Assembly (NCBI RefSeq): GCF_038967635.1
Contig: NZ_CP152413.1
Location: 3,844,001-3,908,000, forward strand
Direction of reading: 5' to 3'
DNA length: 64,000 bases
Source of the DNA: Bradyrhizobium sp. B124
Lineage (GTDB): Bacteria > Pseudomonadota > Alphaproteobacteria > Rhizobiales > Xanthobacteraceae
The position numbers were made by a program, and so were the translations under genes. The notes under the pieces are model-generated. The model did not search any database and had not been told where the DNA came from. It saw only the letters and a list, made by a program, of their open reading frames with translations. Below, piece after piece: positions 1 to 64,000 of this stretch; position 1 is the first letter of the stretch; each line of letters opens with the position of its first letter.

Positions 1-112
1 TCGCGCGCATCTTTCTGGTGAAGCCGAGCGATTCGTAGAAGGCGATGCTGGCGCGCATGTCGCTGACGCCGAGCGTGAGGACGGTAAAGCGGGCGGTCGG
101 GGCGTTACTCAT
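1..112 (-). CDS. VOC/glyoxalase-superfamily protein, 5' part only
   Basis: The reading frame starts at the ATG at 112 and runs off the left edge, giving about 37 residues (starting MSNAPTARFTVLTLGVSDM). A beta strand followed by 'V-S-D-M-x-x-S-x-x-F-Y-E-S-L-G-F' is the hallmark first motif of a vicinal-oxygen-chelate (glyoxalase/bleomycin-resistance) half-domain. Substrate and metal ligands cannot be judged because the rest lies outside the window. It is separated from the next gene by a dispersed palindromic repeat. Confidence 0.7.
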   Translation of the reverse strand, partial: MSNAPTARFTVLTLGVSDMRASIAFYESLGFTRKMRA

Positions 113-173
113 TGTTGCACTCACTTTATTTGTGACGTTGCCATTTTATGACGTCGTCGCGATCTTGCTTCTT

Positions 174-300
174 CGTAGCCCGGATGGAGCGAAGCGTAAT
201 CCGGGAAAGTTTTGGCCGCGGACGCAAGGCCCCGGATTTCGCGGAGCCTGTCATCGGCCGCGCGCGTTCGCGCGACCCGTTGGCTGCATCCGGGCTACGG
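174..300. repeat. Family A extragenic palindrome (TAGCCCGGATGGAGCGAAGCG type), copy 1
   Basis: The left arm starts TAGCCCGGATGGAGCGAAG and the right arm ends CATCCGGGCTAC, an inverted repeat around a GC-rich centre. Two further copies with the same arms lie at 49541-49628 and 62045-62131. This copy has the longest and most diverged centre. Confidence 0.85.
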
Positions 301-308
301 GCTTCCAC

Positions 309-1487
309 CTAGAACAAACTGAGCTGCTGCCCGCTGCGCTTCGGTTTGGCGAAGTGATCGGTGGTCAGCTTGGTGCGACGCTTGTTGAGGCCGAGCTTTT
401 CGCAGGCGATCTCGAAACGGCGACCGATCATCCAGGCCATCGGGCCGGTGCCCTTCATCCTTGTGCCCCATTGCGAGTCGTAATCGCGGCCGCCGCGCAT
501 GTCGCGGATCAGCGTGAAGACATGACGATAGCGGTCGGGATAGTTCGCCATCAGCCATTCGCGGAACAGATCGCGCACCTCGAGCGGCAGCCGCAGCAGC
601 ACATAGCTCGCCTCCTTGGCGCCGGCATGCACGGCGGCATCGAGGATGCGCTCGATCTCGGAATCGTTCAGCGCCGGGATCACGGGCGCGACCATCACCG
701 TGGTCGGGATGCCGGCATCAGCGAGCCGCTTGATCGCCTCGAGCCGTTTCGACGGGGTCGAAGCGCGCGGCTCCATGGTGCGGGCGAGCTTCGGGTCGAG
801 CGTCGTCACCGAGAGCGCGACCTTGGCGAGATTGCGTTTGGCCATCCGCGCCAGGATGTCGATGTCGCGGGTCACCAGCGCCGACTTGGTCACGATACCG
901 ACCGGATGCCCGGCGCGCTCCAGCACCTCGAGGATGCCGCGCATGATTTTGCGTTCGCGCTCGATCGGCTGATAGGGATCGGTGTTGGTGCCGATCGCGA
1001 TCATCCGCGCCTCGTAGTCGGGCGCCGCCAGCTCCTTCTCGAGCAGCGCGGGCGCATCCGGCTTGGCGAACAGCTTGGATTCGAAGTCCAGCCCCGGCGA
1101 CAGGCCGAGATAGGCGTGGGTCGGCCGCGCGAAGCAATAGACGCAGCCATGCTCGCAGCCGCGATAGGGATTGATCGAGCGGTCGAAGCCGATATCGGGC
1201 GAGTCGTTGCGGGTGATCACCTTGCGCGAGGTGTCGAGCGCCACACTGGTCGAAAACGGCGGCAGGTCTTCGAGGCTCTGCCAGCCGTCGTCGAAGGCAA
1301 CCCGCGCTTCTGCCTCGTAGCGGCCGCTGGCGTTGGACTGCGCGCCGCGGCCGCGCCGCCGCTCGCGCTCGATCGCGACCGCAAGCTCGGGAAAAGGGGC
1401 AGGAACAGGTGAAGGTGCACCCGCCGGGTTATCGGAGGGCGCCGTTACCGGCGGGTGCTTGAGGGCATGAGAGGATGCTCGGCTCAT
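309..1487 (-). CDS. PA0069/Rv2578c-family radical SAM protein (spore-photolyase-like)
   Basis: A 392-residue protein. The Cx3Cx2C motif that binds the radical-SAM [4Fe-4S] cluster is visible as CEHGCVYC near residue 115, inside 'NPYRGCEHGCVYCFARPTHAYLG', which is typical of the PA0069/Rv2578c family related to spore photoproduct lyase. The start at 1487 gives a disordered Pro/Ala-rich leader of about 80 residues; a later start is possible. A LexA-type box sits 24 bp upstream of this start, which fits a DNA-damage role. The exact substrate is unknown. The gene stands alone, between a palindromic repeat and a divergent glycosyltransferase gene. Confidence 0.9.
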   Translation of the reverse strand: MSRASSHALKHPPVTAPSDNPAGAPSPVPAPFPELAVAIERERRRGRGAQSNASGRYEAEARVAFDDGWQSLEDLPPFSTSVALDTSRKVITRNDSPDIGFDRSINPYRGCEHGCVYCFARPTHAYLGLSPGLDFESKLFAKPDAPALLEKELAAPDYEARMIAIGTNTDPYQPIERERKIMRGILEVLERAGHPVGIVTKSALVTRDIDILARMAKRNLAKVALSVTTLDPKLARTMEPRASTPSKRLEAIKRLADAGIPTTVMVAPVIPALNDSEIERILDAAVHAGAKEASYVLLRLPLEVRDLFREWLMANYPDRYRHVFTLIRDMRGGRDYDSQWGTRMKGTGPMAWMIGRRFEIACEKLGLNKRRTKLTTDHFAKPKRSGQQLSLF

Positions 1488-1510
1488 GCTTTGAAGCTAA
1501 CACAGCCCGA

Positions 1511-1525
1511 GAACAAATCAAGAAC
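1511..1525 (-). promoter_or_regulatory. Candidate LexA box (GTTC-N7-GTTC) of the PA0069-family gene
   Basis: The plus strand reads GAACAAATCAAGAAC, so the minus strand reads GTTCTTGATTTGTTC, an exact GTTC-N7-GTTC direct repeat. This is the established LexA site of alphaproteobacteria. It lies 24 bp upstream of the ATG at 1487, where a bound repressor would block transcription. It is AT-rich against a GC-rich background. Only the match is seen; binding is inferred. Confidence 0.65.
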
Positions 1526-1650
1526 AAGAGCCGAGAAAATCCACAAAGTGATGGCGTAAAAATCTGCAGGCGAAAAGGCTGCTTTGAATATGACAAGGTG
1601 ATAACACGGCCGGAGTTTCTCCACCGTTTGAGCCAGCGAAGCCTCAAATC

Positions 1651-2220
1651 ATGCTGAGCGTGATCATCCCCACCGACGGAGTCGAGCGCACCGCAGTCGC
1701 AACGCTCGCGGCGCTGGTGCCGGGCGCGGCCGCCGGCGTCATCCGCGAGGTGCTGCTGGTCGACCGCACCAACAGTGATGTGATGGAGCGCGTTGCCGAC
1801 ATCGCCGGCTGTCACTTCCTGCGTTTCGAGGGCACCCGCGCTGCGGCGCTCGCCGCAGGCGCGCGGCAGGCGCGTTCGCCCTGGCTGATGTTCTTGCATC
1901 CGGGCGCGGTGCTCGATGCCGGCTGGATCGAGGAGACCACCCAGTTCATCCAGATGGTGGCGGCGAGCGGCAAGGACCGCGCCGGCATCTTCCGCTACGC
2001 CCGCGCGCCCTATACCGACCCCCGTCTGCGCGACGGCCTCAAATTCGTCGCCCGGATGATCACCGGCCCCTCGGCCGAACAGGGCCTCTTGATCGCACGC
2101 GAGCACTACGAGCGGATCGGCGGCTACCGGCCGGACGCCCGCCGCTCCGAGGCGCGGCTGCTGCGCCGGCTCGGCCGCTCTTCGCGCACCATGCTGCGCA
2201 GCCGGATCATGGTGGCGTAA
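1651..2220 (+). CDS. Short GT2-like glycosyltransferase family protein
   Basis: A 189-residue protein beginning MLSVIIPTDGVE, the usual first strand of GT-A fold (family 2) glycosyltransferases. It continues with 'EVLLVDRTNSD' and 'APWLMFLHPGAVLDAGW'-like segments, and the 'HPGAVL' stretch occupies the place of the DxD metal motif. It is shorter than most GT2 enzymes (230-300 residues), and the DxD is not obvious, so catalysis is uncertain. A basic C-terminal tail (RRSEARLLRRLGRSSR) may contact membrane or sugar phosphates. The start at 1651 is the only good ATG. It is divergent from the radical SAM gene across 163 bp and has no operon partner. Confidence 0.75.
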   Translation: MLSVIIPTDGVERTAVATLAALVPGAAAGVIREVLLVDRTNSDVMERVADIAGCHFLRFEGTRAAALAAGARQARSPWLMFLHPGAVLDAGWIEETTQFIQMVAASGKDRAGIFRYARAPYTDPRLRDGLKFVARMITGPSAEQGLLIAREHYERIGGYRPDARRSEARLLRRLGRSSRTMLRSRIMVA

Positions 2221-2283
2221 GGCATATCCAAGCGAAGTAGGCACCGGTTCGCGCGCAGCAAACGCGCCAGAAAGCGCTTGCGG

Positions 2284-2324
2284 ATTATTTGATTCCGTCA
2301 AATAATATGTTTGATGAAATCAAA
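2284..2324 (+). promoter_or_regulatory. Two inverted repeats overlapping the start of the MarR-GNAT gene (candidate operator)
   Basis: ATTATTTGA-TTCCG-TCAAATAAT (2284-2306) is a perfect 9-bp inverted repeat. TTTGAT-GAA-ATCAAA (2310-2324) is a second one and spans the ATG at 2314. Both share TTTGA/TCAAA half-sites. MarR proteins usually bind 16-20 bp palindromes at their own promoters, so autoregulation is a reasonable inference. Confidence 0.6.
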
Positions 2325-3255
2325 CTCCCATGACACCGCCCTCGAGAGTCAGGTCGCTGCGGTCCGCGGCTTCAGCCGGTTCTATACCCGCAAGCTCGGC
2401 ATCATCGAGCCGAAGCTGCTGCACTCCCCGTACACGCTGCAGGAAGCGCGGATCATCTACGAGCTCGCGCATCGCACGGACTGCACCGCGACGGATCTGG
2501 TGCGCGATCTCGACCTCGATGCCGGCTTCGTCAGCCGGACGCTACAGGCACTGCAGCGCCGCCAGATCGTGACCCGCAAGCCGTCAAAGGCCGACAAGCG
2601 CGTCAACGAGGTGGCCCTCACCGCCAAGGGCCGCACCGCTGCCGCCGATCTCGACCGCCGCTCGCGCAGCGAGGTCGGGGCGCTCTTGAAGCAGATGGAC
2701 GGCGACCGCCGCGCCGCGGTGGTGCGTGCCATGAGCACGATCGAGCAATCGCTGGAGCCGCCGGCCGAGAAGCCGGTGAGTTTCCTGCTGCGCAGTCATC
2801 GCGTCGGCGACATCGGCTGGGTGATCTCGCGACAGGGACGCGCCTACGCCGAAGAGTACGGCTGGGACATCAGCTACGAGGCATTGGTGGCCGAGATCTG
2901 CGCGCAGTTTCTGCGATCGTTCGATCCGGCCTGCGAGCATTGCTGGATCGCGGAGGTCGACGGCGAGCCGGTCGGCTCGGTCTTCCTGGTCAACGGCGGC
3001 GACGGGGTCGCCAAGCTGCGGTTGCTCGCGGTGGAGGAGAAGGCGCGGGGGCTCGGCGTCGGCCGCGCGCTGGTCGACCAGTGCGTCCGCTCCGCGCGCG
3101 AGATGGGCTACACGAAGATGACGCTGTGGACCCAAAGCATTTTGGTCGCCGCGCGCGGCATCTATGCGCGTGCCGGTTTCCAGCGGGTCAAGGAAGAGAA
3201 GCACCACAGTTTTGGCGTCGACCTGGTCGGGGAAACCTGGGAGCTGGAGCTTTAG
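2314..3255 (+). CDS. Bifunctional MarR-family regulator / GNAT N-acetyltransferase
   Basis: A 313-residue fusion. Residues about 1-150 form a MarR winged helix ('LVRDLDLDAGFVSRTLQALQRR' recognition helix; 'KPSKADKRVNEVALTAKG' wing). Residues about 155-313 form a GNAT domain with 'LRLLAVEEKARGLGVGRALVDQC', the R/Q-x-x-G-x-G/A acetyl-CoA loop, and 'ARGIYARAGFQRVKEEKHHSFG' at the end. This fusion family is widespread in proteobacteria; the acceptor substrate is mostly unknown. A TTG at 2311 precedes the ATG at 2314; I chose the ATG. The palindromes at the start suggest self-control. A family B repeat follows the stop. Confidence 0.9.
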   Translation: MKSNSHDTALESQVAAVRGFSRFYTRKLGIIEPKLLHSPYTLQEARIIYELAHRTDCTATDLVRDLDLDAGFVSRTLQALQRRQIVTRKPSKADKRVNEVALTAKGRTAAADLDRRSRSEVGALLKQMDGDRRAAVVRAMSTIEQSLEPPAEKPVSFLLRSHRVGDIGWVISRQGRAYAEEYGWDISYEALVAEICAQFLRSFDPACEHCWIAEVDGEPVGSVFLVNGGDGVAKLRLLAVEEKARGLGVGRALVDQCVRSAREMGYTKMTLWTQSILVAARGIYARAGFQRVKEEKHHSFGVDLVGETWELEL

Positions 3256-3267
3256 GACTCAATATCC

Positions 3268-3372
3268 CGTCATTCCGGGGCGCGCGAAGCGCGAGCCCGG
3301 AATCCATTTTGCCGCAGGTCATGCGGGGCGATGGATTCCGGGCTCATCGCTGCGCGATGCCCCGGAATGACA
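3268..3372. repeat. Family B extragenic palindrome (GTCATTCCGGGG type), copy 1
   Basis: Outer arms are CGTCATTCCGGGGC and GCCCCGGAATGACA, with inner inverted halves AGCCCGGAATCCAT and ATGGATTCCGGGCT. It lies between the convergent MarR-GNAT and moaB genes. Related copies are at 6559-6662, 28898-29024 and 56088-56213. Confidence 0.9.
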
Positions 3373-3379
3373 GTGGAGA

Positions 3380-3943
3380 CTACGCGCTCGCGCCCTTCGC
3401 CTTCGGGCGGCGCAGATGTTCATCCAGCCGCGGCATGATCTCGACGAAGTTGCAGGGCCGCGTGCGGTAGTCGAGCTGCGCGGCCAGAATGCCGTCCCAG
3501 CCGTCGCGGCAGGCGCCGGGCGAACCGGGCAGGCAGAAGATGAAGGTCGCGCCCGCAACGCCGGCGGTGACGCGACTCTGGATCGTCGATGCCCCGATCT
3601 TGGCATGGCTCAGCATGTGGAAGGCGATCGAAAAGCCGTCCATCCGCTTCTCGAACAGCGGCTCGACCGCCTCCGGCGTCACGTCGCGGCCGGTGAAACC
3701 GGTGCCGCCGGTGCTGATGACGGCATCGACGCCCGGGTCCGCGATCCAGCGCCTGATCACGGCCCTAATCGCCTCGACATCGTCGGTGACGATCTCGCGC
3801 GCTGCGAGCTTGTGGCCGGCCGCGGTGAGACGGTCGGCCAGCGTGGTGCCCGACTTGTCATCCGCCAGCGAGCGGGTGTCGGAAATCGTCAGCACCGCGA
3901 TGTTGAGCGGGACGAAGGTTTTGGATTCGTCGATCGAAGACAT
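3380..3943 (-). CDS. moaB: Molybdenum cofactor biosynthesis protein B
   Basis: A 187-residue protein of the MoaB/MogA fold, acting at the molybdopterin adenylation stage of Moco synthesis. Visible family motifs are 'VLTISDTRSLADDKSG' at the N-terminus, 'ISTGGTGFTGRDVTPEAV' (the TGGTG nucleotide/pterin loop) and 'IFCLPGSPGACRDGWD'. The start at 3943 is preferred over an in-frame GTG two codons upstream because AGAGG lies 5 nt before the ATG. No other moa genes are nearby, so it stands as a single gene between two repeat elements. Confidence 0.93.
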   Translation of the reverse strand: MSSIDESKTFVPLNIAVLTISDTRSLADDKSGTTLADRLTAAGHKLAAREIVTDDVEAIRAVIRRWIADPGVDAVISTGGTGFTGRDVTPEAVEPLFEKRMDGFSIAFHMLSHAKIGASTIQSRVTAGVAGATFIFCLPGSPGACRDGWDGILAAQLDYRTRPCNFVEIMPRLDEHLRRPKAKGASA

Positions 3944-3967
3944 TTGCACCTCTTTCCAGCTCCACAG

Positions 3968-4066
3968 CCGTCATCCTGAGGTGCGAGCGGAGCGAGCCTC
4001 GAAGGATGGGTCACGGGCGCTTCATCCTTCGAGGCTCGCCGAGAGGCGAGCACCTCAGGATGACGC
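3968..4066. repeat. Family C extragenic palindrome (TCATCCTGAGG type), copy 1
   Basis: Arms CGTCATCCTGAGGTGCGAGC and CTCGCC..GCGAGCACCTCAGGATGACG enclose inner halves GAGCCTCGAAGGATG and CATCCTTCGAGGCTC. It sits just upstream of moaB and downstream of the YpfJ gene. Other copies are at 11924-12037 and 44219-44337. Confidence 0.9.
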
Positions 4067-4077
4067 GATCTAGAGAG

Positions 4078-5013
4078 CTACCCACCCCCACCGAACGTGT
4101 TGCAGGCCTGCACAGTGCCCTGCTGGTAGCCGGTCATGAACCATTGCTTGCGCTGCGCGGCCGAGCCGTGGGTGAAGGAATCAGGCACCACCCTGCCCGT
4201 CGCCTGCCGCTGCAGCGTGTCGTCGCCGATCGCGTTCGCCGTGGTCAGCGCGGCGTCGATGTCGCCGGCCTCGAGGAAGCCCGGCCGCTTCTTCTCCTCG
4301 CGGTTGACCCAGACGCCGGAGAGACAATCGGCCTGCAACTCGACCTTGACCTGAAGCGCGTTGGCCTCGGCCTTGCTGCCGGCCTGCTGCTGCAACCGGT
4401 TCACCCGCGGGATGATGCCGAGCAGGTTCTGGATGTGATGGCCGGCCTCATGCGCGATGATATACGCCGCGGTGAATTTGCAGGCGTTGCCCGAGCAGCC
4501 GCGGAAGCGCGTCTCGACCTCGCGGAAGAAGCCGGTGTCGAGGAAGATGGTCTTGTCCGGCGGGCAGTAGAACGGTCCCATCGCCGACTGCGCCATGCCG
4601 CAGCGGCCGCCATTGGTGGCGTTGCGGAACAGCACGATCTTCGGACCGGTGTAGGTCTGGCCCGAGGCCTGGAAGATCTCGCTCCAGCGATCGTCGATTT
4701 CGCCGAGGATACCGGCGATCATGCTGCCCATCTCGTCGGTCGGCGCGCCGCGCTTGGCCTGCCCGCCCGACGACTGCCGATCGGTCTGATAGGTCGGCGC
4801 CTGGCCGCCGCCGGTGAGAATCTCGGCGCCGCCGATCAGGATGCGCGGATCGATGCCGAAGGCGTAGCCGAGCAAGCCGAGCACGATGACCGTGCCGATG
4901 CCGAGCCCGCCACCGCCGCCCATCGGAATGCCGAAGCCGCCACCACCGCCGCCTCCGCTGTCGTCGCGACGGTCTTCGACATCGTCGCTGCGGCGGAAAT
5001 CATCATAGCGCAT
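4078..5013 (-). CDS. YpfJ-family neutral zinc metallopeptidase (membrane anchored)
   Basis: A 311-residue protein. The N-terminus is hydrophilic with an extreme glycine run (DDSGGGGGGGFG near residue 20), then one membrane segment (IGTVIVLGLLGYAFGI). The catalytic zinc motif HExxH is present as HEAGHH in 'AAYIIAHEAGHHIQNLLG', and 'VELQADCLSGVW' supplies the downstream family motif. The C-terminus carries 'RKQWFMTGYQQGTVQACNTF', typical of the YpfJ/zinc-peptidase family. The active domain is predicted to be outside the cytoplasmic membrane. Substrates are unknown. Transcribed away from ccrM across a 380-bp region. Confidence 0.92.
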   Translation of the reverse strand: MRYDDFRRSDDVEDRRDDSGGGGGGGFGIPMGGGGGLGIGTVIVLGLLGYAFGIDPRILIGGAEILTGGGQAPTYQTDRQSSGGQAKRGAPTDEMGSMIAGILGEIDDRWSEIFQASGQTYTGPKIVLFRNATNGGRCGMAQSAMGPFYCPPDKTIFLDTGFFREVETRFRGCSGNACKFTAAYIIAHEAGHHIQNLLGIIPRVNRLQQQAGSKAEANALQVKVELQADCLSGVWVNREEKKRPGFLEAGDIDAALTTANAIGDDTLQRQATGRVVPDSFTHGSAAQRKQWFMTGYQQGTVQACNTFGGGG

Positions 5014-5131
5014 GGCGGTTTCCCTTCATTCCAGTCGGCGCCCCAATGCGGGACACACCAACCTAAAATTTCCATTCTGTTAATCAATATCCTGCCCGGC
5101 AAAAATTGCCTAGTCCGCAGACGTGCATCCT

Positions 5132-5151
5132 TTGCAGTGCGAACACTGCAA
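5132..5151. promoter_or_regulatory. Perfect hairpin TTGCAGTG-CGAA-CACTGCAA
   Basis: Eight paired bases close a CGAA tetraloop, which is a stable loop in RNA. No T-run follows on either strand, so it is not a standard terminator. It may be an operator for either divergent gene or part of a small RNA; the sequence alone does not decide. Confidence 0.4.
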
Positions 5152-5297
5152 GCAGCGGCCAATTTACCGGCCGAACCGTGCCGGTTTGATGATCCGCAAA
5201 ATTTTTCGCCGAACGCGCTGATGTTGCAGCACAACGCAAACGACAATGCGCCACGCCGTTCAAAAGCTGCTGCAATCTTTTGCATGAACATTTCCAA

Positions 5298-6527
<1,230 letters not shown>

Positions 6528-6558
6528 GCAGGCACGCGATCCGGATTATCCTTCCTTC

Positions 6559-6662
6559 GTCATTCCGGGGCTCGCGAAGCGAGAACCCGGAATCCATCGC
6601 CCCACATAAACCGCGGCCCAATGGATTCCGGGCTCGCCGCTTCGCGGCGCCCCGGAATGACG
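6559..6662. repeat. Family B extragenic palindrome, copy 2
   Basis: Same architecture as copy 1: CGTCATTCCGGGGCTCGCGA at the left, GCGCCCCGGAATGACG at the right, with inner ATGGATTCCGGGCTC. It lies 31 bp after the ccrM stop and may act as its transcript end. Confidence 0.9.
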
Positions 6663-6764
6663 CGTTGGGACAGATGACGCCGTCTTGAACGCAGGCCGCC
6701 TTGTTGCGCCACCGCGGCGGGCCTACATTGACGTCCGTCACTTGCCGTTTCGATTGGTCGCCCG

Positions 6765-7091
6765 ATGCGAAGACAATCCGAGACCTTGCTGCTGGTGCCG
6801 CTGTTGCCGATCTTCCTGCTCGGCATGTTTCCGATGCTGCTGATCGGCCTGCTCGGATTCTTCGGCCTGATCATTTTCGGCATCCTGCTGGTCTGCGTCG
6901 GCCTCACGCTCGCCCTCGAGGCGCATGGCGAGTTCAATGAAGAGATCATCGTGCACGGCCATGTCCGCGGCTCCGAGCGCGCGACGCAGCTTTCCAACCT
7001 GCACGCCGCGACCCGCTCCGCCGCCGTGCTGGACGTCGCGGGCGTGGCACTGATCGTCGCGGGTATCCTGGGCTTCTTCTGGGCCGGCTGA
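6765..7091 (+). CDS. Small membrane protein of unknown function
   Basis: 108 residues. After a short charged start (MRRQSET) there is a long hydrophobic stretch from about residue 8 to 50 rich in Leu, Ile, Phe and Gly, enough for two membrane passes. A soluble loop (about 52-85, with 'HGEFNEEIIVHGHVRGSER') follows, and a last membrane segment covers 'VAGVALIVAGILGFFWAG'. I do not recognise a family. Codon use is ordinary for the window, which supports a real gene. Probably a single transcription unit. Confidence 0.7.
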   Translation: MRRQSETLLLVPLLPIFLLGMFPMLLIGLLGFFGLIIFGILLVCVGLTLALEAHGEFNEEIIVHGHVRGSERATQLSNLHAATRSAAVLDVAGVALIVAGILGFFWAG

Positions 7092-7224
7092 CCGGCGCGC
7101 CGCGCGACCCTGATTCACAAACTCGTCGCTTGCGCATTGCAGCGAATTTTGCGCATGAGGGGCCAAGCGGCCTTGCCCTGCCGCGTCCCGATCTCGCCGG
7201 TCACAGAACCAAGGGAGTCCCTTC

Positions 7225-7911
7225 ATGATCAAATTCTATTTCAACGGTGCGCCGAACCCGAACAAGGTTGCCCTGTTCCTGGAAGAATCCGGCCTGCCGT
7301 TCGAGGCGATCCCGGTCGACACCCGCAAGGGCGAGCAGTTCGCGCCGGAATTCCTCAAGGTCAATCCGAACGGCAAGGTGCCAGCGATCGACGATGACGG
7401 GGTGCTGGTGTTCGACTCCAACGCCATCCTGCTTTACCTCGCCGAGGAGAACGGCAAGTTCCTGCCCGCCAACACGCCGGCCAACCGCGCCGCGACGCTG
7501 TCCTGGCTGATGTTCATCGCAACCGGCCTCGGCCCCTATTCCGGCCAGGCGGTGCATTTCAAGCATTTCGCGCCGAAGGACCTCGATTACGCCAACAACC
7601 GTTACCAGTACGAGGCGCATCGCCACTACAAGATCCTCGACGATCACCTGGCGAAATCACGCTACATGGTCGGCGACAGCTACACGATCGTCGACATGGC
7701 GTTCTGGGGCTGGGCGCGGATGGCGCCGTTCATCCTCGGCGAGGAAGGCTACGCCAAATATCCGAACGTGAAGCGGCTGGTCGACGAGATCTCGGCGCGG
7801 CCGGCAGCGGCGCGCGCGATCGCGCTGAAGGACAAGCACACCTTCAAGACGGAGATGGACGACGCGGCCCGCGACATCATGTTCGGCCACCTCAAGTCCA
7901 AGGTGGCATAA
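7225..7911 (+). CDS. Glutathione S-transferase family protein (Ure2p/YfcG-like)
   Basis: A 228-residue cytosolic GST. The N-terminal thioredoxin-like half (1-82) has 'NPNKVALFLEESGLPFE', the cis-proline 'NGKVPAI' and the glutathione gamma-glutamyl contact 'DSNAILLYLAE'. The helical C-terminal half follows, with 'YMVGDSYTIVDMAFWGWA', the N-capping box of GSTs. A strong ribosome site (AGGGAG) lies 9 nt before the ATG. The Asn-containing 'NGAPNPNK' region resembles the Ure2p/YfcG group, which often has disulfide reductase activity. It is a single gene. Confidence 0.92.
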   Translation: MIKFYFNGAPNPNKVALFLEESGLPFEAIPVDTRKGEQFAPEFLKVNPNGKVPAIDDDGVLVFDSNAILLYLAEENGKFLPANTPANRAATLSWLMFIATGLGPYSGQAVHFKHFAPKDLDYANNRYQYEAHRHYKILDDHLAKSRYMVGDSYTIVDMAFWGWARMAPFILGEEGYAKYPNVKRLVDEISARPAAARAIALKDKHTFKTEMDDAARDIMFGHLKSKVA

Positions 7912-7978
7912 GCACTGCGCAGGGTGGGCAAGGACGCACAGCGCCATGCCCACCCTGCATGCGGCGATCGTTTCGCTC

Positions 7979-8200
7979 TCACGGCGGCCAGTACGGCCTG
8001 CCCTTGTCATAGCGGCCGTGGTCGACGACGTCGGCGCGGCAGATCCCGATATCCTGCAACTCGCGTTCGCTCATGGCGGCAAGCTGCCGCCATGCGCGCC
8101 GGTTCTCACGCCACTGCCGGATCCAGGCGAGCGCCGCCGCGACTGCGGCAGTCAGTGCTTCAACCCGCCGCGCGAACCGCGGCCGCCGGAAACGGACCAA
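7979..8200 (-). CDS. DUF1127 domain protein
   Basis: 73 residues with a TTG start, the only start in this frame. The second half, 'WRENRRAWRQLAAMSERELQDIGICRADV', is the DUF1127 signature: an arginine-rich helix followed by 'L..ls..eL.DIGi.R.di'. Members are small, basic alphaproteobacterial proteins; several are linked to RNA or phosphate/stress regulation. The first 13 codons overlap the 3' end of the upstream NTF2-like gene, so translation may be coupled. Confidence 0.82.
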   Translation of the reverse strand: MVRFRRPRFARRVEALTAAVAAALAWIRQWRENRRAWRQLAAMSERELQDIGICRADVVDHGRYDKGRPYWPP

Positions 8201-8603
8201 GTGCCTTCTCGGTCAGCACCGAGTCGCAATATTCCCGGATCTCCTTGATCCGGCCGCCGTCGAAGCGAAACACCAGGCAATAATCGTTGTCGTAGCGCTG
8301 GCCTTCCTTGGTGAGGTTGTTGCCCTTGGCCTCGACCGCGACGATGTCGCCGTCGGCGATGAAGCGATGGGCGATGGTGCGGCCACGCTCCACCAGCCTG
8401 GAGCGGACGTGGCCGTGCAGGTCGTTCATGATCGATTGCTTGCCGGTAAAGGTGCGCGCCCAGGAATATTGCCCGGTCACGGTCCAGATCGCATCGTCGG
8501 CGAGATTTGCCACCAGCAGCGATTTCTCGCGCACTGCGGGATCGGGATCGCCCGCGATTGCGAATATCTCCTGCACCAGTTTCTTGTTGTCGGCTGCGCT
8601 CAT
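8160..8603 (-). CDS. NTF2-like / SnoaL-like ketosteroid-isomerase-fold protein
   Basis: 147 residues from the ATG at 8603 (MSAADNKKLVQEIFA); an upstream ATG at 8651 would add 16 unlikely residues. The fold is suggested by an N-terminal helix, 'LLVANLADDAIWTVTGQYSWARTFTGK', the central 'HRFIADGDIVAVEAKGNNLTKEG' and the terminal beta strand 'YCLVFRFDGGRIKEIREYCDSVL', which is the classic SnoaL/NTF2 end. It could be an isomerase, a cyclase or non-enzymatic. It is divergent from a LysR regulator (150 bp between starts), a common arrangement for a regulator and its target. Confidence 0.85.
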   Translation of the reverse strand: MSAADNKKLVQEIFAIAGDPDPAVREKSLLVANLADDAIWTVTGQYSWARTFTGKQSIMNDLHGHVRSRLVERGRTIAHRFIADGDIVAVEAKGNNLTKEGQRYDNDYCLVFRFDGGRIKEIREYCDSVLTEKALGPFPAAAVRAAG

Positions 8604-8753
8604 GGCGCGTCTCCTTGCGATGAATTGGCTCTGACTTGAGGCGTTTGCCACGGTGAACCACTATCGGTTTCGGTGAAAACGCCTTGCCTCCAGACCATGC
8701 AGCGCCAGCGTGCATTCTTCCAATCGATAGATGGTCTGATATATATTCACCCG

Positions 8754-9668
8754 ATGAATTTGAATTCGCTTGACCTCAATCTGCTGGTCGCGCTCGACGC
8801 TCTGCTGCGCGATGCCAATGTCAGCCGCGCCGCGATGCGGCTCAACCTGTCGCAGCCGGCGACCAGCCACGCGTTGCAGCGGCTGCGCGACCTGATCGGC
8901 GATCCGCTGCTGGTGCGCAACGGCGCGCGGATGGAGCTGACGCCGCGGGCGCAGGCGCTGCGTTCACCGCTGGCGCAGGCGCTCGACCAGGTGCGCACGC
9001 TGTTCGTATCCGATGATTTCGATCCGGCGCGCAGCGAGCGGCATTTCCGCCTGATGATGCCCGACCTCGCCGTCGAGCTCCTGATGCCGCGGCTGATGGA
9101 GAAGGTGACGCAGCTGGCGCCGAACGTCACCATCGACGTGGTGCCGTGGCGGAGCTCCCCGATCTTCACCCCCGACTTCGCCCGCACCATCGATCTCGTG
9201 ATCTCGATCGGCAATTCCTTCAAGGGATTTCACCGCCAGCGGCTCTACACCGACATCGATGCGCTCGCAGTGCGGCGCGGCCATCCCGCCGGCGTCAAAC
9301 TCAGGAAGCGCGAGGCGTTCCTGGCCGCGCGGCATGTCGCCGTGATCATCCGCGGCCACAACGAGGATCTGATCGACACCTGGCTGCGCGCCAAGGGCAT
9401 CCAGCGGCGGATCGCGCTGGTGGTGCCGGGCTATATCGAGGCGCTGCACGTCACCGCGCGCACCGACCTCGTCGCCTTCGTGCCGCGCCGGCTGATCTCC
9501 GCGCTGGCAAAACAACTATCGCTGGTAACGGTAACGCCGCCGCTCGATCCCGGCATCGACGAGCAGCACATGTTCTATCCGACCCGGGCGCAGATGGATC
9601 CCGGTTCGATCTGGCTGCGCCGGCTGATGCTGGAGACCGGACGCGAGTTGGAGACGCGGAAGGTGTGA
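8754..9668 (+). CDS. LysR-family transcriptional regulator
   Basis: 304 residues from the ATG at 8754. The N-terminal winged helix (4-62) reads 'LDLNLLVALDALLRDANVSRAAMRLNLSQPATSHALQRLRDLIGDPLLVRNG', a textbook LysR start; the NodD/NahR-like form 'LVRNGARMELTPRA' follows. Residues about 90-300 form the periplasmic-binding-like effector domain. An upstream ATG at 8673 would add 27 residues and is rejected because the LysR family starts at MNLNSLDLNLL. It probably controls the divergent NTF2-like gene. The inducer is unknown. Confidence 0.94.
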   Translation: MNLNSLDLNLLVALDALLRDANVSRAAMRLNLSQPATSHALQRLRDLIGDPLLVRNGARMELTPRAQALRSPLAQALDQVRTLFVSDDFDPARSERHFRLMMPDLAVELLMPRLMEKVTQLAPNVTIDVVPWRSSPIFTPDFARTIDLVISIGNSFKGFHRQRLYTDIDALAVRRGHPAGVKLRKREAFLAARHVAVIIRGHNEDLIDTWLRAKGIQRRIALVVPGYIEALHVTARTDLVAFVPRRLISALAKQLSLVTVTPPLDPGIDEQHMFYPTRAQMDPGSIWLRRLMLETGRELETRKV

Positions 9669-9685
9669 AGGCGCTCTCTCTCCGC

Positions 9686-9820
9686 GCGTCGTCCCGGCGA
9701 AGGCCGGGACCCATAACCACAGGGTTGCGTTGTGAGAGCGAGCTGCGGCCCCAGCGTCGCGCGACAATGATCGTTGGTGGTTATGGGTCCCGGGTCGCGC
9801 TGCGCTTGCCCGGGACGACA
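9686..9820. repeat. Family D extragenic palindrome (CGTCGTCCCGGCGAAGGCCGGGAC type), copy 1
   Basis: The left half is CGTCCCGGCGAAGGCCGGGA followed by CCCATAACCAC. The right half is GTGGTTATGGGTCCCGGG then GCCCGGGACGAC. Two further long copies are at 28005-28123 and 55932-56057, and a compact relative is at 20030-20075. Confidence 0.88.
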
Positions 9821-9835
9821 CCGAATTTCTCGCGC

Positions 9836-10456
9836 TTACACCTTCTGCTCAGCGAGCACCTTCTGCACCGCCGGCCGTTGCTCCATCGCGGCGCGATGCG
9901 CCTTCACCTTGGGCAGGGTCGCGATGTCGACGCCGTCGCCATCGAGCCAGAGGGTCAGCGTGTAGAGATAGGCGTCGCCGACCGTGTAGCTGTCGCCCAT
10001 CACCCACGGACCCTTCAGCATGTCGCGCTCGATCAGGTTGAAGCAGGCGCCCATGGTCTTCGGGACCATCGTCTTCATGTCGGCGAACGACGTCTCCTGC
10101 GTCGCCCAGCGCGCGCCGCGCATCTTGTGGGCATGGCAGACATGCACCGTCGAGCAGAGGTAGGAATTGAAGGCCTGCAGCCTGGCGAATGCGAAGGCGT
10201 CGTCGAGCGGCGCGAGCTTCGCCTGCGGATAGGTCTGCGCGATGTAGGCCAGCATCGCCGGCGTCTCGGTGAGCACGCCGTGGTCGGTCACCAGCGTCGG
10301 GACGCGGCCCTTCGGATTAATCTTCAGATACTCCGGGCTGTTCTGCTGGTTGATCTTGAAATCGAGCCGCTCGACCGAATAGGGCGCGCCGGCCTCGGCC
10401 AGCGCAATGTGGGACGCGAGGGCGCAGGTGCCTGGGGCGGTGTAGAGCTTGAGCAT
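9836..10456 (-). CDS. Glutathione S-transferase (beta-class-like)
   Basis: 206 residues starting MLKLYTAPGTCALASHIALAEAG. The 'TAPGTCALASHI' segment places a cysteine where beta-class bacterial GSTs carry their catalytic/mixed-disulfide Cys10. 'INPKGRVPTLV' has the cis-proline and 'LTETPAMLAYIA' the glutamate-serine-like glutathione contact (here Thr replaces Ser). The C-terminal helical domain contains 'GPWVMGDSYTVGDAYLYTLTLW'. The start at 10456 is preferred; the longer open frame upstream overlaps the divergent monooxygenase. It faces the monooxygenase gene across about 170 bp. Confidence 0.92.
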   Translation of the reverse strand: MLKLYTAPGTCALASHIALAEAGAPYSVERLDFKINQQNSPEYLKINPKGRVPTLVTDHGVLTETPAMLAYIAQTYPQAKLAPLDDAFAFARLQAFNSYLCSTVHVCHAHKMRGARWATQETSFADMKTMVPKTMGACFNLIERDMLKGPWVMGDSYTVGDAYLYTLTLWLDGDGVDIATLPKVKAHRAAMEQRPAVQKVLAEQKV

Positions 10457-10628
10457 GTCGTTGTCCTCTGCGGGCCTTGTCGGTTCGTTGCGAACCCGGC
10501 CTGGCTTGTTATGAGATGCGGCGGACGTTAGCGGCAGCCCCCCTTGCCGTCCACCCCGCGCGGTGCCGCGGACCTTGCCCGCAGCCGGGCCGCCATGCGA
10601 TGACCATGGCCAATCGAGAGGGCTTTTC

Positions 10629-11897
10629 ATGACTGTGCTGATTGCAGGTGGCGGAATTGGCGGGCTGACGCTGGCGCTCAGCCTGCACCAGATCGGCGTG
10701 CCCTGCCGCGTCTTCGAAAGCGTGCCCGAGCTGCGGCCGCTCGGCGTCGGCATCAACGTGCTGCCGCATGCGGTGCGCGAACTGATCGAGCTCGGCCTGC
10801 ACGATGTGCTCGACACATCCGCGGTGCGCACCCGCGAGCTCGCCTATTTCTCCAAGCACGGCAAACCGATCTGGAGCGAGCCGCGCGGCCTCGAGGCCGG
10901 CTATAAATGGCCGCAGTTCTCGATCCATCGCGGCCGGCTGCAGCAGCTGCTGCTCGATGCCGCGACCGAACGGCTGGGACGTGAGAACATCCTGACCAGC
11001 CATCACCTCACCGGCTGGACCGAGACCGCCGACGGCGTCCGCGCCGACTTCGTCGACAAGGCGACCGGCAAGCCGGCCGGCAGCCATGGCGGCGCGGTGC
11101 TGATCGCCGCCGACGGCATCCATTCGGCGGTGCGCGAGAAACTCTATCCGCAGGAGGGGCCGCCGATCTGGAACGGCCGCATCCTGTGGCGCGGCATCAC
11201 CCGCGGAAATGCCTTCCTGACCGGCCGCACCATGATCATGGCCGGCCACGAGACCCTGAAATTCGTCTGCTATCCGATCTCGAAGGAAGCCGGCCCCGAC
11301 GGCAAGTTCGACCTCAACTGGGTCGCCGAACGCCACATGCCGCCGACCTATCAGTGGCGCCGCGAGGACTATAACCGCACGGCCAAGCTCGACGAGTTCC
11401 TGCCGTGGTTCGAGAGCTGGAATTTTGACTGGCTCGACGTGCCCGGGCTGATCCGGAACTGTCCGCATGCCTACGAATATCCGCTGGTCGATCGCGACCC
11501 GATCCCGCAATGGACCTTCGGCCGCGTCACGCTGATGGGCGACGCCGCGCACCCGATGTACCCGATCGGCTCCAACGGCGCCTCGCAGGCGATCCTCGAT
11601 GCGCGCACGCTGACGCGGGAGATTTTGGCGCATGGCCCGACGCAGGCGGCGCTATTGGCCTATGAGGCCGAGCGGCGTCCGGCGACGACCGATCTCGTGA
11701 TGCTGAACCGCCGCAACGGTCCGGAACAGGTGATGCAGCTGGTCGAGGAGCGCGCACCCAACGGCTTTGGCGTCGTCACCGAGGTGCTGTCGCAGCAGGA
11801 GCTGGAAGACATCGCCGCCAACTACAAGCGCGTCGCCGGCTTCCAGGTCGAGGGCCTGAACGCCAAGCCGCCGATCGTGCAGCGGACGGGAGCCTAA
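10629..11897 (+). CDS. FAD-dependent monooxygenase (aromatic hydroxylase type)
   Basis: 422 residues. An N-terminal Rossmann motif (VLIAGGGIGGLTLALSL, residues 3-19) binds FAD. The DG motif 'LIAADGIHSAVREKL' and the GD motif 'VTLMGDAAHPMYPIGSNGASQAI' complete the group A flavoprotein hydroxylase fingerprint. Relatives include salicylate and 3-hydroxybenzoate hydroxylases and PhzS. The substrate is not evident from sequence, and no ring-cleavage genes are adjacent (an extradiol-like protein lies 15 kb away). The ATG at 10629 is chosen because the Rossmann strand begins directly after it. Confidence 0.92.
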   Translation: MTVLIAGGGIGGLTLALSLHQIGVPCRVFESVPELRPLGVGINVLPHAVRELIELGLHDVLDTSAVRTRELAYFSKHGKPIWSEPRGLEAGYKWPQFSIHRGRLQQLLLDAATERLGRENILTSHHLTGWTETADGVRADFVDKATGKPAGSHGGAVLIAADGIHSAVREKLYPQEGPPIWNGRILWRGITRGNAFLTGRTMIMAGHETLKFVCYPISKEAGPDGKFDLNWVAERHMPPTYQWRREDYNRTAKLDEFLPWFESWNFDWLDVPGLIRNCPHAYEYPLVDRDPIPQWTFGRVTLMGDAAHPMYPIGSNGASQAILDARTLTREILAHGPTQAALLAYEAERRPATTDLVMLNRRNGPEQVMQLVEERAPNGFGVVTEVLSQQELEDIAANYKRVAGFQVEGLNAKPPIVQRTGA

Positions 11898-11923
11898 GGG
11901 CTGCGTGACTTGAAGCAGCTTCA

Positions 11924-12037
11924 TATCCCGTCATCCTGAGGAGCGCGAAGCGCGTCTCGAAGGATGCACGGCCCCGCCGGTGGCCGTCGACCCTTCGAGA
12001 CGCGCGCGAGATGCGCGCTCCTCAGGGTGACGGGATA
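11924..12037. repeat. Family C extragenic palindrome, copy 2
   Basis: Outer arms TATCCCGTCATCCTGAGGAG and CTCCTCAGGGTGACGGGATA; inner halves CGCGTCTCGAAGGATG and CGACCCTTCGAGACGCG. It separates the monooxygenase from the convergent thioesterase and is the most complete copy of the family here. Confidence 0.9.
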
Positions 12038-12057
12038 GGGCTGGAGCGCAAGCGGCT

Positions 12058-12501
12058 CTACCGCAGCGCCCGCGACGCTTCCACCAGGCGGATGCTGCTG
12101 CTCGCGGTGGCGAGCAAACTGCCGTCCGCGGCGGTCAACCGGCCCTCGACGAAGGCGATGGTCTTGCCGAGCTGCGTGACGGTCGCCTCGCCGGTGATCG
12201 GTCCGGGTTTCGCGGGTGCGAGAAAATTGACCGTCATCGTGATCGTCGTGGTGAAGAGCCTGCCCTCGGTCATGATGAACACCGCCGGGCCCATCGTGTC
12301 GTCGAGCATCGCCGAGAGCATGCCGCCCTGGATGAAGCCGGCCGGATTGCAGAAATCCTGCTTGCCGTCGAACACGATCCTGATCCAGCCGTCCTGCGGA
12401 CGTGCGTCAGCCACGTGCCAACCCAGCAGCTTAGCGACGGGCGGCATCGGGATGCGGTCGAGTGCGGTTGCGATCATGGCGGCCTCCGTGTTGGAAGTCA
12501 T
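12058..12501 (-). CDS. PaaI-type hotdog-fold thioesterase
   Basis: 147 residues from the ATG at 12501, or 139 from an ATG at 12477. The hotdog core includes 'NPAGFIQGGMLSAMLDDTMGPA', in which the HGG of PaaI enzymes appears as QGG followed by the catalytic Asp region. 'TTTITMTVNFLAPAKPGPITGEATVTQLGK' and 'EGRLTAADGSLLATASSSIRLV' follow. It should hydrolyse acyl-CoA or aryl-acyl-CoA thioesters. It lies 42 bp beyond the 5' side of the mutY stop on the same strand, so it is probably downstream in a mutY transcript. Confidence 0.88.
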   Translation of the reverse strand: MTSNTEAAMIATALDRIPMPPVAKLLGWHVADARPQDGWIRIVFDGKQDFCNPAGFIQGGMLSAMLDDTMGPAVFIMTEGRLFTTTITMTVNFLAPAKPGPITGEATVTQLGKTIAFVEGRLTAADGSLLATASSSIRLVEASRALR

Positions 12502-12545
12502 AGCCGAGACCTGCTGCCAGCATGGTGTCAGCAGGTCGTCTCCCC

Positions 12546-13658
12546 CTAGAGATCCAGCCCGTGTGCGATGGCCTTGCGCATCACGTTCGGAAACGCCTCG
12601 CCATCCAGCGTCGCCACCGGCACCCAACGCATGCCGACCGGCGCGCGGGTCCGCAGCGGAACATTGGCCGTGTAGACCACGAGCTCGAGCGGAAAGTGCG
12701 TGAACACATGGGTGACCACGCCGGTCTTGCGGTGCCAGCGCGTGACGCCCTTGAGCTCCGGCGCCTGCGCCAGCGCGGCGGCATCCGCCTGCCCGGCAAG
12801 CCATTGCGATCCCGGCACCTCGGTCATGCCGCCAAGCAGGCCTTTGTCCGGGCGCGAACGCACCAGAAGCTCGCCGCCGCGCGTCACCACGAAGGCGGCG
12901 CCGCGGCGCAGCGTGCCGCTCTTCTTCGGTGCCTTGCGCGGGAACGTCTCCTGGTCGCCGCGGGCGCGGCCTGCGCAATCGTGATTCAGCGGACACAATG
13001 CGCAGGCCGGCTTCTTCGGCGTGCAGATGGTGGCGCCGAGATCCATCAGCGCTTGCGCGCTGTCCCCGGCGCGGGAGTTCTCGTCGCCGGCGCGGGACGG
13101 GCCGAGCAATGTCGCGGCCAACTCCTTGATCAGCGGCTTGGCCTGCGGCAGCGCCTCCTTGATGGCGTAGAGCCGGGTGACGACGCGCTCGATATTGCCG
13201 TCGACCGGCATGGTGCGACGGTCGAAGGCGATGGCGGCGATCGCCGCCGCTGTGTAGGGCCCGATGCCGGGCAGCGCGTGCAGCGCGTCCTCGGTGTCCG
13301 GAAAGACGCCGTCATGGTCGCTCAGCACCGCAACCGCGCAAGCGTGCAGGTTGCGCGCCCGCGAATAATAGCCGAGCCCGGCCCACATCCTTAAGACGTC
13401 GTCGAGCGAAGCGCGGCCGAGCGCCGTCACGTCGGGCCAGCGCGACAGGAATTTCTCGAAATAGGGTCCGACCGCCCTGACCGTGGTCTGCTGCAGCATG
13501 ATCTCGGACAGCCAGACACGGTACGGATCGGCCCGCTCCCCCGCCTCCGCACGCCACGGCAGCCGCCGGCGATGCCGGTCATACCAGGCAAGCAGCCGCG
13601 CCGGACGGCTGGCTTGCTGGTCGGTCGATTTGGTCTTGGCGGCTGCGCGAGAGCTCAT
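12546..13658 (-). CDS. mutY: A/G-specific adenine DNA glycosylase
   Basis: 370 residues. The HhH-GPD core has the catalytic Glu in 'WLSEIMLQQTTV', the helix-hairpin-helix 'LPGIGPYTAAAIAAIAF' and the catalytic Asp in 'MPVDGNIERV'. The [4Fe-4S] loop Cx6Cx2Cx5C is present as CTPKKPACALCPLNHDC. A C-terminal NUDIX-like domain (about 250-370), with 'GLLGGMTEVPGSQW', recognises 8-oxoguanine. It removes adenine mispaired with 8-oxoG. It starts 142 bp from the divergent DUF721 gene and is followed by the thioesterase gene. Confidence 0.96.
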   Translation of the reverse strand: MSSRAAAKTKSTDQQASRPARLLAWYDRHRRRLPWRAEAGERADPYRVWLSEIMLQQTTVRAVGPYFEKFLSRWPDVTALGRASLDDVLRMWAGLGYYSRARNLHACAVAVLSDHDGVFPDTEDALHALPGIGPYTAAAIAAIAFDRRTMPVDGNIERVVTRLYAIKEALPQAKPLIKELAATLLGPSRAGDENSRAGDSAQALMDLGATICTPKKPACALCPLNHDCAGRARGDQETFPRKAPKKSGTLRRGAAFVVTRGGELLVRSRPDKGLLGGMTEVPGSQWLAGQADAAALAQAPELKGVTRWHRKTGVVTHVFTHFPLELVVYTANVPLRTRAPVGMRWVPVATLDGEAFPNVMRKAIAHGLDL

Positions 13659-13799
13659 GGACGTATCTTAAGGCAAATCTTGCGACGTCGTGCCCGGGCC
13701 TGACCCGGGCATCCACGTCTTTCTTATCCCTGGACGGAAGCGCGGCCACATTGATGAACACGGTTTCGGCCGCATCGCCACTGCTGCTATAACCCCGTC

Positions 13800-14279
13800 A
13801 TGCCCAGACCCGGCCCGATCAGCGCAAAGCCCCTGTCGATCCTGCTCAGCGACGTCTTCACCGACGCCTATGCCAAGCAGGGCTTTGCCGCGCGCGAACT
13901 GGTGACGCGCTGGACCGAGATCGCGGGCGAGCGGATCGCGGCCTATTGCGAGCCCTTGAAGATCCAGTGGCCACGGCCGGTCGAGGCCCAGCCGCAGGAG
14001 CCGGCCACGCTGGTGCTGCGGGTCGAGGGGCCGATGGCGCTGGAGATCCAGCACTCCTCCGACGTCATCCTGGAGCGCGTGAACCGCTTCTTCGGCTGGC
14101 ACGCGGTCGGCCGCCTGACGATCCGGCAGGCGCCGCTTTCGCGCCGCGCCCCCCCGACCCGGCTGCGCCAGCCCGACGCCAAGGACGTGGCCCGGGAGGC
14201 GGCAAATCTTGCGGCCGTCGAGGACGATGATCTGCGCGCCGCGCTGGCCCGGCTGGGTGCCTCGATCAAGCGAAATTGA
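13800..14279 (+). CDS. DUF721 (DciA-like) protein
   Basis: 159 residues. 'LLSDVFTDAYAKQGFAARELVTRWTEIAGERIAAYCEPLKI' is the DUF721 signature; the 'W..i.G..la' core is shared with DciA, the helicase loader of bacteria lacking DnaC. The middle carries 'PATLVLRVEGPMALEIQHSSDVILERVNRFFGWHAVGRLTI'. A basic C-terminal tail is present. Whether this alphaproteobacterial version loads DnaB is inferred. It opens a plus-strand group with the DsbA-like gene and smc. The GTG/ATG choice is clear at 13800. Confidence 0.85.
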   Translation: MPRPGPISAKPLSILLSDVFTDAYAKQGFAARELVTRWTEIAGERIAAYCEPLKIQWPRPVEAQPQEPATLVLRVEGPMALEIQHSSDVILERVNRFFGWHAVGRLTIRQAPLSRRAPPTRLRQPDAKDVAREAANLAAVEDDDLRAALARLGASIKRN

Positions 14280-14401
14280 CGCTTTTCGCAGGCTCGGCCG
14301 CGAGATCCCGGCATTGCCACAATGGTCGTTTCGAGCTAGCGAAGGCTTCTTTTCGGGACCCTCTTCATTCTGGCGTGAATGCGCCAATCCGGGAGCTGAC
14401 C

Positions 14402-15058
14402 TTGATCATCACGCGCCGCGCTTTCACCACCGCTCTCTCGCTGACCGGGCTTGCCGCCCTCGCCGGGCTGTCGCCGCTGCGCCTGATCACGGACGCGTTC
14501 GCGCAGACCGCCGCCGAGGTCGCCAAGCCGCAATCGCTGCCGGACATGGGGCTCGGCCCGCAGGACGCCAAGGTGACCATCATCGAATACGCCTCGATGA
14601 CCTGCCCGCACTGCGCCAATTTCAACGAGACCGTGTTCCCGAAGATCAAGTCGACCTACATCGACAGCGGCAAGGTCCGCTACGTGTTCCGCGAATTCCC
14701 GCTCGACATCAAGGCCGCCGCCGGCTCGATGCTGGCGCGCTGCATCGCCAAGGACGACGCGCCGAAGTTCTTTGCCGTGATCGACCTGCTGTTCCGCCAG
14801 CAGAACGACTGGGTGGTCAAGAACACCACCGAGACGCTGACGCGGATCGGCAAGCAGGCCGGCCTCAGCCAGCAGCAGGTCGAGGACTGCCTGAAGGATC
14901 AGACGCTGCTCGACAAGATCGCCGCCGACCAGAAATACGCCAACGACGTGCTGAAGGTGAACTCGACGCCGACCTTCTTCGTCAATGGCGAGATGCTGAA
15001 GGGCGAGACCTCGTTCGAGGAGTTCAGCAAGCACATCGACCCGCTGCTGAAGAGCTGA
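14402..15058 (+). CDS. DsbA-family thiol:disulfide oxidoreductase (exported)
   Basis: 218 residues from a TTG start at 14402, chosen because GGGAG lies about 7 nt upstream and a signal peptide begins at once. Residues 1-35 form the signal (TRRAFTTALSLTGLAALAG, twin-arginine-like, with cleavage near AFA-QT). The mature protein is a thioredoxin fold with an inserted helical domain; the active site is C68-P-H-C71 in 'SMTCPHCANF', and the cis-Pro loop is 'VNSTPTFFVNGE'. It resembles the thioredoxin_4/DsbA group (BdbD/Com1-like). It acts in the periplasm on disulfides. It lies between the DUF721 gene and smc. Confidence 0.9.
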   Translation: MIITRRAFTTALSLTGLAALAGLSPLRLITDAFAQTAAEVAKPQSLPDMGLGPQDAKVTIIEYASMTCPHCANFNETVFPKIKSTYIDSGKVRYVFREFPLDIKAAAGSMLARCIAKDDAPKFFAVIDLLFRQQNDWVVKNTTETLTRIGKQAGLSQQQVEDCLKDQTLLDKIAADQKYANDVLKVNSTPTFFVNGEMLKGETSFEEFSKHIDPLLKS

Positions 15059-15405
15059 TCACGCGCCCCGCGAATCCGACGTCGTCGTGCCCGCGTTCGA
15101 GTCGCGGCACGATAATTGTGGATGATTTGCGATCGCCGCATGCGGCCGTCGCATAATTTGGTTGTTGAAAACTTGATTCGCACGATGCGAATCTTGGAGG
15201 ACATGCAGAGGCCGCAAAACCCCTGTAAATCCCTTGCAAATCCCTTGGGAAAAGCTTGGTCAAGCGGTTGCCCTGACGCACCGGCATCGCCATTGTCGCC
15301 GCTCATGAGAGCTGCACGCAGCTATTCACCCCAGACACCGACATTGCCATCCATGGTATTGTCACGGCAGGGAGATTCGCGCCCGGCCAAACGAGATTTG
15401 TGTAC
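15059..15405. other. 347-bp region before smc, rich in GANTC sites
   Basis: No supported gene. GANTC, the CcrM target, occurs five times: 15072, 15099, 15175, 15189 and 15374. One 19-bp perfect palindrome (15175-15193) carries two of them. There are also short direct repeats of AAATCCCTTG around 15224-15250. A plus-strand frame through the region overlaps the smc start and is not convincing. Confidence 0.7.
15175..15193. promoter_or_regulatory. Perfect palindrome GATTCGCA-CGA-TGCGAATC with two GANTC sites
   Basis: Both arms begin or end with a GANTC sequence, so CcrM methylation would alter both half-sites at once. It lies about 210 bp upstream of the smc start. A methylation-sensitive operator is a plausible inference; no known regulator motif matches. 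Confidence 0.5.
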
Positions 15406-18400
15406 ATGAAGCTCACGCGCCTCCGCCTGCACGGTTTCAAGTCGTTCGTCGAACCCACCGATTTCATGATCGAGCCGGGCCTGACCGGTGTCGTCGGACC
15501 GAACGGCTGCGGCAAATCCAATCTGGTCGAAGCGCTGCGCTGGGCGATGGGCGAGACCTCGCACAAGTCGCTGCGCGCCGCCGACATGGATGCGGTGATC
15601 TTCGCCGGTTCCGGCAACCGCCCGGCGCGCAACCACGCCGAAGTCGTGATGACGATCGACAATTCCGATCGCTCGGCGCCGGCCGCGATGAACGACAGCC
15701 AGCTGCTCGAAATCTCCCGCCGCATCGAGCGCGAGGCGGGCTCGGTCTACCGCATCAACGGCCGCGACGTGCGCGCCCGCGACGTGCAGATCCTGTTCGC
15801 CGACGCCGCCACCGGCGCGCGTTCGCCGGCACTGGTCCACCAGGGCAAGATCGGCGAGATCATCCAGGCCAAGCCCGAGCAGCGCCGCCGCGTGCTGGAA
15901 GACGCCGCCGGCGTTGCTGGCCTGCATGCCCGCCGCCACGAGGCGGAACTGCGGCTGAAGGCGGCCGAAACCAACCTCACCCGCGTCGAGGACGTGATCG
16001 GCCAGCTCTCCGGCCAGATGGAAGGCCTGAAGAAGCAGGCCCGCCAGGCGATCCGCTACCGCGAGGTCGCGGCCAAGGTGCGCAAGTCCGAGGCCATGCT
16101 GTTCCATCTGCGCTGGATCGAGGCCAATGCCGACGTCAACGATGCCGCCCACACCCATGACATCTCCGTGCGCGAGATGGCCGAGCGCACCCGCGAGCAG
16201 GCCGAATCCGCCCGCATCCAGGCGATCCGCGCCGCCGAATTGCCGGCGCTCCGTGACGCCGAGGCGCGCGCCGCCGCCGGCCTGCAGCGCCTGACCAATG
16301 CGCGCGAGATGCTCGACCGCGAGGAGCAGCGCGCCAAGGAGCGCGTCGGCGAGCTCGATCGCCGCCTCACCCAGTTCGCCCAGGACATCGCGCGCGAGCA
16401 GCAGCAGACCTCCGATGCCGACATCGCGCTGCAGCGGCTCGACACCGAAGACGCGGAGCTCAAGGAAGAGATCAAGTCGCGCGTCGAGAAGCGCTCCGGC
16501 GTCGACGAGCGCGTCTCCGAGGCCGAGGAGATCCTGGCCGCGACCGAGCGCCAGTTCTCCGAGCTGACCACGCAGCTCGCCGACCTGACCGCCAAGCGCA
16601 ACCAGCTCGAAGCCGGCGTGCGCACGCATCGCGACCGGCTGGCGCGGCTCGATCAGGAGATCGCCAACGTCCAGGCCGAGGAAACCAAGCTCGCGCAGGA
16701 GACCGGCAATCTCGGCGACATCGACGCGCTCGCCGCCGCCATGGAGATGGCGCAGCAGACGCTCGCCGAAGCCGAGGCGGCCGTGCAGTCCAGCGAGGCG
16801 CACCACGCCGCCGTGCGGCAGACCCTGGAAGCCTCCCGCAATCCGCTCGCCGAAGCCGAGAAGCGCGTGCAGCGCCTCGAGACCGAAGCCCGCACCATCT
16901 CCAAGCTCGTCACCAGCGAGACCAAGAATCTGTGGCCGCCGATCATCGACGGCATCACGGTCGCCAAGGGCTATGAAAAGGCGATCGGCGCCGTGCTCGG
17001 CGACGACCTCGACGCGCCGGTGGATTCCTCTGCGCCGATGCGCTGGACCAATGTCGGTGAAGCCGCGGGCGACCCCGCGCTGCCGGATGGTGTCGAACGG
17101 CTGGCCGATCACGTCCAGGCGCCGCCGGAACTGGCCCGCCGTCTGGCCCAGATCGGCGTGGTGGCCAAGGAACGCGGCGCTGCGCTGGTGTCGCAGCTGA
17201 AGACCGGCCAGCGGCTGGTGTCGCTCGAAGGCGACGTGTGGCGCTGGGACGGCTTTGTCGCCGACGCCCATGCCCCGACCGGTGCCGCACGCCGCCTCGC
17301 CGAGCGCGCCCGCCTGGTCGATATCGAGCATGAGCTGGAACAGGCCCGCATCGATGCCGCCGCCAAGCGCCAGGCGCTGGAGACGGCTGAAGAAGAATTG
17401 CGCTCGGCATCCGCCGCCGAGGGCGCCTCGCGCGAAGCCGTGCGTGCCGCCCGCCGCGAGACCGACGCTGCGCGTGAGCGCCATGCCGCGACCGAACGCG
17501 AGATCAACCGCCACTCTGCGCGCAAATCGGCGCTGACCGAGGCGCACAGCCGCGTCGCCGCCGACCGCGCCGAGGCCGAAGCCGCGCATGAGAACGCAGT
17601 TGCCGCGCTGTCCGAACTGCCGCCGGGCGTCGAGACCGAAGCCCAGCTCGCCGCGGTTCGCGCCGAGATCGACAACCAGCGCCGTGCCGCGGCGCAAGTC
17701 CGCGCCGAAGCGCAGGCGCTCGCCCGCGAGGCCGAGCTCGCCGACCGCCGCGTGCAGGCCATCGTTGCGGAACGCAACGAGTGGCAGAGCCGCAAGACCA
17801 GCGCCGCCTCGCAGGTCGGGACCATCGAGGAGCGCATCGCCGAGGTGTCGGCCGAGCGCGAGGAGCTGGCCAATGCGCCGGAAGTGTTCGCCGAGAAGCG
17901 CAGCGCGCTGATCACGGAGATCGAACATGCCGAGGGCGATCGCCGGATCGCCGCGGATGCGCTTGCGACGGCGGAAGCCGCGATGGCGGAAACCGATCGC
18001 CTCGCCAAGACCTCGCTCGAAGCGCTGTCGTCCTCCCGCGAAGCCACCGCGCGCGCCGAAGAGCGCATGGAAGGCACGCGCCGCCGCCTCGCCGACATCG
18101 AGCGCGAGATCCACGACATGCTCGAGGTCGAGCCGAGCGCGGTGGTCGGCATGGCCGAGATCGAGCCGGGTGCGGAGCTGCCGCCCGTCGCGCAGGTCGA
18201 GGAAGAACTCGAGAAGCTGCGCCGCGACCGCGAGCGCCTGGGCGCGGTCAATCTGCGCGCCGAGGAGGAACTCAAGGAAGTCGAGACCCAGCACACCGCG
18301 CTGACCACCGAACGCGACGACCTGGTCGAGGCGATCAAGCGGCTGCGGCAGGGCATCCAGAGCCTCAACCGCGAGGCGCGCGAGCGTCTGCTGACCTCGT

Positions 18401-18870
18401 TCGAGACCGTCAACAACCACTTCAAGCGGCTGTTCACCGAGCTGTTCGGCGGCGGCGAAGCCGCGCTGCATCTGATCGAGAGCGACGATCCGCTCGAAGC
18501 CGGCCTCGAGATCATCGCCAAGCCGCCCGGCAAGAAGCCGCAGACCCTGTCGCTGCTATCAGGCGGTGAGCAGGCGCTGACGGCGCTCGCGCTGATCTTC
18601 GCGGTGTTCCTGACCAACCCGTCGCCGATCTGCGTGCTGGACGAAGTCGACGCGCCGCTCGACGACCACAACGTCGAACGGTTCTGCACCCTGCTGAACG
18701 AGATGACGGCGTCGACCGAAACCCGCTTCATCATCATCACGCACAATCCGATCACGATGGCGCGCATGAACCGGCTGTTCGGCGTCACCATGGCCGAGCG
18801 CGGCGTGTCGCAGCTGGTGTCGGTCGACCTGCAGGGCGCGGTCGATATCCTCGACCAGAACGTGGCGTAG
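15406..18870 (+). CDS. smc: Chromosome segregation SMC ATPase
   Basis: 1154 residues, the normal length of bacterial Smc. The N-terminal Walker A is GPNGCGKSN (31-39). A first coiled coil covers about 170-500, the hinge about 505-640 ('LWPPIIDGITVAKGYEKAIGAVLGDDL'), and the second coil runs to about 980. The C-terminal head has the ABC signature LSGGEQALTALAL (about 1051) and Walker B 'CVLDEVDAPLDDHNV' (about 1078). With ScpA/ScpB it condenses and aligns replicated chromosome arms. The start is the ATG at 15406; a GTG two codons earlier is possible. Compositional bias makes long false antisense frames here. Confidence 0.97.
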   Translation: MKLTRLRLHGFKSFVEPTDFMIEPGLTGVVGPNGCGKSNLVEALRWAMGETSHKSLRAADMDAVIFAGSGNRPARNHAEVVMTIDNSDRSAPAAMNDSQLLEISRRIEREAGSVYRINGRDVRARDVQILFADAATGARSPALVHQGKIGEIIQAKPEQRRRVLEDAAGVAGLHARRHEAELRLKAAETNLTRVEDVIGQLSGQMEGLKKQARQAIRYREVAAKVRKSEAMLFHLRWIEANADVNDAAHTHDISVREMAERTREQAESARIQAIRAAELPALRDAEARAAAGLQRLTNAREMLDREEQRAKERVGELDRRLTQFAQDIAREQQQTSDADIALQRLDTEDAELKEEIKSRVEKRSGVDERVSEAEEILAATERQFSELTTQLADLTAKRNQLEAGVRTHRDRLARLDQEIANVQAEETKLAQETGNLGDIDALAAAMEMAQQTLAEAEAAVQSSEAHHAAVRQTLEASRNPLAEAEKRVQRLETEARTISKLVTSETKNLWPPIIDGITVAKGYEKAIGAVLGDDLDAPVDSSAPMRWTNVGEAAGDPALPDGVERLADHVQAPPELARRLAQIGVVAKERGAALVSQLKTGQRLVSLEGDVWRWDGFVADAHAPTGAARRLAERARLVDIEHELEQARIDAAAKRQALETAEEELRSASAAEGASREAVRAARRETDAARERHAATEREINRHSARKSALTEAHSRVAADRAEAEAAHENAVAALSELPPGVETEAQLAAVRAEIDNQRRAAAQVRAEAQALAREAELADRRVQAIVAERNEWQSRKTSAASQVGTIEERIAEVSAEREELANAPEVFAEKRSALITEIEHAEGDRRIAADALATAEAAMAETDRLAKTSLEALSSSREATARAEERMEGTRRRLADIEREIHDMLEVEPSAVVGMAEIEPGAELPPVAQVEEELEKLRRDRERLGAVNLRAEEELKEVETQHTALTTERDDLVEAIKRLRQGIQSLNREARERLLTSFETVNNHFKRLFTELFGGGEAALHLIESDDPLEAGLEIIAKPPGKKPQTLSLLSGGEQALTALALIFAVFLTNPSPICVLDEVDAPLDDHNVERFCTLLNEMTASTETRFIIITHNPITMARMNRLFGVTMAERGVSQLVSVDLQGAVDILDQNVA

Positions 18871-18945
18871 GCTGACGCTCGCAACTCGTCGCATCCGTTG
18901 ACGTTGTCGTCCGCGAAAGCGGATGATTGCATTCAAGTGGATCCG

Positions 18946-19034
18946 CATCGTCATTGCGAGCGAAGCGAAGCAATCCATGGCACCGCTTGCGGAGAAATGG
19001 ATTGCTTCGTCGCTGTCGCTCCTCGCAATGACGA
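18946..19034. repeat. Family F extragenic palindrome (CGTCATTGCGAGCGAAGCGAAGC type)
   Basis: The left arm is CGTCATTGCGAGCGAAGCGA then AGCAATCCAT. The right arm is ATGGATTGCTTCG then GCTCCTCGCAATGACGACG. Only one copy lies in this window, between smc and the Rsm22 gene. The AGCAATCCAT/ATGGATTGCT inner halves are perfect. Confidence 0.85.
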
Positions 19035-19056
19035 CGGCAGACGTGACGATGAGGCG

Positions 19057-20022
19057 ATGACTTCACCCGATCTCCCCGCCGAACTGCGCGCGGCTCTCAA
19101 CGCCAGGCTCGAAGGCCTGTCGCGCAGCGATGCCGCCGGCCGCGCGGCAGTGATCTCACAGACCTATCGCGAGGGCGGCGGCTCCGGGACGATCCGGACC
19201 GAGACCGACGCGCTGGCCTACGCGCTGGCGCGGATGCCGGCGACCTATGCGGCCGTGGTGGCGAGCCTCAATGCGCTGACGGAGATCCGGCCGGATTTTG
19301 CGCCAGCGAGCCTGCTCGATGTCGGCGCCGGCCCCGGGACCGCGACCTGGGCGGCCGCGGAGACGTTCACATCGCTGCAGGGCTTCACCCTGCTCGACGC
19401 CAACGGCGCGTTGCGAACGCTCGCCGAGGGGCTGTTTCAACGCACCACACGCCTGCACGACGCCAGCTACCAACTCGGCCAGGCCCGCGCCTTGCTGGAC
19501 AAGGCCGACCCGGCCGATCTCGTCGTCGCCAGCTACATGATCGGCGAGCTCGGCGAAGCCGAGCGCGCGGCACTGGCCGATGCGCTGTGGTCCAAAACCG
19601 GCGATACGCTATTGGTCGTCGAACCCGGCACGCCCGCGGGCTATGCGCGGATCATCGCGCTGCGCGCCCGATTGATCGCCGCCGGTGCGCATGTCACAGC
19701 CCCCTGTCCGCATGACGGCGGCTGCCCGCTGGTGGCGCCCGACTGGTGTCATTTCTCGCAGCGCCTGCAACGCTCGCGCGCGCACAAGCAAGTCAAGGGC
19801 GCCGATGCCCCGTTCGAGGACGAGCGCTTCGCTTATGTCGCACTGAGCCGCGCGCGCGTTGAGAGCCGGCCATCGCGCGTGCTGGCGCAGCCCGATGTCG
19901 GCAAGGTCGAGGTTGCGGCCAAGCTCTGCACACCTGAGGGCGTCGTCCTCGCCAGGGTGCCCCGTCGCGCCAAGGCCGATTACGCAAGCGCCCGGCGCTG
20001 GCGTTGGGGCGATGCGGTTTAG
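19057..20022 (+). CDS. Rsm22-family small-ribosomal-subunit methyltransferase-like protein
   Basis: 321 residues from the ATG at 19057; an earlier in-frame ATG would translate through the repeat and is rejected. A Rossmann SAM-binding motif is seen in 'SLLDVGAGPGTATWAAAE' with 'LLDANGALRTLA' for the second strand. The diagnostic cysteine cluster is 'CPHDGGCPLVAPDWCHFSQRLQRS', which binds an Fe-S cluster in mitochondrial Rsm22. The family is thought to act in small-subunit assembly. A very strong palindrome 8 bp after the stop probably ends the transcript. Confidence 0.9.
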   Translation: MTSPDLPAELRAALNARLEGLSRSDAAGRAAVISQTYREGGGSGTIRTETDALAYALARMPATYAAVVASLNALTEIRPDFAPASLLDVGAGPGTATWAAAETFTSLQGFTLLDANGALRTLAEGLFQRTTRLHDASYQLGQARALLDKADPADLVVASYMIGELGEAERAALADALWSKTGDTLLVVEPGTPAGYARIIALRARLIAAGAHVTAPCPHDGGCPLVAPDWCHFSQRLQRSRAHKQVKGADAPFEDERFAYVALSRARVESRPSRVLAQPDVGKVEVAAKLCTPEGVVLARVPRRAKADYASARRWRWGDAV

Positions 20023-20029
20023 CTACTTG

Positions 20030-20075
20030 CGTCGTCCCGGCCTAGCGCGCAATTGCGCACTAGGCCGGGACGACG
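20030..20075. repeat. 46-bp near-perfect palindrome, compact family D member
   Basis: The arms CGTCGTCCCGGCCTAG and CTAGGCCGGGACGACG are perfectly complementary (16 bp). The centre GCGCAATTGCGC is itself palindromic, with one C/A mismatch between. It begins 8 bp after the Rsm22 stop, so it may also end that transcript. Confidence 0.9.
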
Positions 20076-20081
20076 AATGTT

Positions 20082-20097
20082 GAACCAATCTTGGTTC
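20082..20097. promoter_or_regulatory. Perfect palindrome GAACCAA-TC-TTGGTTC upstream of the LemA gene
   Basis: Two 7-bp arms separated by TC, about 100 bp before the lemA start and just after the long palindrome. It could be a repressor site for the LemA-protease pair. No assigned factor. Confidence 0.35.
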
Positions 20098-20197
20098 TGT
20101 GCCGACCAACCCTTGCCCACCTTTTCGCGGCGGGCTGCCTTGCGCCCCGATCTTGGGCTACGGTGCCGCCGTCTCGTCCATCAGGAGCTGCCCTGTC

Positions 20198-20758
20198 ATG
20201 TCGACCAGCTGGATCGTTATCGGCGTCATCGTCCTTCTCGTGCTGTTTGCGTTCGGCGCCTACAACCGCCTCGTCGCGCTCGGCCAGCGCGTCAGCCAGG
20301 CCTTTGCCGACATCGATGTGCAGCTCAAGCAGCGCCACGACCTGATCCCGAACCTGGTCGAGACCGTGAAGGGCTATGCCGCCCACGAGCGCGGCACGCT
20401 CGACGACGTCATCAAGGCGCGCAACTCGGCGATCTCGGCGCAGGGACCGGCCCAGGTCTCGGCGGCGGAGAACCAGCTCTCCGGCGCGCTCGGCCGGCTG
20501 ATCGCGCTGTCGGAAGCCTACCCGGACCTCAAGGCCAACGCCAATTTCCAGCAGCTCGCCTCCGAGCTTTCCGATCTCGAGAACAAGATCGCCGCCAGCC
20601 GCCGGTTCTTCAACAACGCGGTCCAGGAATACAACACCGGCATCCAGCAGATGCCGGCCGCGCTGTTCGCCGGCATGTTCGGCTTCACCCGCAAGGATTT
20701 CTTCGACCTCGGCGCCAGCCGCACGGAGGTCGAGGCGGCACCGAGCGTGAAGTTCTGA
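20198..20758 (+). CDS. LemA-family membrane protein
   Basis: 186 residues from the ATG at 20198, with AGGAG about 11 nt upstream. One N-terminal membrane segment (WIVIGVIVLLVLFAFGAY) is followed by 'NRLVALGQRVSQAFADIDVQLKQRHDLIPNLVETVKGYAAHE', the LemA family signature, and helical arms to 'RRFFNNAVQEYNTGIQQMP'. LemA proteins have the N-terminus outside and a cytoplasmic helical bundle. The gene is 34 bp upstream of an M48 protease gene; LemA-protease pairs recur in bacteria, so a joint role in envelope proteolysis is inferred. Confidence 0.94.
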   Translation: MSTSWIVIGVIVLLVLFAFGAYNRLVALGQRVSQAFADIDVQLKQRHDLIPNLVETVKGYAAHERGTLDDVIKARNSAISAQGPAQVSAAENQLSGALGRLIALSEAYPDLKANANFQQLASELSDLENKIAASRRFFNNAVQEYNTGIQQMPAALFAGMFGFTRKDFFDLGASRTEVEAAPSVKF

Positions 20759-20792
20759 GGCGCAACGCGCGCCGGCGAGAGGCCGCTCCGTC

Positions 20793-22061
20793 ATGGCCGC
20801 CTACGGTCTCTACACGCATATCGCATCGAACAAGTTTCGTTCGATGCTGCTGCTCGCCGGCCTGTTCCTGCTGATCTACGTGCTGGTCTATGCCGGCGCG
20901 CTGGTCGCGGAGGTCATGATCGATAGCGGCCGCACGGCCGATTATTATCTGACCCATGCCTCGCGCGATCTGGTCTCGGCCTTCCCATGGGCGACGATCG
21001 CGGCGGTGGCCTGGATCGTGATCGCCTATTTCTTCCACCAGAAGATGATCGACGCCGTCACTGGCGGCGAAAGCGTGACACGGCAGCAGCAGCCGCGGCT
21101 CTACAATCTGCTGGAAAACCTCTGCATCTCGCGCGGCATCCCGATGCCGAAGCTGAAGGTGATGGACAGCCCGGCGCTGAACGCGTTCGCGACCGGACTG
21201 AACCCGCGGCAATACGCCATTACGGTCACCACGGGCTTGTTGAGGGCACTGAACGACCGGGAGATCGAGGCCGTGCTCGGCCACGAGCTCACCCATATCA
21301 AGAACGGCGACGTGCAGCTGATGGTGGTCGCCGTGATCATCGCCGGCGTGGTCGGCTTCTTCGGCGAGCTGTTCTTCCGCCTGTTCACAAATCTGTCGTG
21401 GAGCGGTGGCAGCCGCAGCGGAGGCGGCTGGTCGTCGTCGTCATCCTCCTCATCGTCATCATCCTCCTCGGACCGCGACAGCAAGGGCTCGGGCGGCGGC
21501 GCGATCATCGTCATCATCATCGCGGTCGCGCTGATCATGCTGGCCTGGCTGCTGTCGCAGGTGGTCAAGCTCGCACTGTCGCGGTCGCGCGAATTTCTCG
21601 CCGATGCCGGCTCGGTCGAATTGACCAAGAATCCCGATGCAATGATCTCGGCGCTGCGCAAGATCGAGAATCGCGGCGAGCTGCCGGGCGCCACCTCGGC
21701 GGTGATGGAACTCTGCGTCGACAATCCGCGCGAGGGCTTTGCCGACCTGTTTGCCACCCATCCGTCGGTGAAGTCCCGGGTCGATGCCCTGGTGAAATAC
21801 GCCGGCGGCCACGATCCCGGACCGCTGGCGCTGCCGGATGAGACATCGGAGGCGACGGAAACGCCGGACCAGCCGTCGGTGTCGGGCGATCAGCCTCCGC
21901 CTGTGACCCACGGCCCAACCCACGGCCCTTGGGGCGACACGCCGCCTGCACAACCGAACAATCCGCCGCCGCTGCCGGGCGCCAGCCCCGCACAGGGACC
22001 ATTGGGACCGCGGGGTCCTCTGCAAGGCCCTCTTCAAGGCCCCTGGGGCCGGCACCGCTGA
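20793..22061 (+). CDS. M48-family membrane metalloprotease with Ser-rich loop and Pro-rich tail
   Basis: 422 residues. Two N-terminal membrane segments (about 17-40 and 64-84), then the catalytic HExxH in 'AVLGHELTHIKNGDVQL'. Two more membrane segments flank a striking insert (about 205-235) with 'WSGGSRSGGGWSS' and a run of 13 serines. 'SRSREFLADAGSVELTKNPDAMISALRKIE' carries the third zinc-ligand Glu. The C-terminal 80 residues are Pro/Gly-rich with repeated 'GP' (HGPTHGPWG, QGPLGPRGPLQGPLQGP). It differs from the HtpX at 60974-61906. It is coupled to the LemA gene. Confidence 0.93.
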   Translation: MAAYGLYTHIASNKFRSMLLLAGLFLLIYVLVYAGALVAEVMIDSGRTADYYLTHASRDLVSAFPWATIAAVAWIVIAYFFHQKMIDAVTGGESVTRQQQPRLYNLLENLCISRGIPMPKLKVMDSPALNAFATGLNPRQYAITVTTGLLRALNDREIEAVLGHELTHIKNGDVQLMVVAVIIAGVVGFFGELFFRLFTNLSWSGGSRSGGGWSSSSSSSSSSSSSDRDSKGSGGGAIIVIIIAVALIMLAWLLSQVVKLALSRSREFLADAGSVELTKNPDAMISALRKIENRGELPGATSAVMELCVDNPREGFADLFATHPSVKSRVDALVKYAGGHDPGPLALPDETSEATETPDQPSVSGDQPPPVTHGPTHGPWGDTPPAQPNNPPPLPGASPAQGPLGPRGPLQGPLQGPWGRHR

Positions 22062-22224
22062 TCGTGCCCTAGGCTACTCAGTCCATTAAGGAAATCCCTA
22101 CCAAACCCAATGTGGGCACCTTAAGGAATTGAATTCTCCCTCGTTTCTGCCATGTTCGCGCCCAAAGCAGTGTGGGGACTTGCCGATCGCCATCGCGGTC
22201 GGGAGCGCGCTTTAAGGGACTTCC

Positions 22225-22968
22225 ATGGCAAAGCCGGTTGTGATCGTGGTGGGCGCTGACAAGGGCGGGGTCGGCAAGACGACCGTCTCGCGGACGCTCC
22301 TGGACTATTTCAGTGCCAACAACGTACAGACCCGGGCGTTCGACACCGAGTCGCCGCGCGGCACGCTGAAGCGCTTCCACCCCGACATCACCGAGATCGT
22401 CGACATGACGACGACCGCGGACCAGATGAAGATCTTCGATACGCTGAACGCCGGTTCCTCGGTCACCGTGATCGACGTCCGCGCCGGCCTGTTGTCGCCC
22501 GCGCTGGCCTCGCTGCGCGACATCGGCTTCCTCGACGCGGCGCGCTCCGGCCAGATCACCTTCGCCGTATTCCACATCCTCGGCCCCTCGATCGCCTCGC
22601 TGGACGAGATCGCCGAGACCGCCAACTTCATGAACGGTGCGAAATATTTCCTGGTGAAGAACTTCATCAACGACACCCAGTTCTTCCAGTGGGACCAGGC
22701 GACCTACAATTCCTACTTCCACCGCATCAAGGATGCCGTGGACCTCACCATCCCGAAGCTCAACGAAATGGCCTACGAGCAGGTCGAGGTTTCCTCGGTT
22801 CCGTTCCTGAAATTCGTTGCCAACAAGGGCATCAACGACGACGCCGCGAACTACTCCTTCGTGCTGCGCGGCTATGTCCGGCACTGGCTCGCCAATGTCT
22901 GGAGCGAGTTCGACCGGATCAAGCTGACCGATCTGGTCGGCGCCAAGTCGGCCAAGGGCGAAAAATAG
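22225..22968 (+). CDS. ParA/MinD-type P-loop ATPase
   Basis: 247 residues. The deviant Walker A 'GADKGGVGKTTVSRTLLDYF' (residues 10-29) has the signature lysine of the ParA/MinD/SIMIBI class. Walker A' follows as 'TRAFDTESPRGTLKRF', in which Asp at the second position is kept. 'SVTVIDVRAGLLSPAL' supplies the Walker B region. I do not see the features that would mark it as MipZ or ParA proper, and no parB or parS-like site is adjacent. It is followed after 152 bp by a second P-loop-like protein, so the pair may work together. Confidence 0.85.
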   Translation: MAKPVVIVVGADKGGVGKTTVSRTLLDYFSANNVQTRAFDTESPRGTLKRFHPDITEIVDMTTTADQMKIFDTLNAGSSVTVIDVRAGLLSPALASLRDIGFLDAARSGQITFAVFHILGPSIASLDEIAETANFMNGAKYFLVKNFINDTQFFQWDQATYNSYFHRIKDAVDLTIPKLNEMAYEQVEVSSVPFLKFVANKGINDDAANYSFVLRGYVRHWLANVWSEFDRIKLTDLVGAKSAKGEK

Positions 22969-22979
22969 TCGCGCGCGCA

Positions 22980-23080
22980 GGGGGCGAAAAGTCCCGCCCG
23001 GGGCAGCGAAAGGTCGCGCCCGGGGGCAGCGAAAGAGTCGCGCCCGGCAGCGAAAAAAATCGCGCCGGGGGGCGGCGATG
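22980..23080 (+). repeat. Imperfect tandem repeat, four units of about 21-25 bp
   Basis: The unit is CAGCGAAA-(2-4 nt)-GTCGCGCCCGGG with small length changes: GGGCGAAAAGTCCCGCCCGG, CAGCGAAAGGTCGCGCCCGG, CAGCGAAAGAGTCGCGCCCG, then a unit with a longer A run. It lies entirely between the stop of the ParA-like gene and the start of the next gene. Confidence 0.8.
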
Positions 23081-23120
23081 GGGCTGGATTGGGCGAAAAT
23101 TTGGCCTGATATAGCGGGCG

Positions 23121-23789
23121 ATGTCGTCCACGCCCGTTTACATCATCTGCTCGCCCCGCCCGCAGGTCGGCAAGACGCTGATCGCGCGGCTGCTCGGCGA
23201 ATTCCTGCTGCTCAAGAACGGCGACGTCGTCTGCTACGACATCAATCTGAAGGAGCCGTCGCTGCTCGACTACCTGCCGCGGATCACGGAAACCGCCGAC
23301 GTGATCGACACCTACGGCAAAATGCAGCTGATGGACCGGGTCATCGTCAATGACGGCATCGCCAAGGTGATCGACCTCGGCTACCACGCCTTCGACGAAT
23401 TCTTCAAAATGGTCGACCAGATCGGGCTGATGAAGGAGGCGCTGCGCCGCCGCGTCTCGCCTGTGATCCTGTATGTGGCGGATACCGACCGCGCCTCGGT
23501 GCACGGCTACCAGACGCTGCAGGGCATGATCCCGCCCAACGCGCTCGTCGTGATCGACAATGAATTCGTCGTGCGAGGCGAGCTGCCGCCGGTCATGACC
23601 GCCAGCCGGGTGCTGCGCTTCCGCGCGCTGCCGGTGTTCCTGAAGACCTATATCGACCGGCTGACCTTCTCCTTCACCGGCTATCTGCGCCAGGAGAGGG
23701 ACTCATCGACCGAGCTGCATCAGTGGATCCGGAAGAACTACACCACATTCCGCGATCTCGAACTGAGCATGCTGCTGCAGCGGGGATGA
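23121..23789 (+). CDS. P-loop-like protein with degenerate Walker A, unknown function
   Basis: 222 residues. The N-terminus 'PVYIICSPRPQVGKTLIARLLGEFLLLKNGDVVCYDIN' looks like a ParA/CobQ-class start, but the first Gly of GxxxxGKT is replaced (PRPQVGKT). 'CYDINLKEPSLLDYLP' corresponds to the switch Asp. The end 'FRDLELSMLLQRG' is unusual. It may bind nucleotide weakly or be a partner of the upstream ATPase; that is inference. The start at 23121 follows the tandem repeats directly. A family E repeat follows the stop. Confidence 0.78.
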   Translation: MSSTPVYIICSPRPQVGKTLIARLLGEFLLLKNGDVVCYDINLKEPSLLDYLPRITETADVIDTYGKMQLMDRVIVNDGIAKVIDLGYHAFDEFFKMVDQIGLMKEALRRRVSPVILYVADTDRASVHGYQTLQGMIPPNALVVIDNEFVVRGELPPVMTASRVLRFRALPVFLKTYIDRLTFSFTGYLRQERDSSTELHQWIRKNYTTFRDLELSMLLQRG

Positions 23790-23793
23790 GTCT

Positions 23794-23942
23794 TCTCCCT
23801 CTCCCCGTCCTTACGGGGAGCGGGTTGGGGTGAGGGGCTGCCTCCGCAAATTCAATCAGGATTGGAGCGCGCGGAGACTCCCCCTCACCCGGATCGCATT
23901 GCCATGCGATCCGGCCTCTCCCCGCAAGCGGGGCGAGGCAAG
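23794..23942. repeat. Family E extragenic palindrome (CTCTCCCCGT..ACGGGGAG type), copy 1
   Basis: Contains CTCTCCCCGTCCTTACGGGG and GGGTTGGGGTGAGGGG, later CCCCCTCACCCGGATCGCAT and CTCTCCCCGCAAGCGGGG. A second, inverted copy is at 60781-60932. It lies between the P-loop gene and the convergent apt gene. Confidence 0.88.
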
Positions 23943-23948
23943 AGAAGA

Positions 23949-24488
23949 TTAATGCCCCTCGAACGCCATCAGCGTGCGCACCGGGACGTCCATCGCGCGC
24001 AGCTTGGCGGCGCCGCCGAGATCGGGCAGGTCGACGATGAAGCAGGCGGCGACGATGTTGGCGCCGATCTGGCGCAATAGCTTCACCGCGCCCTCCGCGG
24101 TGCCGCCGGTCGCGATCAGATCGTCGACCAGGATCACGCGCTCGCCGGGCTGCACGGCGTCGGCATGCATCTCCATCTCGTCGATACCGTATTCCAGCGA
24201 GTAGGCGATCCGCACCGTGGTGTGCGGCAGCTTGCCCTTCTTGCGGATCGGCACGAAGCCGGCGGAGAGCTGATGCGCCACCGCGCCGCCGAGGATGAAG
24301 CCGCGCGCCTCGATGCCCGCGACCTTGTCGACCTTCGCCCCCGCCCAGGGATGCACCAGTTCGTCGACCGCGCGGCGGAAGGCGCGGGCATCGGCAAGCA
24401 GCGTCGTGATGTCGCGGAACAGGATGCCCTTCTTCGGGTAGTCCGGGATGGTGCGAACGGTCGCCTTGATGTCGTGGTCGAAGGTCAT
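23949..24488 (-). CDS. apt: Adenine phosphoribosyltransferase
   Basis: 179 residues, the normal family length. It converts adenine and PRPP to AMP (purine salvage). '[18 protein letters not shown]' is the family N-terminal motif, '[17 protein letters not shown]' the hood, and '[23 protein letters not shown]' the PRPP-binding motif with the paired Asp. The gene starts 14 bp after the trpE(G) stop on the same strand, so it is probably co-transcribed with trpE(G). Confidence 0.97.
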
Positions 24489-24502
24489 TGGTCTCGCAAT
24501 CC

Positions 24503-26668
24503 TCAGTTGGCCGGCGGATTAAGCCGGAATGCATTCTCGACAATGCGCAGGCCCACCTCGTTGCCGAGCGACATCAGCGATTCCGGATGGAATTGCACGC
24601 CGCCGACCGGCAGGGTCTTGTGCTCGATCACCATCGCGACGCCGTCTTCGGTGGTCGCGGTCACCGCCAGCACCTCGGGCACGCTGTCGCGTTCGACATA
24701 GAGCGAGTGATAGCGGCCGATCACGATCTCATTGGGCAAATTCTGCATCAGCCTGCCGCCGCGGACCTGGACGCGCGACGGACGGCCATGCGCGGGCTGG
24801 CCGAGCTGGCCGAGCTGGCCGCCGAAATATTCGCCGATCGCCTGCACGCCGAGGCAGACGCCGAAGATCGGCAGCTTCTTTTCCAGCGCGGTGTCGATGG
24901 TTTTCGCGATGCCGAAATCCTCCGGGCGGCCCGGTCCGGGCGACAACACCAGCAAGTCCCAACCCCGCTGCTTCAGCATGTCCTGGGCATGGATGTGCCG
25001 GACCACGGTGACGTTGGCGCCGACCTGGCGGAAGTAATCCGCCAGCATGTGCACAAAACTGTCATCGTGATCGATCAAGAGCACGTTCTTGCCCGAGCCG
25101 GTGGCGTCAGGCGCGAAATCCGACAGCGGCTTCGGCGGATCGCCGCGCAGCGCCTGGAACAACGCCGCGGCCTTGACCTGGCACTCACGATCCTCGGCAG
25201 CGGGATCGGAATCAAACAGGCAGGTGGCGCCAACGCGTACCTCGGCGAGGCCGTCCTTCATGCGGATGGTGCGGATGGTGAGGCCGGTGTTGATGCTGCC
25301 GTCGAAATTGACGCAGCCGATCGCGCCGGCGTACCAGCGCCGCGGCGAGCGCTCATGGTCCTCGACGAACTGCATCGCCCACAATTTCGGCGCGCCGGTC
25401 ACCGTCACGGCCCAGGCATGGGTGAGGAAGGCGTCGAGCGAATCGAAGCCCGGCCGCAGCATGCCCTCGACGTGATCGACGGTGTGGAACAGCTTTGAGT
25501 AGGTCTCGATCTGACGCCGCGCCAGCACCTTGATGGTGCCGGGCACGCAGACGCGCGCCTTGTCGTTGCGGTCGACGTCGGTGCACATGTTGAGCTCGAA
25601 CTCGTCCTTCTCCGAGTTCAGGAGCTTGCGGATCTGTTCGGCATCGCCGATCGAGTCCGAACCGCGCGCGATGGTGCCCGAGATCGGACAGGTCTCGACC
25701 CGGCGGCCGTCGGAGCGCACGAACATCTCCGGCGAGGCGGAGACCAGGAATTCGCCGTCGCCGAGATTCATCAGCGCGCCATAGGGCGACGGATTGATGC
25801 GGCAGAGCCGCTGGAATACTTCCGCCGGCGAGCGCTCGCAGGGCTCGGCAAACAGCTGCCCGGGCACTGCCTCGAACAGGTCGCCGCGGGCGAACGCCGC
25901 GCGCGCCACTTCAACCGTCGCCTGGTATTCGCCCGGGGCGTGATCGGCAAAGCCCTGACGCCCGGTCTTGGCGTAGAGGCTCGGCGCGGTCTCGTGCGAT
26001 TGGCCGGCGGTGGATTTGCCCTTCCACGCGAACTCGTAATTCAGCGCCACGCCGCGGCCGGTGGCGCGGTCATAGGCCAACAGGCGGTCCGGCACGTAAA
26101 GCACGATGTCGCGCTGGTCGGCCTCGCGGGCACGCTTCTGCACGATGTCCTCGATCTGGAACACGAGGTCGTAGGCGAAGGCGCCGAACAGGCCGAGCAG
26201 CGGATCGGCATTGGAGGTGAATGCCGCCACCATGTCGCGCACCAGCGACATCACGCTGGCGCGGCGGGTGCGCTGGTCCTCCTCGACCGGCGCAGCGCCG
26301 CGGATGATATGACCGGCGAGCCGCGTAGCGCTTCGCTCCGTGATCACAACGCAGGGCTCGCGCAAAACGTCGCCGAGGAAGGCGATCAGCACCTCGCCGC
26401 GCGGGTTCAGCGCCTGCAACGAGAAATCGGTGCCTGACGTCTCCAGCACCAGCGGCGGATCGGCAAAGCCGAGGTCAAAGCTCTCGTAACGGCCCGGCAC
26501 CGTCGTGCCTGAGGACAGCACCACGCCGCGGCGGCGGTCCAAGAGCGCGATCAGCTCATCGAGGCGGTTGGCGCCGCCGGTGAACTGCTCGACCACGCGC
26601 GCAACCGCAAGGCCGCCATTGGTCAGGTATTCGCTCTTGGCCGGCAGGGAGAAGACTGTCCTGTTCAT
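24503..26668 (-). CDS. trpE(G): Fused anthranilate synthase TrpE-TrpG
   Basis: 721 residues. The TrpE part (about 1-510) has '[48 protein letters not shown]' and '[19 protein letters not shown]', the chorismate-binding signatures. The TrpG glutaminase (about 525-721) has the nucleophile Cys605 in '[16 protein letters not shown]' and the His/Glu of '[10 protein letters not shown]'. Fused trpE(G) is typical of Rhizobiales. It makes anthranilate from chorismate and glutamine. AGAGGA lies 6 nt before the start. It is controlled by the trpL leader just upstream. Confidence 0.97.
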
Positions 26669-26714
26669 GTGATCCTCTTACGAAACTTGGGAAGAGAGCG
26701 CCACACAGGACAAA

Positions 26715-26797
26715 CGAAGGGAGACCGTCGCACTGCGATGGCGACCTTCGACGTTTTTGAGAAATGAAAACGCACCGGCCACCTATGAGAAGGTGGG
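26715..26797 (-). promoter_or_regulatory. trp attenuator: alternative stem-loops between trpL and trpE(G)
   Basis: In the transcript, segment 1 CCACCU (26796-26791) pairs with segment 2 AGGUGG (26784-26779). Segment 2 GGUGGC can instead pair with segment 3 GCCAUC (26744-26739). Segment 3 lies in a stem-loop closed by CGAAG/CUUCG (26750-26715) that ends in UUU. These are mutually exclusive, the classical attenuation scheme. Ribosome stalling at the two Trp codons would mask segment 1. The U-run is short, so termination strength is uncertain. Confidence 0.65.
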
Positions 26798-26833
26798 CCA
26801 CCAACGACGGGATGGACTGGCAAGGGTGCTCAT
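26783..26833 (-). CDS. trpL: trpL leader peptide
   Basis: The open frame ATG..TAG encodes MSTLASPSRRWWPTFS, 16 residues, with tandem Trp codons at positions 11-12 (26803-26798). It sits 115 bp ahead of trpE(G), where rhizobia encode trpL, for example the Sinorhizobium 14-residue peptide with three Trp codons. The stop codon lies inside attenuator segment 2. No Shine-Dalgarno is visible, and the spacing from the promoter suggests the mRNA starts at the ATG itself. Confidence 0.8.
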   Translation of the reverse strand: MSTLASPSRRWWPTFS

Positions 26834-26868
26834 GGCCGCTACTCACCACCGGGCGCGGGCCGTGTCAA
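26834..26868 (-). promoter_or_regulatory. Promoter of trpL-trpE(G)
   Basis: A perfect TTGACA -35 hexamer (26868-26863) is followed after 29 nt by the trpL ATG. With normal 17-18 bp spacing the -10 would be around TGAGTA, a poor match, and transcription would start at or next to the A of the ATG. This matches a leaderless trpL. Confidence 0.6.
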
Positions 26869-27000
26869 GGGATCGCCCGACACCCCTGCCCCAAGGCGGG
26901 ACGGCATTTTCGGGGTTTGAAGCGACGGGAATCCGCGTAGGATTTGACGAAATGGCGGCCGATCAGCCGCCCAAAAAACAGACAGATGGTGGAGGCGCAG

Positions 27001-27999
27001 ATGGCGATTTTGGGTCTCGGATATGCCGGCTTCGGCTCCGACGCGCTCGACGACTGGCGGCAGTTCGGCACCGGCCTGGTCGGGCTGCAGGCGATCGAGC
27101 GCGGCAACTCGCTGCTCGCCTTCCGGATGGACGACCGCAAGCAGCGCATCGTGATCGACCGCGCCCAGGGCGAAGGGACAAGGTTCTTCGGCTGGGAGGT
27201 GGCGGATGCCGCGGCGCTGGACGCGCTGGCGGCGCGGCTGGAGCGCGCCGGCGTCGCCGTGACCACCGAACCGCAGGCGCTCGCAGATAGCAGGCGGGTG
27301 CACGGCCTGATCTCGTTCCAGGACCCGGCCGGCAACCGCCTGGAGGCGTTTCATGGCCCCGAGATCGACGACACGCCGTTCCGGCCGGGGCGCTCGATCT
27401 CCGGATTCCGCACCGGCGCGCTCGGGCTCGGCCATGCGGTGCTGACCGTCGAGAACATCGCGCCCGTGATGAGCTTCTATGTCGACGTGCTCGGCTTCGG
27501 CCTCAGCGACTACATCGAAAAACCATTCCGCGCCTATTTCTTCCACGTCAACGCGCGCCACCATTCGCTGGCGCTGATCGAGACCGGCACGAACGGCATG
27601 CATCATCTGATGGTGGAGTTGTTCTCGCTCGACGATGTCGGTCAGGCCTACGACATCGCGATGAAGGAAGACCGGGTCAACGTCACGCTCGGCCGTCACA
27701 CCAATGATCTGATGACCTCGTTCTACGCCAAGTCGCCGTCAGCTTTCATGGTCGAGTGCGGTTGGGGCGGCCGCGAGATCGATCCCGCGAACTGGACGCC
27801 GTTCGAGATGCATGACGGCCCGAGCTTGTGGGGCCACGAGCGCGTCTGGCTGTCGCCGGAGGACCGCGCCGTCGCGCGCGAAATGCGGATGCGCGCTGCC
27901 TCGGAAGGCAAGCGCGCGCCGGTTCAAGTGCTGGAAGGCAATTTCAAGCTGATGTCGGGGACCTGCCCGTGGTGGGACGGGGTGAAGGCGGAACACTAG
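27001..27999 (+). CDS. VOC-family extradiol-dioxygenase-like protein (BphC type)
   Basis: 332 residues, two VOC modules of the type I extradiol dioxygenase family. The C-terminal module keeps the 2-His-1-Glu iron site: His in 'GALGLGHAVLTVEN', His in 'NGMHHLMVELFS' and Glu in 'AFMVECGWGGREI'. 'NARHHSLALIE' contributes the catalytic His region seen in 2,3-dihydroxybiphenyl dioxygenase. The start at 27001 is set by GGAGG 7 nt upstream, rather than the ATG at 26986. It would cleave catechol-like rings. It starts 132 bp from the divergent trp promoter. Confidence 0.9.
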   Translation: MAILGLGYAGFGSDALDDWRQFGTGLVGLQAIERGNSLLAFRMDDRKQRIVIDRAQGEGTRFFGWEVADAAALDALAARLERAGVAVTTEPQALADSRRVHGLISFQDPAGNRLEAFHGPEIDDTPFRPGRSISGFRTGALGLGHAVLTVENIAPVMSFYVDVLGFGLSDYIEKPFRAYFFHVNARHHSLALIETGTNGMHHLMVELFSLDDVGQAYDIAMKEDRVNVTLGRHTNDLMTSFYAKSPSAFMVECGWGGREIDPANWTPFEMHDGPSLWGHERVWLSPEDRAVAREMRMRAASEGKRAPVQVLEGNFKLMSGTCPWWDGVKAEH

Positions 28000-28004
28000 T
28001 TCTC

Positions 28005-28123
28005 CGTCGTCCCTGCGAAAGCAGGGACCCATACGCCGCGGCTTTGGTAAAGGGCACACTGGCAGTCATCTCGCCAGACAACCGCATCCTGTGGTTATGG
28101 GTCCCTGCTTTCGCAGAGACGAC
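28005..28123. repeat. Family D extragenic palindrome, copy 2
   Basis: CGTCGTCCCTGCGAAAGCAGGGACCCAT on the left side answers ATGGGTCCCTGCTTTCGCAGAGACGAC on the right, with AACCGCATCCTGTGGTT in between. It separates the dioxygenase-like gene from the convergent dienelactone hydrolase. Confidence 0.85.
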
Positions 28124-28145
28124 ACAGCGTGTGCGGGACGCGTCT

Positions 28146-28820
28146 TTACCCAAGATGCTTCTTGAAGAAGTCCGTCGCCCGGTCCCAGGCCAGTTCCGCA
28201 CACTGGCGGTCGTGCACCGACAGGCGCTGCTCGTTGCCGAAGCCGTGCTCGGCGTCATAGCGGTACAGCTCCAGCGATTTGCCGGCGGCCTTCATCGCTT
28301 TCTCGAAACCATCGACGAGCGCCGGCGTGCACCAGTCGTCCTTGGTGGCGAAATGGCCCTGCAGCGGAATTCTCACGTCGGCCGGCTTGGCCGCCTGCTC
28401 CGGCGGAATGCCGTAGAACACCACACCGGCGGTCAGCTCCGGGATCTTGGTGGCGCCGATGATGGTCACCGCGCCGCCGAGGCAGAAGCCGGTCAGGCCG
28501 ACCTTGGCGCCGTTCTTGCCGAGATATTGCGCGGCGCCGCGCACCGTCTGCGTGGTGGCGTCCATGAAGTCGAGCGAGTTCATCTCTTTGCCGGCCGCGT
28601 CGGTGTCGTGATACGGCACCACCTTGCCCTTGTAGAGATCGGGCGCCAGCGCATCGAAACCGGCCCGCGCGAAGCGGTCGCACATTCCCTTGATCTGGTC
28701 CTGCAGGCCCCACCATTCCTGGATCACGACGACCCCAGGCGCGTTGCCGCGCGCGGCGTTGGCGAGATAGCCTGACGCTTCCTTGCCGTCCGGACGCTTG
28801 AAGTTGATGCTGGTACCCAT
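28146..28820 (-). CDS. Dienelactone hydrolase family protein
   Basis: 224 residues from the ATG at 28820. It is an alpha/beta hydrolase with a Cys nucleophile (GFCLGG) in place of the usual Ser, the mark of true dienelactone hydrolases. The Asp is in 'GHFATKDDWCTP' and the His in 'YDAEHGFGNEQ', completing the Cys-His-Asp triad. 'VVVIQEWWGLQDQIKGMCDRFA' is the DLH start. The substrate is likely a lactone from aromatic degradation, but the gene stands alone, convergent with the extradiol-like gene. Confidence 0.93.
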   Translation of the reverse strand: MGTSINFKRPDGKEASGYLANAARGNAPGVVVIQEWWGLQDQIKGMCDRFARAGFDALAPDLYKGKVVPYHDTDAAGKEMNSLDFMDATTQTVRGAAQYLGKNGAKVGLTGFCLGGAVTIIGATKIPELTAGVVFYGIPPEQAAKPADVRIPLQGHFATKDDWCTPALVDGFEKAMKAAGKSLELYRYDAEHGFGNEQRLSVHDRQCAELAWDRATDFFKKHLG

Positions 28821-28897
28821 GAGTTCCTCCGCGATGTTTGCCGGCTGATTGGCCGGCATTTTGTCCGTACTCGGCGACGAACGCAATTGACGAGACT

Positions 28898-29024
28898 GTC
28901 ATTCCGGGATGGTGCGTTAGCACCAGACCTCAGATGCGCAATTGCGCATCGGGGAATCTCGAGATTCCCCGGCGCGCAATTGCGCACCTGCGGTTCGATG
29001 CTACGCATCGCCGCGGAATGACGT
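28898..29024. repeat. Family B extragenic palindrome, copy 3, with two GCGCAATTGCGC cores
   Basis: The ends are GTCATTCCGGGATGG and CCGCGGAATGAC. Inside are two copies of GCGCAATTGCGC (28936-28947 and 28974-28985) flanking GGGGAATCTCGAGATTCCCC, a perfect 20-bp palindrome. It is more complex than the other family members. Confidence 0.85.
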
Positions 29025-29032
29025 CACAAACA

Positions 29033-29056
29033 AAAAAGCCCCCGAAGGGGCTTTTT
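29033..29056 (-). terminator. Rho-independent terminator after fbcH (bidirectional)
   Basis: The minus strand reads AAAAAGCCCC-TTCG-GGGGCTTTTT, continuing TTGTTTG: a 10-bp stem with the very stable UUCG tetraloop and a T-run. It lies 26 bp after the fbcH stop. Complementary A/T runs on both sides make it able to act in both directions. Confidence 0.93.
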
Positions 29057-29081
29057 CAAACGCGCGATACCATACCCGAGG

Positions 29082-31154
29082 TCAGTGAGCGTTGGCCCAG
29101 ACCTTGCGCTTGGTGAAGTACATCAGGATGGCGAAGATCACGAGGAAGAAGAACACCTGCATGCCGATCCGCTTGCGCTCTTCCATGCGCGGCTCGGCCG
29201 CCCACATCAGGAACGTGGTGACATCGTGCGCGTATTGCTTGACCGTCGCCGGCGAGCCGTCGTCGAAGGTCACCTGACCGTCGGACAGCGGCTTCGGCAT
29301 CTTGATGGCGTGGCCGGGGAAGTACTTGTTGTAGTACGAGCCCTCGGGGATCGTCACGCCGGCCGGGGCCTTGTCCTCGAAGCCCTGCAGAACGGCGTCG
29401 ACGTAGTCCGGGCCCTGCTCCTGGTACTGGGTGAAGAAGTCGATCACGAACTGCGGGAAGCCGCGCTTGTAGGACCGCGCCTTGGTGATCAGCGAGAGGT
29501 CCGGCGGTGCCGCGCCGCCATTGGCCACGCGCGCGGCCTGCTCGTTCGGGAACGGCGCCGGGAAGTAATCCGCCGGGCGGCCCGGGCGCTCGAACATCTC
29601 GCCCTGGTCGTTCGGGCCGTCCTTGATCTTGTACTCGGCCGCGAGAGCCGCCGCCTGCGCCTCCGAATAGCCGGGGCCACCGGCATCGGCGAGGTTGCGG
29701 AACGCGATATAGTTCAGGCCGTGGCAGGCCGAGCAGACTTCCTTGTAGACCTTCAGGCCACGCTGCAGCGAGCCGCGATCATACTTGCCGAAAGGGCCGG
29801 AGAACGACCAGCTTTGGGCGGGCGGGGCGTCGCCGCCCTCCTCGGCCTTGGCGTTCTGGGTGCTGCCGGCGAACAGGCCACCGGCCACCACCAGCGCAAG
29901 CATGACGGAGGCTGCGGTCGCGGCCCTGCCCTTGCTCTTCGCCAGCACGTCGTCGGCGATCGAGTTCGGCACCGGGCGCGGCGTCTCGATACGGGCGAGC
30001 AGCGGCAGCACGATCAGGAAGTAGGCGAAGTAGCACACCGTCAGGATCCGGCCGGCGATCACATAGATGCCTTCCGGCGGCTGCGAGCCGAGATAGCCGA
30101 GCAGGATGCAGACCACCACGAAGATCCAGAAGAACTGCTTGGCCAGCGGACGATACTTCGACGAACGGGTTCGTGCGTTGTCGAGCCAGGGCAGGAATGC
30201 CAAGACGATGATCGCACCGAACATGCACGCGACACCGGCGAGCTTGTTCGGGATCGAACGCAGGATCGCGTAGAACGGCAGATAGTACCATTCAGGCACG
30301 ATGTGCGCCGGGGTCACGCCGGGGTTCGCCGGGATGTAGTTGTCGGCGTCGCCGAGGTAGTTCGGCATGTAGAAGATGAACCAGGCGAAGAAGATCAGGA
30401 AGCACGACACACCGAACGCGTCCTTGATCGTCGCATACGGCGTGAACGGCACGGTGTCCTTTTCGGTCTTGGCCTCGACGCCGGCCGGGTTGTTCTGACC
30501 CGCGACATGCAGCGCCCAGACGTGCAGCACGACCACGCCGGCGATCACGAACGGCAGCAGGTAATGCAGCGAGAAGAAGCGGTTCAGCGTCGGGTTACCG
30601 ACCGAATAGCCGCCCCACAGCAGGGTCACGATGCTCTCGCCGAAATACGGCACGGCCGAGAACAGATTGGTGATGACGGTGGCGCCCCAGAAGCTCATCT
30701 GACCCCACGGCAGCACGTAGCCCATGAAGCCGGTCGCCATCATCAGGAGGTAGATGATGACGCCGAGTATCCACAGCACCTCGCGCGGCTCCTTGTACGA
30801 CCCGTAATAGAGGCCGCGGAACATGTGGATGTAGACGGCGAAGAAGAACATCGACGCGCCGCAGGCATGCATGTTGCGCAGCAGCCAACCGTAATTGACG
30901 TCGCGGACGATCAGCTCGACCGACTTGAAGGCGAGATCGGCGTGCGGTGTGTAGTGCATCGCCAGGATCACGCCGGTCAGGATCTGCAGCGCCAGCATCA
31001 TCGAAAGGATGGCGCCGAAGGTCCACCAGTAGTTCAGGTTGCGCGGCGTCGGATAGGCCACGAACGAGGAGTGAACGAGGCCGAAGATCGGAAGGCGCCG
31101 TTCGATCCACTTCAAAGCGGGGTTGCTCGGTTGAAAATCAGATGGTCCGCTCAT
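29082..31154 (-). CDS. fbcH: Fused cytochrome b / cytochrome c1 of the bc1 complex
   Basis: 690 residues. Cytochrome b (about 1-410) has eight or more membrane segments, the paired haem-ligating histidines (around '[10 protein letters not shown]', '[21 protein letters not shown]') and the Qo motif '[18 protein letters not shown]'. A linker with a membrane segment ([17 protein letters not shown]) acts as an internal signal for cytochrome c1 (about 440-690), whose haem site is CSACH in '[18 protein letters not shown]'. The C-terminal anchor is '[23 protein letters not shown]'. This precursor is cut to two proteins in Bradyrhizobium. It follows the Rieske gene by 72 bp. Confidence 0.97.
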
Positions 31155-31226
31155 TGATGCGATCCTGAAGAAGAAAAACGACGCGATGGGTCCAAGGGGA
31201 AGCCGAAATCCCGGAGGGTCCGGGAC

Positions 31227-31757
31227 TTAGCCGATCTGGATTTTGGTGTCGGTAAGGAAGGCGTAGGGCGGCACCGGCAGGTTGGCGGGCGCCGGCCCCT
31301 GGCGAATACGACCGGAGGAGTCGTACTGCGAGCCGTGGCAGGGGCAGAAGAAGCCGTCGTAATTGCCCTCATGGGCGATCGGGATACAGCCGAGATGGGT
31401 GCAGATGCCGATCACGACCAGCCACTGGTCGTGGCCTGCCTTGACGCGGGCCGAATCGAGCTGCGGATCGGGCAGGCTCGAGAGCGCCACGCTCTGGGCC
31501 TCCTGGATCTGCTTCTTGGTGCGATGGCTGATGTAGATCGGCTTGCCGCGCCAGAAGACCTTGATGTCCTGGCCCTCGGCGATCGGCGTCAGATCGACCT
31601 GGATCGGCGCGCCGGCCGCGATCGTCGCGGCATCCGGGTTCATCTGGGCAACCAGCGGCCAGACGGTCGCGGCTGCGCCGACGACGGCGGCAGCTCCGGT
31701 TGCAACAAAGAGAAAATCACGGCGTGTCGGATGGTCCGCCGAAGACGCTGTCGTCAC
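31227..31757 (-). CDS. fbcF: Ubiquinol-cytochrome c reductase Rieske iron-sulfur subunit
   Basis: 176 residues. The N-terminal twin-arginine anchor 'HPTRRDFLFVATGAAAVVGAAATVWPLV' keeps the protein in the membrane. The Rieske [2Fe-2S] boxes are both intact: box 1 'CTHLGCIP' and box 2 'CPCHGSQYD'. It passes electrons from ubiquinol to cytochrome c1. It is the first gene of the fbcFH operon and diverges from trmL; 277 bp between the starts hold both promoters, though I could not identify a specific regulator site. Confidence 0.96.
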   Translation of the reverse strand: MTTASSADHPTRRDFLFVATGAAAVVGAAATVWPLVAQMNPDAATIAAGAPIQVDLTPIAEGQDIKVFWRGKPIYISHRTKKQIQEAQSVALSSLPDPQLDSARVKAGHDQWLVVIGICTHLGCIPIAHEGNYDGFFCPCHGSQYDSSGRIRQGPAPANLPVPPYAFLTDTKIQIG

Positions 31758-32034
31758 GATTCCTAGCCCTTTCTTTTCTGCAGCCGGTGGAACCGCCCCG
31801 GAGACGCAGAACGCGCCCCAAGAAAGGCTGCCGGCGCCCGCGGCCCCCGCGGCGGCAGAAAACCACTATTCCCCACCCCAAATGGCGGAACAGCAGTCCA
31901 GAATCGTTCTATTGGCACCCTTGCCGGACGAGCGCAAGCCCGCTATCGGCTCGCACACGTGCAATGCACGAAATCCGCGCCAAGCGATGTTTTATTGAGA
32001 CAATTTCATCCGGATTTCACAGGTCGCCCGCACC

Positions 32035-32505
32035 ATGCAGATCGCGCTGTTCCAGCCCGACATCCCCCAGAATACAGGGACGATTCTGCGCCTCTGCGCC
32101 TGCCTGGACGTGGCAGCCCATATCATCGAACCGGCAGGGTTCGACACCTCGGACCGGAATTTCCGCCGGGCGGGTATGGACTATCTCGACCATGTGCGGT
32201 TGAAGCGTCACGACTCATGGTCGAAATTCGAGGAATGGCGGGCCGAGGCCGGATGCCGGCTGGTCCTGTTCACGACCAAGGCGGCGAAATCCTATCTTGA
32301 TTTCGCGTATACGGCCTCCGATGTCCTGCTTTTCGGGCGCGAAACGGCAGGGGTGACCGAGGCGGTCGTGGCCGCCGCGGATGCGCGGCTGCTGATTCCG
32401 ATCAAGCCGTCCCTGCGCTCGCTCAATGTGGCGGTCACCGCGGCCATGGCAGTCGGAGAAGCGCTGCGACAGACCGGTTCAGGAATTGCCGGTTCGGTAA
32501 CTTAA
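32035..32505 (+). CDS. trmL: tRNA (cytidine(34)-2'-O)-methyltransferase
   Basis: 156 residues, a minimal SPOUT methyltransferase. 'IALFQPDIPQNTGTILRLCACLDVAAHIIEPAGF' is the family start, and the trefoil-knot SAM site is seen in 'DVLLFGRETAGV' and 'RLLIPIKPSLRSLNVAVTAAMAVGEAL'. It methylates the wobble ribose of tRNA-Leu. It is the first gene of a tight plus-strand run (10 bp to queE). Confidence 0.95.
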   Translation: MQIALFQPDIPQNTGTILRLCACLDVAAHIIEPAGFDTSDRNFRRAGMDYLDHVRLKRHDSWSKFEEWRAEAGCRLVLFTTKAAKSYLDFAYTASDVLLFGRETAGVTEAVVAAADARLLIPIKPSLRSLNVAVTAAMAVGEALRQTGSGIAGSVT

Positions 32506-32515
32506 GGGATTTTTG

Positions 32516-33148
32516 GTGAGCTACGCGGTCAAGGAGATCTTTCTCACCCTGCAGGGCGAAGGCGCCCATGCGGGCCGGGCCTCCGTGTTCTGCCGCTTCG
32601 CGGGCTGCAACCTCTGGACCGGCCGCGAGCAGGACCGCGCCGGGGCAGTCTGCCGGTTTTGCGACACCGATTTCGTCGGCACCGACGGCACGCTCGGCGG
32701 CCGCTATGCCGACGCAGCCGAGCTTGCCGGCACCATTGCCGCGCAATGGACCGGGGGCGAAGCCGACCGCTACGTGGTGCTGACTGGCGGCGAGCCGCTG
32801 CTGCAGGTCGATACCGCCCTGATCGAAGCCCTGCACGGCCACGGCTTTGCGATCGCGATCGAGACCAACGGCACCATCGCGCCGCCCGACGGGCTCGACT
32901 GGATCTGCGTCAGCCCCAAGGCCGCATCCGAGCTTGTGGTGCGCAGGGGGCACGAGCTCAAGCTGGTCTATCCGCAGCCGGAGAACGCGCCGGAGGATTT
33001 TGCGGGGCTCGCCTTCGAGCGCTTCTCGCTGCAGCCGATGGACGGGCCCGACGTGATCGAGAATACCGAGCTTGCGATCGCATACTGCCTGAAGCACCCG
33101 CAGTGGCGCCTCAGCGTGCAAACGCACAAGACGCTCGGCATCAGGTGA
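32516..33148 (+). CDS. queE: 7-carboxy-7-deazaguanine synthase
   Basis: 210 residues from a GTG at 32516 (or TTG one codon earlier). The cluster motif is Cx14Cx2C (C-N-L-W..V-C-R-F-C), the variant radical SAM motif of one QueE class in place of Cx3Cx2C. 'VLTGGEPLLQVD' is the SAM-contacting GGE motif; 'AIETNGTI' follows. It rearranges 6-carboxytetrahydropterin to CDG in the queuosine route. It lies 10 bp after trmL and 27 bp before queD, its pathway predecessor. Confidence 0.96.
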   Translation: MSYAVKEIFLTLQGEGAHAGRASVFCRFAGCNLWTGREQDRAGAVCRFCDTDFVGTDGTLGGRYADAAELAGTIAAQWTGGEADRYVVLTGGEPLLQVDTALIEALHGHGFAIAIETNGTIAPPDGLDWICVSPKAASELVVRRGHELKLVYPQPENAPEDFAGLAFERFSLQPMDGPDVIENTELAIAYCLKHPQWRLSVQTHKTLGIR

Positions 33149-33175
33149 ACTGACAGAACTGGATTGTTGAACGAG

Positions 33176-33541
33176 ATGTGGGAATTGACGAAAGCGTTTC
33201 GGTTCGAGGCTGCGCATGCGCTATCCGGAACGACCTTTGGCACTGCCAGCGAGGAGATCCACGGTCACTCGTTTCGAGCCGAGGTTACCGTCCGCGGCAC
33301 GCCCGATCCGAAAACCGGGATGGTGGTCGATCTCGGCCTGCTCGAACGCGCCATGGCCGAGGTGCAGAAGACGCTCGACCACAAGTTCCTCAACAAGATC
33401 GAGGCGATCGGTGTCCCGACGCTGGAGAATCTCTCACGCTTCATCTGGGAGCGGCTGCAACACGCGGGCAAGCTGACCCGCGTCAGCGTCCATCGCGACA
33501 GCTGCAACGAGAGCTGCACCTATTTCGGCCCGCAAGGTTAG
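33176..33541 (+). CDS. queD: 6-carboxy-tetrahydropterin synthase (QueD/PTPS family), atypical
   Basis: 121 residues from the ATG at 33176. Zinc ligands are visible: His in 'FEAAHALS' and two in 'IHGHSF'. 'DFGLLERA'-like '[23 protein letters not shown]' and the C-terminal '[17 protein letters not shown]' agree with the family. The catalytic Cys that normally stands four residues before HGH (CxxxHGH) is replaced: the segment reads T-A-S-E-E-I-H-G-H. The function as QueD is supported by queE next door, but the chemistry at that position is not typical. HemF follows after 2 bp. Confidence 0.88.
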
Positions 33542-33543
33542 CC

Positions 33544-34440
33544 ATGCTGCCAACAGACCCCGCCATCATCGAAGACCGCAAGGCGCGTGCGCGCAGCTGG
33601 TTCGAGGCGCTGCGCAACGAGATCTGCGCGGCCTTCGAGACGCTTGAGGACGACGCCCCCGCAGCGCTCTACCCCGGCAATGCCGGCCGGTTCGCGCGCA
33701 CCCCCTGGGATCGCACCGACCATACCGGCAAGCCCGGCGGCGGCGGCGTGATGTCGATCATGAAGGGCCGGCTGTTCGAGAAGGTCGGCGTGCACTGCTC
33801 GACCGTGCATGGCGAATTCGCTCCCGAATTCCGCGCGCAGATTCCCGGCGCCGCCGACGATCCACGATTTTGGGCCTCCGGCATTTCGCTGATCGCGCAT
33901 TTGCGCAATCCGAACGTGCCCGCCGTGCACATGAACACCCGCTTCGTCGTCACCACCAAGGCCTGGTTCGGCGGCGGCGCCGATCTGACGCCGGTGCTGA
34001 ACCGGCGGCGCACCCAGGAAGACCCCGACACGGTCGCCTTCCATGCCGCGATGAAAGAGGCCTGCAGCGGCCCGAACGGCGTCGCCGACTACGACAAGTA
34101 CAAGAAATGGTGCGACGACTATTTCTATCTGCCACACCGCAAGGAAGCCCGCGGCGTCGGCGGCATCTTCTATGACTGGCACGACAGCGGCGACTGGGAG
34201 GCCGATCTCGCCTTCACCCAGGACGTCGGGCGCAGCTTCCTGAAGATCTATCCCGACCTGGTGCGGCGCAATTTCGAAGCCGACTGGAGCGCGGAGGATC
34301 GCGACGAGCAGCTGATCCGCCGCGGGCGCTATGTCGAGTTCAACCTGCTCTATGATCGCGGCACCATCTTCGGCCTGAAGACCGGCGGCAATGTCGATTC
34401 GATCCTGTCGTCGCTGCCGCCGGAGGTGAAATGGCCGTGA
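33544..34440 (+). CDS. hemF: Oxygen-dependent coproporphyrinogen III oxidase
   Basis: 298 residues, the normal length. '[30 protein letters not shown]' and '[23 protein letters not shown]' are the family hallmarks, as is '[24 protein letters not shown]' at the end. It decarboxylates coproporphyrinogen III to protoporphyrinogen IX with O2. It starts 2 bp after queD, and the next gene overlaps its end by 10 bp, so it is in the trmL-queE-queD operon. Confidence 0.96.
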
Positions 34441-35171
34441 CCAAGCTGCCGCGCGCGATGCTGATCGACATGGATGACACCATCCTGTCGGCCTATGGAC
34501 GTCCCGAGATCGCCTGGAACACGATCACCACCGAATTCGCCTCGGAGCTCGCGCCCCTGCCCCCGGAGATGGTCGCGACCGCGCTGCTGGCCTATGCACG
34601 GCAATTCTGGTCGACCGCCGAGCCGATCTGGCGGATCAAGCTCGGCGAGGCACGCCGGCTCACCGTGAAGGGCGGCTTCGCTCAGCTGGCGGCGGCTGGC
34701 CACCGTGCGTTGCCGGACGATCTCGCGGACCGCATCGCCGATCGCTTCACCGCCTATCGCGAGGAGGAGATGTTCATCTTCCCCGGCGCGCATGAAGCGA
34801 TCGATACATTCAAGGCGCTCGGCATCAAGCTCGCGCTGGTCACCAACGGCGCCGCCGACATGCAGCGCGCCAAGGTCGAGCGCTTCGCGCTCGGCCATCG
34901 CTTCGATCACATCCAGATCGAGGGCGAGCACGGCTTCGGCAAGCCCGAGGAGCGCGCCTATCTGCACGCGATGCAGGCACTCGGCGTCACCGCGCCTGAT
35001 ACCTGGATGATCGGCGACAATCTGGAGTGGGAAGTCGTGGCGCCGCAGCGGCTTGGGATCTATGCGATCTGGATGGACGTGCACGGCGTCGGGCTGCCGC
35101 CGGGATCGACGATCAAGCCCGACCGCATCATCCGCTCGCTGACCGAACTGGTTCCGGCCGCGCCGAAATAA
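34431..35171 (+). CDS. HAD-superfamily hydrolase
   Basis: 246 residues. Motif I is DMDDTI in '[14 protein letters not shown]' (nucleophile Asp and acid/base Asp), motif II '[15 protein letters not shown]', motif III Lys in 'FGKPEERAY' and motif IV '[11 protein letters not shown]' (GDxxxxD-like; here E-W-E replaces the second Asp). The helical cap between residues 20 and 100 indicates subclass I, close to YjjG/pyrimidine nucleotidase or phosphoglycolate phosphatase types. The substrate is uncertain. It overlaps hemF by 10 bp. Confidence 0.9.
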
Positions 35172-35282
35172 CGCAGCTTCTGTTTTCAGAGCAGATCCAC
35201 CGCGCCAGGCGCCGGCCGTGATCGCACTGTCATCACCGGTCGCTAGCTTGCCGTCCGCGTCATCCAGCGCGGAGGGATAATC

Positions 35283-35561
35283 ATGGAACTGAAACCAGGC
35301 GATGTCGTCATGCTGAAATCCGGCGGCCATCCGATCACGGTCGTGGAGGTCGACGAAGACAAGGTCGAGTGCCTGTGGATGGGCACGGACGGCGACCTGT
35401 TTCGCGAAACCCTGCCGCTCGTCGCACTCGAGTCGGCCGAAATCGATCCGGAAGACGATGAAGAGGAAGACGACGAGGACGAAGACAACGACGAGGAAGA
35501 AGAGGACGACGAAGACGAGGACGACGACGGCGACCGCAAGAAGAAGCGTAAGGCGGCTTGA
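35283..35561 (+). CDS. YodC-like (DUF2158) protein with extreme acidic tail
   Basis: 92 residues. Residues 1-45 (MELKPGDVVMLKSGGHPITVVEV..VECLWMG) match the short YodC/DUF2158 fold, a beta barrel-like domain. Residues about 52-84 are almost all Asp and Glu (about 30 acidic residues), followed by a basic end KKKRKAA. Typical family members stop near 60-70 residues. The tail could mimic nucleic acid or bind basic proteins. A hairpin 20 bp after the stop may end transcription. Confidence 0.85.
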   Translation: MELKPGDVVMLKSGGHPITVVEVDEDKVECLWMGTDGDLFRETLPLVALESAEIDPEDDEEEDDEDEDNDEEEEDDEDEDDDGDRKKKRKAA

Positions 35562-35580
35562 CAAGGCTGCGTGAGATTCA

Positions 35581-35616
35581 GGCGATGCTGCCCGGCGCGC
35601 CGCCGGCAGCATCGCC
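35581..35616. terminator. Strong 12-bp stem-loop between convergent genes
   Basis: GGCGATGCTGCC pairs perfectly with GGCAGCATCGCC around a 12-nt GC-rich loop. It lies 20 bp after the YodC stop and 12 bp before the end of the convergent TauE gene. There is no T-run, so it may be a processing or barrier hairpin rather than a classical terminator. Confidence 0.6.
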
Positions 35617-35627
35617 ACCGCTTCTGG

Positions 35628-36392
35628 TCAGAATGCGCGCAGCGCGCTCGAGATCATCACCACGCCGCCGGTGATCACGGCGGCATCGAGGATCGCGGTG
35701 TGGATATGCACCGGCATCCGCTCGACAAAGGCCTTGGCCAGGAACGCGCCGGGAATGGCGACCAGGCCGATCAGGAGCGCAAGCGCGAGCACCTGCGCGG
35801 TAATGACGCCGGTCAAACCGAACACCGAGATCTTGACCGCGGCACTTGTGAGCGAGATCACCGCATCGGTTGCGATCACAGCGGCGCCCTCGAGGCCCGC
35901 CGCCATCAATAGCGACAGCAGGATGACGCCCGAGCCCGCGGTGCCGCCGACCACGATGCCATAGCCGACAGCGCCGGCCGCAAGGCCGCGCTCACCGATC
36001 CTGACGCTGTGCTTGCGCAGCAGCCGCCTGAGCGGGACGCTCAGGATCAGCATGCTTCCGATCACGAGCGCGGCGCCGACGCTGGTCAGCCGCGTATAGC
36101 CGTACGCGCCAAGCGCCGTAGAGAATAGCGCCGCCGCGATCACGATGATCGCCTTGCGGCGGTCCGCAAATCTGACAAAGGCGACAAAGCGGCTGGAATT
36201 GGTGAAGATCGAAGAGATCGCAATGATCGGCACGACCGGCTCGGCGCCGACCATCGGCACCAGCACCAGCGGCATCAATGCGCCGGTGCCGTAGCCGGCG
36301 AGGCCTCCGATCACGGAAGCAAACAGGGCAACGGCTGCGACAAGAAATATTTGAAGGAGCGAGATGTCGGAGAAGCCGGAGAGAAAGTTCAC
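35628..36392 (-). CDS. TauE/SafE-family membrane transporter
   Basis: 254 residues from a GTG start that overlaps the upstream stop by 4 bp (GTGA), a translational coupling arrangement. About eight membrane segments, two halves: 'ALFASVIGGLAGYGTGALMPLVLVPMVGAEPVVP' and 'AAGAVGYGIVVGGTAGSGVILLSLLMAAGLEGAAVIATDA' are the paired TauE motifs. It is expected to export sulfite, sulfonates or related anions. It is the last gene of the minus-strand operon; what it has to do with tRNA CCA addition is unclear. Confidence 0.88.
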   Translation of the reverse strand: MNFLSGFSDISLLQIFLVAAVALFASVIGGLAGYGTGALMPLVLVPMVGAEPVVPIIAISSIFTNSSRFVAFVRFADRRKAIIVIAAALFSTALGAYGYTRLTSVGAALVIGSMLILSVPLRRLLRKHSVRIGERGLAAGAVGYGIVVGGTAGSGVILLSLLMAAGLEGAAVIATDAVISLTSAAVKISVFGLTGVITAQVLALALLIGLVAIPGAFLAKAFVERMPVHIHTAILDAAVITGGVVMISSALRAF

Positions 36393-37645
36393 AGTCGATG
36401 ATCGCGGGTGAAACGAGAAACGGTCTGGTCGGCGATGCCAGACAGCACCTGCGGATCCAGCGGGAAATCCGCGGCAAGCCAAGCATCCTCGGCCAAGGTC
36501 AGTACATGCCCCAGCGCCGGTCCCTCGGCAATCCCGCGCGCGATGAAATCCGACGCCCTCAAGGGAAAGTGAGGGGCGCGCCAGCGTTGCGGCAGCGTGG
36601 CGAGCGCGTGCCACTGCTCGACGTCGCGGTTCGCGCCGGTTCGTGCCCAGGCGAGCAGCAGCCGGTCGCGATAGGGCTCCTCGTCGAGCCGGTAGAGCCT
36701 GCGCTTGGCACGCGCCTCGTCCATGCCGGGCAGGCGCCACCAGCGATGGCCCATTGAGTCGAGCGCCTTGGCCTCGGCGTTGGAGAGCCGCAGCCGGCTC
36801 GCGATCCGCCGCGCGTCCTCGGTCACGGCGACCGTCAGCGCAGCCAGCCTGCGCGTCGCACTCGGCTTAAGCGCCATCAGCTGCTCGATCTCGATCATCG
36901 CCGCGAACGGCCCGGTATAGGCGACGCCGCCGAACAGCGGCAGCAGCAATCCGCCATCGCCCATCGCGACCACCGCGCCGGCGGCGCCGTTCGCGACCAC
37001 GAGCTTGAGCATCTCCATCCGGATGCGCTCGGCCGAGAGGCCGGCAATCCCGGCGCGCCCGCTGATACAGGCGAGGTAGCCGGCGCGATCGACCTCGCCT
37101 GCGCCATAGGCGGCGTGGAAACGGAAGAAGCGCAGGATGCGCAAATAGTCCTCGGCAATCCGCTGCGCGGGATCGCCGATGAAGCGCACGCGCCTCGCCT
37201 CGATGTCGGCGAGACCGCCGACGTGATCATGCACGACGCCGGAGGCGTCGACCGACAGGCCATTGATGGTGAAGTCGCGCCGCTCGGCGTCGCGCACCCA
37301 GTCGCGCCCGAACGCCACCTTGGCCTTGCGGCCATAGGTCTCGGTGTCCTCGCGCAGCGTCGTCACCTCGAAGGGATGGCCGTCGACGACCAGGGTCACC
37401 GTGCCGTGCTCGATGCCGGTCGGCACGCTCTTGATGGCCGCCCGCTTGGCACGGCGGATCACCTCCTCCGGCAATGCGGTGGTGGCGATGTCGATGTCGG
37501 CGAGCGGAATCCGCATCAGCGCGTTGCGCACGGCACCGCCGATCACCCGCGCTTCCTCGCCGGCGGCATTGAGCAGGCCGAGCACGCGCGCCGCGGGCCC
37601 CGAAGCGAGCCATGGCGCGTCGGACAACAGGCGCACCTCGCTCAT
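36389..37645 (-). CDS. CCA-adding tRNA nucleotidyltransferase (poly(A) polymerase family)
   Basis: 418 residues, class II nucleotidyltransferase. 'ARVIGGAVRNALMRIPLADIDIATTALPEEVIRRA' is the polymerase signature with the DxD metal ligands; 'TVTLVVDGHPFEVTTLRED' and 'RDFTINGLSVDASG' follow. The RNA-binding motif 'RFIGDPAQRIAEDYLRILRFFRFHAAYG' is strongly conserved. It adds or repairs the 3' CCA of tRNA. It overlaps DUF6111 upstream and the TauE gene downstream by 4 bp each. Confidence 0.94.
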   Translation of the reverse strand: MSEVRLLSDAPWLASGPAARVLGLLNAAGEEARVIGGAVRNALMRIPLADIDIATTALPEEVIRRAKRAAIKSVPTGIEHGTVTLVVDGHPFEVTTLREDTETYGRKAKVAFGRDWVRDAERRDFTINGLSVDASGVVHDHVGGLADIEARRVRFIGDPAQRIAEDYLRILRFFRFHAAYGAGEVDRAGYLACISGRAGIAGLSAERIRMEMLKLVVANGAAGAVVAMGDGGLLLPLFGGVAYTGPFAAMIEIEQLMALKPSATRRLAALTVAVTEDARRIASRLRLSNAEAKALDSMGHRWWRLPGMDEARAKRRLYRLDEEPYRDRLLLAWARTGANRDVEQWHALATLPQRWRAPHFPLRASDFIARGIAEGPALGHVLTLAEDAWLAADFPLDPQVLSGIADQTVSRFTRDHRL

Positions 37646-37905
37646 TTCTCAGCTCCCGGCACCAGCCTGCCGTTCTCGATATGGGCGGGAACGTAGGTGG
37701 AGTTCGGCGGCGCGCCGGTCAATTCGGCGAGCAGCACGAAGCTCACGATGACCAGCACCAGCGCCGCCAGCGTCAGCTTCGCGATCATGTCGAGCGGCCA
37801 GGACGTCGGCAGCGTCACGCCGGACCGCGTCGCGATGAGGAAGATGGCATAGACCGCGAAAGGGATCAGGAAGATTCCGACCTCGGTCAACACCGTGCGG
37901 ATCAT
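37642..37905 (-). CDS. DUF6111-like small membrane protein
   Basis: 87 residues with two membrane segments: 'TEVGIFLIPFAVYAIFLIATR' and 'DMIAKLTLAALVLVIVSFVLLAEL'. The C-terminus 'PPNSTYVPAHIENGRLVPGAEK' recurs in alphaproteobacterial DUF6111 proteins, as I recall them. Function unknown. It overlaps both neighbours by 4 bp, so it is coupled to the NUDIX and CCA genes. Confidence 0.85.
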   Translation of the reverse strand: MIRTVLTEVGIFLIPFAVYAIFLIATRSGVTLPTSWPLDMIAKLTLAALVLVIVSFVLLAELTGAPPNSTYVPAHIENGRLVPGAEK

Positions 37906-38573
37906 GACAGATAGATCCGCTCATACAGCACCCGCAGGATGCCGGCGGTCGCGCCCCAGATGTAGCGCTCGGCGAACGGCATCGCGTAGTAGGACCGGTC
38001 CATGCCGCGGAATTCCTTGGTGTGGATCTGATGGTTCTCGGGGTTCATCAGGAAAGCGAGCGGCACCTCGAACGCATCGACGACCTCGGCCTCATTGATC
38101 TCTAGGGTAAATCCCGGCTTCACCCTGGCGACCGTCGGCAGGATGCGGAAGCCGAACGCGGTGCCATAGAGGTCGAGATAGCCGACAGGGTCGATGAATT
38201 CCCGCTTCAGCCCGACTTCTTCACAGGCTTCGCGCAGCGCCGCATCAAGCGGCGAGGCATCGGTGGCGTCGATCTTGCCGCCGGGAAACGAGATCTGACC
38301 GGCGTGGCTCGACAGATTGGGCGAACGCTGCGTCAACAGCACGGTCGGCTCGGGATGATCGACCACCGGGATCAGCACCGCGGCCGGCCGCACCGGCTGC
38401 TCCTGTGCGACGATCTCGAGCATGCGATCGTTGCCGGAATCTCCGGTGCGCGGAATGATATGCGGATCGACCAGACCCGGCGGCACTTCGAAATCGAGCC
38501 GCGTGCGGGCTCGCGCGAAGAATTCCGTCGAGCTGATCGTCGCCGGCTTCACCTTCAGCAACGGCTCGTTCAA
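37902..38573 (-). CDS. NUDIX hydrolase, CoA pyrophosphatase type
   Basis: 223 residues. The CoAse signature (UPF0035) is clear in 'TVLLTQRSPNLSSHAGQISFPGGKID' and the NUDIX box in 'DAALREACEEVGL'. It cleaves CoA or acyl-CoA to phosphopantetheine and 3',5'-ADP in relatives. 'WGATAGILRVLYERIYLS' ends the protein. It overlaps DUF1285 by 4 bp upstream and DUF6111 downstream. Confidence 0.93.
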   Translation of the reverse strand: MNEPLLKVKPATISSTEFFARARTRLDFEVPPGLVDPHIIPRTGDSGNDRMLEIVAQEQPVRPAAVLIPVVDHPEPTVLLTQRSPNLSSHAGQISFPGGKIDATDASPLDAALREACEEVGLKREFIDPVGYLDLYGTAFGFRILPTVARVKPGFTLEINEAEVVDAFEVPLAFLMNPENHQIHTKEFRGMDRSYYAMPFAERYIWGATAGILRVLYERIYLS

Positions 38574-39226
38574 AGTGCGCCCCTCACCTGGCTGGCATCG
38601 GCCATCGCGAAAAACTCGCCGCCGGACTCGATGCCGAACATCTCCTGACCATCGACCATCCGCTCCTCGCCCATGTCAACCAGATCGTAGTAGAGCGCGC
38701 GGGTGACTTTGGCCCACAGGTCGGCGCGGACATGCAGATAGGGCGTCAATCCGCCATCCGCGGCAGCCTCGAATCTGAGGCCGTGGCCCTTCTCGCAATC
38801 GACCCAGTCGTCGACATTGGTGCGGAACCGGAGCAAACGGCCGCGCGCGTCTTCCTCCGTCTGCATTTCCACCGCAAGGAACGGCGCGTCATCGACGCGG
38901 ATGCCGACCTTCTCCACCGGTGTCACGAGAAAGTGCTTGCCGTCCTCGCGCTTCAGGATCGTGGAGAACAGCCGCACCAGCGCGGGGCGTCCGATCGGCG
39001 TTCCCATGTAGAACCAGGTGCCGTCGGGCGCGATTCGCATGTCGAGATCGCCGCAGAACGGCGGATTCCATAGATGAACCGGCGGCAGGCCCTTGCGTCC
39101 GGCTGGACCCGATGTCGCGGCCTGATTGGCGGCAGTGGTCAGCCCTTCGAGGCCCTTGCCTCCGAGGGCCTTGGTTTCGAGCCCCGTAGTTTCACTGCCG
39201 GAATCGCTCTGCCCTTGCTTCGCCAT
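38570..39226 (-). CDS. DUF1285 protein
   Basis: 218 residues from the ATG at 39226 (MAKQGQSDSGSETTG); an upstream start would add 7 residues. After a low-complexity leader of about 40 residues comes 'PPVHLWNPPFCGDLDMRIAPDGTWFYMGTPIGRPALVRLFSTILKRED', the clear DUF1285 signature, then 'FLVTPVEKVGIRVDDAPFLAVEM'. The structure of a homologue is a two-barrel fold. Function unknown. It is the first gene of the operon and is transcribed away from the MoxR gene. Confidence 0.9.
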   Translation of the reverse strand: MAKQGQSDSGSETTGLETKALGGKGLEGLTTAANQAATSGPAGRKGLPPVHLWNPPFCGDLDMRIAPDGTWFYMGTPIGRPALVRLFSTILKREDGKHFLVTPVEKVGIRVDDAPFLAVEMQTEEDARGRLLRFRTNVDDWVDCEKGHGLRFEAAADGGLTPYLHVRADLWAKVTRALYYDLVDMGEERMVDGQEMFGIESGGEFFAMADASQVRGAL

Positions 39227-39455
39227 TGTTTGCCCTGAAGTTTCCAACCCTCAATCTGGCACATTTGGTGCACGTATCCTGAGATGTGGTCGGGATGTCA
39301 TTCTCGCCACATCGTGATGCCGTTCATACCCTGAAATACCGATAAGGTGGGGATAGTTTAATTCAACGAATACATGGCCTTCGCATAGGTTTAGCATGCA
39401 GCCCATGTGGTGACGACGCGAGAATCGAGCGCATCGTCAAGAAGGAGCGGATCGA

Positions 39456-40460
39456 ATGGCCGGTGCAGACAGCGTCGAAAAACTGGAAGATGTGATCGTC
39501 CGCTCGGCCGAGCAGGTCGCGGGCCAGATCAAGGCTGCCAAGGAAGCGGTCGCCACCGTCATCTTCGGCCAGGACCAGGTGATCGAAAACACCCTGGTGA
39601 CGATCCTGTCCGGCGGCCACGCGCTGCTGATCGGCGTCCCCGGCCTCGCCAAGACCAAGCTGGTCGAGACGCTCGGCGTCACGCTCGGGCTCGACGCCAA
39701 GCGCATCCAGTTCACGCCCGACCTGATGCCATCGGACATTCTCGGCGCCGAAGTGCTCGACGAGAGCTCCGCCGGCAAGCGTTCGTTCCGCTTCATCTCG
39801 GGTCCGGTGTTCGCGCAGCTCCTGATGGCCGACGAGATCAACCGCGCCAGCCCGCGCACCCAGTCGGCGCTGCTGCAAGCCATGCAGGAGCAGCACATCA
39901 CCATTGCCGGCGCGCGGCACGATTTGCCGAAGCCGTTCCACGTGCTCGCGACGCAGAATCCGCTCGAGCAGGAAGGCACCTATCCGCTGCCCGAGGCGCA
40001 GCTCGACCGCTTCCTGATGGAAATCGACGTCGACTATCCCGATCGCGACGCCGAGCGGCGCATCCTGTTCGAAACCACCGGTGCCGATGAGACGCTCGCC
40101 AAGGCGTCGATGGACGCCGAGACGCTGATCACCGCGCAACGCCTGGTGCGCCGCCTGCCGGTCGGCGATTCCGTGGTCGAGGCGATCCTGACGCTGGTGC
40201 GCGCCGCGCGCCCCGGCACCGAGGGCGGCGAAGCCGGCAAGCTGATCGCCTGGGGACCCGGTCCCCGCGCCAGCCAGTCGCTGATGCTCGCGGTCCGCGC
40301 CCGCGCGCTGCTTGACGGCCGGCTCGCGCCGTCGATCGACGACGTGCTCGATCTCGCCGAGCCCGTGCTCAAACATCGCATGGCGCTGACCTTCTCGGCG
40401 CGCGCCGAGGGCCGCACCATTCCTGACGTGATCAAGCAGCTGAAGACGCGGATCGGTTGA
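39456..40460 (+). CDS. MoxR-family AAA+ ATPase
   Basis: 334 residues. Walker A 'LLIGVPGLAKTKLVETL', Walker B 'LLMADEINRASPRTQSALLQAMQE' and sensor 1 'VLATQNPLEQEGTYPLPEAQLDRFL' are textbook MoxR. The lid domain follows to 334. MoxR ATPases act as chaperones for metal insertion or envelope assembly with VWA proteins. It overlaps the DUF58 gene by 4 bp. 230 bp upstream separates it from divergent DUF1285. Confidence 0.95.
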   Translation: MAGADSVEKLEDVIVRSAEQVAGQIKAAKEAVATVIFGQDQVIENTLVTILSGGHALLIGVPGLAKTKLVETLGVTLGLDAKRIQFTPDLMPSDILGAEVLDESSAGKRSFRFISGPVFAQLLMADEINRASPRTQSALLQAMQEQHITIAGARHDLPKPFHVLATQNPLEQEGTYPLPEAQLDRFLMEIDVDYPDRDAERRILFETTGADETLAKASMDAETLITAQRLVRRLPVGDSVVEAILTLVRAARPGTEGGEAGKLIAWGPGPRASQSLMLAVRARALLDGRLAPSIDDVLDLAEPVLKHRMALTFSARAEGRTIPDVIKQLKTRIG

Positions 40461-41401
40461 TGGCGGCAGACAACAGGCACCAGAACGAGGAGATCCTGGC
40501 GGTTCGACGTGCCGATGGCGAAAGCCGAACGCTCGCCGCATCGCTGCCGCGTCTTGTGCTTGAGGCCCGCCGTGTCGCCGCCAACGTCATCCATGGCCTG
40601 CATGGCCGCCGCCGCGCCGGCTCGGGCGAGAATTTCTGGCAATACCGCCGCTTCGTATCCGGCGAGCCGTCGCAGCGCGTCGACTGGCGCCGCTCGGCAC
40701 GCGATGACCATCTCTATGTCCGCGAGCAGGAGTGGGAGGCCGCACACACGGTGTGGATCTGGCCCGACCGCTCGCCCTCGATGGCCTTTGCCTCGCGCGA
40801 GGCACGCGACAGCAAGCTGGAGCGCGGACTGATCGTCGCCTTCGCGCTTGCCGAGCTGCTCGTTGCGGGCGGAGAACGCGTCGGCATTCCCGGCCTGCTG
40901 AACCCGACCGCAAGCCTCAACGTGATCGACAAGATGGCGGAAGCGATGTTGCACGACGAGAAGACGCGCGCGAGCCTGCCGCCGTCCTTCGTGCCGTCGT
41001 CGCTGGCCGAAGTCGTCGTGCTGTCGGATTTCTGGTCGCCGATCGCAGAGATCACGACCATGCTGGCCGGGCTCGCCTCGTCGGGCGCGCACGGCACGAT
41101 GATCCAGGTCGTCGATCCCGCCGAGGAGAGCTTTCCTTATTCGGGCCGCGTCGAATTCGTCGAGCCGGAGGCCGGCAGCGTCATCACCGCGGGCCGCGCC
41201 GAGAGCTGGGCGAGCGACTATGTCGCGCGCGTCGCGCTGCATCGCGACCAGATCCGTGCCGAGACCAACCGGCTCGACTGGCTGTTCTCGACCCACACCA
41301 CCAGCCGCTCCGCGGCCGAACTGCTGCTGTTCCTGCACGCCGGCATGATGGTGAGCAAGGGCGGCGGCCGCTCAACCGTCAAGGCGGGACGCAGCGCATG
41401 A
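40457..41401 (+). CDS. DUF58 protein (VWA-like partner of MoxR)
   Basis: 314 residues. 'RRRAGSGENFWQYRRFVSGEPSQRVDWRRSARDDHLYVREQEWE' is the DUF58 core, and 'VWIWPDRSPSMAFAS' is the MIDAS-like DxSxS position (D-R-S-P-S) of the von Willebrand A fold. 'VVVLSDFWSPIAEI' is the second part. It probably binds the MoxR ATPase and a membrane complex. It overlaps both neighbours. Confidence 0.93.
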   Translation: MMAADNRHQNEEILAVRRADGESRTLAASLPRLVLEARRVAANVIHGLHGRRRAGSGENFWQYRRFVSGEPSQRVDWRRSARDDHLYVREQEWEAAHTVWIWPDRSPSMAFASREARDSKLERGLIVAFALAELLVAGGERVGIPGLLNPTASLNVIDKMAEAMLHDEKTRASLPPSFVPSSLAEVVVLSDFWSPIAEITTMLAGLASSGAHGTMIQVVDPAEESFPYSGRVEFVEPEAGSVITAGRAESWASDYVARVALHRDQIRAETNRLDWLFSTHTTSRSAAELLLFLHAGMMVSKGGGRSTVKAGRSA

Positions 41402-44211
41402 TCGCAGGCCTCCCGCTCTCCTTCGCCGAACCATTGCTGCTATTGGGGCTGGTCAGCCTGCCGGTGCTGTGGTGGCTGTTGCGTGTGATGCCGCCGCGGC
41501 CGCGCCGGATCGAATTCCCGCCGACGCGGCTGCTGTTCGACATCGCGCCCAAGGAGGAGACGCCGTCGCGCACGCCGTGGTGGCTGACGCTGCTGCGGCT
41601 CGCCGCCGCCGCGCTGGTGATCTTCGCCGCCGCTGGGCCGATCTGGAATCCGCAGACCGGCGTTGCCGCCGGCAAGCAGCCGCTGGTGATCCTGCTCGAC
41701 GACGGCTGGAGCGCGGCCTCGAGCTGGGATGCGCGGATCAAGGCCGCGGACGAGCTCGTCACCAATGCCGACAGCGACCGCCGCGGCGTCGCGCTGGTGC
41801 CGCTGTCCGAGCCGACGCGCGACATCACGCTGATGCCGGCCGGCGCCGCGCGCGTCGCGCTGCGCCAGCTTGCGCCAAAACCCTACTCGGTCGACCGCGT
41901 TGAAACCCTGGCGACGCTGGAACGTTTCCTCAAATCGACTGGCGACTGCGACATCGCCTGGCTGTCCGACGGCGTCGACACCGGCCGCGGCAGCGAATTC
42001 ACCGAAGGTCTCGGCAAGGTGATCGAGAGCCGCAATCTGACGATCTATGCCGGCGGCGCGCAATCCGCGCAGGCGCTGGTCGCGGCCGAGAACGCCGCCG
42101 CCAAGATGACGGTGAAGGTGCTGCGCACCGAGAGCGGCATCGCGGCTGGTACGGTGCGCGCCGTCGACGCCAAGGGCTCGCCGATCGGCGAGGCCCGCTA
42201 CGCATTCGGCCCGCAGGAGCGCGAGACCGAAGCCGCCTTCGATCTTCCGGTCGAATTGCGCAACGACATCGCGCGGCTCGAAATCTCCGGTGAGCATTCG
42301 GCCGGCGCCGTGCAGCTGCTCGACCGGCGCTGGCGCCGCCGCGCCATCGGCGTGGTCTCGGGCGCGAGCAACGACACCGCGCAGCCGCTGCTGGCCTCGA
42401 CCTTCTATCTCTCCCGCGCTCTGTCGCCCTTCGCCGACGTCAGGCTCGGCGATCGCGGCGCGCCGCAGCAGGTGATCGGGCAATTCCTCGACCAGCGGCT
42501 GCCGATGATCGTGATGGCCGATGTCGGCACGCTGTCGCCGGAGATCCGCGACCGGCTCAATGCCTGGATCGAGCAAGGCGGCGTGCTGGTGCGCTTCGCA
42601 GGCCCTCGCCTCGCCCAGGCCGATGACGACCTCGTTCCCGTCAAGCTGCGCCGCGGCGGACGCACGCTCGGCGGCAGCCTGACCTGGGAGAAGCCGCAAC
42701 ATATGGCCTCGTTCGCCGCCGACGGCCCGTTCACTGGCCTCACCGTGCCGAAGGACATCACCGTGAGCCGCCAGGTGCTGGCCGAGCCCGACGCCGTGCT
42801 CGCGACCAAGAGCTGGGCCTCGCTGGAAGACGGCACGCCGCTCGTCACCGGCGAGCGTCGCGGCAAGGGCGTGGTCAGCCTGTTCCACGTCGGCGCCGAC
42901 ATGCGCTGGTCTGACCTGCCGATGTCCGGCACTTTCGTAGAGATGCTTCGCCGGCTGATCGACATGTCCGGCTACACCTCGAAGCCCGGCCCTGGCGTCG
43001 CCAGCGATCCCAACGCCGAGACGGTGGCGCCGCTGCGCACGCTCGACGGCTTCGGCGCCTTCGGCCCGCCGCCGTCGACCGCCAAGCCGATGTCGGCGGA
43101 CTATCGCGACCGCGGCACAGCGGACCATCCGCCCGGCTTCTACGGCACCGCCGAGAGCCCGATCGCGGTCAACACGCTGGCCTCCGCCGACCGCATCGCG
43201 CCGCTCGATACCTCCGGCCTGCGCGCGAAGCATGCGACCTACACCAATACCGAGCCGCGTGACCTGCGCGGCATCATGCTGTCGACGGCGCTGGCGCTGT
43301 TCCTGCTCGATGCGATCGTGGTGGCGATGCTCGGCGGCGGCCTTGCCGCGCTGATCCGGCGGCGCGCCGCGCCGGCGGTGCTTGCCTTGGCCTTCATCCT
43401 TGCCACCATGATGGTGCCGTCGCCGACGCGCGCCCAGAACGCCAGCAGCGATGACTTCGCCATCAAGGCGGTGTCGCAGACGCGGCTGGCCTATGTCGTG
43501 ACCGGCAATGCCGACGTCGATTCCATCGTCAAGGCCGGGATGTCCGGCCTGACGTTGTTCCTCGGCCAGCGCACCGCACTGGAAGCCGGCGATCCCGTCG
43601 GCATCGATCCCGCGCGCGACGAGCTGGCATTCTTCCCGCTGATCTACTGGCCGATCGTGCCGGGCGCGCCGAAGCCGGCGCAGGACGCCATCAACAAGAT
43701 CGACGCCTACATGAAGCAGGGCGGCACCGTGATCTTCGACACCCGCGACGCCGTCGAGGCGCCGCCGGGCGACAATGGCGCGTCGCAGACGCCGGGCATG
43801 CAGACGCTGCGCGAATTGCTGTCGACCCTCGACGTGCCCGAGCTCGAGCCGGTGCCGCGCGAGCACGTGCTGACCAAGACGTTCTATCTGCTGCGCGACT
43901 TCCCCGGCCGCTTCAACTCGGGCCAGACCTGGGTCGAGGCGCTGCCGCGCGAGGATGACGAGGAAGCCGCACAGCGCCCGGCGCGTGGCGGCGACGGCGT
44001 CTCGCCGATCATCATCACGTCCAACGATCTCGCCGGCGCCTGGGCGATCCGTCCCGACGGGCAGCCGATGCTGCCGCTGACCCCGGGCGAGCCGCGCCAG
44101 CGCGAATTCGCCTTCCGCGCCGGCGTCAACATCGTGATGTACACGCTGACCGGCAACTACAAGGCCGACCAGGTGCACGCGCCTGCCCTGATCGAGCGGC
44201 TGGGACAATGA
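41398..44211 (+). CDS. Large membrane protein: BatA-like N-terminus, VWA-like middle and DUF4159 C-terminus
   Basis: 937 residues. Two N-terminal membrane segments ('ALLLLGLVSLPVLWWLLRVMPP', 'LRLAAAALVIFAAAGPIW') with 'RRIEFPPTRLLFDI' form the BatA-type start. A VWA-like region has 'LVILLDDGWSAASSW', with D-D-G-W-S in place of DxSxS. A further membrane segment lies near 640. From about 695 the DUF4159 domain is seen ('LAYVVTGNADVDSIVKAGMSGLTLFLGQRTALE', 'ELAFFPLIYWPIV', 'GGTVIFDTRDAV'). It overlaps DUF58 by 4 bp. It probably forms a membrane complex with the next protein. Confidence 0.88.
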   Translation: MIAGLPLSFAEPLLLLGLVSLPVLWWLLRVMPPRPRRIEFPPTRLLFDIAPKEETPSRTPWWLTLLRLAAAALVIFAAAGPIWNPQTGVAAGKQPLVILLDDGWSAASSWDARIKAADELVTNADSDRRGVALVPLSEPTRDITLMPAGAARVALRQLAPKPYSVDRVETLATLERFLKSTGDCDIAWLSDGVDTGRGSEFTEGLGKVIESRNLTIYAGGAQSAQALVAAENAAAKMTVKVLRTESGIAAGTVRAVDAKGSPIGEARYAFGPQERETEAAFDLPVELRNDIARLEISGEHSAGAVQLLDRRWRRRAIGVVSGASNDTAQPLLASTFYLSRALSPFADVRLGDRGAPQQVIGQFLDQRLPMIVMADVGTLSPEIRDRLNAWIEQGGVLVRFAGPRLAQADDDLVPVKLRRGGRTLGGSLTWEKPQHMASFAADGPFTGLTVPKDITVSRQVLAEPDAVLATKSWASLEDGTPLVTGERRGKGVVSLFHVGADMRWSDLPMSGTFVEMLRRLIDMSGYTSKPGPGVASDPNAETVAPLRTLDGFGAFGPPPSTAKPMSADYRDRGTADHPPGFYGTAESPIAVNTLASADRIAPLDTSGLRAKHATYTNTEPRDLRGIMLSTALALFLLDAIVVAMLGGGLAALIRRRAAPAVLALAFILATMMVPSPTRAQNASSDDFAIKAVSQTRLAYVVTGNADVDSIVKAGMSGLTLFLGQRTALEAGDPVGIDPARDELAFFPLIYWPIVPGAPKPAQDAINKIDAYMKQGGTVIFDTRDAVEAPPGDNGASQTPGMQTLRELLSTLDVPELEPVPREHVLTKTFYLLRDFPGRFNSGQTWVEALPREDDEEAAQRPARGGDGVSPIIITSNDLAGAWAIRPDGQPMLPLTPGEPRQREFAFRAGVNIVMYTLTGNYKADQVHAPALIERLGQ

Positions 44212-44218
44212 GCACCAC

Positions 44219-44337
44219 CGTCATCCTGAGGTGCGAGCCTTGCGGCGCAATTGCGCCGCTGGGCGAGCCTCGAAGGATGGCCGCAAACACATCCTTCGAG
44301 GCGCGCCGCAAGTGCGACGCGCACCTCAGGATGACGC
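44219..44337. repeat. Family C extragenic palindrome, copy 3, inside the MoxR operon
   Basis: Outer arms CGTCATCCTGAGGTGCGAGC and GCGCACCTCAGGATGACG; inner halves CGAAGGATG and CATCCTTCG. Compared with copy 1 it carries an extra centre with GCGCAATTGCGC at 44245-44256. It lies between the two last genes of the operon, where it could modulate expression. Confidence 0.88.
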
Positions 44338-44358
44338 CAACTTCGCTGGGTGGATAAA

Positions 44359-46422
44359 ATGAACTACGGTATCGCGTTCACACCGCTGGTTCCCTCACTC
44401 GTGCTGTGGATCGCGCTCGGCGCGATCGTCGTCATCGCGGCACTGCTGCTGCTGTCGCGCGCGCGCGGCGCCGCGGTGCGTGTCGCTGCGCTGGCGCTGA
44501 TCCTGCTTGCGCTGGCCAATCCCTCCTTCACCCGCGAGGACCGCGAGCCGCTGACCTCGGTCGCCGCCGTGGTGATCGACAAGAGCCCGAGCCAGAATTT
44601 CGGCACCCGCACCCAGGAGACCGACAAGGCACGGCAGGCGCTGGTCGACAGCCTGAAGCAGGTCAAGGGCCTCGAGGTGCGCGTCGTCGAGGCCGGCCAG
44701 GCCGACGGCGAAACCGACGGAACAAAGCTGTTCGGCGCGCTGACGTCGGCACTGTCGGACGTTCCGGTCGAGCGCGTCGCCGGCGCGTTCATGATCACCG
44801 ACGGCCGCGTGCACGATATTCCCGCCAACGCCCAGGCGCTCGGCTTCCAGGCGCCGGTGCACGCCTTGATCACCGGCCGCAAGGACGAGCGCGACCGCCG
44901 CATCGCGATCACGGCCGCACCGCGCTTCGGCATCGTCGGCCAGACCCAGACCATCACCTACCGGCTCGACGACCAGGGCGTCACCGGCGAGCGCGCCAAG
45001 GTCACGATCCGCCGCGACGGCGAGGTGATCAACGAGCGCACGCTGAGCAGCGGCCAGACCTCGAGCGTCGACATCGACATCAAGCATGCCGGTCCCAACA
45101 TCGTCGAGATCGAGGCCTCGCCGCTCGAGAACGAGTTGACGCCGGTCAACAACCGCGCCGTGGTGGCGATCGACGGCGTGCGCGACAAGCTGCGCGTCCT
45201 GCTGGTGTCCGGCGAACCGCATGCCGGCGAGCGTACCTGGCGCAACCTCTTGAAGTCCGACCCCAGCGTCGATCTCGTGCACTTCACCATTCTTCGCCCG
45301 CCGGAGAAGCAGGACGGCACGCCGATCAACGAGCTGTCGCTGATCGCGTTTCCGACCCGTGAGCTGTTCCAGCAGAAGATCAACGAATTCCAGCTGATCA
45401 TCTTCGACCGCTACGCCCGCCAGGGCGTGCTGCCGATCGCCTATTTCGACAACATCGCGCGCTATGTCCGCTCCGGCGGCGCGGTGCTGGTGTCGGCCGG
45501 TCCCGATTACGCCTCGACCACCAGCATCTGGCGCACGCCGCTGGATTCGGTGCTGCCGGCCGAGCCGGTCGGCGTCACCGAGAAGCCGTTCTACGCGCAT
45601 CTGAGCGATGCCGGGAAACGTCACCCGGTGACGCGCGGGCTGGAAGGCTCGAATGCCGAGCCGCCGCATTGGAGCCGGTTCTTCCGCACCGTCGACACCC
45701 GCAACGCGATCAACCCGCCGGTCATGACCGGCGCCGACGGCAAGCCGCTGCTGCTGCTGTCGCGGTTCGGCGAAGGCCGGGTCGCGCTGCTGCTCTCCGA
45801 CCATATCTGGCTGTGGGCGCGCGGCTATGAAGGCGGCGGACCGCATCTCGATCTGCTGCGGCGGGTGTCGCACTGGCTGATGAAGCAGCCCGACCTCGAC
45901 GAAGAGGCGCTGCGCATGCAGGTGCAGGGCAAGGATCTCATGGTGGTGCGGCAGACCATGGCCGACACCGTCGCGCCGGTCACCGTGACGTCGCCGAGCG
46001 GCGCCACGCATGAACTGACCTTGACCGCGGGCGATCCCGGCGAGTGGCGCGCAACATTGCCCGCGAGCGAGCTCGGCCTGTGGCAGGCCACCGACGGCAC
46101 ACTGAAGGCGCTGATCAATGTCGGCCCGACCAACCCGAAGGAATTCTCGGAAGTCACCTCGACCACCGACATGCTGAAGCCGCTGGCGCAGGCGACCGGC
46201 GGCGACGCGCGGCGCATCGTCGACGGATCGAGCCTCGACATGCCGCGCATCGTGCCGGTGCGCGCGTCGACGATCTTCCGCGGCGACGGCTGGCTCGGCG
46301 TCAAGATGCGCGACGCCAGCGTGGTCAAGGGCGTCGGCGTGCTGCCGATGTTCGCCGGCCTGGTCGGCCTGCTGCTGTTGCTCGGCGCATTCGCGGCAAC
46401 CTGGCTGCGTGAGGGACGCTGA
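44359..46422 (+). CDS. Large membrane protein, glutamine-amidotransferase-like fold, last gene of the MoxR operon
   Basis: 687 residues from the ATG at 44359. Two N-terminal segments ('LVLWIALGAIVVIAALLLL', 'VAALALILLALAN') and one C-terminal segment ('GVLPMFAGLVGLLLLLGAFAATWL') anchor it. Residues about 70-180 resemble a degenerate VWA domain ('VVIDKSPSQNFGTR', 'FMITDGRVHD'); residues 270-470 resemble a class I glutamine amidotransferase-like fold without the nucleophile. The protein is predicted to expose most of its mass to the periplasm. Function unknown. Confidence 0.86.
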   Translation: MNYGIAFTPLVPSLVLWIALGAIVVIAALLLLSRARGAAVRVAALALILLALANPSFTREDREPLTSVAAVVIDKSPSQNFGTRTQETDKARQALVDSLKQVKGLEVRVVEAGQADGETDGTKLFGALTSALSDVPVERVAGAFMITDGRVHDIPANAQALGFQAPVHALITGRKDERDRRIAITAAPRFGIVGQTQTITYRLDDQGVTGERAKVTIRRDGEVINERTLSSGQTSSVDIDIKHAGPNIVEIEASPLENELTPVNNRAVVAIDGVRDKLRVLLVSGEPHAGERTWRNLLKSDPSVDLVHFTILRPPEKQDGTPINELSLIAFPTRELFQQKINEFQLIIFDRYARQGVLPIAYFDNIARYVRSGGAVLVSAGPDYASTTSIWRTPLDSVLPAEPVGVTEKPFYAHLSDAGKRHPVTRGLEGSNAEPPHWSRFFRTVDTRNAINPPVMTGADGKPLLLLSRFGEGRVALLLSDHIWLWARGYEGGGPHLDLLRRVSHWLMKQPDLDEEALRMQVQGKDLMVVRQTMADTVAPVTVTSPSGATHELTLTAGDPGEWRATLPASELGLWQATDGTLKALINVGPTNPKEFSEVTSTTDMLKPLAQATGGDARRIVDGSSLDMPRIVPVRASTIFRGDGWLGVKMRDASVVKGVGVLPMFAGLVGLLLLLGAFAATWLREGR

Positions 46423-46517
46423 GTCCGGTCGGGGCTCGCGTCTGCGTTGCGGCAAACACACACCGGCAACACATCGACACAGTGTGTCTGAACGTTGGTT
46501 GACATCGCGTCCGCCAT

Positions 46518-46540
46518 CCGATGTTATAATGTAACATCGG
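46518..46540 (+). promoter_or_regulatory. Zur box ahead of the DUF2946-TonB receptor pair
   Basis: CCGATGTTATAATGTAACATCGG is a 23-bp palindrome with one mismatched pair around a central A. Its core TGTTATA/TGTAACA agrees with the alphaproteobacterial Zur site (TGTTATA-n-TATAACA). It lies 47 bp before the DUF2946 start, so it covers the promoter. Confidence 0.8.
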
Positions 46541-46586
46541 GACCGCTGGGGTATTCGCGCGCTCCCGACTGGGTGGGCGCTATCGC

Positions 46587-47009
46587 ATGAAGTGGTTCCG
46601 GAGGCGCATCAAGACTGGCTCGCGGCTGGCGCTGTTCGCGCTCGCCGTCCAGTTCGTGCTGTCGTTCGGGCACTTCCACCCCATTGCGGCCGTGCAAGCG
46701 GCGCCCGCAGTCCAGACCGGCCTGTCGCTGCTCGATCTCGCCTATATCGGGACCTCGGCGACGCCGGACCTTGCGGTCCAGGTGAACGGGACCGCGCCGC
46801 CCACGAGGCACGACAACGACCGGCATCCGGCGGATCATTGCGCAATCTGCACCGTCATCTCGCTCGCGAGCAGCATGCTGTTCACGGCGCCGCCGGTGCT
46901 GTTGCTGCCGGAAGCCGTCGAGCTTCTGTTCCGCACCACCAATGCCGAATTCGTCCATCTGAAGTCGGCGCCTGCGGCCTTCCACTCCCGCGCACCTCCC
47001 TTGTCCTGA
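46587..47009 (+). CDS. DUF2946 protein with signal peptide
   Basis: 140 residues. A basic N-terminus and hydrophobic stretch (SRLALFALAVQFVLSFGHFHPIAAVQA) form the signal. The DUF2946 core is 'HPADHCAICTVISLASSMLFTAPPVLLLP', with the H..HCxxC motif (His and two Cys) suited to metal binding. It is 123 bp upstream of a TonB receptor and under the Zur box, so it is probably part of the same zinc-deficiency transcript. Its role may be periplasmic metal handling. Confidence 0.86.
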   Translation: MKWFRRRIKTGSRLALFALAVQFVLSFGHFHPIAAVQAAPAVQTGLSLLDLAYIGTSATPDLAVQVNGTAPPTRHDNDRHPADHCAICTVISLASSMLFTAPPVLLLPEAVELLFRTTNAEFVHLKSAPAAFHSRAPPLS

Positions 47010-47132
47010 CATCGACTGATTGCTGCACGCCCTGAGCGGACGGCCGCGCCACAGTTGCGGCCTGCTCCGCCAGGGCAAATCGGGATCGATCCGTCATTTC
47101 GACGGGCCTGGATCAGGACTTGGATCGGGACA

Positions 47133-49493
47133 ATGACACTTCAGAAGAAACGAGCACTCCACATTGGAGGCGCGAGCTGGCTGCTGCTCGGCGCAATGCA
47201 TGGCGGCGCGCTGGCCGACGACACGCCGACGCAACTCCCTGACATCACGGTAACGGCGCCAAGCCCGATCCAGCGGCATCGGACCGTGCCCACGCGCGCG
47301 CCGGTTCATGTCGTCCGGGCTGCACCTAGCCGCAACCGCGAACGCGCCCCAGCCGCGCAACCCGCGCAAGCAGCGCCGGCACCGCAGCAGGGCGTGCTGC
47401 CTGTCGTCACCGACCAGTTCGCAACGGTCACCGTGGTGCCCAACGAGGAGCTGCGGCGCTCCGGCGGCGCGACGCTGGGCGATCTCCTGTTCTCGAAGCC
47501 CGGCATCACCGGTTCGAGTTTCGCACCCGGCGCATCGAGCCGGCCGATCATCCGCGGCCTCGACGTCAACCGCGTCGGCATTGTCGAGAACGGCCTCGGC
47601 GGCGGCGGCGTCTCGGATCTCGGCGAAGATCATTTTGTGCCGATCGATCCGTTCTCGACCAACCAGATCGAGGTGGTACGGGGACCTGCCGCGTTGCGCT
47701 ACGGCTCGACCTCGATCGGCGGCGTGGTGAGTGCCACCAATAACCGGATTCCCGACGCGATGCCGACCTGCGCGGCGACGCCGTTCCAGAGCTACGGATT
47801 GCCGGTGAAGGCGCCGCTGGCCGACAGCGCCGCGCCCGGTTGCCTCAATGTCGAGACCCGCACGTCGGTGAGCTCGGTCAATCGCGGCGTCGAGGGCGGC
47901 ATGCTGCTGGACGCCGGCGGCAACAATGTCGCCGTGCATGCCGATGTCTATGGCCGCACCAGCAGCGACTACAGCATCCCGAGCTATCCGTATCTGTTCG
48001 ATCAGACCCGGCCGGTGAACGGCCGCCAGCCGAACTCCGCGACGCAGTCGGACGGTGCCTCGGTCGGCGCGTCCTATTTCTTCCAGGGCGGCTATATCGG
48101 CGCGTCGATCACCCAGAACGACTCGCTCTATCACATTCCGGGAATCGACGGCGCCGATCACCAGACCCGGATCGACGCGCACCAGACCAAGATCGCCGTC
48201 AAGGGCGAGTACCGGCCCGATGCTGCTGCGATCGACGCCGTACGGTTCTGGGTCGGCGCAACCGACTATCGCCACAACGAGCTCGGCCTCGCCGATCCGA
48301 CCGACCTGTTCAGCGACGGCGTGCGCCAGACCTTCACCAGCAAGGAGCAGGAGGCCCGCGTCGAGGTGCAGATGATGCCGTTCAACGCGCGCTTCGCCAC
48401 GGTGACCACGGCGTTCGGCCTGCAGGGCGGACACCAGGAGCTGACCGCGCCGAGCCCGGACAACCCAGGCGCACTGTTCAACGGCCTATGGAGCCCGAAC
48501 AACAACAACCGTATCGCGGGGTATGTTTTCAACGAGTTCAAGTTCACGGATTCGACCAAGGCGCAACTCGCCGGCCGCATCGAGCATGTCGACCTGCACG
48601 GATCGACGCCGGATTTCCCGGCGGACTTCCTGCCCGACGGCGCGCCGCAAAGCTCGGTCGCGCGCAATCCGTCCTACACGCCGGTCAGCGGCAGTGTCGG
48701 GCTGATCCAGAACCTGCCCGGCGACCTCGTCGGCAGCATCACGGCGCAATATGTCGAGCGTGCGCCGAAGCCCGCCGAGCTGTTCTCGCGCGGCGCGCAC
48801 GATGCGACCGCGACCTTCGACATCGGCAATCCGAACCTGACCATCGAGACCGCGAAATCGGTCGAGGTCGGCCTGCGCAAGGCGACCGGCCCGTTCCGCT
48901 TCGAGGCCACCGCCTACTACACCCGCTTCAGCAATTTCATCTATCGCCGCCTGACCGGGGTGATGTGCGGCAGCGATTTCGATTCCTGCGGCAATGGTGA
49001 TCCCAACAACGAGGGCCGCCAGGCGGTCTATTCGCAGCGCGATGCCATCTTCCGCGGCGCCGAATTCCAGAGCCAGCTCGACATCGGCCCGCTCAACGGC
49101 GGCATCTGGGGCATCGAGAACCAGTTCGACGTGGTGCGCGCCACCTTCACCGACGGCAGCAACGTGCCGCGGATTCCGCCGGTGCGGCTCGGCGGCGGCG
49201 TCTACTGGCGCGACAGCAACTGGTTCACCCGCATCAACCTGGTGCACGCCTTCGCGCAGAACGACATCGCGGTCATCGGTGAGACCCCGACCGCGGGTTA
49301 CAATCTGCTGAACGCGGAGATCACCTACAACACCAAGCTCAATCAATCATGGATCGGTGCGCGCGAGATGACGCTTGGTCTGGCCGGCAACAATCTGCTC
49401 AACCAGAACATCCGCAACTCGGTGTCCTACACCAAGGACGAGGTGCTGATGCCGGGCCTCGGCGTGCGGGCCTTCGCCAATCTGAAGTTCTGA
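47133..49493 (+). CDS. TonB-dependent outer-membrane receptor, probable zinc uptake (ZnuD type)
   Basis: 786 residues from the ATG at 47133. A signal peptide (to 'GALADD') is followed by a TonB box-like 'LPDITVTA', a Pro/Ala/Arg-rich linker, the plug (about 90-210; 'LGDLLFSKPGITGSSFAPGASSRPIIRGLDVNRVGIVENGLGGGGVSDLGEDHFVPIDP') and a 22-strand barrel ending in '..VRAFANLKF' with the terminal aromatic. The plug text matches ZnuD-like receptors, and the cysteine pairs in surface loops (MPTCAATPF..GCLNVE; MCGSDFDSCGNG) suggest disulfide-held loops. The Zur box upstream supports zinc as cargo. A stem-loop follows. Confidence 0.92.
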   Translation: MTLQKKRALHIGGASWLLLGAMHGGALADDTPTQLPDITVTAPSPIQRHRTVPTRAPVHVVRAAPSRNRERAPAAQPAQAAPAPQQGVLPVVTDQFATVTVVPNEELRRSGGATLGDLLFSKPGITGSSFAPGASSRPIIRGLDVNRVGIVENGLGGGGVSDLGEDHFVPIDPFSTNQIEVVRGPAALRYGSTSIGGVVSATNNRIPDAMPTCAATPFQSYGLPVKAPLADSAAPGCLNVETRTSVSSVNRGVEGGMLLDAGGNNVAVHADVYGRTSSDYSIPSYPYLFDQTRPVNGRQPNSATQSDGASVGASYFFQGGYIGASITQNDSLYHIPGIDGADHQTRIDAHQTKIAVKGEYRPDAAAIDAVRFWVGATDYRHNELGLADPTDLFSDGVRQTFTSKEQEARVEVQMMPFNARFATVTTAFGLQGGHQELTAPSPDNPGALFNGLWSPNNNNRIAGYVFNEFKFTDSTKAQLAGRIEHVDLHGSTPDFPADFLPDGAPQSSVARNPSYTPVSGSVGLIQNLPGDLVGSITAQYVERAPKPAELFSRGAHDATATFDIGNPNLTIETAKSVEVGLRKATGPFRFEATAYYTRFSNFIYRRLTGVMCGSDFDSCGNGDPNNEGRQAVYSQRDAIFRGAEFQSQLDIGPLNGGIWGIENQFDVVRATFTDGSNVPRIPPVRLGGGVYWRDSNWFTRINLVHAFAQNDIAVIGETPTAGYNLLNAEITYNTKLNQSWIGAREMTLGLAGNNLLNQNIRNSVSYTKDEVLMPGLGVRAFANLKF

Positions 49494-49502
49494 GACAAGC
49501 GT

Positions 49503-49530
49503 ATCCCTCTGCCATCAGCGGCAGAGGGAT
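49503..49530 (+). terminator. 11-bp perfect stem-loop after the TonB receptor gene
   Basis: ATCCCTCTGCC-ATCAGC-GGCAGAGGGAT begins 9 bp after the stop. The stem is perfect and the loop is 6 nt. No T-run follows, so it may need Rho or simply protect the 3' end. Confidence 0.6.
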
Positions 49531-49540
49531 CAATGGTCGC

Positions 49541-49628
49541 GTAGCCCGGATGGAGCGCAGCGCAATCTGGGGACGCTGCGCCCGCGGCGGAACTGATCCC
49601 GGATTTCGCTTCGCTCCATCCGGGCTAC
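49541..49628. repeat. Family A extragenic palindrome, copy 2
   Basis: GTAGCCCGGATGGAGCGCAG at the left, CGCTTCGCTCCATCCGGGCT at the right. It is the most symmetric of the three copies and lies downstream of the receptor gene. Confidence 0.9.
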
Positions 49629-49677
49629 AAGCGTCTCTGACGCGAGCGGAGTCGCGAGATTCGCTCGATCGAAAGGA

Positions 49678-49995
49678 TCAGTGGCCGACGACGACTTCGC
49701 TGATCTGGATCACCGGCTGCAGATCGGTGTAATTCGGAATGTCGCCCATGATCTCCTGGGCGTGCTTGCCCATGCCGGCCGCGAAGGCCTCAACCGAGTC
49801 GCAGAAGATGTGGCACATCCCGACATAGGTTGCGGGCGTCCCCGGTGCGCCGCCGGCGAGACCCTTGTCGACGGTGTAGTATTTGCAGGCGTCGCCGAGG
49901 CGCGCCTTCACCAGCGGCATGTGCTTGTCGCGATAATACTCGTGGTCAAAGCGTGCGCCTGGATTGTTCGGATACATCACACTGACCTTGATCAT
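49678..49995 (-). CDS. EthD-family protein
   Basis: 105 residues from the ATG at 49995. 'IKVSVMYPNNPGARFDHEYYRDKHMPLVKARLGDACKYYTVDKGL' is the EthD start (a dimeric ferredoxin-like barrel, named from ether-degradation genes), and 'AEIMGDIPNYTDLQPVIQISEVV' the conserved end. It may act as a small isomerase or cofactor-free enzyme. No ethABCR-like genes are adjacent. It probably forms a single unit. Confidence 0.9.
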   Translation of the reverse strand: MIKVSVMYPNNPGARFDHEYYRDKHMPLVKARLGDACKYYTVDKGLAGGAPGTPATYVGMCHIFCDSVEAFAAGMGKHAQEIMGDIPNYTDLQPVIQISEVVVGH

Positions 49996-50109
49996 GGCGC
50001 GCACTCTCCCTGTTGATATGACATGCGCCGGTCTTGTCCCGGCGCTTGGCTCAACTGTGCTTCAGTTTCCGATAGCGCGCAACCGTTCCGGGCGACGCTC
50101 GCGCGGATG

Positions 50110-50622
50110 TCAGATCGCCTTGCCCCAGTCCGGCTGGATCGGCCCGGATACGCCCTCGGCAGCGCCGTCGACCAGTTCCATGACAAGCAGGCGACTGTAG
50201 TCGACGGGGCCGGGCATCGTCATCCGTCCCTTCGGGACCGGCTTGAAGCCAACCCGCGAATAGTACGGCGCGTCACCGACCAGCACGATGAGCCGATGGC
50301 CCTTGGCGCGGGCGTCGTTGATCGCACGCTCGAGCAGCGCGCGGCCGACGCCACGGCTGCGGAACGGCGGCTCGACCGTCAACGGTCCGAGCATCAGGGC
50401 CGGCGTATCGCCGACCGTGACCGGGAGTTGGCGCACCGAGCCGACCAGCAGCGTGCCGATCCGCGCCGTGAAGGAGACGTCGAGCAGATGATCGACATGC
50501 TCGCGCAACCGGTAGGCGCTGAGCGCGAAGCGGCCAGGCCCGAAGGTGCGCTCGTGCAGGCGCTCGATCGCCTGGGCGTCTTTCGGGGTCTCGGGCAGGA
50601 TGGTCAGGGACAGTTCTGTCAT
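50110..50622 (-). CDS. GNAT N-acetyltransferase
   Basis: 170 residues. The acetyl-CoA loop is 'RSRGVGRALLERAINDARAKGH' (R/Q-x-x-G-x-G) following the strand 'LMLGPLTVEPPF'; 'LIVLVGDAPYYSRVGFKPV' is the usual end with Tyr as acid. It resembles the YhbS/AAC group of small GNAT enzymes. Substrate unknown. It starts 40 bp after the NUDIX stop on the same strand. Confidence 0.92.
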   Translation of the reverse strand: MTELSLTILPETPKDAQAIERLHERTFGPGRFALSAYRLREHVDHLLDVSFTARIGTLLVGSVRQLPVTVGDTPALMLGPLTVEPPFRSRGVGRALLERAINDARAKGHRLIVLVGDAPYYSRVGFKPVPKGRMTMPGPVDYSRLLVMELVDGAAEGVSGPIQPDWGKAI

Positions 50623-50661
50623 TGTGGGGCGCGGGATAGCATCTGGCGCGCGCGCGGTCCA

Positions 50662-51150
50662 TCACCGCCATGTCGCCGGCGGCGGCTTGCCGTCGAGCAC
50701 CTCCGCGATCCGCAGCCGCGTACCGGGGGTGGTGTCATCAGGCAGGTCAGCCGTGTCGAAAAAGCCGCAGGCCACGATCTCGCGATTCGGCTCCGGCAGC
50801 CGGTCCTGCCGGTAGTTCCTGACGACATAGACCGCGACATGATCGCGCGGCGAGACGTGGCTGTTGTGGAAGATGCCGTGCAACACCGGCGTGCCGTCGA
50901 GCTCGATCCGCCCTTCCTCCTCGAGCTCGCGCCGCAGCGCTTCGATAAAACTTTCACCAACCTCGACCCCGCCGCCGGGCAGATACCAGCCCTGGACATA
51001 GCTGTGCTTGACCAGGAACACCTTGTTGTCGGCGTCGAGCACCACGGCGCGGACCCCGAGCGTCATGCTGCGGGCCAGCCGCCAGTAGAGATGAAACACC
51101 CACCTGATCTGCGGCTCGTAGCGCTTGCGTAAATCGAGCAGGACCGTCAC
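50662..51150 (-). CDS. NUDIX hydrolase
   Basis: 162 residues from the GTG at 51150; an ATG at 51249 would add 33 residues and is possible. The NUDIX box is 'GGGVEVGESFIEALRRELEEEGRI' (Gx5Ex7REUxEExGU). The N-terminal part 'WVFHLYWRLARSMTLGVRAVVLDADNKVFLVKHSYVQGWYLPGGG' is common in rhizobial ADP-ribose/NTP pyrophosphohydrolase relatives. Substrate unknown. It is divergent from a metallophosphoesterase gene. Confidence 0.9.
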   Translation of the reverse strand: MTVLLDLRKRYEPQIRWVFHLYWRLARSMTLGVRAVVLDADNKVFLVKHSYVQGWYLPGGGVEVGESFIEALRRELEEEGRIELDGTPVLHGIFHNSHVSPRDHVAVYVVRNYRQDRLPEPNREIVACGFFDTADLPDDTTPGTRLRIAEVLDGKPPPATWR

Positions 51151-51297
51151 TGAACCCTCGACATCATGGTGCTTGATCCGTGCTTTGATCCTTGCGCGCC
51201 TGCGCAGCTCTTGCCAATACAGGGCAGGACGTTCGGGATAGCACGACATGACCGGCTGCCGGCCACTTTTCGCCGACAATCCGAAGGGAATCGCGTG

Positions 51298-52185
51298 ATG
51301 GCGGCGTTCCGTCTCGCGCATTTGTCGGATCCGCATCTGCCGCCGCTGCCGGCGGCGCGGCTGCGCGATCTCGCCGGCAAGCGCGCCTTCGGCTATTTGA
51401 ACTGGACGCGCAACCGTCACAAATATCATCGCCGCGACGTGCTCGACACGCTGGTGTCGGACATGCAGGCGCAGCAGCCGGACCACATCGCCGTAACCGG
51501 CGACCTCGTCAACCTGGCGCTGGATGCCGAGTTCAATCCGGCGCGGCAATGGCTCGAGGGTGTCGGCGGCGCTGCCGACGTCACTGTGGTCCCAGGAAAT
51601 CACGACGCCTATGTGCGCGCGACCCGGCATCGCTTCGTCAGTCACTTCGGCGACTATCTGCGCGGCGACGCCGATGGCGCGGCGACACATTTTCCGTTCG
51701 TGCGCCGCCGCGGCCCGGTGGCGCTGATCGGCGTCTCCTCGGCCGTGCCGACGCCGCCGCTGATGGCGACCGGCTGGCTCGGCCATGCCCAGCTCACTGC
51801 GCTGGATACGATCCTCGCGCAGTTGGCGCGGGAGGAGGCCTTTCGCGTCCTCCTGGTGCACCACCCGCTGCACTCCGACGGGCGCGCCAAACGGCTGACC
51901 GATTCGCATCAGCTGCTGGCGCTGCTCAAGCGGCATGGCGTCGAGCTGGTGCTGCATGGCCATGACCACATCCATTCGACGATGTGGTTCGACGGCCCCG
52001 AGCGGAAAATCCCGGCGATCGGCGTGCCGTCGGCATCGGCGCTGGCGCGCAAGCACTATCCGGCGGCGGCCTACAATCTGTTCTCGATCGAGCGCGACGG
52101 CAATGGCTGGCGCTGCGAGCAGACCGTGCGCGGGCTCGGCGCTGACGACGGCATTCACGAACTGAAACAAGTGCGGCTATCCTAA
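51298..52185 (+). CDS. Calcineurin-like metallophosphoesterase
   Basis: 295 residues. All five family motifs are visible: D-x-H in 'LSDPHL', 'TGDLVN', 'VVPGNHD', 'VLLVHHPLH' and 'VLHGHDHIHS'. It is similar to the Icc/CpdA cyclic-nucleotide phosphodiesterase group. The start is the ATG at 51298, with AAGGG about 10 nt upstream. It overlaps the end of the convergent Gly-rich gene by 4 bp. Confidence 0.94.
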   Translation: MAAFRLAHLSDPHLPPLPAARLRDLAGKRAFGYLNWTRNRHKYHRRDVLDTLVSDMQAQQPDHIAVTGDLVNLALDAEFNPARQWLEGVGGAADVTVVPGNHDAYVRATRHRFVSHFGDYLRGDADGAATHFPFVRRRGPVALIGVSSAVPTPPLMATGWLGHAQLTALDTILAQLAREEAFRVLLVHHPLHSDGRAKRLTDSHQLLALLKRHGVELVLHGHDHIHSTMWFDGPERKIPAIGVPSASALARKHYPAAAYNLFSIERDGNGWRCEQTVRGLGADDGIHELKQVRLS

Positions 52186-52955
52186 TCACCGCCCCCGCCG
52201 CCGCCACACCCACCGCCGCAGCCGCCTCCACTGTCGCCGCCACCTCCACCGTCGCCGCCACCTCCATCACCGCCGCCGTGGCCACCGCCGTCGCCACCAT
52301 GGCTTCCGTCACTGCCGGCATCGCCAAAACCCGCCGACGATCCATCGATCGACGAGTCGGCGAAATCGCCGCCGCAATACGGACTGCTGCCACCGATGCC
52401 GCTGCGGCGCAGTGCCTCGCAGTCGGTGTGATAGATGAAGCCGTTCGCGATGCTGAGCTTGGCGTCCAGCGCGAACAACAGCGGCAACCGCGTCGGCCTG
52501 ACCGGATCGATGTTCTCGTACTTGCAGCAATACCACCAGACCCGCCGCAGCCCTTCGTTGCTCCGGCGCCGCTCCTTCACCAGCACGACGGCGGGCGTGT
52601 GATGCAGGAAGGATCCGAAGGCCCGGCGGCAGAACGCGTCGTATTCGCGGGTGTAGAGAATGAATTCGTGCCAGAGGTCGTCGGCCGCTTGCGACGGCAT
52701 CGAGACGTAACGCTTGCCGCTCATCAGATGGGCGAGGAAGAACTGCCGCAGGCCGCGCGACACCAGCGCACTGTCCTTGCGGGCGAAGCCGGGGTGATGC
52801 TTCTCGAGCCGCGCCAATAGGCCCGCCGGCCACTTGAAGGTGCGGATATATTCGGCGCGCCGCAGCGTCTGCCATTTGCCGAACAGCACGGCGCTGCCGA
52901 CCACCGCGGCCGCCGCCAGAATGCCGAAAAATGCCGAGGCGGGAGTTACGACCAC
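52182..52955 (-). CDS. Glycine-rich-domain membrane-associated protein of unknown function
   Basis: 257 residues. An N-terminal membrane segment (FFGILAAAAVVGSAVLFG) is followed by 'MPSQAADDLWHEFILYTREYDAFCRRAFGSFLHH', resembling the glycine-rich-domain (DUF1399) core with the 'D-x-x-W-H' motif. 'RVWWYCCKYENI' follows. The last 70 residues are Gly/Asp/Ser-rich and end in CGGGCGGGGGGD-like repeats, after 'GGSSPYCGGDF'. Function unknown. It precedes the 191-residue gene on the same strand with 22 bp between. Confidence 0.8.
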   Translation of the reverse strand: MVVTPASAFFGILAAAAVVGSAVLFGKWQTLRRAEYIRTFKWPAGLLARLEKHHPGFARKDSALVSRGLRQFFLAHLMSGKRYVSMPSQAADDLWHEFILYTREYDAFCRRAFGSFLHHTPAVVLVKERRRSNEGLRRVWWYCCKYENIDPVRPTRLPLLFALDAKLSIANGFIYHTDCEALRRSGIGGSSPYCGGDFADSSIDGSSAGFGDAGSDGSHGGDGGGHGGGDGGGGDGGGGGDSGGGCGGGCGGGGGGD

Positions 52956-52977
52956 GATGCCCCCCGCCCGTCAGCGG

Positions 52978-53553
52978 CTAGAAGTTCTGCACGCTCGCCA
53001 GCAGCGCGAAGCCGAACAGCGCCAGCGCGCCCAGGATGAAGCCGAGCACGAACATGCCGATCCCGCCGCGGCGCTTCGGTGCCACCATCGGCACGGGCGG
53101 CGGAGCCGGCGGCTCGGCAACCGGAAGCGGCGTTGCCACCATCGCATGCTCGCGCTCGATCATGCGCCGCGCGACATAGTCGGTGACCGCATCGACCATC
53201 ACGGCCACGTCGTGCGATTCGGCAAGCACGATGCGGCCGAATCTCGTGTCCTGCACGAAGCGGTAGATGCGCTTGTCGTGGCCCATCAGTACATGCGTGA
53301 CCACGTCGATCCACAGCCGCGGCGTCTCGCCTTGGCTGATGCCGCGGTCGAACAGATCGACCTTCTCCGGCACCTGCGCAAACAAGGGATCGAGCGCGTC
53401 GTTGAGGATCTCGAGCCGCGCCACTTCGGCATCGCGCAACTCGACGACGACGCCGGTGCGATCGGCCGCCTCGATCCGCGCCCGCCGCAGCGCCTCTCGC
53501 AGCGTCGGACGCATCTCGCGCGCCTCGCTGCCGGTGTTGTGCGGATCGGACAT
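52978..53553 (-). CDS. Tail-anchored protein of unknown function
   Basis: 191 residues. The soluble part (1-135) contains 'RRARIEAADRTGVVVELRDAEVARLEILNDALDPLFAQVPEKVDLFDRGISQGETPRLWIDVVTHVLMGHDKRIYRFVQDTRFGRIVLAES'. A Pro-rich linker (AEPPAPPPVPMV) and basic KRRGG lead to a C-terminal membrane segment (GMFVLGFILGALALFGFALLA). It is common in Bradyrhizobium as far as I can recall, but without a known role. It is upstream of the Gly-rich gene in the same transcript. Confidence 0.8.
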   Translation of the reverse strand: MSDPHNTGSEAREMRPTLREALRRARIEAADRTGVVVELRDAEVARLEILNDALDPLFAQVPEKVDLFDRGISQGETPRLWIDVVTHVLMGHDKRIYRFVQDTRFGRIVLAESHDVAVMVDAVTDYVARRMIEREHAMVATPLPVAEPPAPPPVPMVAPKRRGGIGMFVLGFILGALALFGFALLASVQNF

Positions 53554-53762
53554 GCCTTACGGCCTCGTGGTGACGGGTTGCCTACCCATTAACCTATCAG
53601 CAACCATGACGTCCGCAAAGCACGTTGGTTCCCAAGCACTTAGGTGGCCACTTATCCCCAGATGAAAGATCCCGGCACTGTCCCAAAAGCGGTCGACCCC
53701 ACCCGGATGAACCGGATGGGGCCGCCGTCCTTGGACGTTTCTTAGCTCAGGTAATTTTGGTG

Positions 53763-53972
53763 TCAGGCCGAAACCCGGGACGGCTCCTCGACGATCGAGA
53801 AGCGCACGCCGGCCTTGTGGCGGCTCTCTTCCGAGACTTCCTTCCAGCACTCTTCGGCTTCCTTGCGGGTCTTGAACGGACCGCGGACCTGGGCCGAGCC
53901 TTCGACGAGCTTGTGGAAGTTCATCGAGCCGAACTCGCCGCCGATCACCCAGAAATTGCTGCCCTTGCTCAT
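53763..53972 (-). CDS. DUF4170 protein
   Basis: 69 residues: 'FWVIGGEFGSMNFHKLVEGSAQVRGPFKTRKEAEECWKEVSEESRHKAGVRFSIVEE' is the complete DUF4170 domain of alphaproteobacteria. AGAGGAG lies 8 nt before the ATG. Function unknown. A 15-bp piece of its first codons is repeated just upstream (53996-54010). Confidence 0.93.
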   Translation of the reverse strand: MSKGSNFWVIGGEFGSMNFHKLVEGSAQVRGPFKTRKEAEECWKEVSEESRHKAGVRFSIVEEPSRVSA

Positions 53973-54182
53973 CGTCAGTCTCCTCTAAAAAATCCTGCTG
54001 CCCTTGCTCAGCCGCCTGAATTCTGATCCCCGCGATCTACTCGCCGTATCGACATTCTTGACAGAGCATTGCGAAGCGCGTGTCAGGAGATAAACGCGAA
54101 AACGGGAAGTTCGTACAGACGCCTTGTTTTTTATTGGTGATGTCATGTAACATCTGAACTTGTAATAAATGTCGATTTGTAA

Positions 54183-54197
54183 ATTTTGTAACAAAAT
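54183..54197 (+). promoter_or_regulatory. Palindrome ATTTTGT-A-ACAAAAT before the ScfR-like gene
   Basis: A perfect 7-bp inverted repeat around one A, 18 bp before the start codon. TTTGTAAA overlaps it at 54177-54183. RamB-type regulators, distant relatives of the encoded protein, bind AT-rich TTTGCAAA-like motifs at their own promoter, so autoregulation is possible. Confidence 0.5.
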
Positions 54198-54214
54198 GGG
54201 TCAGGAAGGCTGTC

Positions 54215-55657
54215 ATGCCGGGCGAGTCCGGAAAGAAGCTGTTCGTCGGTCCGCGCTTTCGGCGGATCCGGCAGCAATTGGGGCTGTCGCAGACCCAGAT
54301 CGCCGAGGGGCTCGGCATCTCGCCCTCCTACATCAACCTGATCGAGCGCAACCAGCGCCCGGTGACCGCGCAGATCCTGCTGCGGCTGGCCGAGACCTAC
54401 GACCTCGATTTGCGCGACCTCGCCACCGCCGACGAGGACCGCTTCTTCGCGGAACTCAACGAGATCTTCTCCGATCCCCTGTTCCGCCAGATCGACCTGC
54501 CGAAGCAGGAACTGCGTGATCTCGCCGAGCTGTGCCCCGGCGTGACGCATGCGCTGCAACGGCTCTACGCCGCCTATACCGAGGCGCGCCGCGGCGAGAC
54601 GCTGGTGGCGGCGCAGATGGCCGATCGCGAAGGCTCGCAGTTCGACGCCAACCCGATCGAGCGGGTGCGCGACCTGATCGAGGCCAACCGCAACTATTTT
54701 CCGGAGCTCGAGACCGCGGCGGAAAATCTGCGCGACGAGCTCAACGTGCCCACCGAAGGCCTGTTCACGGCACTCGCCACGCGGCTGCGCGAAAAACATT
54801 CGATCGTCACCCGCGTCATGCCGGTCGACGTGATGCGCGAGACGCTGCGCCGTTTCGACCGCCATCGCCGGCAGTTGCTGATCTCCGAACTGGTCGACAG
54901 TGCCGGCCGCAGCTTCCAGCTCGCGCTGCAGATCGGCTTTGTCGAATGCGGCGCCGCGATCGACGCGATCGTCAGCCGCGCCGGCCCGCTCGACGACACC
55001 GCGCGCAGGCTGTACCGCATCACGCTCGCCAATTATTTCGCGGCGGCCGCGATGATGCCCTACCAGGCATTCCATTCCGCGGCCGAGGCCCTGAGCTACG
55101 ACGTCCACGTGCTGGCACAGCGCTTCAATGCCGGCTTCGAGCAGGTCTGCCACCGCCTCACCACGCTGCAGCGGCCGAACGCGCGCGGCGTGCCGTTCTT
55201 CCTGTTGCGCGTCGACAACGCCGGCAACGTGTCGAAGCGGTTTTCCTCGGGCACCTTCCCGTTCTCCAAATTCGGCGGCACCTGCCCGCTCTGGAACGTG
55301 CATTCGACCTTCGACATGCCCGACCGGCTGGTGAGCCAGGTGATCGAGCTGCCGGACGGCACGCGCTACTTCTCGATCGCGCAGACGGTGCGGCGGCCGG
55401 TGGCGCCCTATCCGCAGCCGCAGCCGCGCTTTGCAATCGGGCTCGGCTGCGAAATCCGTCATGCGGCCAAGCTCGTCTATGCGACCGGCATGGATCTGGA
55501 GAAGGTCGAGGGCACGCCGATCGGCGTCAACTGCCGGCTCTGCGAGCGCGAGAACTGCAGCCAGCGTGCCGAGCCGCCGATCACGCGCACCCTGATCCTG
55601 GACGAGACCACGCGGCGGGTGTCGTCGTTCGCATTCTCGAATGCACGGGAGCTGTGA
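54215..55657 (+). CDS. XRE-family regulator of short-chain fatty acid metabolism (ScfR/RamB/MccR type)
   Basis: 480 residues. The N-terminal XRE helix-turn-helix (13-67) reads 'FRRIRQQLGLSQTQIAEGLGISPSYINLIERNQRPVT'. The middle (about 150-290) is the IrrE N-terminal-like (ImmA/IrrE) domain. The C-terminal DUF2083 has 'FGGTCPLWNVHSTFDMPDRLVSQVIELPDGTRYFSIAQTVRRP' and four cysteines ('GVNCRLCERENCSQR'). Relatives control propionate, acetate and glyoxylate pathways. No target gene is adjacent. The start is chosen at 54215. Confidence 0.93.
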   Translation: MPGESGKKLFVGPRFRRIRQQLGLSQTQIAEGLGISPSYINLIERNQRPVTAQILLRLAETYDLDLRDLATADEDRFFAELNEIFSDPLFRQIDLPKQELRDLAELCPGVTHALQRLYAAYTEARRGETLVAAQMADREGSQFDANPIERVRDLIEANRNYFPELETAAENLRDELNVPTEGLFTALATRLREKHSIVTRVMPVDVMRETLRRFDRHRRQLLISELVDSAGRSFQLALQIGFVECGAAIDAIVSRAGPLDDTARRLYRITLANYFAAAAMMPYQAFHSAAEALSYDVHVLAQRFNAGFEQVCHRLTTLQRPNARGVPFFLLRVDNAGNVSKRFSSGTFPFSKFGGTCPLWNVHSTFDMPDRLVSQVIELPDGTRYFSIAQTVRRPVAPYPQPQPRFAIGLGCEIRHAAKLVYATGMDLEKVEGTPIGVNCRLCERENCSQRAEPPITRTLILDETTRRVSSFAFSNAREL

Positions 55658-55659
55658 GA

Positions 55660-55917
55660 TCAATCCACCGCGGCAAAGGCCTTGCACCAGCCGCCCTTGC
55701 TGATGGCGCCCTCCACCACCTTACAGCCGTCGGGCGCGACGAACAGCGTGCACAGCTCGCAGGAGTAGATGCCGTTCGCCGTGTCCTGATATTCGGCTTG
55801 CGGTTTTGTCATTTTGTCGGAGGCCGCTGCCGTTCGCGGCAGAAGTGCCGCGGGAATTCCTGCGATGGCGGCGACGACGAAAGCGCGCCGCGAACGTCCG
55901 AACTGTTGTTTGGCCAT
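55660..55917 (-). CDS. High-potential iron-sulfur protein (HiPIP)
   Basis: 85 residues. The twin-arginine signal 'RSRRAFVVAAIAGIPAALLPRTAAAS' is followed by a small mature domain: 'YQDTANGIYSCELCTLFVAPDGCKVVEGAISKGGWCKAFAAVD'. Four Cys in the Cx2C-x8-C-x12-C-like pattern bind one [4Fe-4S] cluster, and 'YQD', 'ISKGGWC' match the HiPIP fold. It is a periplasmic electron carrier that can serve photosynthetic or respiratory oxidases. It converges with the ScfR-like gene, 2 bp apart. Confidence 0.88.
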   Translation of the reverse strand: MAKQQFGRSRRAFVVAAIAGIPAALLPRTAAASDKMTKPQAEYQDTANGIYSCELCTLFVAPDGCKVVEGAISKGGWCKAFAAVD

Positions 55918-55931
55918 GGTGTTCACCCCAT

Positions 55932-56057
55932 GCGTCGTCCCGGCGAAAGCCGGGACCCATACTCCGCAGCAGGCAATGTAAACGGGACTCGTCGTTCCAG
56001 CATCGCACAACAATGATCATTTGTGGTTATGGGTCCCGGCCTGCGCCCGGGACGACA
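55932..56057. repeat. Family D extragenic palindrome, copy 3
   Basis: CGTCGTCCCGGCGAAAGCCGGGACCCAT on the left; ATGGGTCCCGGCCTGCGCCCGGGACGACA on the right. It lies just upstream of the HiPIP gene and 30 bp from the next repeat of family B. Confidence 0.88.
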
Positions 56058-56087
56058 CCGAGTCCAATCCCGTCATCTCTCCACCCG

Positions 56088-56213
56088 TCATTCCGGGGCC
56101 TGCAAAGCACGAGCCCGGAATCCATTGAGCCGCAGCACTCCTGGCGAATCGGATTCCTAGCTCGCGCTTCGCGCGCCTTCAGATGCGCAAATTGCGCACC
56201 GGGGAATGACGAA
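56088..56213. repeat. Family B extragenic palindrome, copy 4
   Basis: CGTCATTCCGGGGCCTGCAA and ACCGGGGAATGACG form the ends; GAGCCCGGAATCCATTG is kept but its partner is eroded (CGGATTCCTAGCTC). It carries a nested GCGCAA-ATTGCGC at 56185-56197. Confidence 0.85.
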
Positions 56214-56252
56214 GGGCGATGAGCCCCAGAATGCAGATGCGTAGCCGATCGC

Positions 56253-56684
56253 TCAGCGTTTGCGCAGATTGAGCGAGAAGCGCAGGTTGAGCGGCTGCAA
56301 CATCTCCGGCGGCGGTGCCTCACCGACATTGCCGCGCTTCAGGATGGTCCGCAGGTCCTCGGTCGCGCCGGCGTCATTGAAGGCCGGAAACGAGACGCGC
56401 TCGACGGTGCCGTCCGGGTTGAGCCAGGCGCGCACCACGAGCGTCGGCGGCGGCCCGTTCTCCTTGCCGGAATGCTCGATGACCCAGTTGCGGAAGCGAT
56501 TGGCAACCGTCTCGTCGGCCGCAATCCATTCCTCGAACCGGTACTTGACCAGCTTGGCAAACTGCGCCCATGACGGCGGCGCCTGTTCCGGATTGCGAAA
56601 GTTGGCGTCTTGAGCGTGGCCCGGCGCTGGGGACAGGATCAAGAGGCCGAACGAGAGCACGAGCGTGCCCCGCAAGATGAGCAT
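56253..56684 (-). CDS. Periplasmic protein with TonB-C-like fold
   Basis: 143 residues from the ATG at 56684. The signal peptide is 'LILRGTLVLSFGLLILSPAPGHAQ'. The mature part 'GPPPTLVVRAWLNPDGTVERVSFPAFNDAGATEDLRTILKRGNVGEAPPPEMLQPLNLRFSLN' has the strand-dG-strand-x-helix layout of the TonB C-terminal domain, but there is no TonB transmembrane/Pro region. It may be a divergent TonB-like protein for a receptor elsewhere. Function uncertain. Confidence 0.75.
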   Translation of the reverse strand: MLILRGTLVLSFGLLILSPAPGHAQDANFRNPEQAPPSWAQFAKLVKYRFEEWIAADETVANRFRNWVIEHSGKENGPPPTLVVRAWLNPDGTVERVSFPAFNDAGATEDLRTILKRGNVGEAPPPEMLQPLNLRFSLNLRKR

Positions 56685-56748
56685 GGTTCTGGACAAGGGT
56701 TGACCGCGGACAGCCGGCTGACAGGACAACGCAGCAACTAGTCGCTCA

Positions 56749-57390
56749 TTATTGCAGGCATGTGACGTGTGCCGAGATGCTAGCGGCGCGATGCGCGCGT
56801 GACGCGGTGCCACTCATCTGCGGTCGGTCGTCTTCCTGGAAGCGCACGCCGTGCGCGGCAAGGAAGGATTTGGCGTGCACGGCATCGACCGCCAGCACGC
56901 GATCGACCGTGGTCCTGCGGCTCACCACGCCTTCGACGAGGCCGCGGGAATCCAGCACGGGCGCTCCGCTGGTGCCGAAAGTGACATTCGAGCGCAGTAC
57001 GAGGTGCTCGGGATCGCGCAGGGTGGTGTCGACGAACGCATTGCCGAGCGATCCGCCATGCGCGAGCATCGGCTTCAGGCGGTCATAGGCCTCGGCAAAC
57101 ACCATGTCGTTGGCAACGGACGTGTTGGCGCGCGGAAATACCGCTGCGAGACCCAGCGTGCGTGGCACCTTGATCAATGCAATGTCGCTCGCGGCAAGCG
57201 CCACTACGCGCGCCGCGACGGCCCGGCCCTCCTTGCTGACGACAATGCGGGCGCAATCCGCGACCGCATGACGCGCGGTCAGCATGTGGCCGAGATCGTC
57301 GACAAAGAACGCAGTGCCGTCGAGCCGCTGGCTGGCGGCCGGCGGACCAGTGACGTCACGCGCCAGCGGTTTCGCAGCCAGCGAAGCCAA
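56749..57390 (-). CDS. Trypsin-like serine protease domain, probably 3' part of a frame-broken lipoprotein gene
   Basis: 213 residues from a TTG at 57390. The catalytic triad is intact: His in 'MLTARHAVADCA', Asp in 'VALAASDIALIKVP' and Ser in 'TFGTSGAPVLD'. The oxyanion and fold are of the DegP/S1C or trypsin_2 type. The frame starts right after a stop and lacks a signal peptide, but the +1 frame directly upstream encodes a lipoprotein signal (57361-57478). The two parts overlap by 30 bp, so a single-base shift probably split one gene. Confidence 0.7.
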   Translation of the reverse strand: MASLAAKPLARDVTGPPAASQRLDGTAFFVDDLGHMLTARHAVADCARIVVSKEGRAVAARVVALAASDIALIKVPRTLGLAAVFPRANTSVANDMVFAEAYDRLKPMLAHGGSLGNAFVDTTLRDPEHLVLRSNVTFGTSGAPVLDSRGLVEGVVSRRTTVDRVLAVDAVHAKSFLAAHGVRFQEDDRPQMSGTASRAHRAASISAHVTCLQ

Positions 57391-57478
57391 TCAGGGCGCA
57401 ACCGATCACCAGGCCGCAGGCCAACCGGACATTGTGGACAGGTAATCCCGTGCGCGCCGTCGACGCCGCGTCCAACAT
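57361..57478 (-). pseudogene. Lipoprotein signal-peptide fragment, probable 5' part of the serine protease gene
   Basis: From the ATG at 57478 the frame encodes MLDAASTARTGLPVHNVRLA, then 'CGLVIGCALIGFAGCETAGA' and a stop. The 'LIGFAGC' lipobox is clear. In the +1 frame the protease continues with 'KPLARDVTGPPAASQRLDGTAFFVDDLG'. The sequence is consistent with a frameshift (natural, programmed or sequencing error) near 57365-57390. Confidence 0.6.
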
Positions 57479-57753
57479 CGAAACCAAGTGATGCACCTTC
57501 AGACCCCAACCCCGTAGACCCCAAGCGCCTGCCCTTCAACGCCGCCGCGCAAATCGCTTGGCGGCAACGTTTGTACATACACCGCACTTAAAGGCGGCTG
57601 AAGACCCCGCGGACGATGCGGCGCGCCAAAACGCTTTCGCCCGCAACGCCGTCACGTCGATGCATCAAAATGTGAAACGATGACTTTCCATCATTGCCGT
57701 TTCGCAACGGCGGCTGCGACCACATGATTTCAGGTATCACATGGAGGTCTCAG

Positions 57754-58167
57754 ATGAATGAGCATGCCAGCAAAACCAGCGTCGCCCCTTCCGCGGGAGC
57801 TGACGTCCGCGTGATCGAGACGCTGCTCACCCGAAACCTTCCGGAGGTTTTCGGCGAAGGCGATCCGGTGCGCCGAAGGGCCGCAATTGAAGAGCTCTAC
57901 ACCGCGGACTGCGTGCTCTACGCGCCGCCGGGCGTTCTCGTAGGCCGCGACGCACTCGACAAGTTCGCCGGCGATCTCCGCGCGACGCATCCGCACTTTG
58001 TCTATACGCCGCACGGCGCGCCGCAGGCGCTGCACAATTCCGGGCGCCTGGAATGGGGCTCCGGGCCGAGAGGCGAAACACCGGTCTATACCGGCGTGGA
58101 TTTCATCATCGCACGGGACGGCAAGATCGCGGCGCTTTACGTGTATCTGGACTCTCCGCCCTTGTGA
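57754..58167 (+). CDS. NTF2-like/SnoaL protein
   Basis: 137 residues from the ATG at 57754, with GGAGG 8 nt upstream. 'TLLTRNLPEVFGEGDPVRRRAAIEELYTADCVLYAPPGVLVGRDALDKFAGDLRATHPHFVYTP' and the closing strands 'PVYTGVDFIIARDGKIAALYVYLDSPP' show the SnoaL/NTF2 fold. No catalytic assignment is possible. Upstream 275 bp separate it from the divergent protease gene; nothing else is evident there. Confidence 0.85.
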   Translation: MNEHASKTSVAPSAGADVRVIETLLTRNLPEVFGEGDPVRRRAAIEELYTADCVLYAPPGVLVGRDALDKFAGDLRATHPHFVYTPHGAPQALHNSGRLEWGSGPRGETPVYTGVDFIIARDGKIAALYVYLDSPPL

Positions 58168-58434
58168 GCGGCGGTGGCGTGTTGCCGCGATCGCCGCGCC
58201 GAAGACACGCTGAACGAGGCGGCGGACGTCATGCGACGGCACAACCGGCCGGGGCTATGCGAGCCAGCATGCGCGCGCGACATCCGCCTGAGCGACTGCC
58301 CATCCGTTGAACGCGCCCCGGATCTGCGGCACGCAACGGTCCTCGTCTCCGCGCGGGACGCCGCGAAGCTCCGCCGCGCGAGAGGGACAGCGGTCATCAG
58401 ATCGATCTGCGCCGCGTTTCGTCGTCCGTGCCCG

Positions 58435-58770
58435 CTAACTTCCTGGAGGCGAGTAGGCAGCCTTGAGCTTGTTCGCGTGCTGACGCACCACCTTGATCTC
58501 GTCCTGCGTGAACAGCCGGACCAGCTTCACATTCTGGATGGCGCCGGACGCCACGACCACGCCGGTGATGGCAGGTGCGACGGTCGGATCCGGCACATCG
58601 AAGATCACCATCACGCCGGGGCCTTCGGCCGCCATGCTGTACATCGAAATCAACTTGCCGCCGGCCGTCTCAATCAACTTCTTGGCCGCCTCAAGCCGAT
58701 TGGTTGTCGGGTTCTCCATGATGCTGTTGATGGAACGCGGCGTGTATTCCCCTGAGAGGCAGAAATGCAT
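58435..58770 (-). CDS. GYD-domain protein
   Basis: 111 residues from the ATG at 58770 with GGAGGG upstream. 'MHFCLSGEYTPRSINSIMENPTTNRLEAAKKLIETAGGKLISMYSMAAEGPGVMVIFDVPDPTVAPAITGVVVASGAIQNVKLVRLFTQDE' follows the GYD pattern (dimeric alpha-beta barrel; the GYD motif here is SGEYT). Function unknown. The 267 bp between this gene and the NTF2-like gene show no supported feature. Confidence 0.86.
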   Translation of the reverse strand: MHFCLSGEYTPRSINSIMENPTTNRLEAAKKLIETAGGKLISMYSMAAEGPGVMVIFDVPDPTVAPAITGVVVASGAIQNVKLVRLFTQDEIKVVRQHANKLKAAYSPPGS

Positions 58771-58896
58771 GGCAATCCCTCCACTTGGCTGGGAATGGAA
58801 AAAGGCATTCACCCGAGCGCCGCCCGGGCAGAAGAAGATTTCGTACTGAAATGAGGAAAAAGCGGCCTGCCGATGGCCAGTTGCGCTGCCGCTCAT

Positions 58897-59203
58897 TCTC
58901 CGGAACTCGGCGTGACCGGTGGCAGCTCGCCGCGCAATCTACATCAAATGACAGGCAAATGAAATTGCGTTTCGTGGCTCCGGAAAGTTCGCCCTGTCAT
59001 CGACCGGCCTTGAAGGGCAGCCCGCCTGACCTGATGCGCGAGCGAGCACGGGCGGTCGTCTCGGAGCGGGCAGCCCATCGCACGCAGCACAACGTCCCGA
59101 GGCGCAGGACGGAACGAACCGCGTGGCGATAGACGTCCTGTGGTAGATGTCACCCGCGCTCATTGCCGAGCGCGTAGACTGATTGAACAGGGAGTTTTCA
59201 GAT
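58897..59203. other. Intergenic region with no feature seen
   Basis: About 307 bp between the GYD gene and the cupin-like gene. I found no coding frame with family features, no strong hairpin and no dispersed repeat. It must hold divergent promoters. Confidence 0.6.
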
Positions 59204-59575
59204 ATGAATTTCCGTGCATTTGGCTTTTCAATTGTCGGATTGCTTGCGGCGGTCTCTGCGACGGCGGCTGCGGATTCTCCGCCGAGCTATCAAAGCGATC
59301 CCGACACCTACAAGGTCATCTTCGAGGATCAGAATTTCCGCGTCATCGCCGCGACCTGGAAGAAGGGGACGACAGACAAGCCGCATTCGCATCCGGTGCC
59401 GTTCGTGGTCTATCCGCTGACCGACTGCACCATTCGCCTGCACAATACCGACGGCACCACGCGAGACACCCCCAGCAAGGCAGGCACGGCGTTTGCCGGG
59501 CCAATCGTGGTTTCCCATACCGCCGAGAACATCAGCGGCGACGAGTGCAAGGCGATCTTCGTCGAGCGCAAGTAG
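59204..59575 (+). CDS. Exported cupin-like protein
   Basis: 123 residues from the ATG at 59204, with GGGAG 9 nt upstream. The signal peptide is 'FGFSIVGLLAAVSATAAADSP'. The mature part 'YKVIFEDQNFRVIAATWKKGTTDKPHSHPVPFVVYPLTDCTIRLHNTDG' shows a small cupin barrel with the H-x-H metal-ligand pair (HSHP). It may bind a metal in the periplasm. Function unknown. It stands between the GYD gene and the aldo/keto reductase. Confidence 0.82.
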   Translation: MNFRAFGFSIVGLLAAVSATAAADSPPSYQSDPDTYKVIFEDQNFRVIAATWKKGTTDKPHSHPVPFVVYPLTDCTIRLHNTDGTTRDTPSKAGTAFAGPIVVSHTAENISGDECKAIFVERK

Positions 59576-59816
59576 CCGAGCCGCCGGCGGCGAAATCTCC
59601 GCGATCATCCGTCGGCATTCCGATAGGGCAATGCCGACGGATCCCAGGACGAAATCACACGCAACGCTGCTCACCACGCCGGCCGGCGGCGTTGCGTTCG
59701 TGACTGCGGTCGTAACCCACGCGGAAGCAGCGCAATTCGGACACCGCGCCTTGCAAACAAGGCCGATCTGCCTCAGTGTCCTGCACCTCCCGTCAAGAAC
59801 AAGAGAAAGAACACGC

Positions 59817-60767
59817 ATGAAGCATCGCGCACTCGGCCGCTCCGGCATCACCGTCCCTCCCCTCTGCTTCGGCTGCAATGTGTTCGGCTGGACGGTGGAC
59901 GAGGCTGCATCTTTCCGGCTGCTCGATACCGTGCTGGAGCATGGACTGACGTTCCTCGATACGGCCGACGTCTATTCGCGCTGGGTGCCGGGTCATCACG
60001 GCGGCGAGTCCGAGACGATCATCGGCGAATGGATGAAGGCGCGCGGCAATCGCAACCGCATCATCCTCGCCACCAAGGTCGGCATGGACATGGGAGACGG
60101 CAATGTCGGCCTGAAGCCGGACTACATCGCGCGCGCCGTCGAGGACTCGCTGCGGCGGCTGCAGACCGACCACATCGACCTCTACCAATCCCACAAGGAC
60201 GATGAGACCACACCGCAGGAAGAGACGCTCGCGGCCTATGACAAATTGATCAAGGCCGGCAAGATCAGGGCGATCGGTGCCTCGAATTTCTCGGCGGAGC
60301 GGCTCAAGAGCGCGCTGGATATTTCCAGGGCGAACGGGCTGCCGCGCTACGAGAGCATGCAGCCCGAATACAGCCTGGCGGAGCGGTCGAGCTACGAAGG
60401 CGCGCTGCAACGCGTCTGCGAGGAGAACGACATCGGCGTGATCACGTTCTTCTCCCTCGCTGCCGGATTCCTGACCGGCAAGTATCGCTCGGAGAGCGAC
60501 TTCGCCAAGAGCCCACGGGGCGCGCGCAGCATTCCAAAATACATGAACCCGCGCGGCATGCGGATCCTCGCCGGCCTCGACGAGGTCGCCGCGGAGACCC
60601 GCACAGAGCCGGCCGCGGTCGCGCTCGCCTGGCTGATGGCGAAGCCCGGCATCACCGCACCGATAGCGAGCGCAACCAAGCCCGAGCAGGTCGCAACGCT
60701 TGTCGCGGCGGCGAGGCTCGAGCTGAGCAAGGGGCAGGTCGAGCGGCTGGACGCCGCGAGCGCGTAG
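59817..60767 (+). CDS. Aldo/keto reductase
   Basis: 316 residues. The catalytic tetrad is visible: Asp in 'FLDTADVYS', Tyr in the same motif, Lys in 'IILATKVG' and His in 'LYQSHKDDE'. 'IRAIGASNFSAERLKSAL' and 'VITFFSLAAGFLTGKY' are the NADP-binding parts. The closest group is the YajO/L-glyceraldehyde 3-phosphate reductase-like AKRs. A family E repeat follows the stop. Confidence 0.94.
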   Translation: MKHRALGRSGITVPPLCFGCNVFGWTVDEAASFRLLDTVLEHGLTFLDTADVYSRWVPGHHGGESETIIGEWMKARGNRNRIILATKVGMDMGDGNVGLKPDYIARAVEDSLRRLQTDHIDLYQSHKDDETTPQEETLAAYDKLIKAGKIRAIGASNFSAERLKSALDISRANGLPRYESMQPEYSLAERSSYEGALQRVCEENDIGVITFFSLAAGFLTGKYRSESDFAKSPRGARSIPKYMNPRGMRILAGLDEVAAETRTEPAAVALAWLMAKPGITAPIASATKPEQVATLVAAARLELSKGQVERLDAASA

Positions 60768-60780
60768 CGGGGCGATTCAC

Positions 60781-60932
60781 TTCACCTCGCCCCGCGTGCG
60801 GGGAGAGGTCGGAACGCATCGTCAGATGCGTTCCGGGTGAGGGGGAGTCTCGGCAAATATAGCCATCACCGAATATGCGGAGACAGCCCCTCACCCCAAC
60901 CCTCTCCCCGTAAGAACGGGGCGAGGGAGCAC
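60781..60932. repeat. Family E extragenic palindrome, copy 2 (inverted relative to copy 1)
   Basis: CCTCGCCCCGCGTGCGGGGA, CGGAACGCATCGTCAGATGC, GGGTGAGGGGGAGTC, then CCCCTCACCCCAACCCTCTC and CCCCGTAAGAACGGGGCGAG. The order of the halves is reversed compared with 23794-23942. Confidence 0.88.
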
Positions 60933-60973
60933 ACCGACTTTGCGGGTACAATTCAGCCTAATCTCATCACGCC

Positions 60974-61906
60974 CTAGCCCCACGGCCCGCGCTGGCCTGA
61001 GGCACCGCCCCAGGGGCTGCGCGGCGGATAGCTGGCGCCGGCCGGACGCGGCGCGGTCTGGGTGCCGAGTTCGGCGGCGAGCTGCTGCAGCGCGGCGATG
61101 CGGTTCGCGGTCGAGGGGTGGGTGGCGAACAGATTGTCGACACCGTGGCCCGACAGCGGGTTGACGATGAACATGTGCGCGGTGGCCGGATTGCGCTCGG
61201 CTTCCATGTTCGGCAACTGGTGCGCTGCGTTCTCGATCTTCGCGAGCGCGGATGCCAGCCACATCGGCTGGCCGACGATGCGTGCGCCGAAATTGTCGGC
61301 GGCGTATTCACGGGTGCGGCTGATCGCCATCTGCACAAGCATGGCGCCGAGCGGCGCCAGGATCATCATCGCGATCGAGCCGACGATGCCGGGGCCGTTG
61401 TTGTTGCGGTTGCCGCCGAAGAACATGCTGAACTGCGCCAGCATCGAGATCGCGCCGGCGATCGTCGCGGTGATCGTCATAGTCAGCGTGTCGTGGTGCT
61501 TGATATGCGCAAGCTCATGCGCGATCACGCCGGCGAGTTCCTCGCGGCTGAGCTGCTGCATCAAGCCAGTGGTGACGGCAACCGCGGCGTTCTCCGGATT
61601 GCGGCCGGTCGCGAATGCGTTCGGCTGCGCCTCGTCCATCACGAACACGCGGGGCATCGGCAGGCTCGCGCGCTGCGCGAGCTCGGCGACGAGATTGTAG
61701 AGGTCCGGCGCCGAACGCGCATCGACCTGACGGGCACCGTACATCGACAGCACCATGCGGTCGGAATTCCAGTAGGTGAACAGATTTGTCGCAGCCGCGA
61801 CGATCAGCGCGATCACGGCGCCGGTGCCGCCGCCGATCAGATAGCCGACGCCCATGAACAGCGCAGTGAGGCCGGCAAGCAGGAGCGCGGTGCGGAAATA
61901 ATTCAT
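60974..61906 (-). CDS. htpX: Membrane zinc metalloprotease HtpX
   Basis: 310 residues from the ATG at 61906. Two N-terminal membrane segments ('[21 protein letters not shown]', '[18 protein letters not shown]') are followed by '[33 protein letters not shown]' and the catalytic HELAH in '[17 protein letters not shown]'; Glu in '[15 protein letters not shown]' is the third zinc ligand. It degrades misfolded membrane proteins with FtsH. The tail '[25 protein letters not shown]' is a short Pro/Gly run. Confidence 0.96.
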
Positions 61907-62044
61907 CGTGGTTCCCTCACGGCGAGCGGAATGCTGCCACAACTGACGCCGCTGAGGTAGGGATTTTGCCGCGGAAGCCGCAAGGGGAAGGTGTGCGTCG
62001 CAGCGACGCGGCGTGGGTTAACGATTGGTCATGTGACGCGATCG

Positions 62045-62131
62045 GTAGCCCGGATGGAGCGAAGCGAAATCCGGGACTATCTCACCGCGGAGAAACTGCC
62101 CCGGATTGCGCTTCGCTCCATCCGGGCTACG
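62045..62131. repeat. Family A extragenic palindrome, copy 3
   Basis: GTAGCCCGGATGGAGCGAAG and CTTCGCTCCATCCGGGCTAC: perfect 20-bp arms. It lies directly after the hybrid kinase gene and upstream of htpX. Confidence 0.92.
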
Positions 62132-62141
62132 AAGTTGCGAA

Positions 62142-63794
62142 TTACTCCGCCGGCTCCCGCGCGATCACCGCCTCCTCCGCGCGCAGCGCGACCCGCAGCA
62201 TGCGGGCGAGTTGGGCGCGGCTATAGGGCTTGGCCAGGAACAGAATGCCCTGCTCGAGCTTGCCGTCCTGGTCGATGGCGTCATCGGTGTAGCCCGAGGT
62301 GAACAACACGCGCAAGCCGGGGCGCCGCCGCTCGGCCTCGGTGGCCAGCTCGCGTCCGTTCATCGCACCGGGCATGATGACATCCGTGAACAACAGATCG
62401 ACCGGCGCGCCGCTGTCGAGCACGGCAAGCGCTTCGCCGCCATTATTTGCCGACAGCGTGGTGTAGCCGAGGCTCTCGATCTGGGTCAGCACGTAGGAGC
62501 GCACCAGTCTGTCATCCTCGACGACGAGCACGATCTCCTGCGCGCCGCGCACCTCCGGCTGCCGCCGCTCGGGTAGCACGGCCGGCGAGAGCACCGCCGC
62601 GCGCGGCAGATAGAGCATCACCCTTGTACCGCGACCGACCTCGCTGTCGAGCGCGATGTGGCCGTTGGACTGCTTGACAAAGCCGTAGACCATGGAAAGC
62701 CCTAGGCCGGTGCCCTTGCCGACGTCCTTGGTGGTGAAGAACGGCTCGAACACTTTGGCGAGATCGGCTTCCGCGATGCCCTGGCCGTTGTCGATCAGCG
62801 CGATCGCGACATAGTCGCCGGCGGCAAGTCCGTCATGGCCGTGCACGTCTGATGGCTTCAGTTCGGCAGTGCGGGTCTCGATCCGCAGCCGGCCGCCCTT
62901 CGGCATCGCATCGCGCGCGTTCAGCGCGAGATTGATGATCGTGGTGACCAGCTGGTTGGAATCGACCAGCGCGCGCGGCAGATCGGGTGCGGGGCGAAAA
63001 TCGATATCGACATGGTCGCCGATGGTCGGCCGGAGCAGCTCGATGGTGTCGACCATCAGCGCATTGACGTCGACATCGCTCGGCTGCAGCGGCTGCTTGC
63101 GCGCGAAGGCGAGCAGATGCCGCGTCAGCGATGCACCGCGCTCGGCAGCGTCGCGGATCAGACTGGTGATCTCGGTGAGTTGGCGGTTGTGGGCGACCGC
63201 CTCGGCCAGGATGTCGATGGTGCCGGTGATGACGGTAGGGATGTTGTTGAAGTCGTGCGCGATGCCGCCGGTGAGCTGGCCGACCGCTTCCATCTTCTGC
63301 GCCTGGCGGATCCTGCTCTCGTTGACCTCGGCCTCGCGGAAACGCTCGAGCAGGACTTCCGAGCGCTGGCGCTGCCGGCCCTCCTCGGCGAGCGCGACAT
63401 GGGCCTCGCGCAGCTGCGCCTCGGTCGGGATCGCCAGGATTTTCGGGATCAGCGGCCAGAGCAGCACCGCGGTGAAGATCGAGGCGACAGCAGTGAGCGC
63501 CTTGACTATTCCTTCGAGCCCGTAGATCGGCACCCACAGCGTGTAGATCGAGAACACATGGGTGAGGCCGCAGGCGAGGATGAACGCGGCGAACGGCCAG
63601 GCCATCCAGCCGAACTGGAAGTCGCGCCGCTTGGAGACGAGGATCGCCAGCGCAAACGGAATCGAGAAATACGAAGCGGCAATGATCGCGTCTGAAATCA
63701 CGTGCAGCCAGATCAGCTCCGGCTCCCACAACAGGCAGATGCCGTGTGGCGAAAACGTCGACGAATCCAACAGACGCTCGAGAAAACTCCACAC
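62142..63794 (-). CDS. Hybrid histidine kinase with ethylene-receptor-like membrane domain
   Basis: 550 residues from a GTG at 63794 (GGAGG 5 nt upstream; the longer GTG at 63827 would add 11 residues). The membrane domain (about 25-125, three helices) carries '[14 protein letters not shown]' and '[12 protein letters not shown]', which align with the ethylene-binding domain of plant ETR1: Asp35, Tyr42, Ile45, Pro46, Ile72, Cys75 and His79 here equal D25, Y32, I35, P36, I62, C65 and H69, all at the same spacing. A coiled linker leads to the kinase (phosphoacceptor His180 in 'GGIAHDFNN', N box '[11 protein letters not shown]', '[11 protein letters not shown]'). The C-terminal receiver (421-550) has Asp471 and Lys522. 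It probably senses ethylene or a copper-bound ligand. Confidence 0.9.
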
Positions 63795-63940
63795 GGGTCC
63801 CTCCGGGCGTGATCGATCCGCCGACACCCCTGCCCGCGAATCACCCGCCGATCATAGCGGCGGCTCTTCAACCTGCCGAAGCCCAATTGGTCTAACAGGG
63901 CACCCCCGTTGTTGCCCGGTGTCGCCCTGGTGTATGCAGG

Positions 63941-64000
63941 ATGGACCTTGATCCCCCTTTCCCAGCCGGTGACATCGATGCCAGCTTCTCCCCTCCGCGC
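63941..64000 (+). CDS. Possible start of a gene running off the right edge
   Basis: From the ATG at 63941 an open frame of 20 codons (MDLDPPFPAGDIDASFSPPR) continues to the end of the window. It is transcribed away from the hybrid kinase. Length is too short for any family call and no clear ribosome site is seen, so this is tentative. Confidence 0.3.
   Translation, partial: MDLDPPFPAGDIDASFSPPR

Follow-up and report, generated by a model that had tools for sequence, protein, structure and literature searches.

A candidate ETR1-type ethylene receptor kinase in Bradyrhizobium, and the intact and dismantled copies of its sensor domain across the genus

The hybrid histidine kinase gene at 62142..63794, on the minus strand of the window (the whole 64,000-nucleotide stretch of DNA analyzed herein), probably encodes an ETR1-type ethylene receptor located in the membrane, as judged from sequence comparison. 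We describe below its ethylene-binding domain (EBD), the residues of the putative site, its architecture, its conservation, and its locus. Putative ethylene receptors are reported from many plant-associated proteobacteria (PMC11819568) and from many proteobacteria and cyanobacteria (PMC7700396); hence, the kinase adds a further member to a receptor family that has already been described in bacteria. In the open literature, we found neither a report of an ethylene receptor nor a test of ethylene sensing in Bradyrhizobium, and an earlier mention elsewhere is possible. A preliminary description of this DNA, made from the sequence alone, did not foresee how common this family would prove among Bradyrhizobium genomes, the tested relative in Azospirillum, or the odd proline at position 186 of the kinase. 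The dismantled paralogs and the form lacking an ATPase domain, which are presented below, are among the less expected results.

Gene, architecture, and the putative ethylene-binding site

Read from the GTG at 63794, the gene encodes 550 aa followed by a stop codon. An alternative in-frame GTG at 63827 would yield a kinase of 561 aa, and the database copy of the same protein (P0003) is 542 aa long, starting further in than 63794. The start at 63794 is the best supported of these, because the near-identical ortholog P0002, which is 550 aa long, and several related loci have a Met at the equivalent position, and because most of the listed relatives (the best 120 of 1127 protein relatives) are close to 550 aa in length. 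All of the organism-named proteins among these best 120 are from Bradyrhizobium, and the listed ETR1_N-family relatives include proteins named B. elkanii; these names agree with the earlier view that the genome is Bradyrhizobium-like. A nodA is also present. The genome itself consists of one contig of 9,169,800 bases and holds a single ETR1_N match, whereas none of 14 control genomes has any.

Profile searches with Pfam matched the N-terminal part of the kinase to ETR1_N (PF25487) at E=1.9e-37 (127.8 bits versus a cut-off of 27). HATPase_c (E=1.6e-20) and Response_reg (E=1.2e-15) were both over their cut-offs, HisKA (E=5.3e-05) was under its own (23.6 bits versus 26.9), and no GAF or PAS domain was matched in the kinase at E<=0.001. 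The architecture originally proposed, a HisKA-type kinase with a C-terminal receiver and no GAF domain, therefore stands, with HisKA as a sub-threshold match. Since no GAF domain lies between sensor and kinase, we place the protein outside the plant receptor subfamily. Specifically, all on the minus strand, the ETR1_N ethylene-binding domain spans residues 26-122 (63429..63719), being delimited by Pfam, the genome match, AlphaFold2 secondary structure, and hydropathy, and contains three predicted membrane helices. It is followed by the DHp/HisKA domain (63093..63281, from the sub-threshold Pfam match), with the phospho-acceptor His180 at 63255-63257 and Pro186 at 63237-63239, and by the HATPase_c catalytic domain (62598..62963), recognized by Pfam and by the reading of its N, G1, F, and G2 motifs. 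The C-terminal receiver domain (62196..62531; Pfam) has its expected phospho-acceptor, Asp471, at 62382-62384. The motifs usually named the H, N, G1, F, and G2 boxes, as well as the receiver Asp, are all present.

Aligned with plant ETR1, the residues Asp35, Tyr42, Ile45, Pro46, Ile72, Cys75, and His79 correspond to D25, Y32, I35, P36, I62, C65, and H69, respectively, which upholds the constant offset of +10 claimed for them at the outset. The reference used was P0123 from Noccaea, which is 99% identical over residues 1-135 to Arabidopsis ETR1. We take the seven plant positions to be those that ETR1 is known to require. Seven residues are reported as required for ethylene binding in AtETR1 (Carlew et al., PMC11819568). 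Both helix motifs quoted in the preliminary description (ISD-x6-YFSIP and F-x2-FI-x2-CG-x-TH) occur in the kinase and in plant ETR1, and the assignment of the kinase's first three helices to the ETR1 type is confirmed by the ETR1_N match and by the three helices of the structural model. Asp35, Tyr42, Ile45, and Pro46 lie in helix 1 (63657..63692, minus strand), while Ile72, Cys75, and His79 lie in helix 2 (63558..63581, minus strand), where the Cys and His are the expected Cu(I) ligands; the copper ligands in ETR1 are described as a Cys and a His (PMC13012798). In helix 3, Lys98 (63501..63503, minus strand) is the equivalent, by alignment, of ETR1 Lys91, and a salt bridge between a conserved Asp and a conserved Lys of ETR1 has been proposed from an AlphaFold model (reviewed in PMC13012798).

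The seven site residues and Lys98 are invariant across 50 aligned proteins, namely the kinase and relatives 35-97% identical to it. Further, all seven residues are intact in 359 of 361 proteins, comprising the results of three similarity searches and the kinase itself, a set that favors intact relatives, having been found nearly entirely by similarity to intact queries. A PHG-x-C-L-x-W motif ahead of helix 1 (63726-63749) is also invariant in the 50-protein alignment, and its Cys perhaps forms a dimer disulphide. We considered whether this motif (Cys20) might supply a second metal site as part of the ethylene site and rejected the idea, because 27 of 30 degenerate paralogs (see below) retain Cys20.

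AlphaFold2, run with the 50-row alignment, returned a model with a mean pLDDT of 74.9 and a pTM of 0.41, in which helices occupy residues 25-55, 62-87, and 91-112, and in which blocks of residues 21-120 have pLDDT values of 71-89. On each of these predicted helices, the site residues fall on one face, deviating by at most 56 degrees from the face that is conserved. The conservation moment reached significance for helix 1 (p=0.006) and helix 3 (0/5000 shuffles), and it was not significant for helix 2 (p=0.32). Cys75 and His79 stand as i and i+4 on one predicted helix. A sequence search at E<=1 yielded no solved ethylene-binding domain, and the best 50 of 1422 matches in a fold search were kinases or their complexes, with ShkA (6qrj) first and a CckA-type kinase second.

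Likeness to known receptors and the setting of the gene

A tblastn search of 72,556 plasmid records, 19 of which matched at E<=1e-5, connected the kinase to a gene on ABSP7_p1 of A. brasilense Sp7, with 58.2% identity over 110 aa (E=7e-36). AzoEtr1, a protein of 525 aa, is encoded on this plasmid, and its residues 1-130 are reported to show saturable binding of radiolabelled ethylene (PMC11819568). In our Pfam analysis, the AzoEtr1 locus encodes EBD-PAS-HisKA-HATPase_c, in agreement with the published account (PMC11819568). The two proteins are alike in their ETR1_N domains (58% identical), in the seven site residues (DYIPICH), in possessing HisKA and HATPase_c, and in coming from plant-associated alphaproteobacteria. 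Unlike the kinase described here, which lacks a PAS domain and carries its own receiver at the C-terminus, AzoEtr1 contains a PAS domain, and the end of its gene is overlapped by that of a separate response regulator.

SynEtr1 (slr1212) of Synechocystis is likewise a bacterial protein that joins an ethylene-binding domain to a histidine kinase (PMC11819568, PMC7700396), a likeness drawn from its description rather than its sequence, but it is reported to signal to a separate regulator (PMC11819568). A cyanobacterial relative from Kovacikia (L140) has the same seven residues. Plant ETR1 shares with the kinase a three-helix domain (37% identical), with its seven residues at +10, and the combination of a histidine kinase with a C-terminal receiver; plant receptors, however, carry PF01590, which we take to be GAF, and the kinase has none. 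The output of the plant receptors is described as running through the Ser/Thr kinase CTR1 (PMC11819568, PMC13012798). CckA-type hybrid kinases are similar in the transmitter, 5idj being the best solved structure by sequence (E=1.1e-45), but the sensor domain is unmatched in them, and a cell-cycle role is not implied for the kinase. In a whole-protein search of named genomes, the domain was present in only one of the 80 loci listed (L058), with the rest being mostly kinase relatives. Among plasmid-borne genes, an EBD kinase with all seven residues intact was seen in Rhizobium sp. 32-5/1 (L139), from a nodule of Vicia cracca.

The kinase gene is flanked on its 3' side by a Peptidase_M48 gene (60974..61942, minus strand; Pfam), presumably HtpX-like, and on its other side by a divergent SLT_2 transglycosylase gene (Pfam), which we assume to be MltB-like, that starts at 63909..64000 on the plus strand and continues beyond the window. 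The SLT_2 gene adjoins the kinase gene in all 16 window-type loci examined (L171-L185, L058), and an M48 peptidase gene lies within ~1 kb in 13 of them. These loci were chosen by frame length, along with four of other types, which have none of eleven flanking genes in common, bar one 27% match. The SLT_2 adjacency in these 16 loci, and the different surroundings of the other types, thus indicate that the window-type copy has been inherited at a fixed place. Across 16 loci (L170-L185, including the kinase gene itself), the mean pairwise dN/dS is 0.096 for 110 codons of the domain and 0.134 for 270 codons after it; the gene is under purifying selection.

By Pfam, the ten neighboring genes encode HTH/ScfRs, trypsin-like, SnoaL-like, aldo-keto reductase, M48 peptidase, SLT_2 transglycosylase, DUF1993, short-chain dehydrogenase, NADH:flavin oxidoreductase, and MarR proteins, with no response regulator and no obvious ethylene or symbiosis protein among the ten. 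Between the kinase and M48 genes lies a long palindrome (62045-62130; the fold of 62030-62145 has -75.5 kcal/mol and a z of -12.5), which is a dispersed palindromic repeat, with its 22-base arm occurring exactly 42 times in the genome, in some cases as inverted pairs. The window contains no tRNAs and no RNA families at gathering scores.

Distribution and variants of the sensor domain in the genus

Of 265 Bradyrhizobium genomes searched by profile, 181 have an ETR1_N match. Outside the genus, it was found in 16/114 genomes of a family sample (21/119 less 5 same-genus genomes), in 34/288 of an order sample (42/297 before removal of nine same-genus genomes, eight of which matched), where 5 of the 34 were under the family cut-off, and in 26/383 of a class sample (28/385 less 2 same-genus genomes). 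Same-genus genomes without a match were counted among those listed, nearest kin first. Compared with the family, order, and class samples, the genus has odds ratios of 13, 16, and 30, respectively, uncorrected for genome size and kinship.

The site reads DYIPICH in 149 of the 150 distinct high-scoring copies from the genus that were read among the matches listed (153 rows, with three copies appearing twice). A 685-codon-type copy in one genome (G212; L188, L320) has its copper Cys changed to Ser in a site that is otherwise intact. When a low-scoring paralog served as the query, by contrast, each of the 30 best matches had Tyr replaced by Phe, Ile by Thr, and Pro by Ala; in these degenerate paralogs of the same clade (L190-L219), the His is replaced by Arg in 29 and by Ser in one, while the Asp is kept in 30/30 and the Cys in 28/30. 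Hence, the site residues appear to be mostly either kept or dismantled as a unit in the genus, given 149 intact copies of 150 versus joint loss in 30 of 30. The frames of the degenerate paralogs are open, at 533 to 601 codons, and one member of the clade, L047, keeps HisKA, HATPase_c, and the receiver (Pfam). In six of them (L212, L213, L215-L217, L219), which share a 533-codon frame, a TAG falls inside the matched stretch, possibly just ahead of where the protein actually begins. A quick tree built from 94 domains and 133 columns, in which 46 of 91 inner branches were left open, split off the 28 distinct degenerate rows at a support of 100, on a long stem (0.89), and placed the kinase in a 15-row intact group, also at a support of 100. 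In one other genus of the same family (g10), four relatives (L054-L057) consistently carry the site EFILLSH and form another dismantled group.

The sensor domain also occurs in a variety of architectures. Among ten relatives analyzed with Pfam, the EBD was joined to PAS-HisKA-HATPase-REC, to HisKA-HATPase-REC, and to other kinases, and in L028, an intact EBD is followed by HisKA-REC, with no HATPase_c match. In five species (G176, G037, G020, G133, and G107; L321-L325), chosen for frames of 364-396 codons, the EBD, DHp, and REC match within one frame. In all five, the phospho-acceptor His, the receiver Asp, and the seven site residues are kept, and a search of 2.4-2.6 kb at each locus with the ATPase domain of the kinase gave no match at E<=1e-3 (5/5). 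Three other loci (L011, L019, and L022) have an intact ethylene domain with the kinase part wholly or partly in another frame; these are broken genes or sequence errors.

Proposed signaling, alternative readings, and significance

Copper, ethylene binding, the sign of the effect, and the output are what we infer for the kinase in the following model. The three N-terminal helices would hold Cu(I) through Cys75 and His79, and ethylene diffusing through the membrane would bind this copper, with Asp35, Tyr42, Ile45, Pro46, and Ile72 lining the pocket; its binding would alter the helix bundle. If the kinase behaves like ETR1, SynEtr1, and AzoEtr1 as modeled in the literature (PMC11819568), ethylene would then lower the autophosphorylation of His180. 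Phosphate would pass from His180 to the kinase's own receiver, at Asp471, and the next acceptor would probably be a phosphotransfer protein or regulator encoded elsewhere in the genome.

An alternative is that the main signal of the domain is Cu(I), or another small olefin or gas, with ethylene being incidental. The choice of ligand cannot be read from a sequence, and many species retain degenerate family members that lack the site, which means that the scaffold can be put to other uses; yet the non-metal Asp, Tyr, Ile, Pro, and Ile are all kept here and are identical to those of the ethylene binder AzoEtr1, which makes such a reading unlikely. A different concern is the transmitter, as the kinase of this particular strain could be impaired by Pro186, such that the sensor is intact and signaling is lost here while the orthologs signal. 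Pro186 stands six residues after His180, at a position occupied by Leu in at least 90% of the 50 aligned proteins. Among the best 120 of 1127 relatives, it is found in one of 118 proteins with the HDFNN motif, namely the kinase itself (P0003), with Leu or Met in the other 117, and it is found in two of 100 motif-bearing loci, both of which are records of the same gene (L001, L170). Pro186 may reflect a weakness peculiar to this strain or an error in sequencing, and its proximity to His180, together with the HisKA score under the Pfam cut-off, renders kinase activity in this strain doubtful. However, the reading frame is uninterrupted, nothing is missing from the other catalytic boxes or the receiver, a Pro close after the H-box occurs in some kinases, and the loci of relatives include HELRTP and HDLRTP, with the Pro one place earlier; on balance, we regard outright loss of signaling here as quite unlikely.

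The preliminary description had also stressed a particular link to nodulation, which the distribution of the domain did not bear out. A receptor devoted to host ethylene during infection would fit a genome that matches both NodA and ACC deaminase (the latter at 1.8e-175); these matches make plant ethylene relevant to the bacterium, which is probably legume-nodulating. NodA was matched in 163 of the 265 genus genomes (160 over the Pfam cut-off), including this one, and 24 of the matches were weak (9.8e-7 or worse, versus 2.9e-84 or better for the others), with 21 of the 24 over the Pfam cut-off. With weak matches counted as absent, 98 genomes had both ETR1_N and NodA, 83 only ETR1_N, 41 only NodA, and 43 neither (Fisher p=0.43), so that the comparison of nodulating and non-nodulating strains called for earlier gave 98/139 nodA-positive genomes (71%) versus 83/126 nodA-negative genomes (66%), uncorrected for kinship, and no association. 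With weak matches counted as present, the corresponding table was 116/65/47/37, or 116/163 (71%) versus 65/102 (64%; p=0.22), and when the 34 genomes with their best ETR1_N match in the weak band were dropped, it was 84/63/55/63 (p=0.11). All three tables lean slightly toward nodulators, and none is significant. Membership among the symbiosis genes is accordingly not supported, as occurrence shows no significant tie to nodA over the 265 genomes. In addition, the gene sits beside peptidase and transglycosylase genes, more than 4 Mb from nodA, and ACC deaminase is near-universal in the genus anyway, being over the cut-off in 232/265 genomes (matches occur in 6 of the 14 control genomes, all of them under the cut-off). 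A nodulation-specific role is therefore improbable.

Beyond the reading of the kinase as an ETR1-type ethylene receptor, which we favor, it is conceivable, albeit tentatively, that the genus maintains a repertoire built on one EBD scaffold. Such a repertoire might consist of intact receptors with full kinases, receptors with a complete site but lacking an ATPase domain, and a clade of kinases that lost the copper/ethylene site in a single event while their other parts were retained for another input, with ethylene sensing being a general root-and-soil trait rather than a nodulation trait. If so, the form lacking an ATPase domain would have to take phosphate from a partner or act only as a phosphatase or relay; it would be an unusual receptor output, and the degenerate paralogs are natural negative controls. 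Ethylene is reported to restrain nodulation (PMC13291814), and ACC deaminase, which is able to lower ethylene, is near-universal in the genus. A candidate receptor that is well conserved in this agriculturally important genus makes bacterial ethylene sensing testable.
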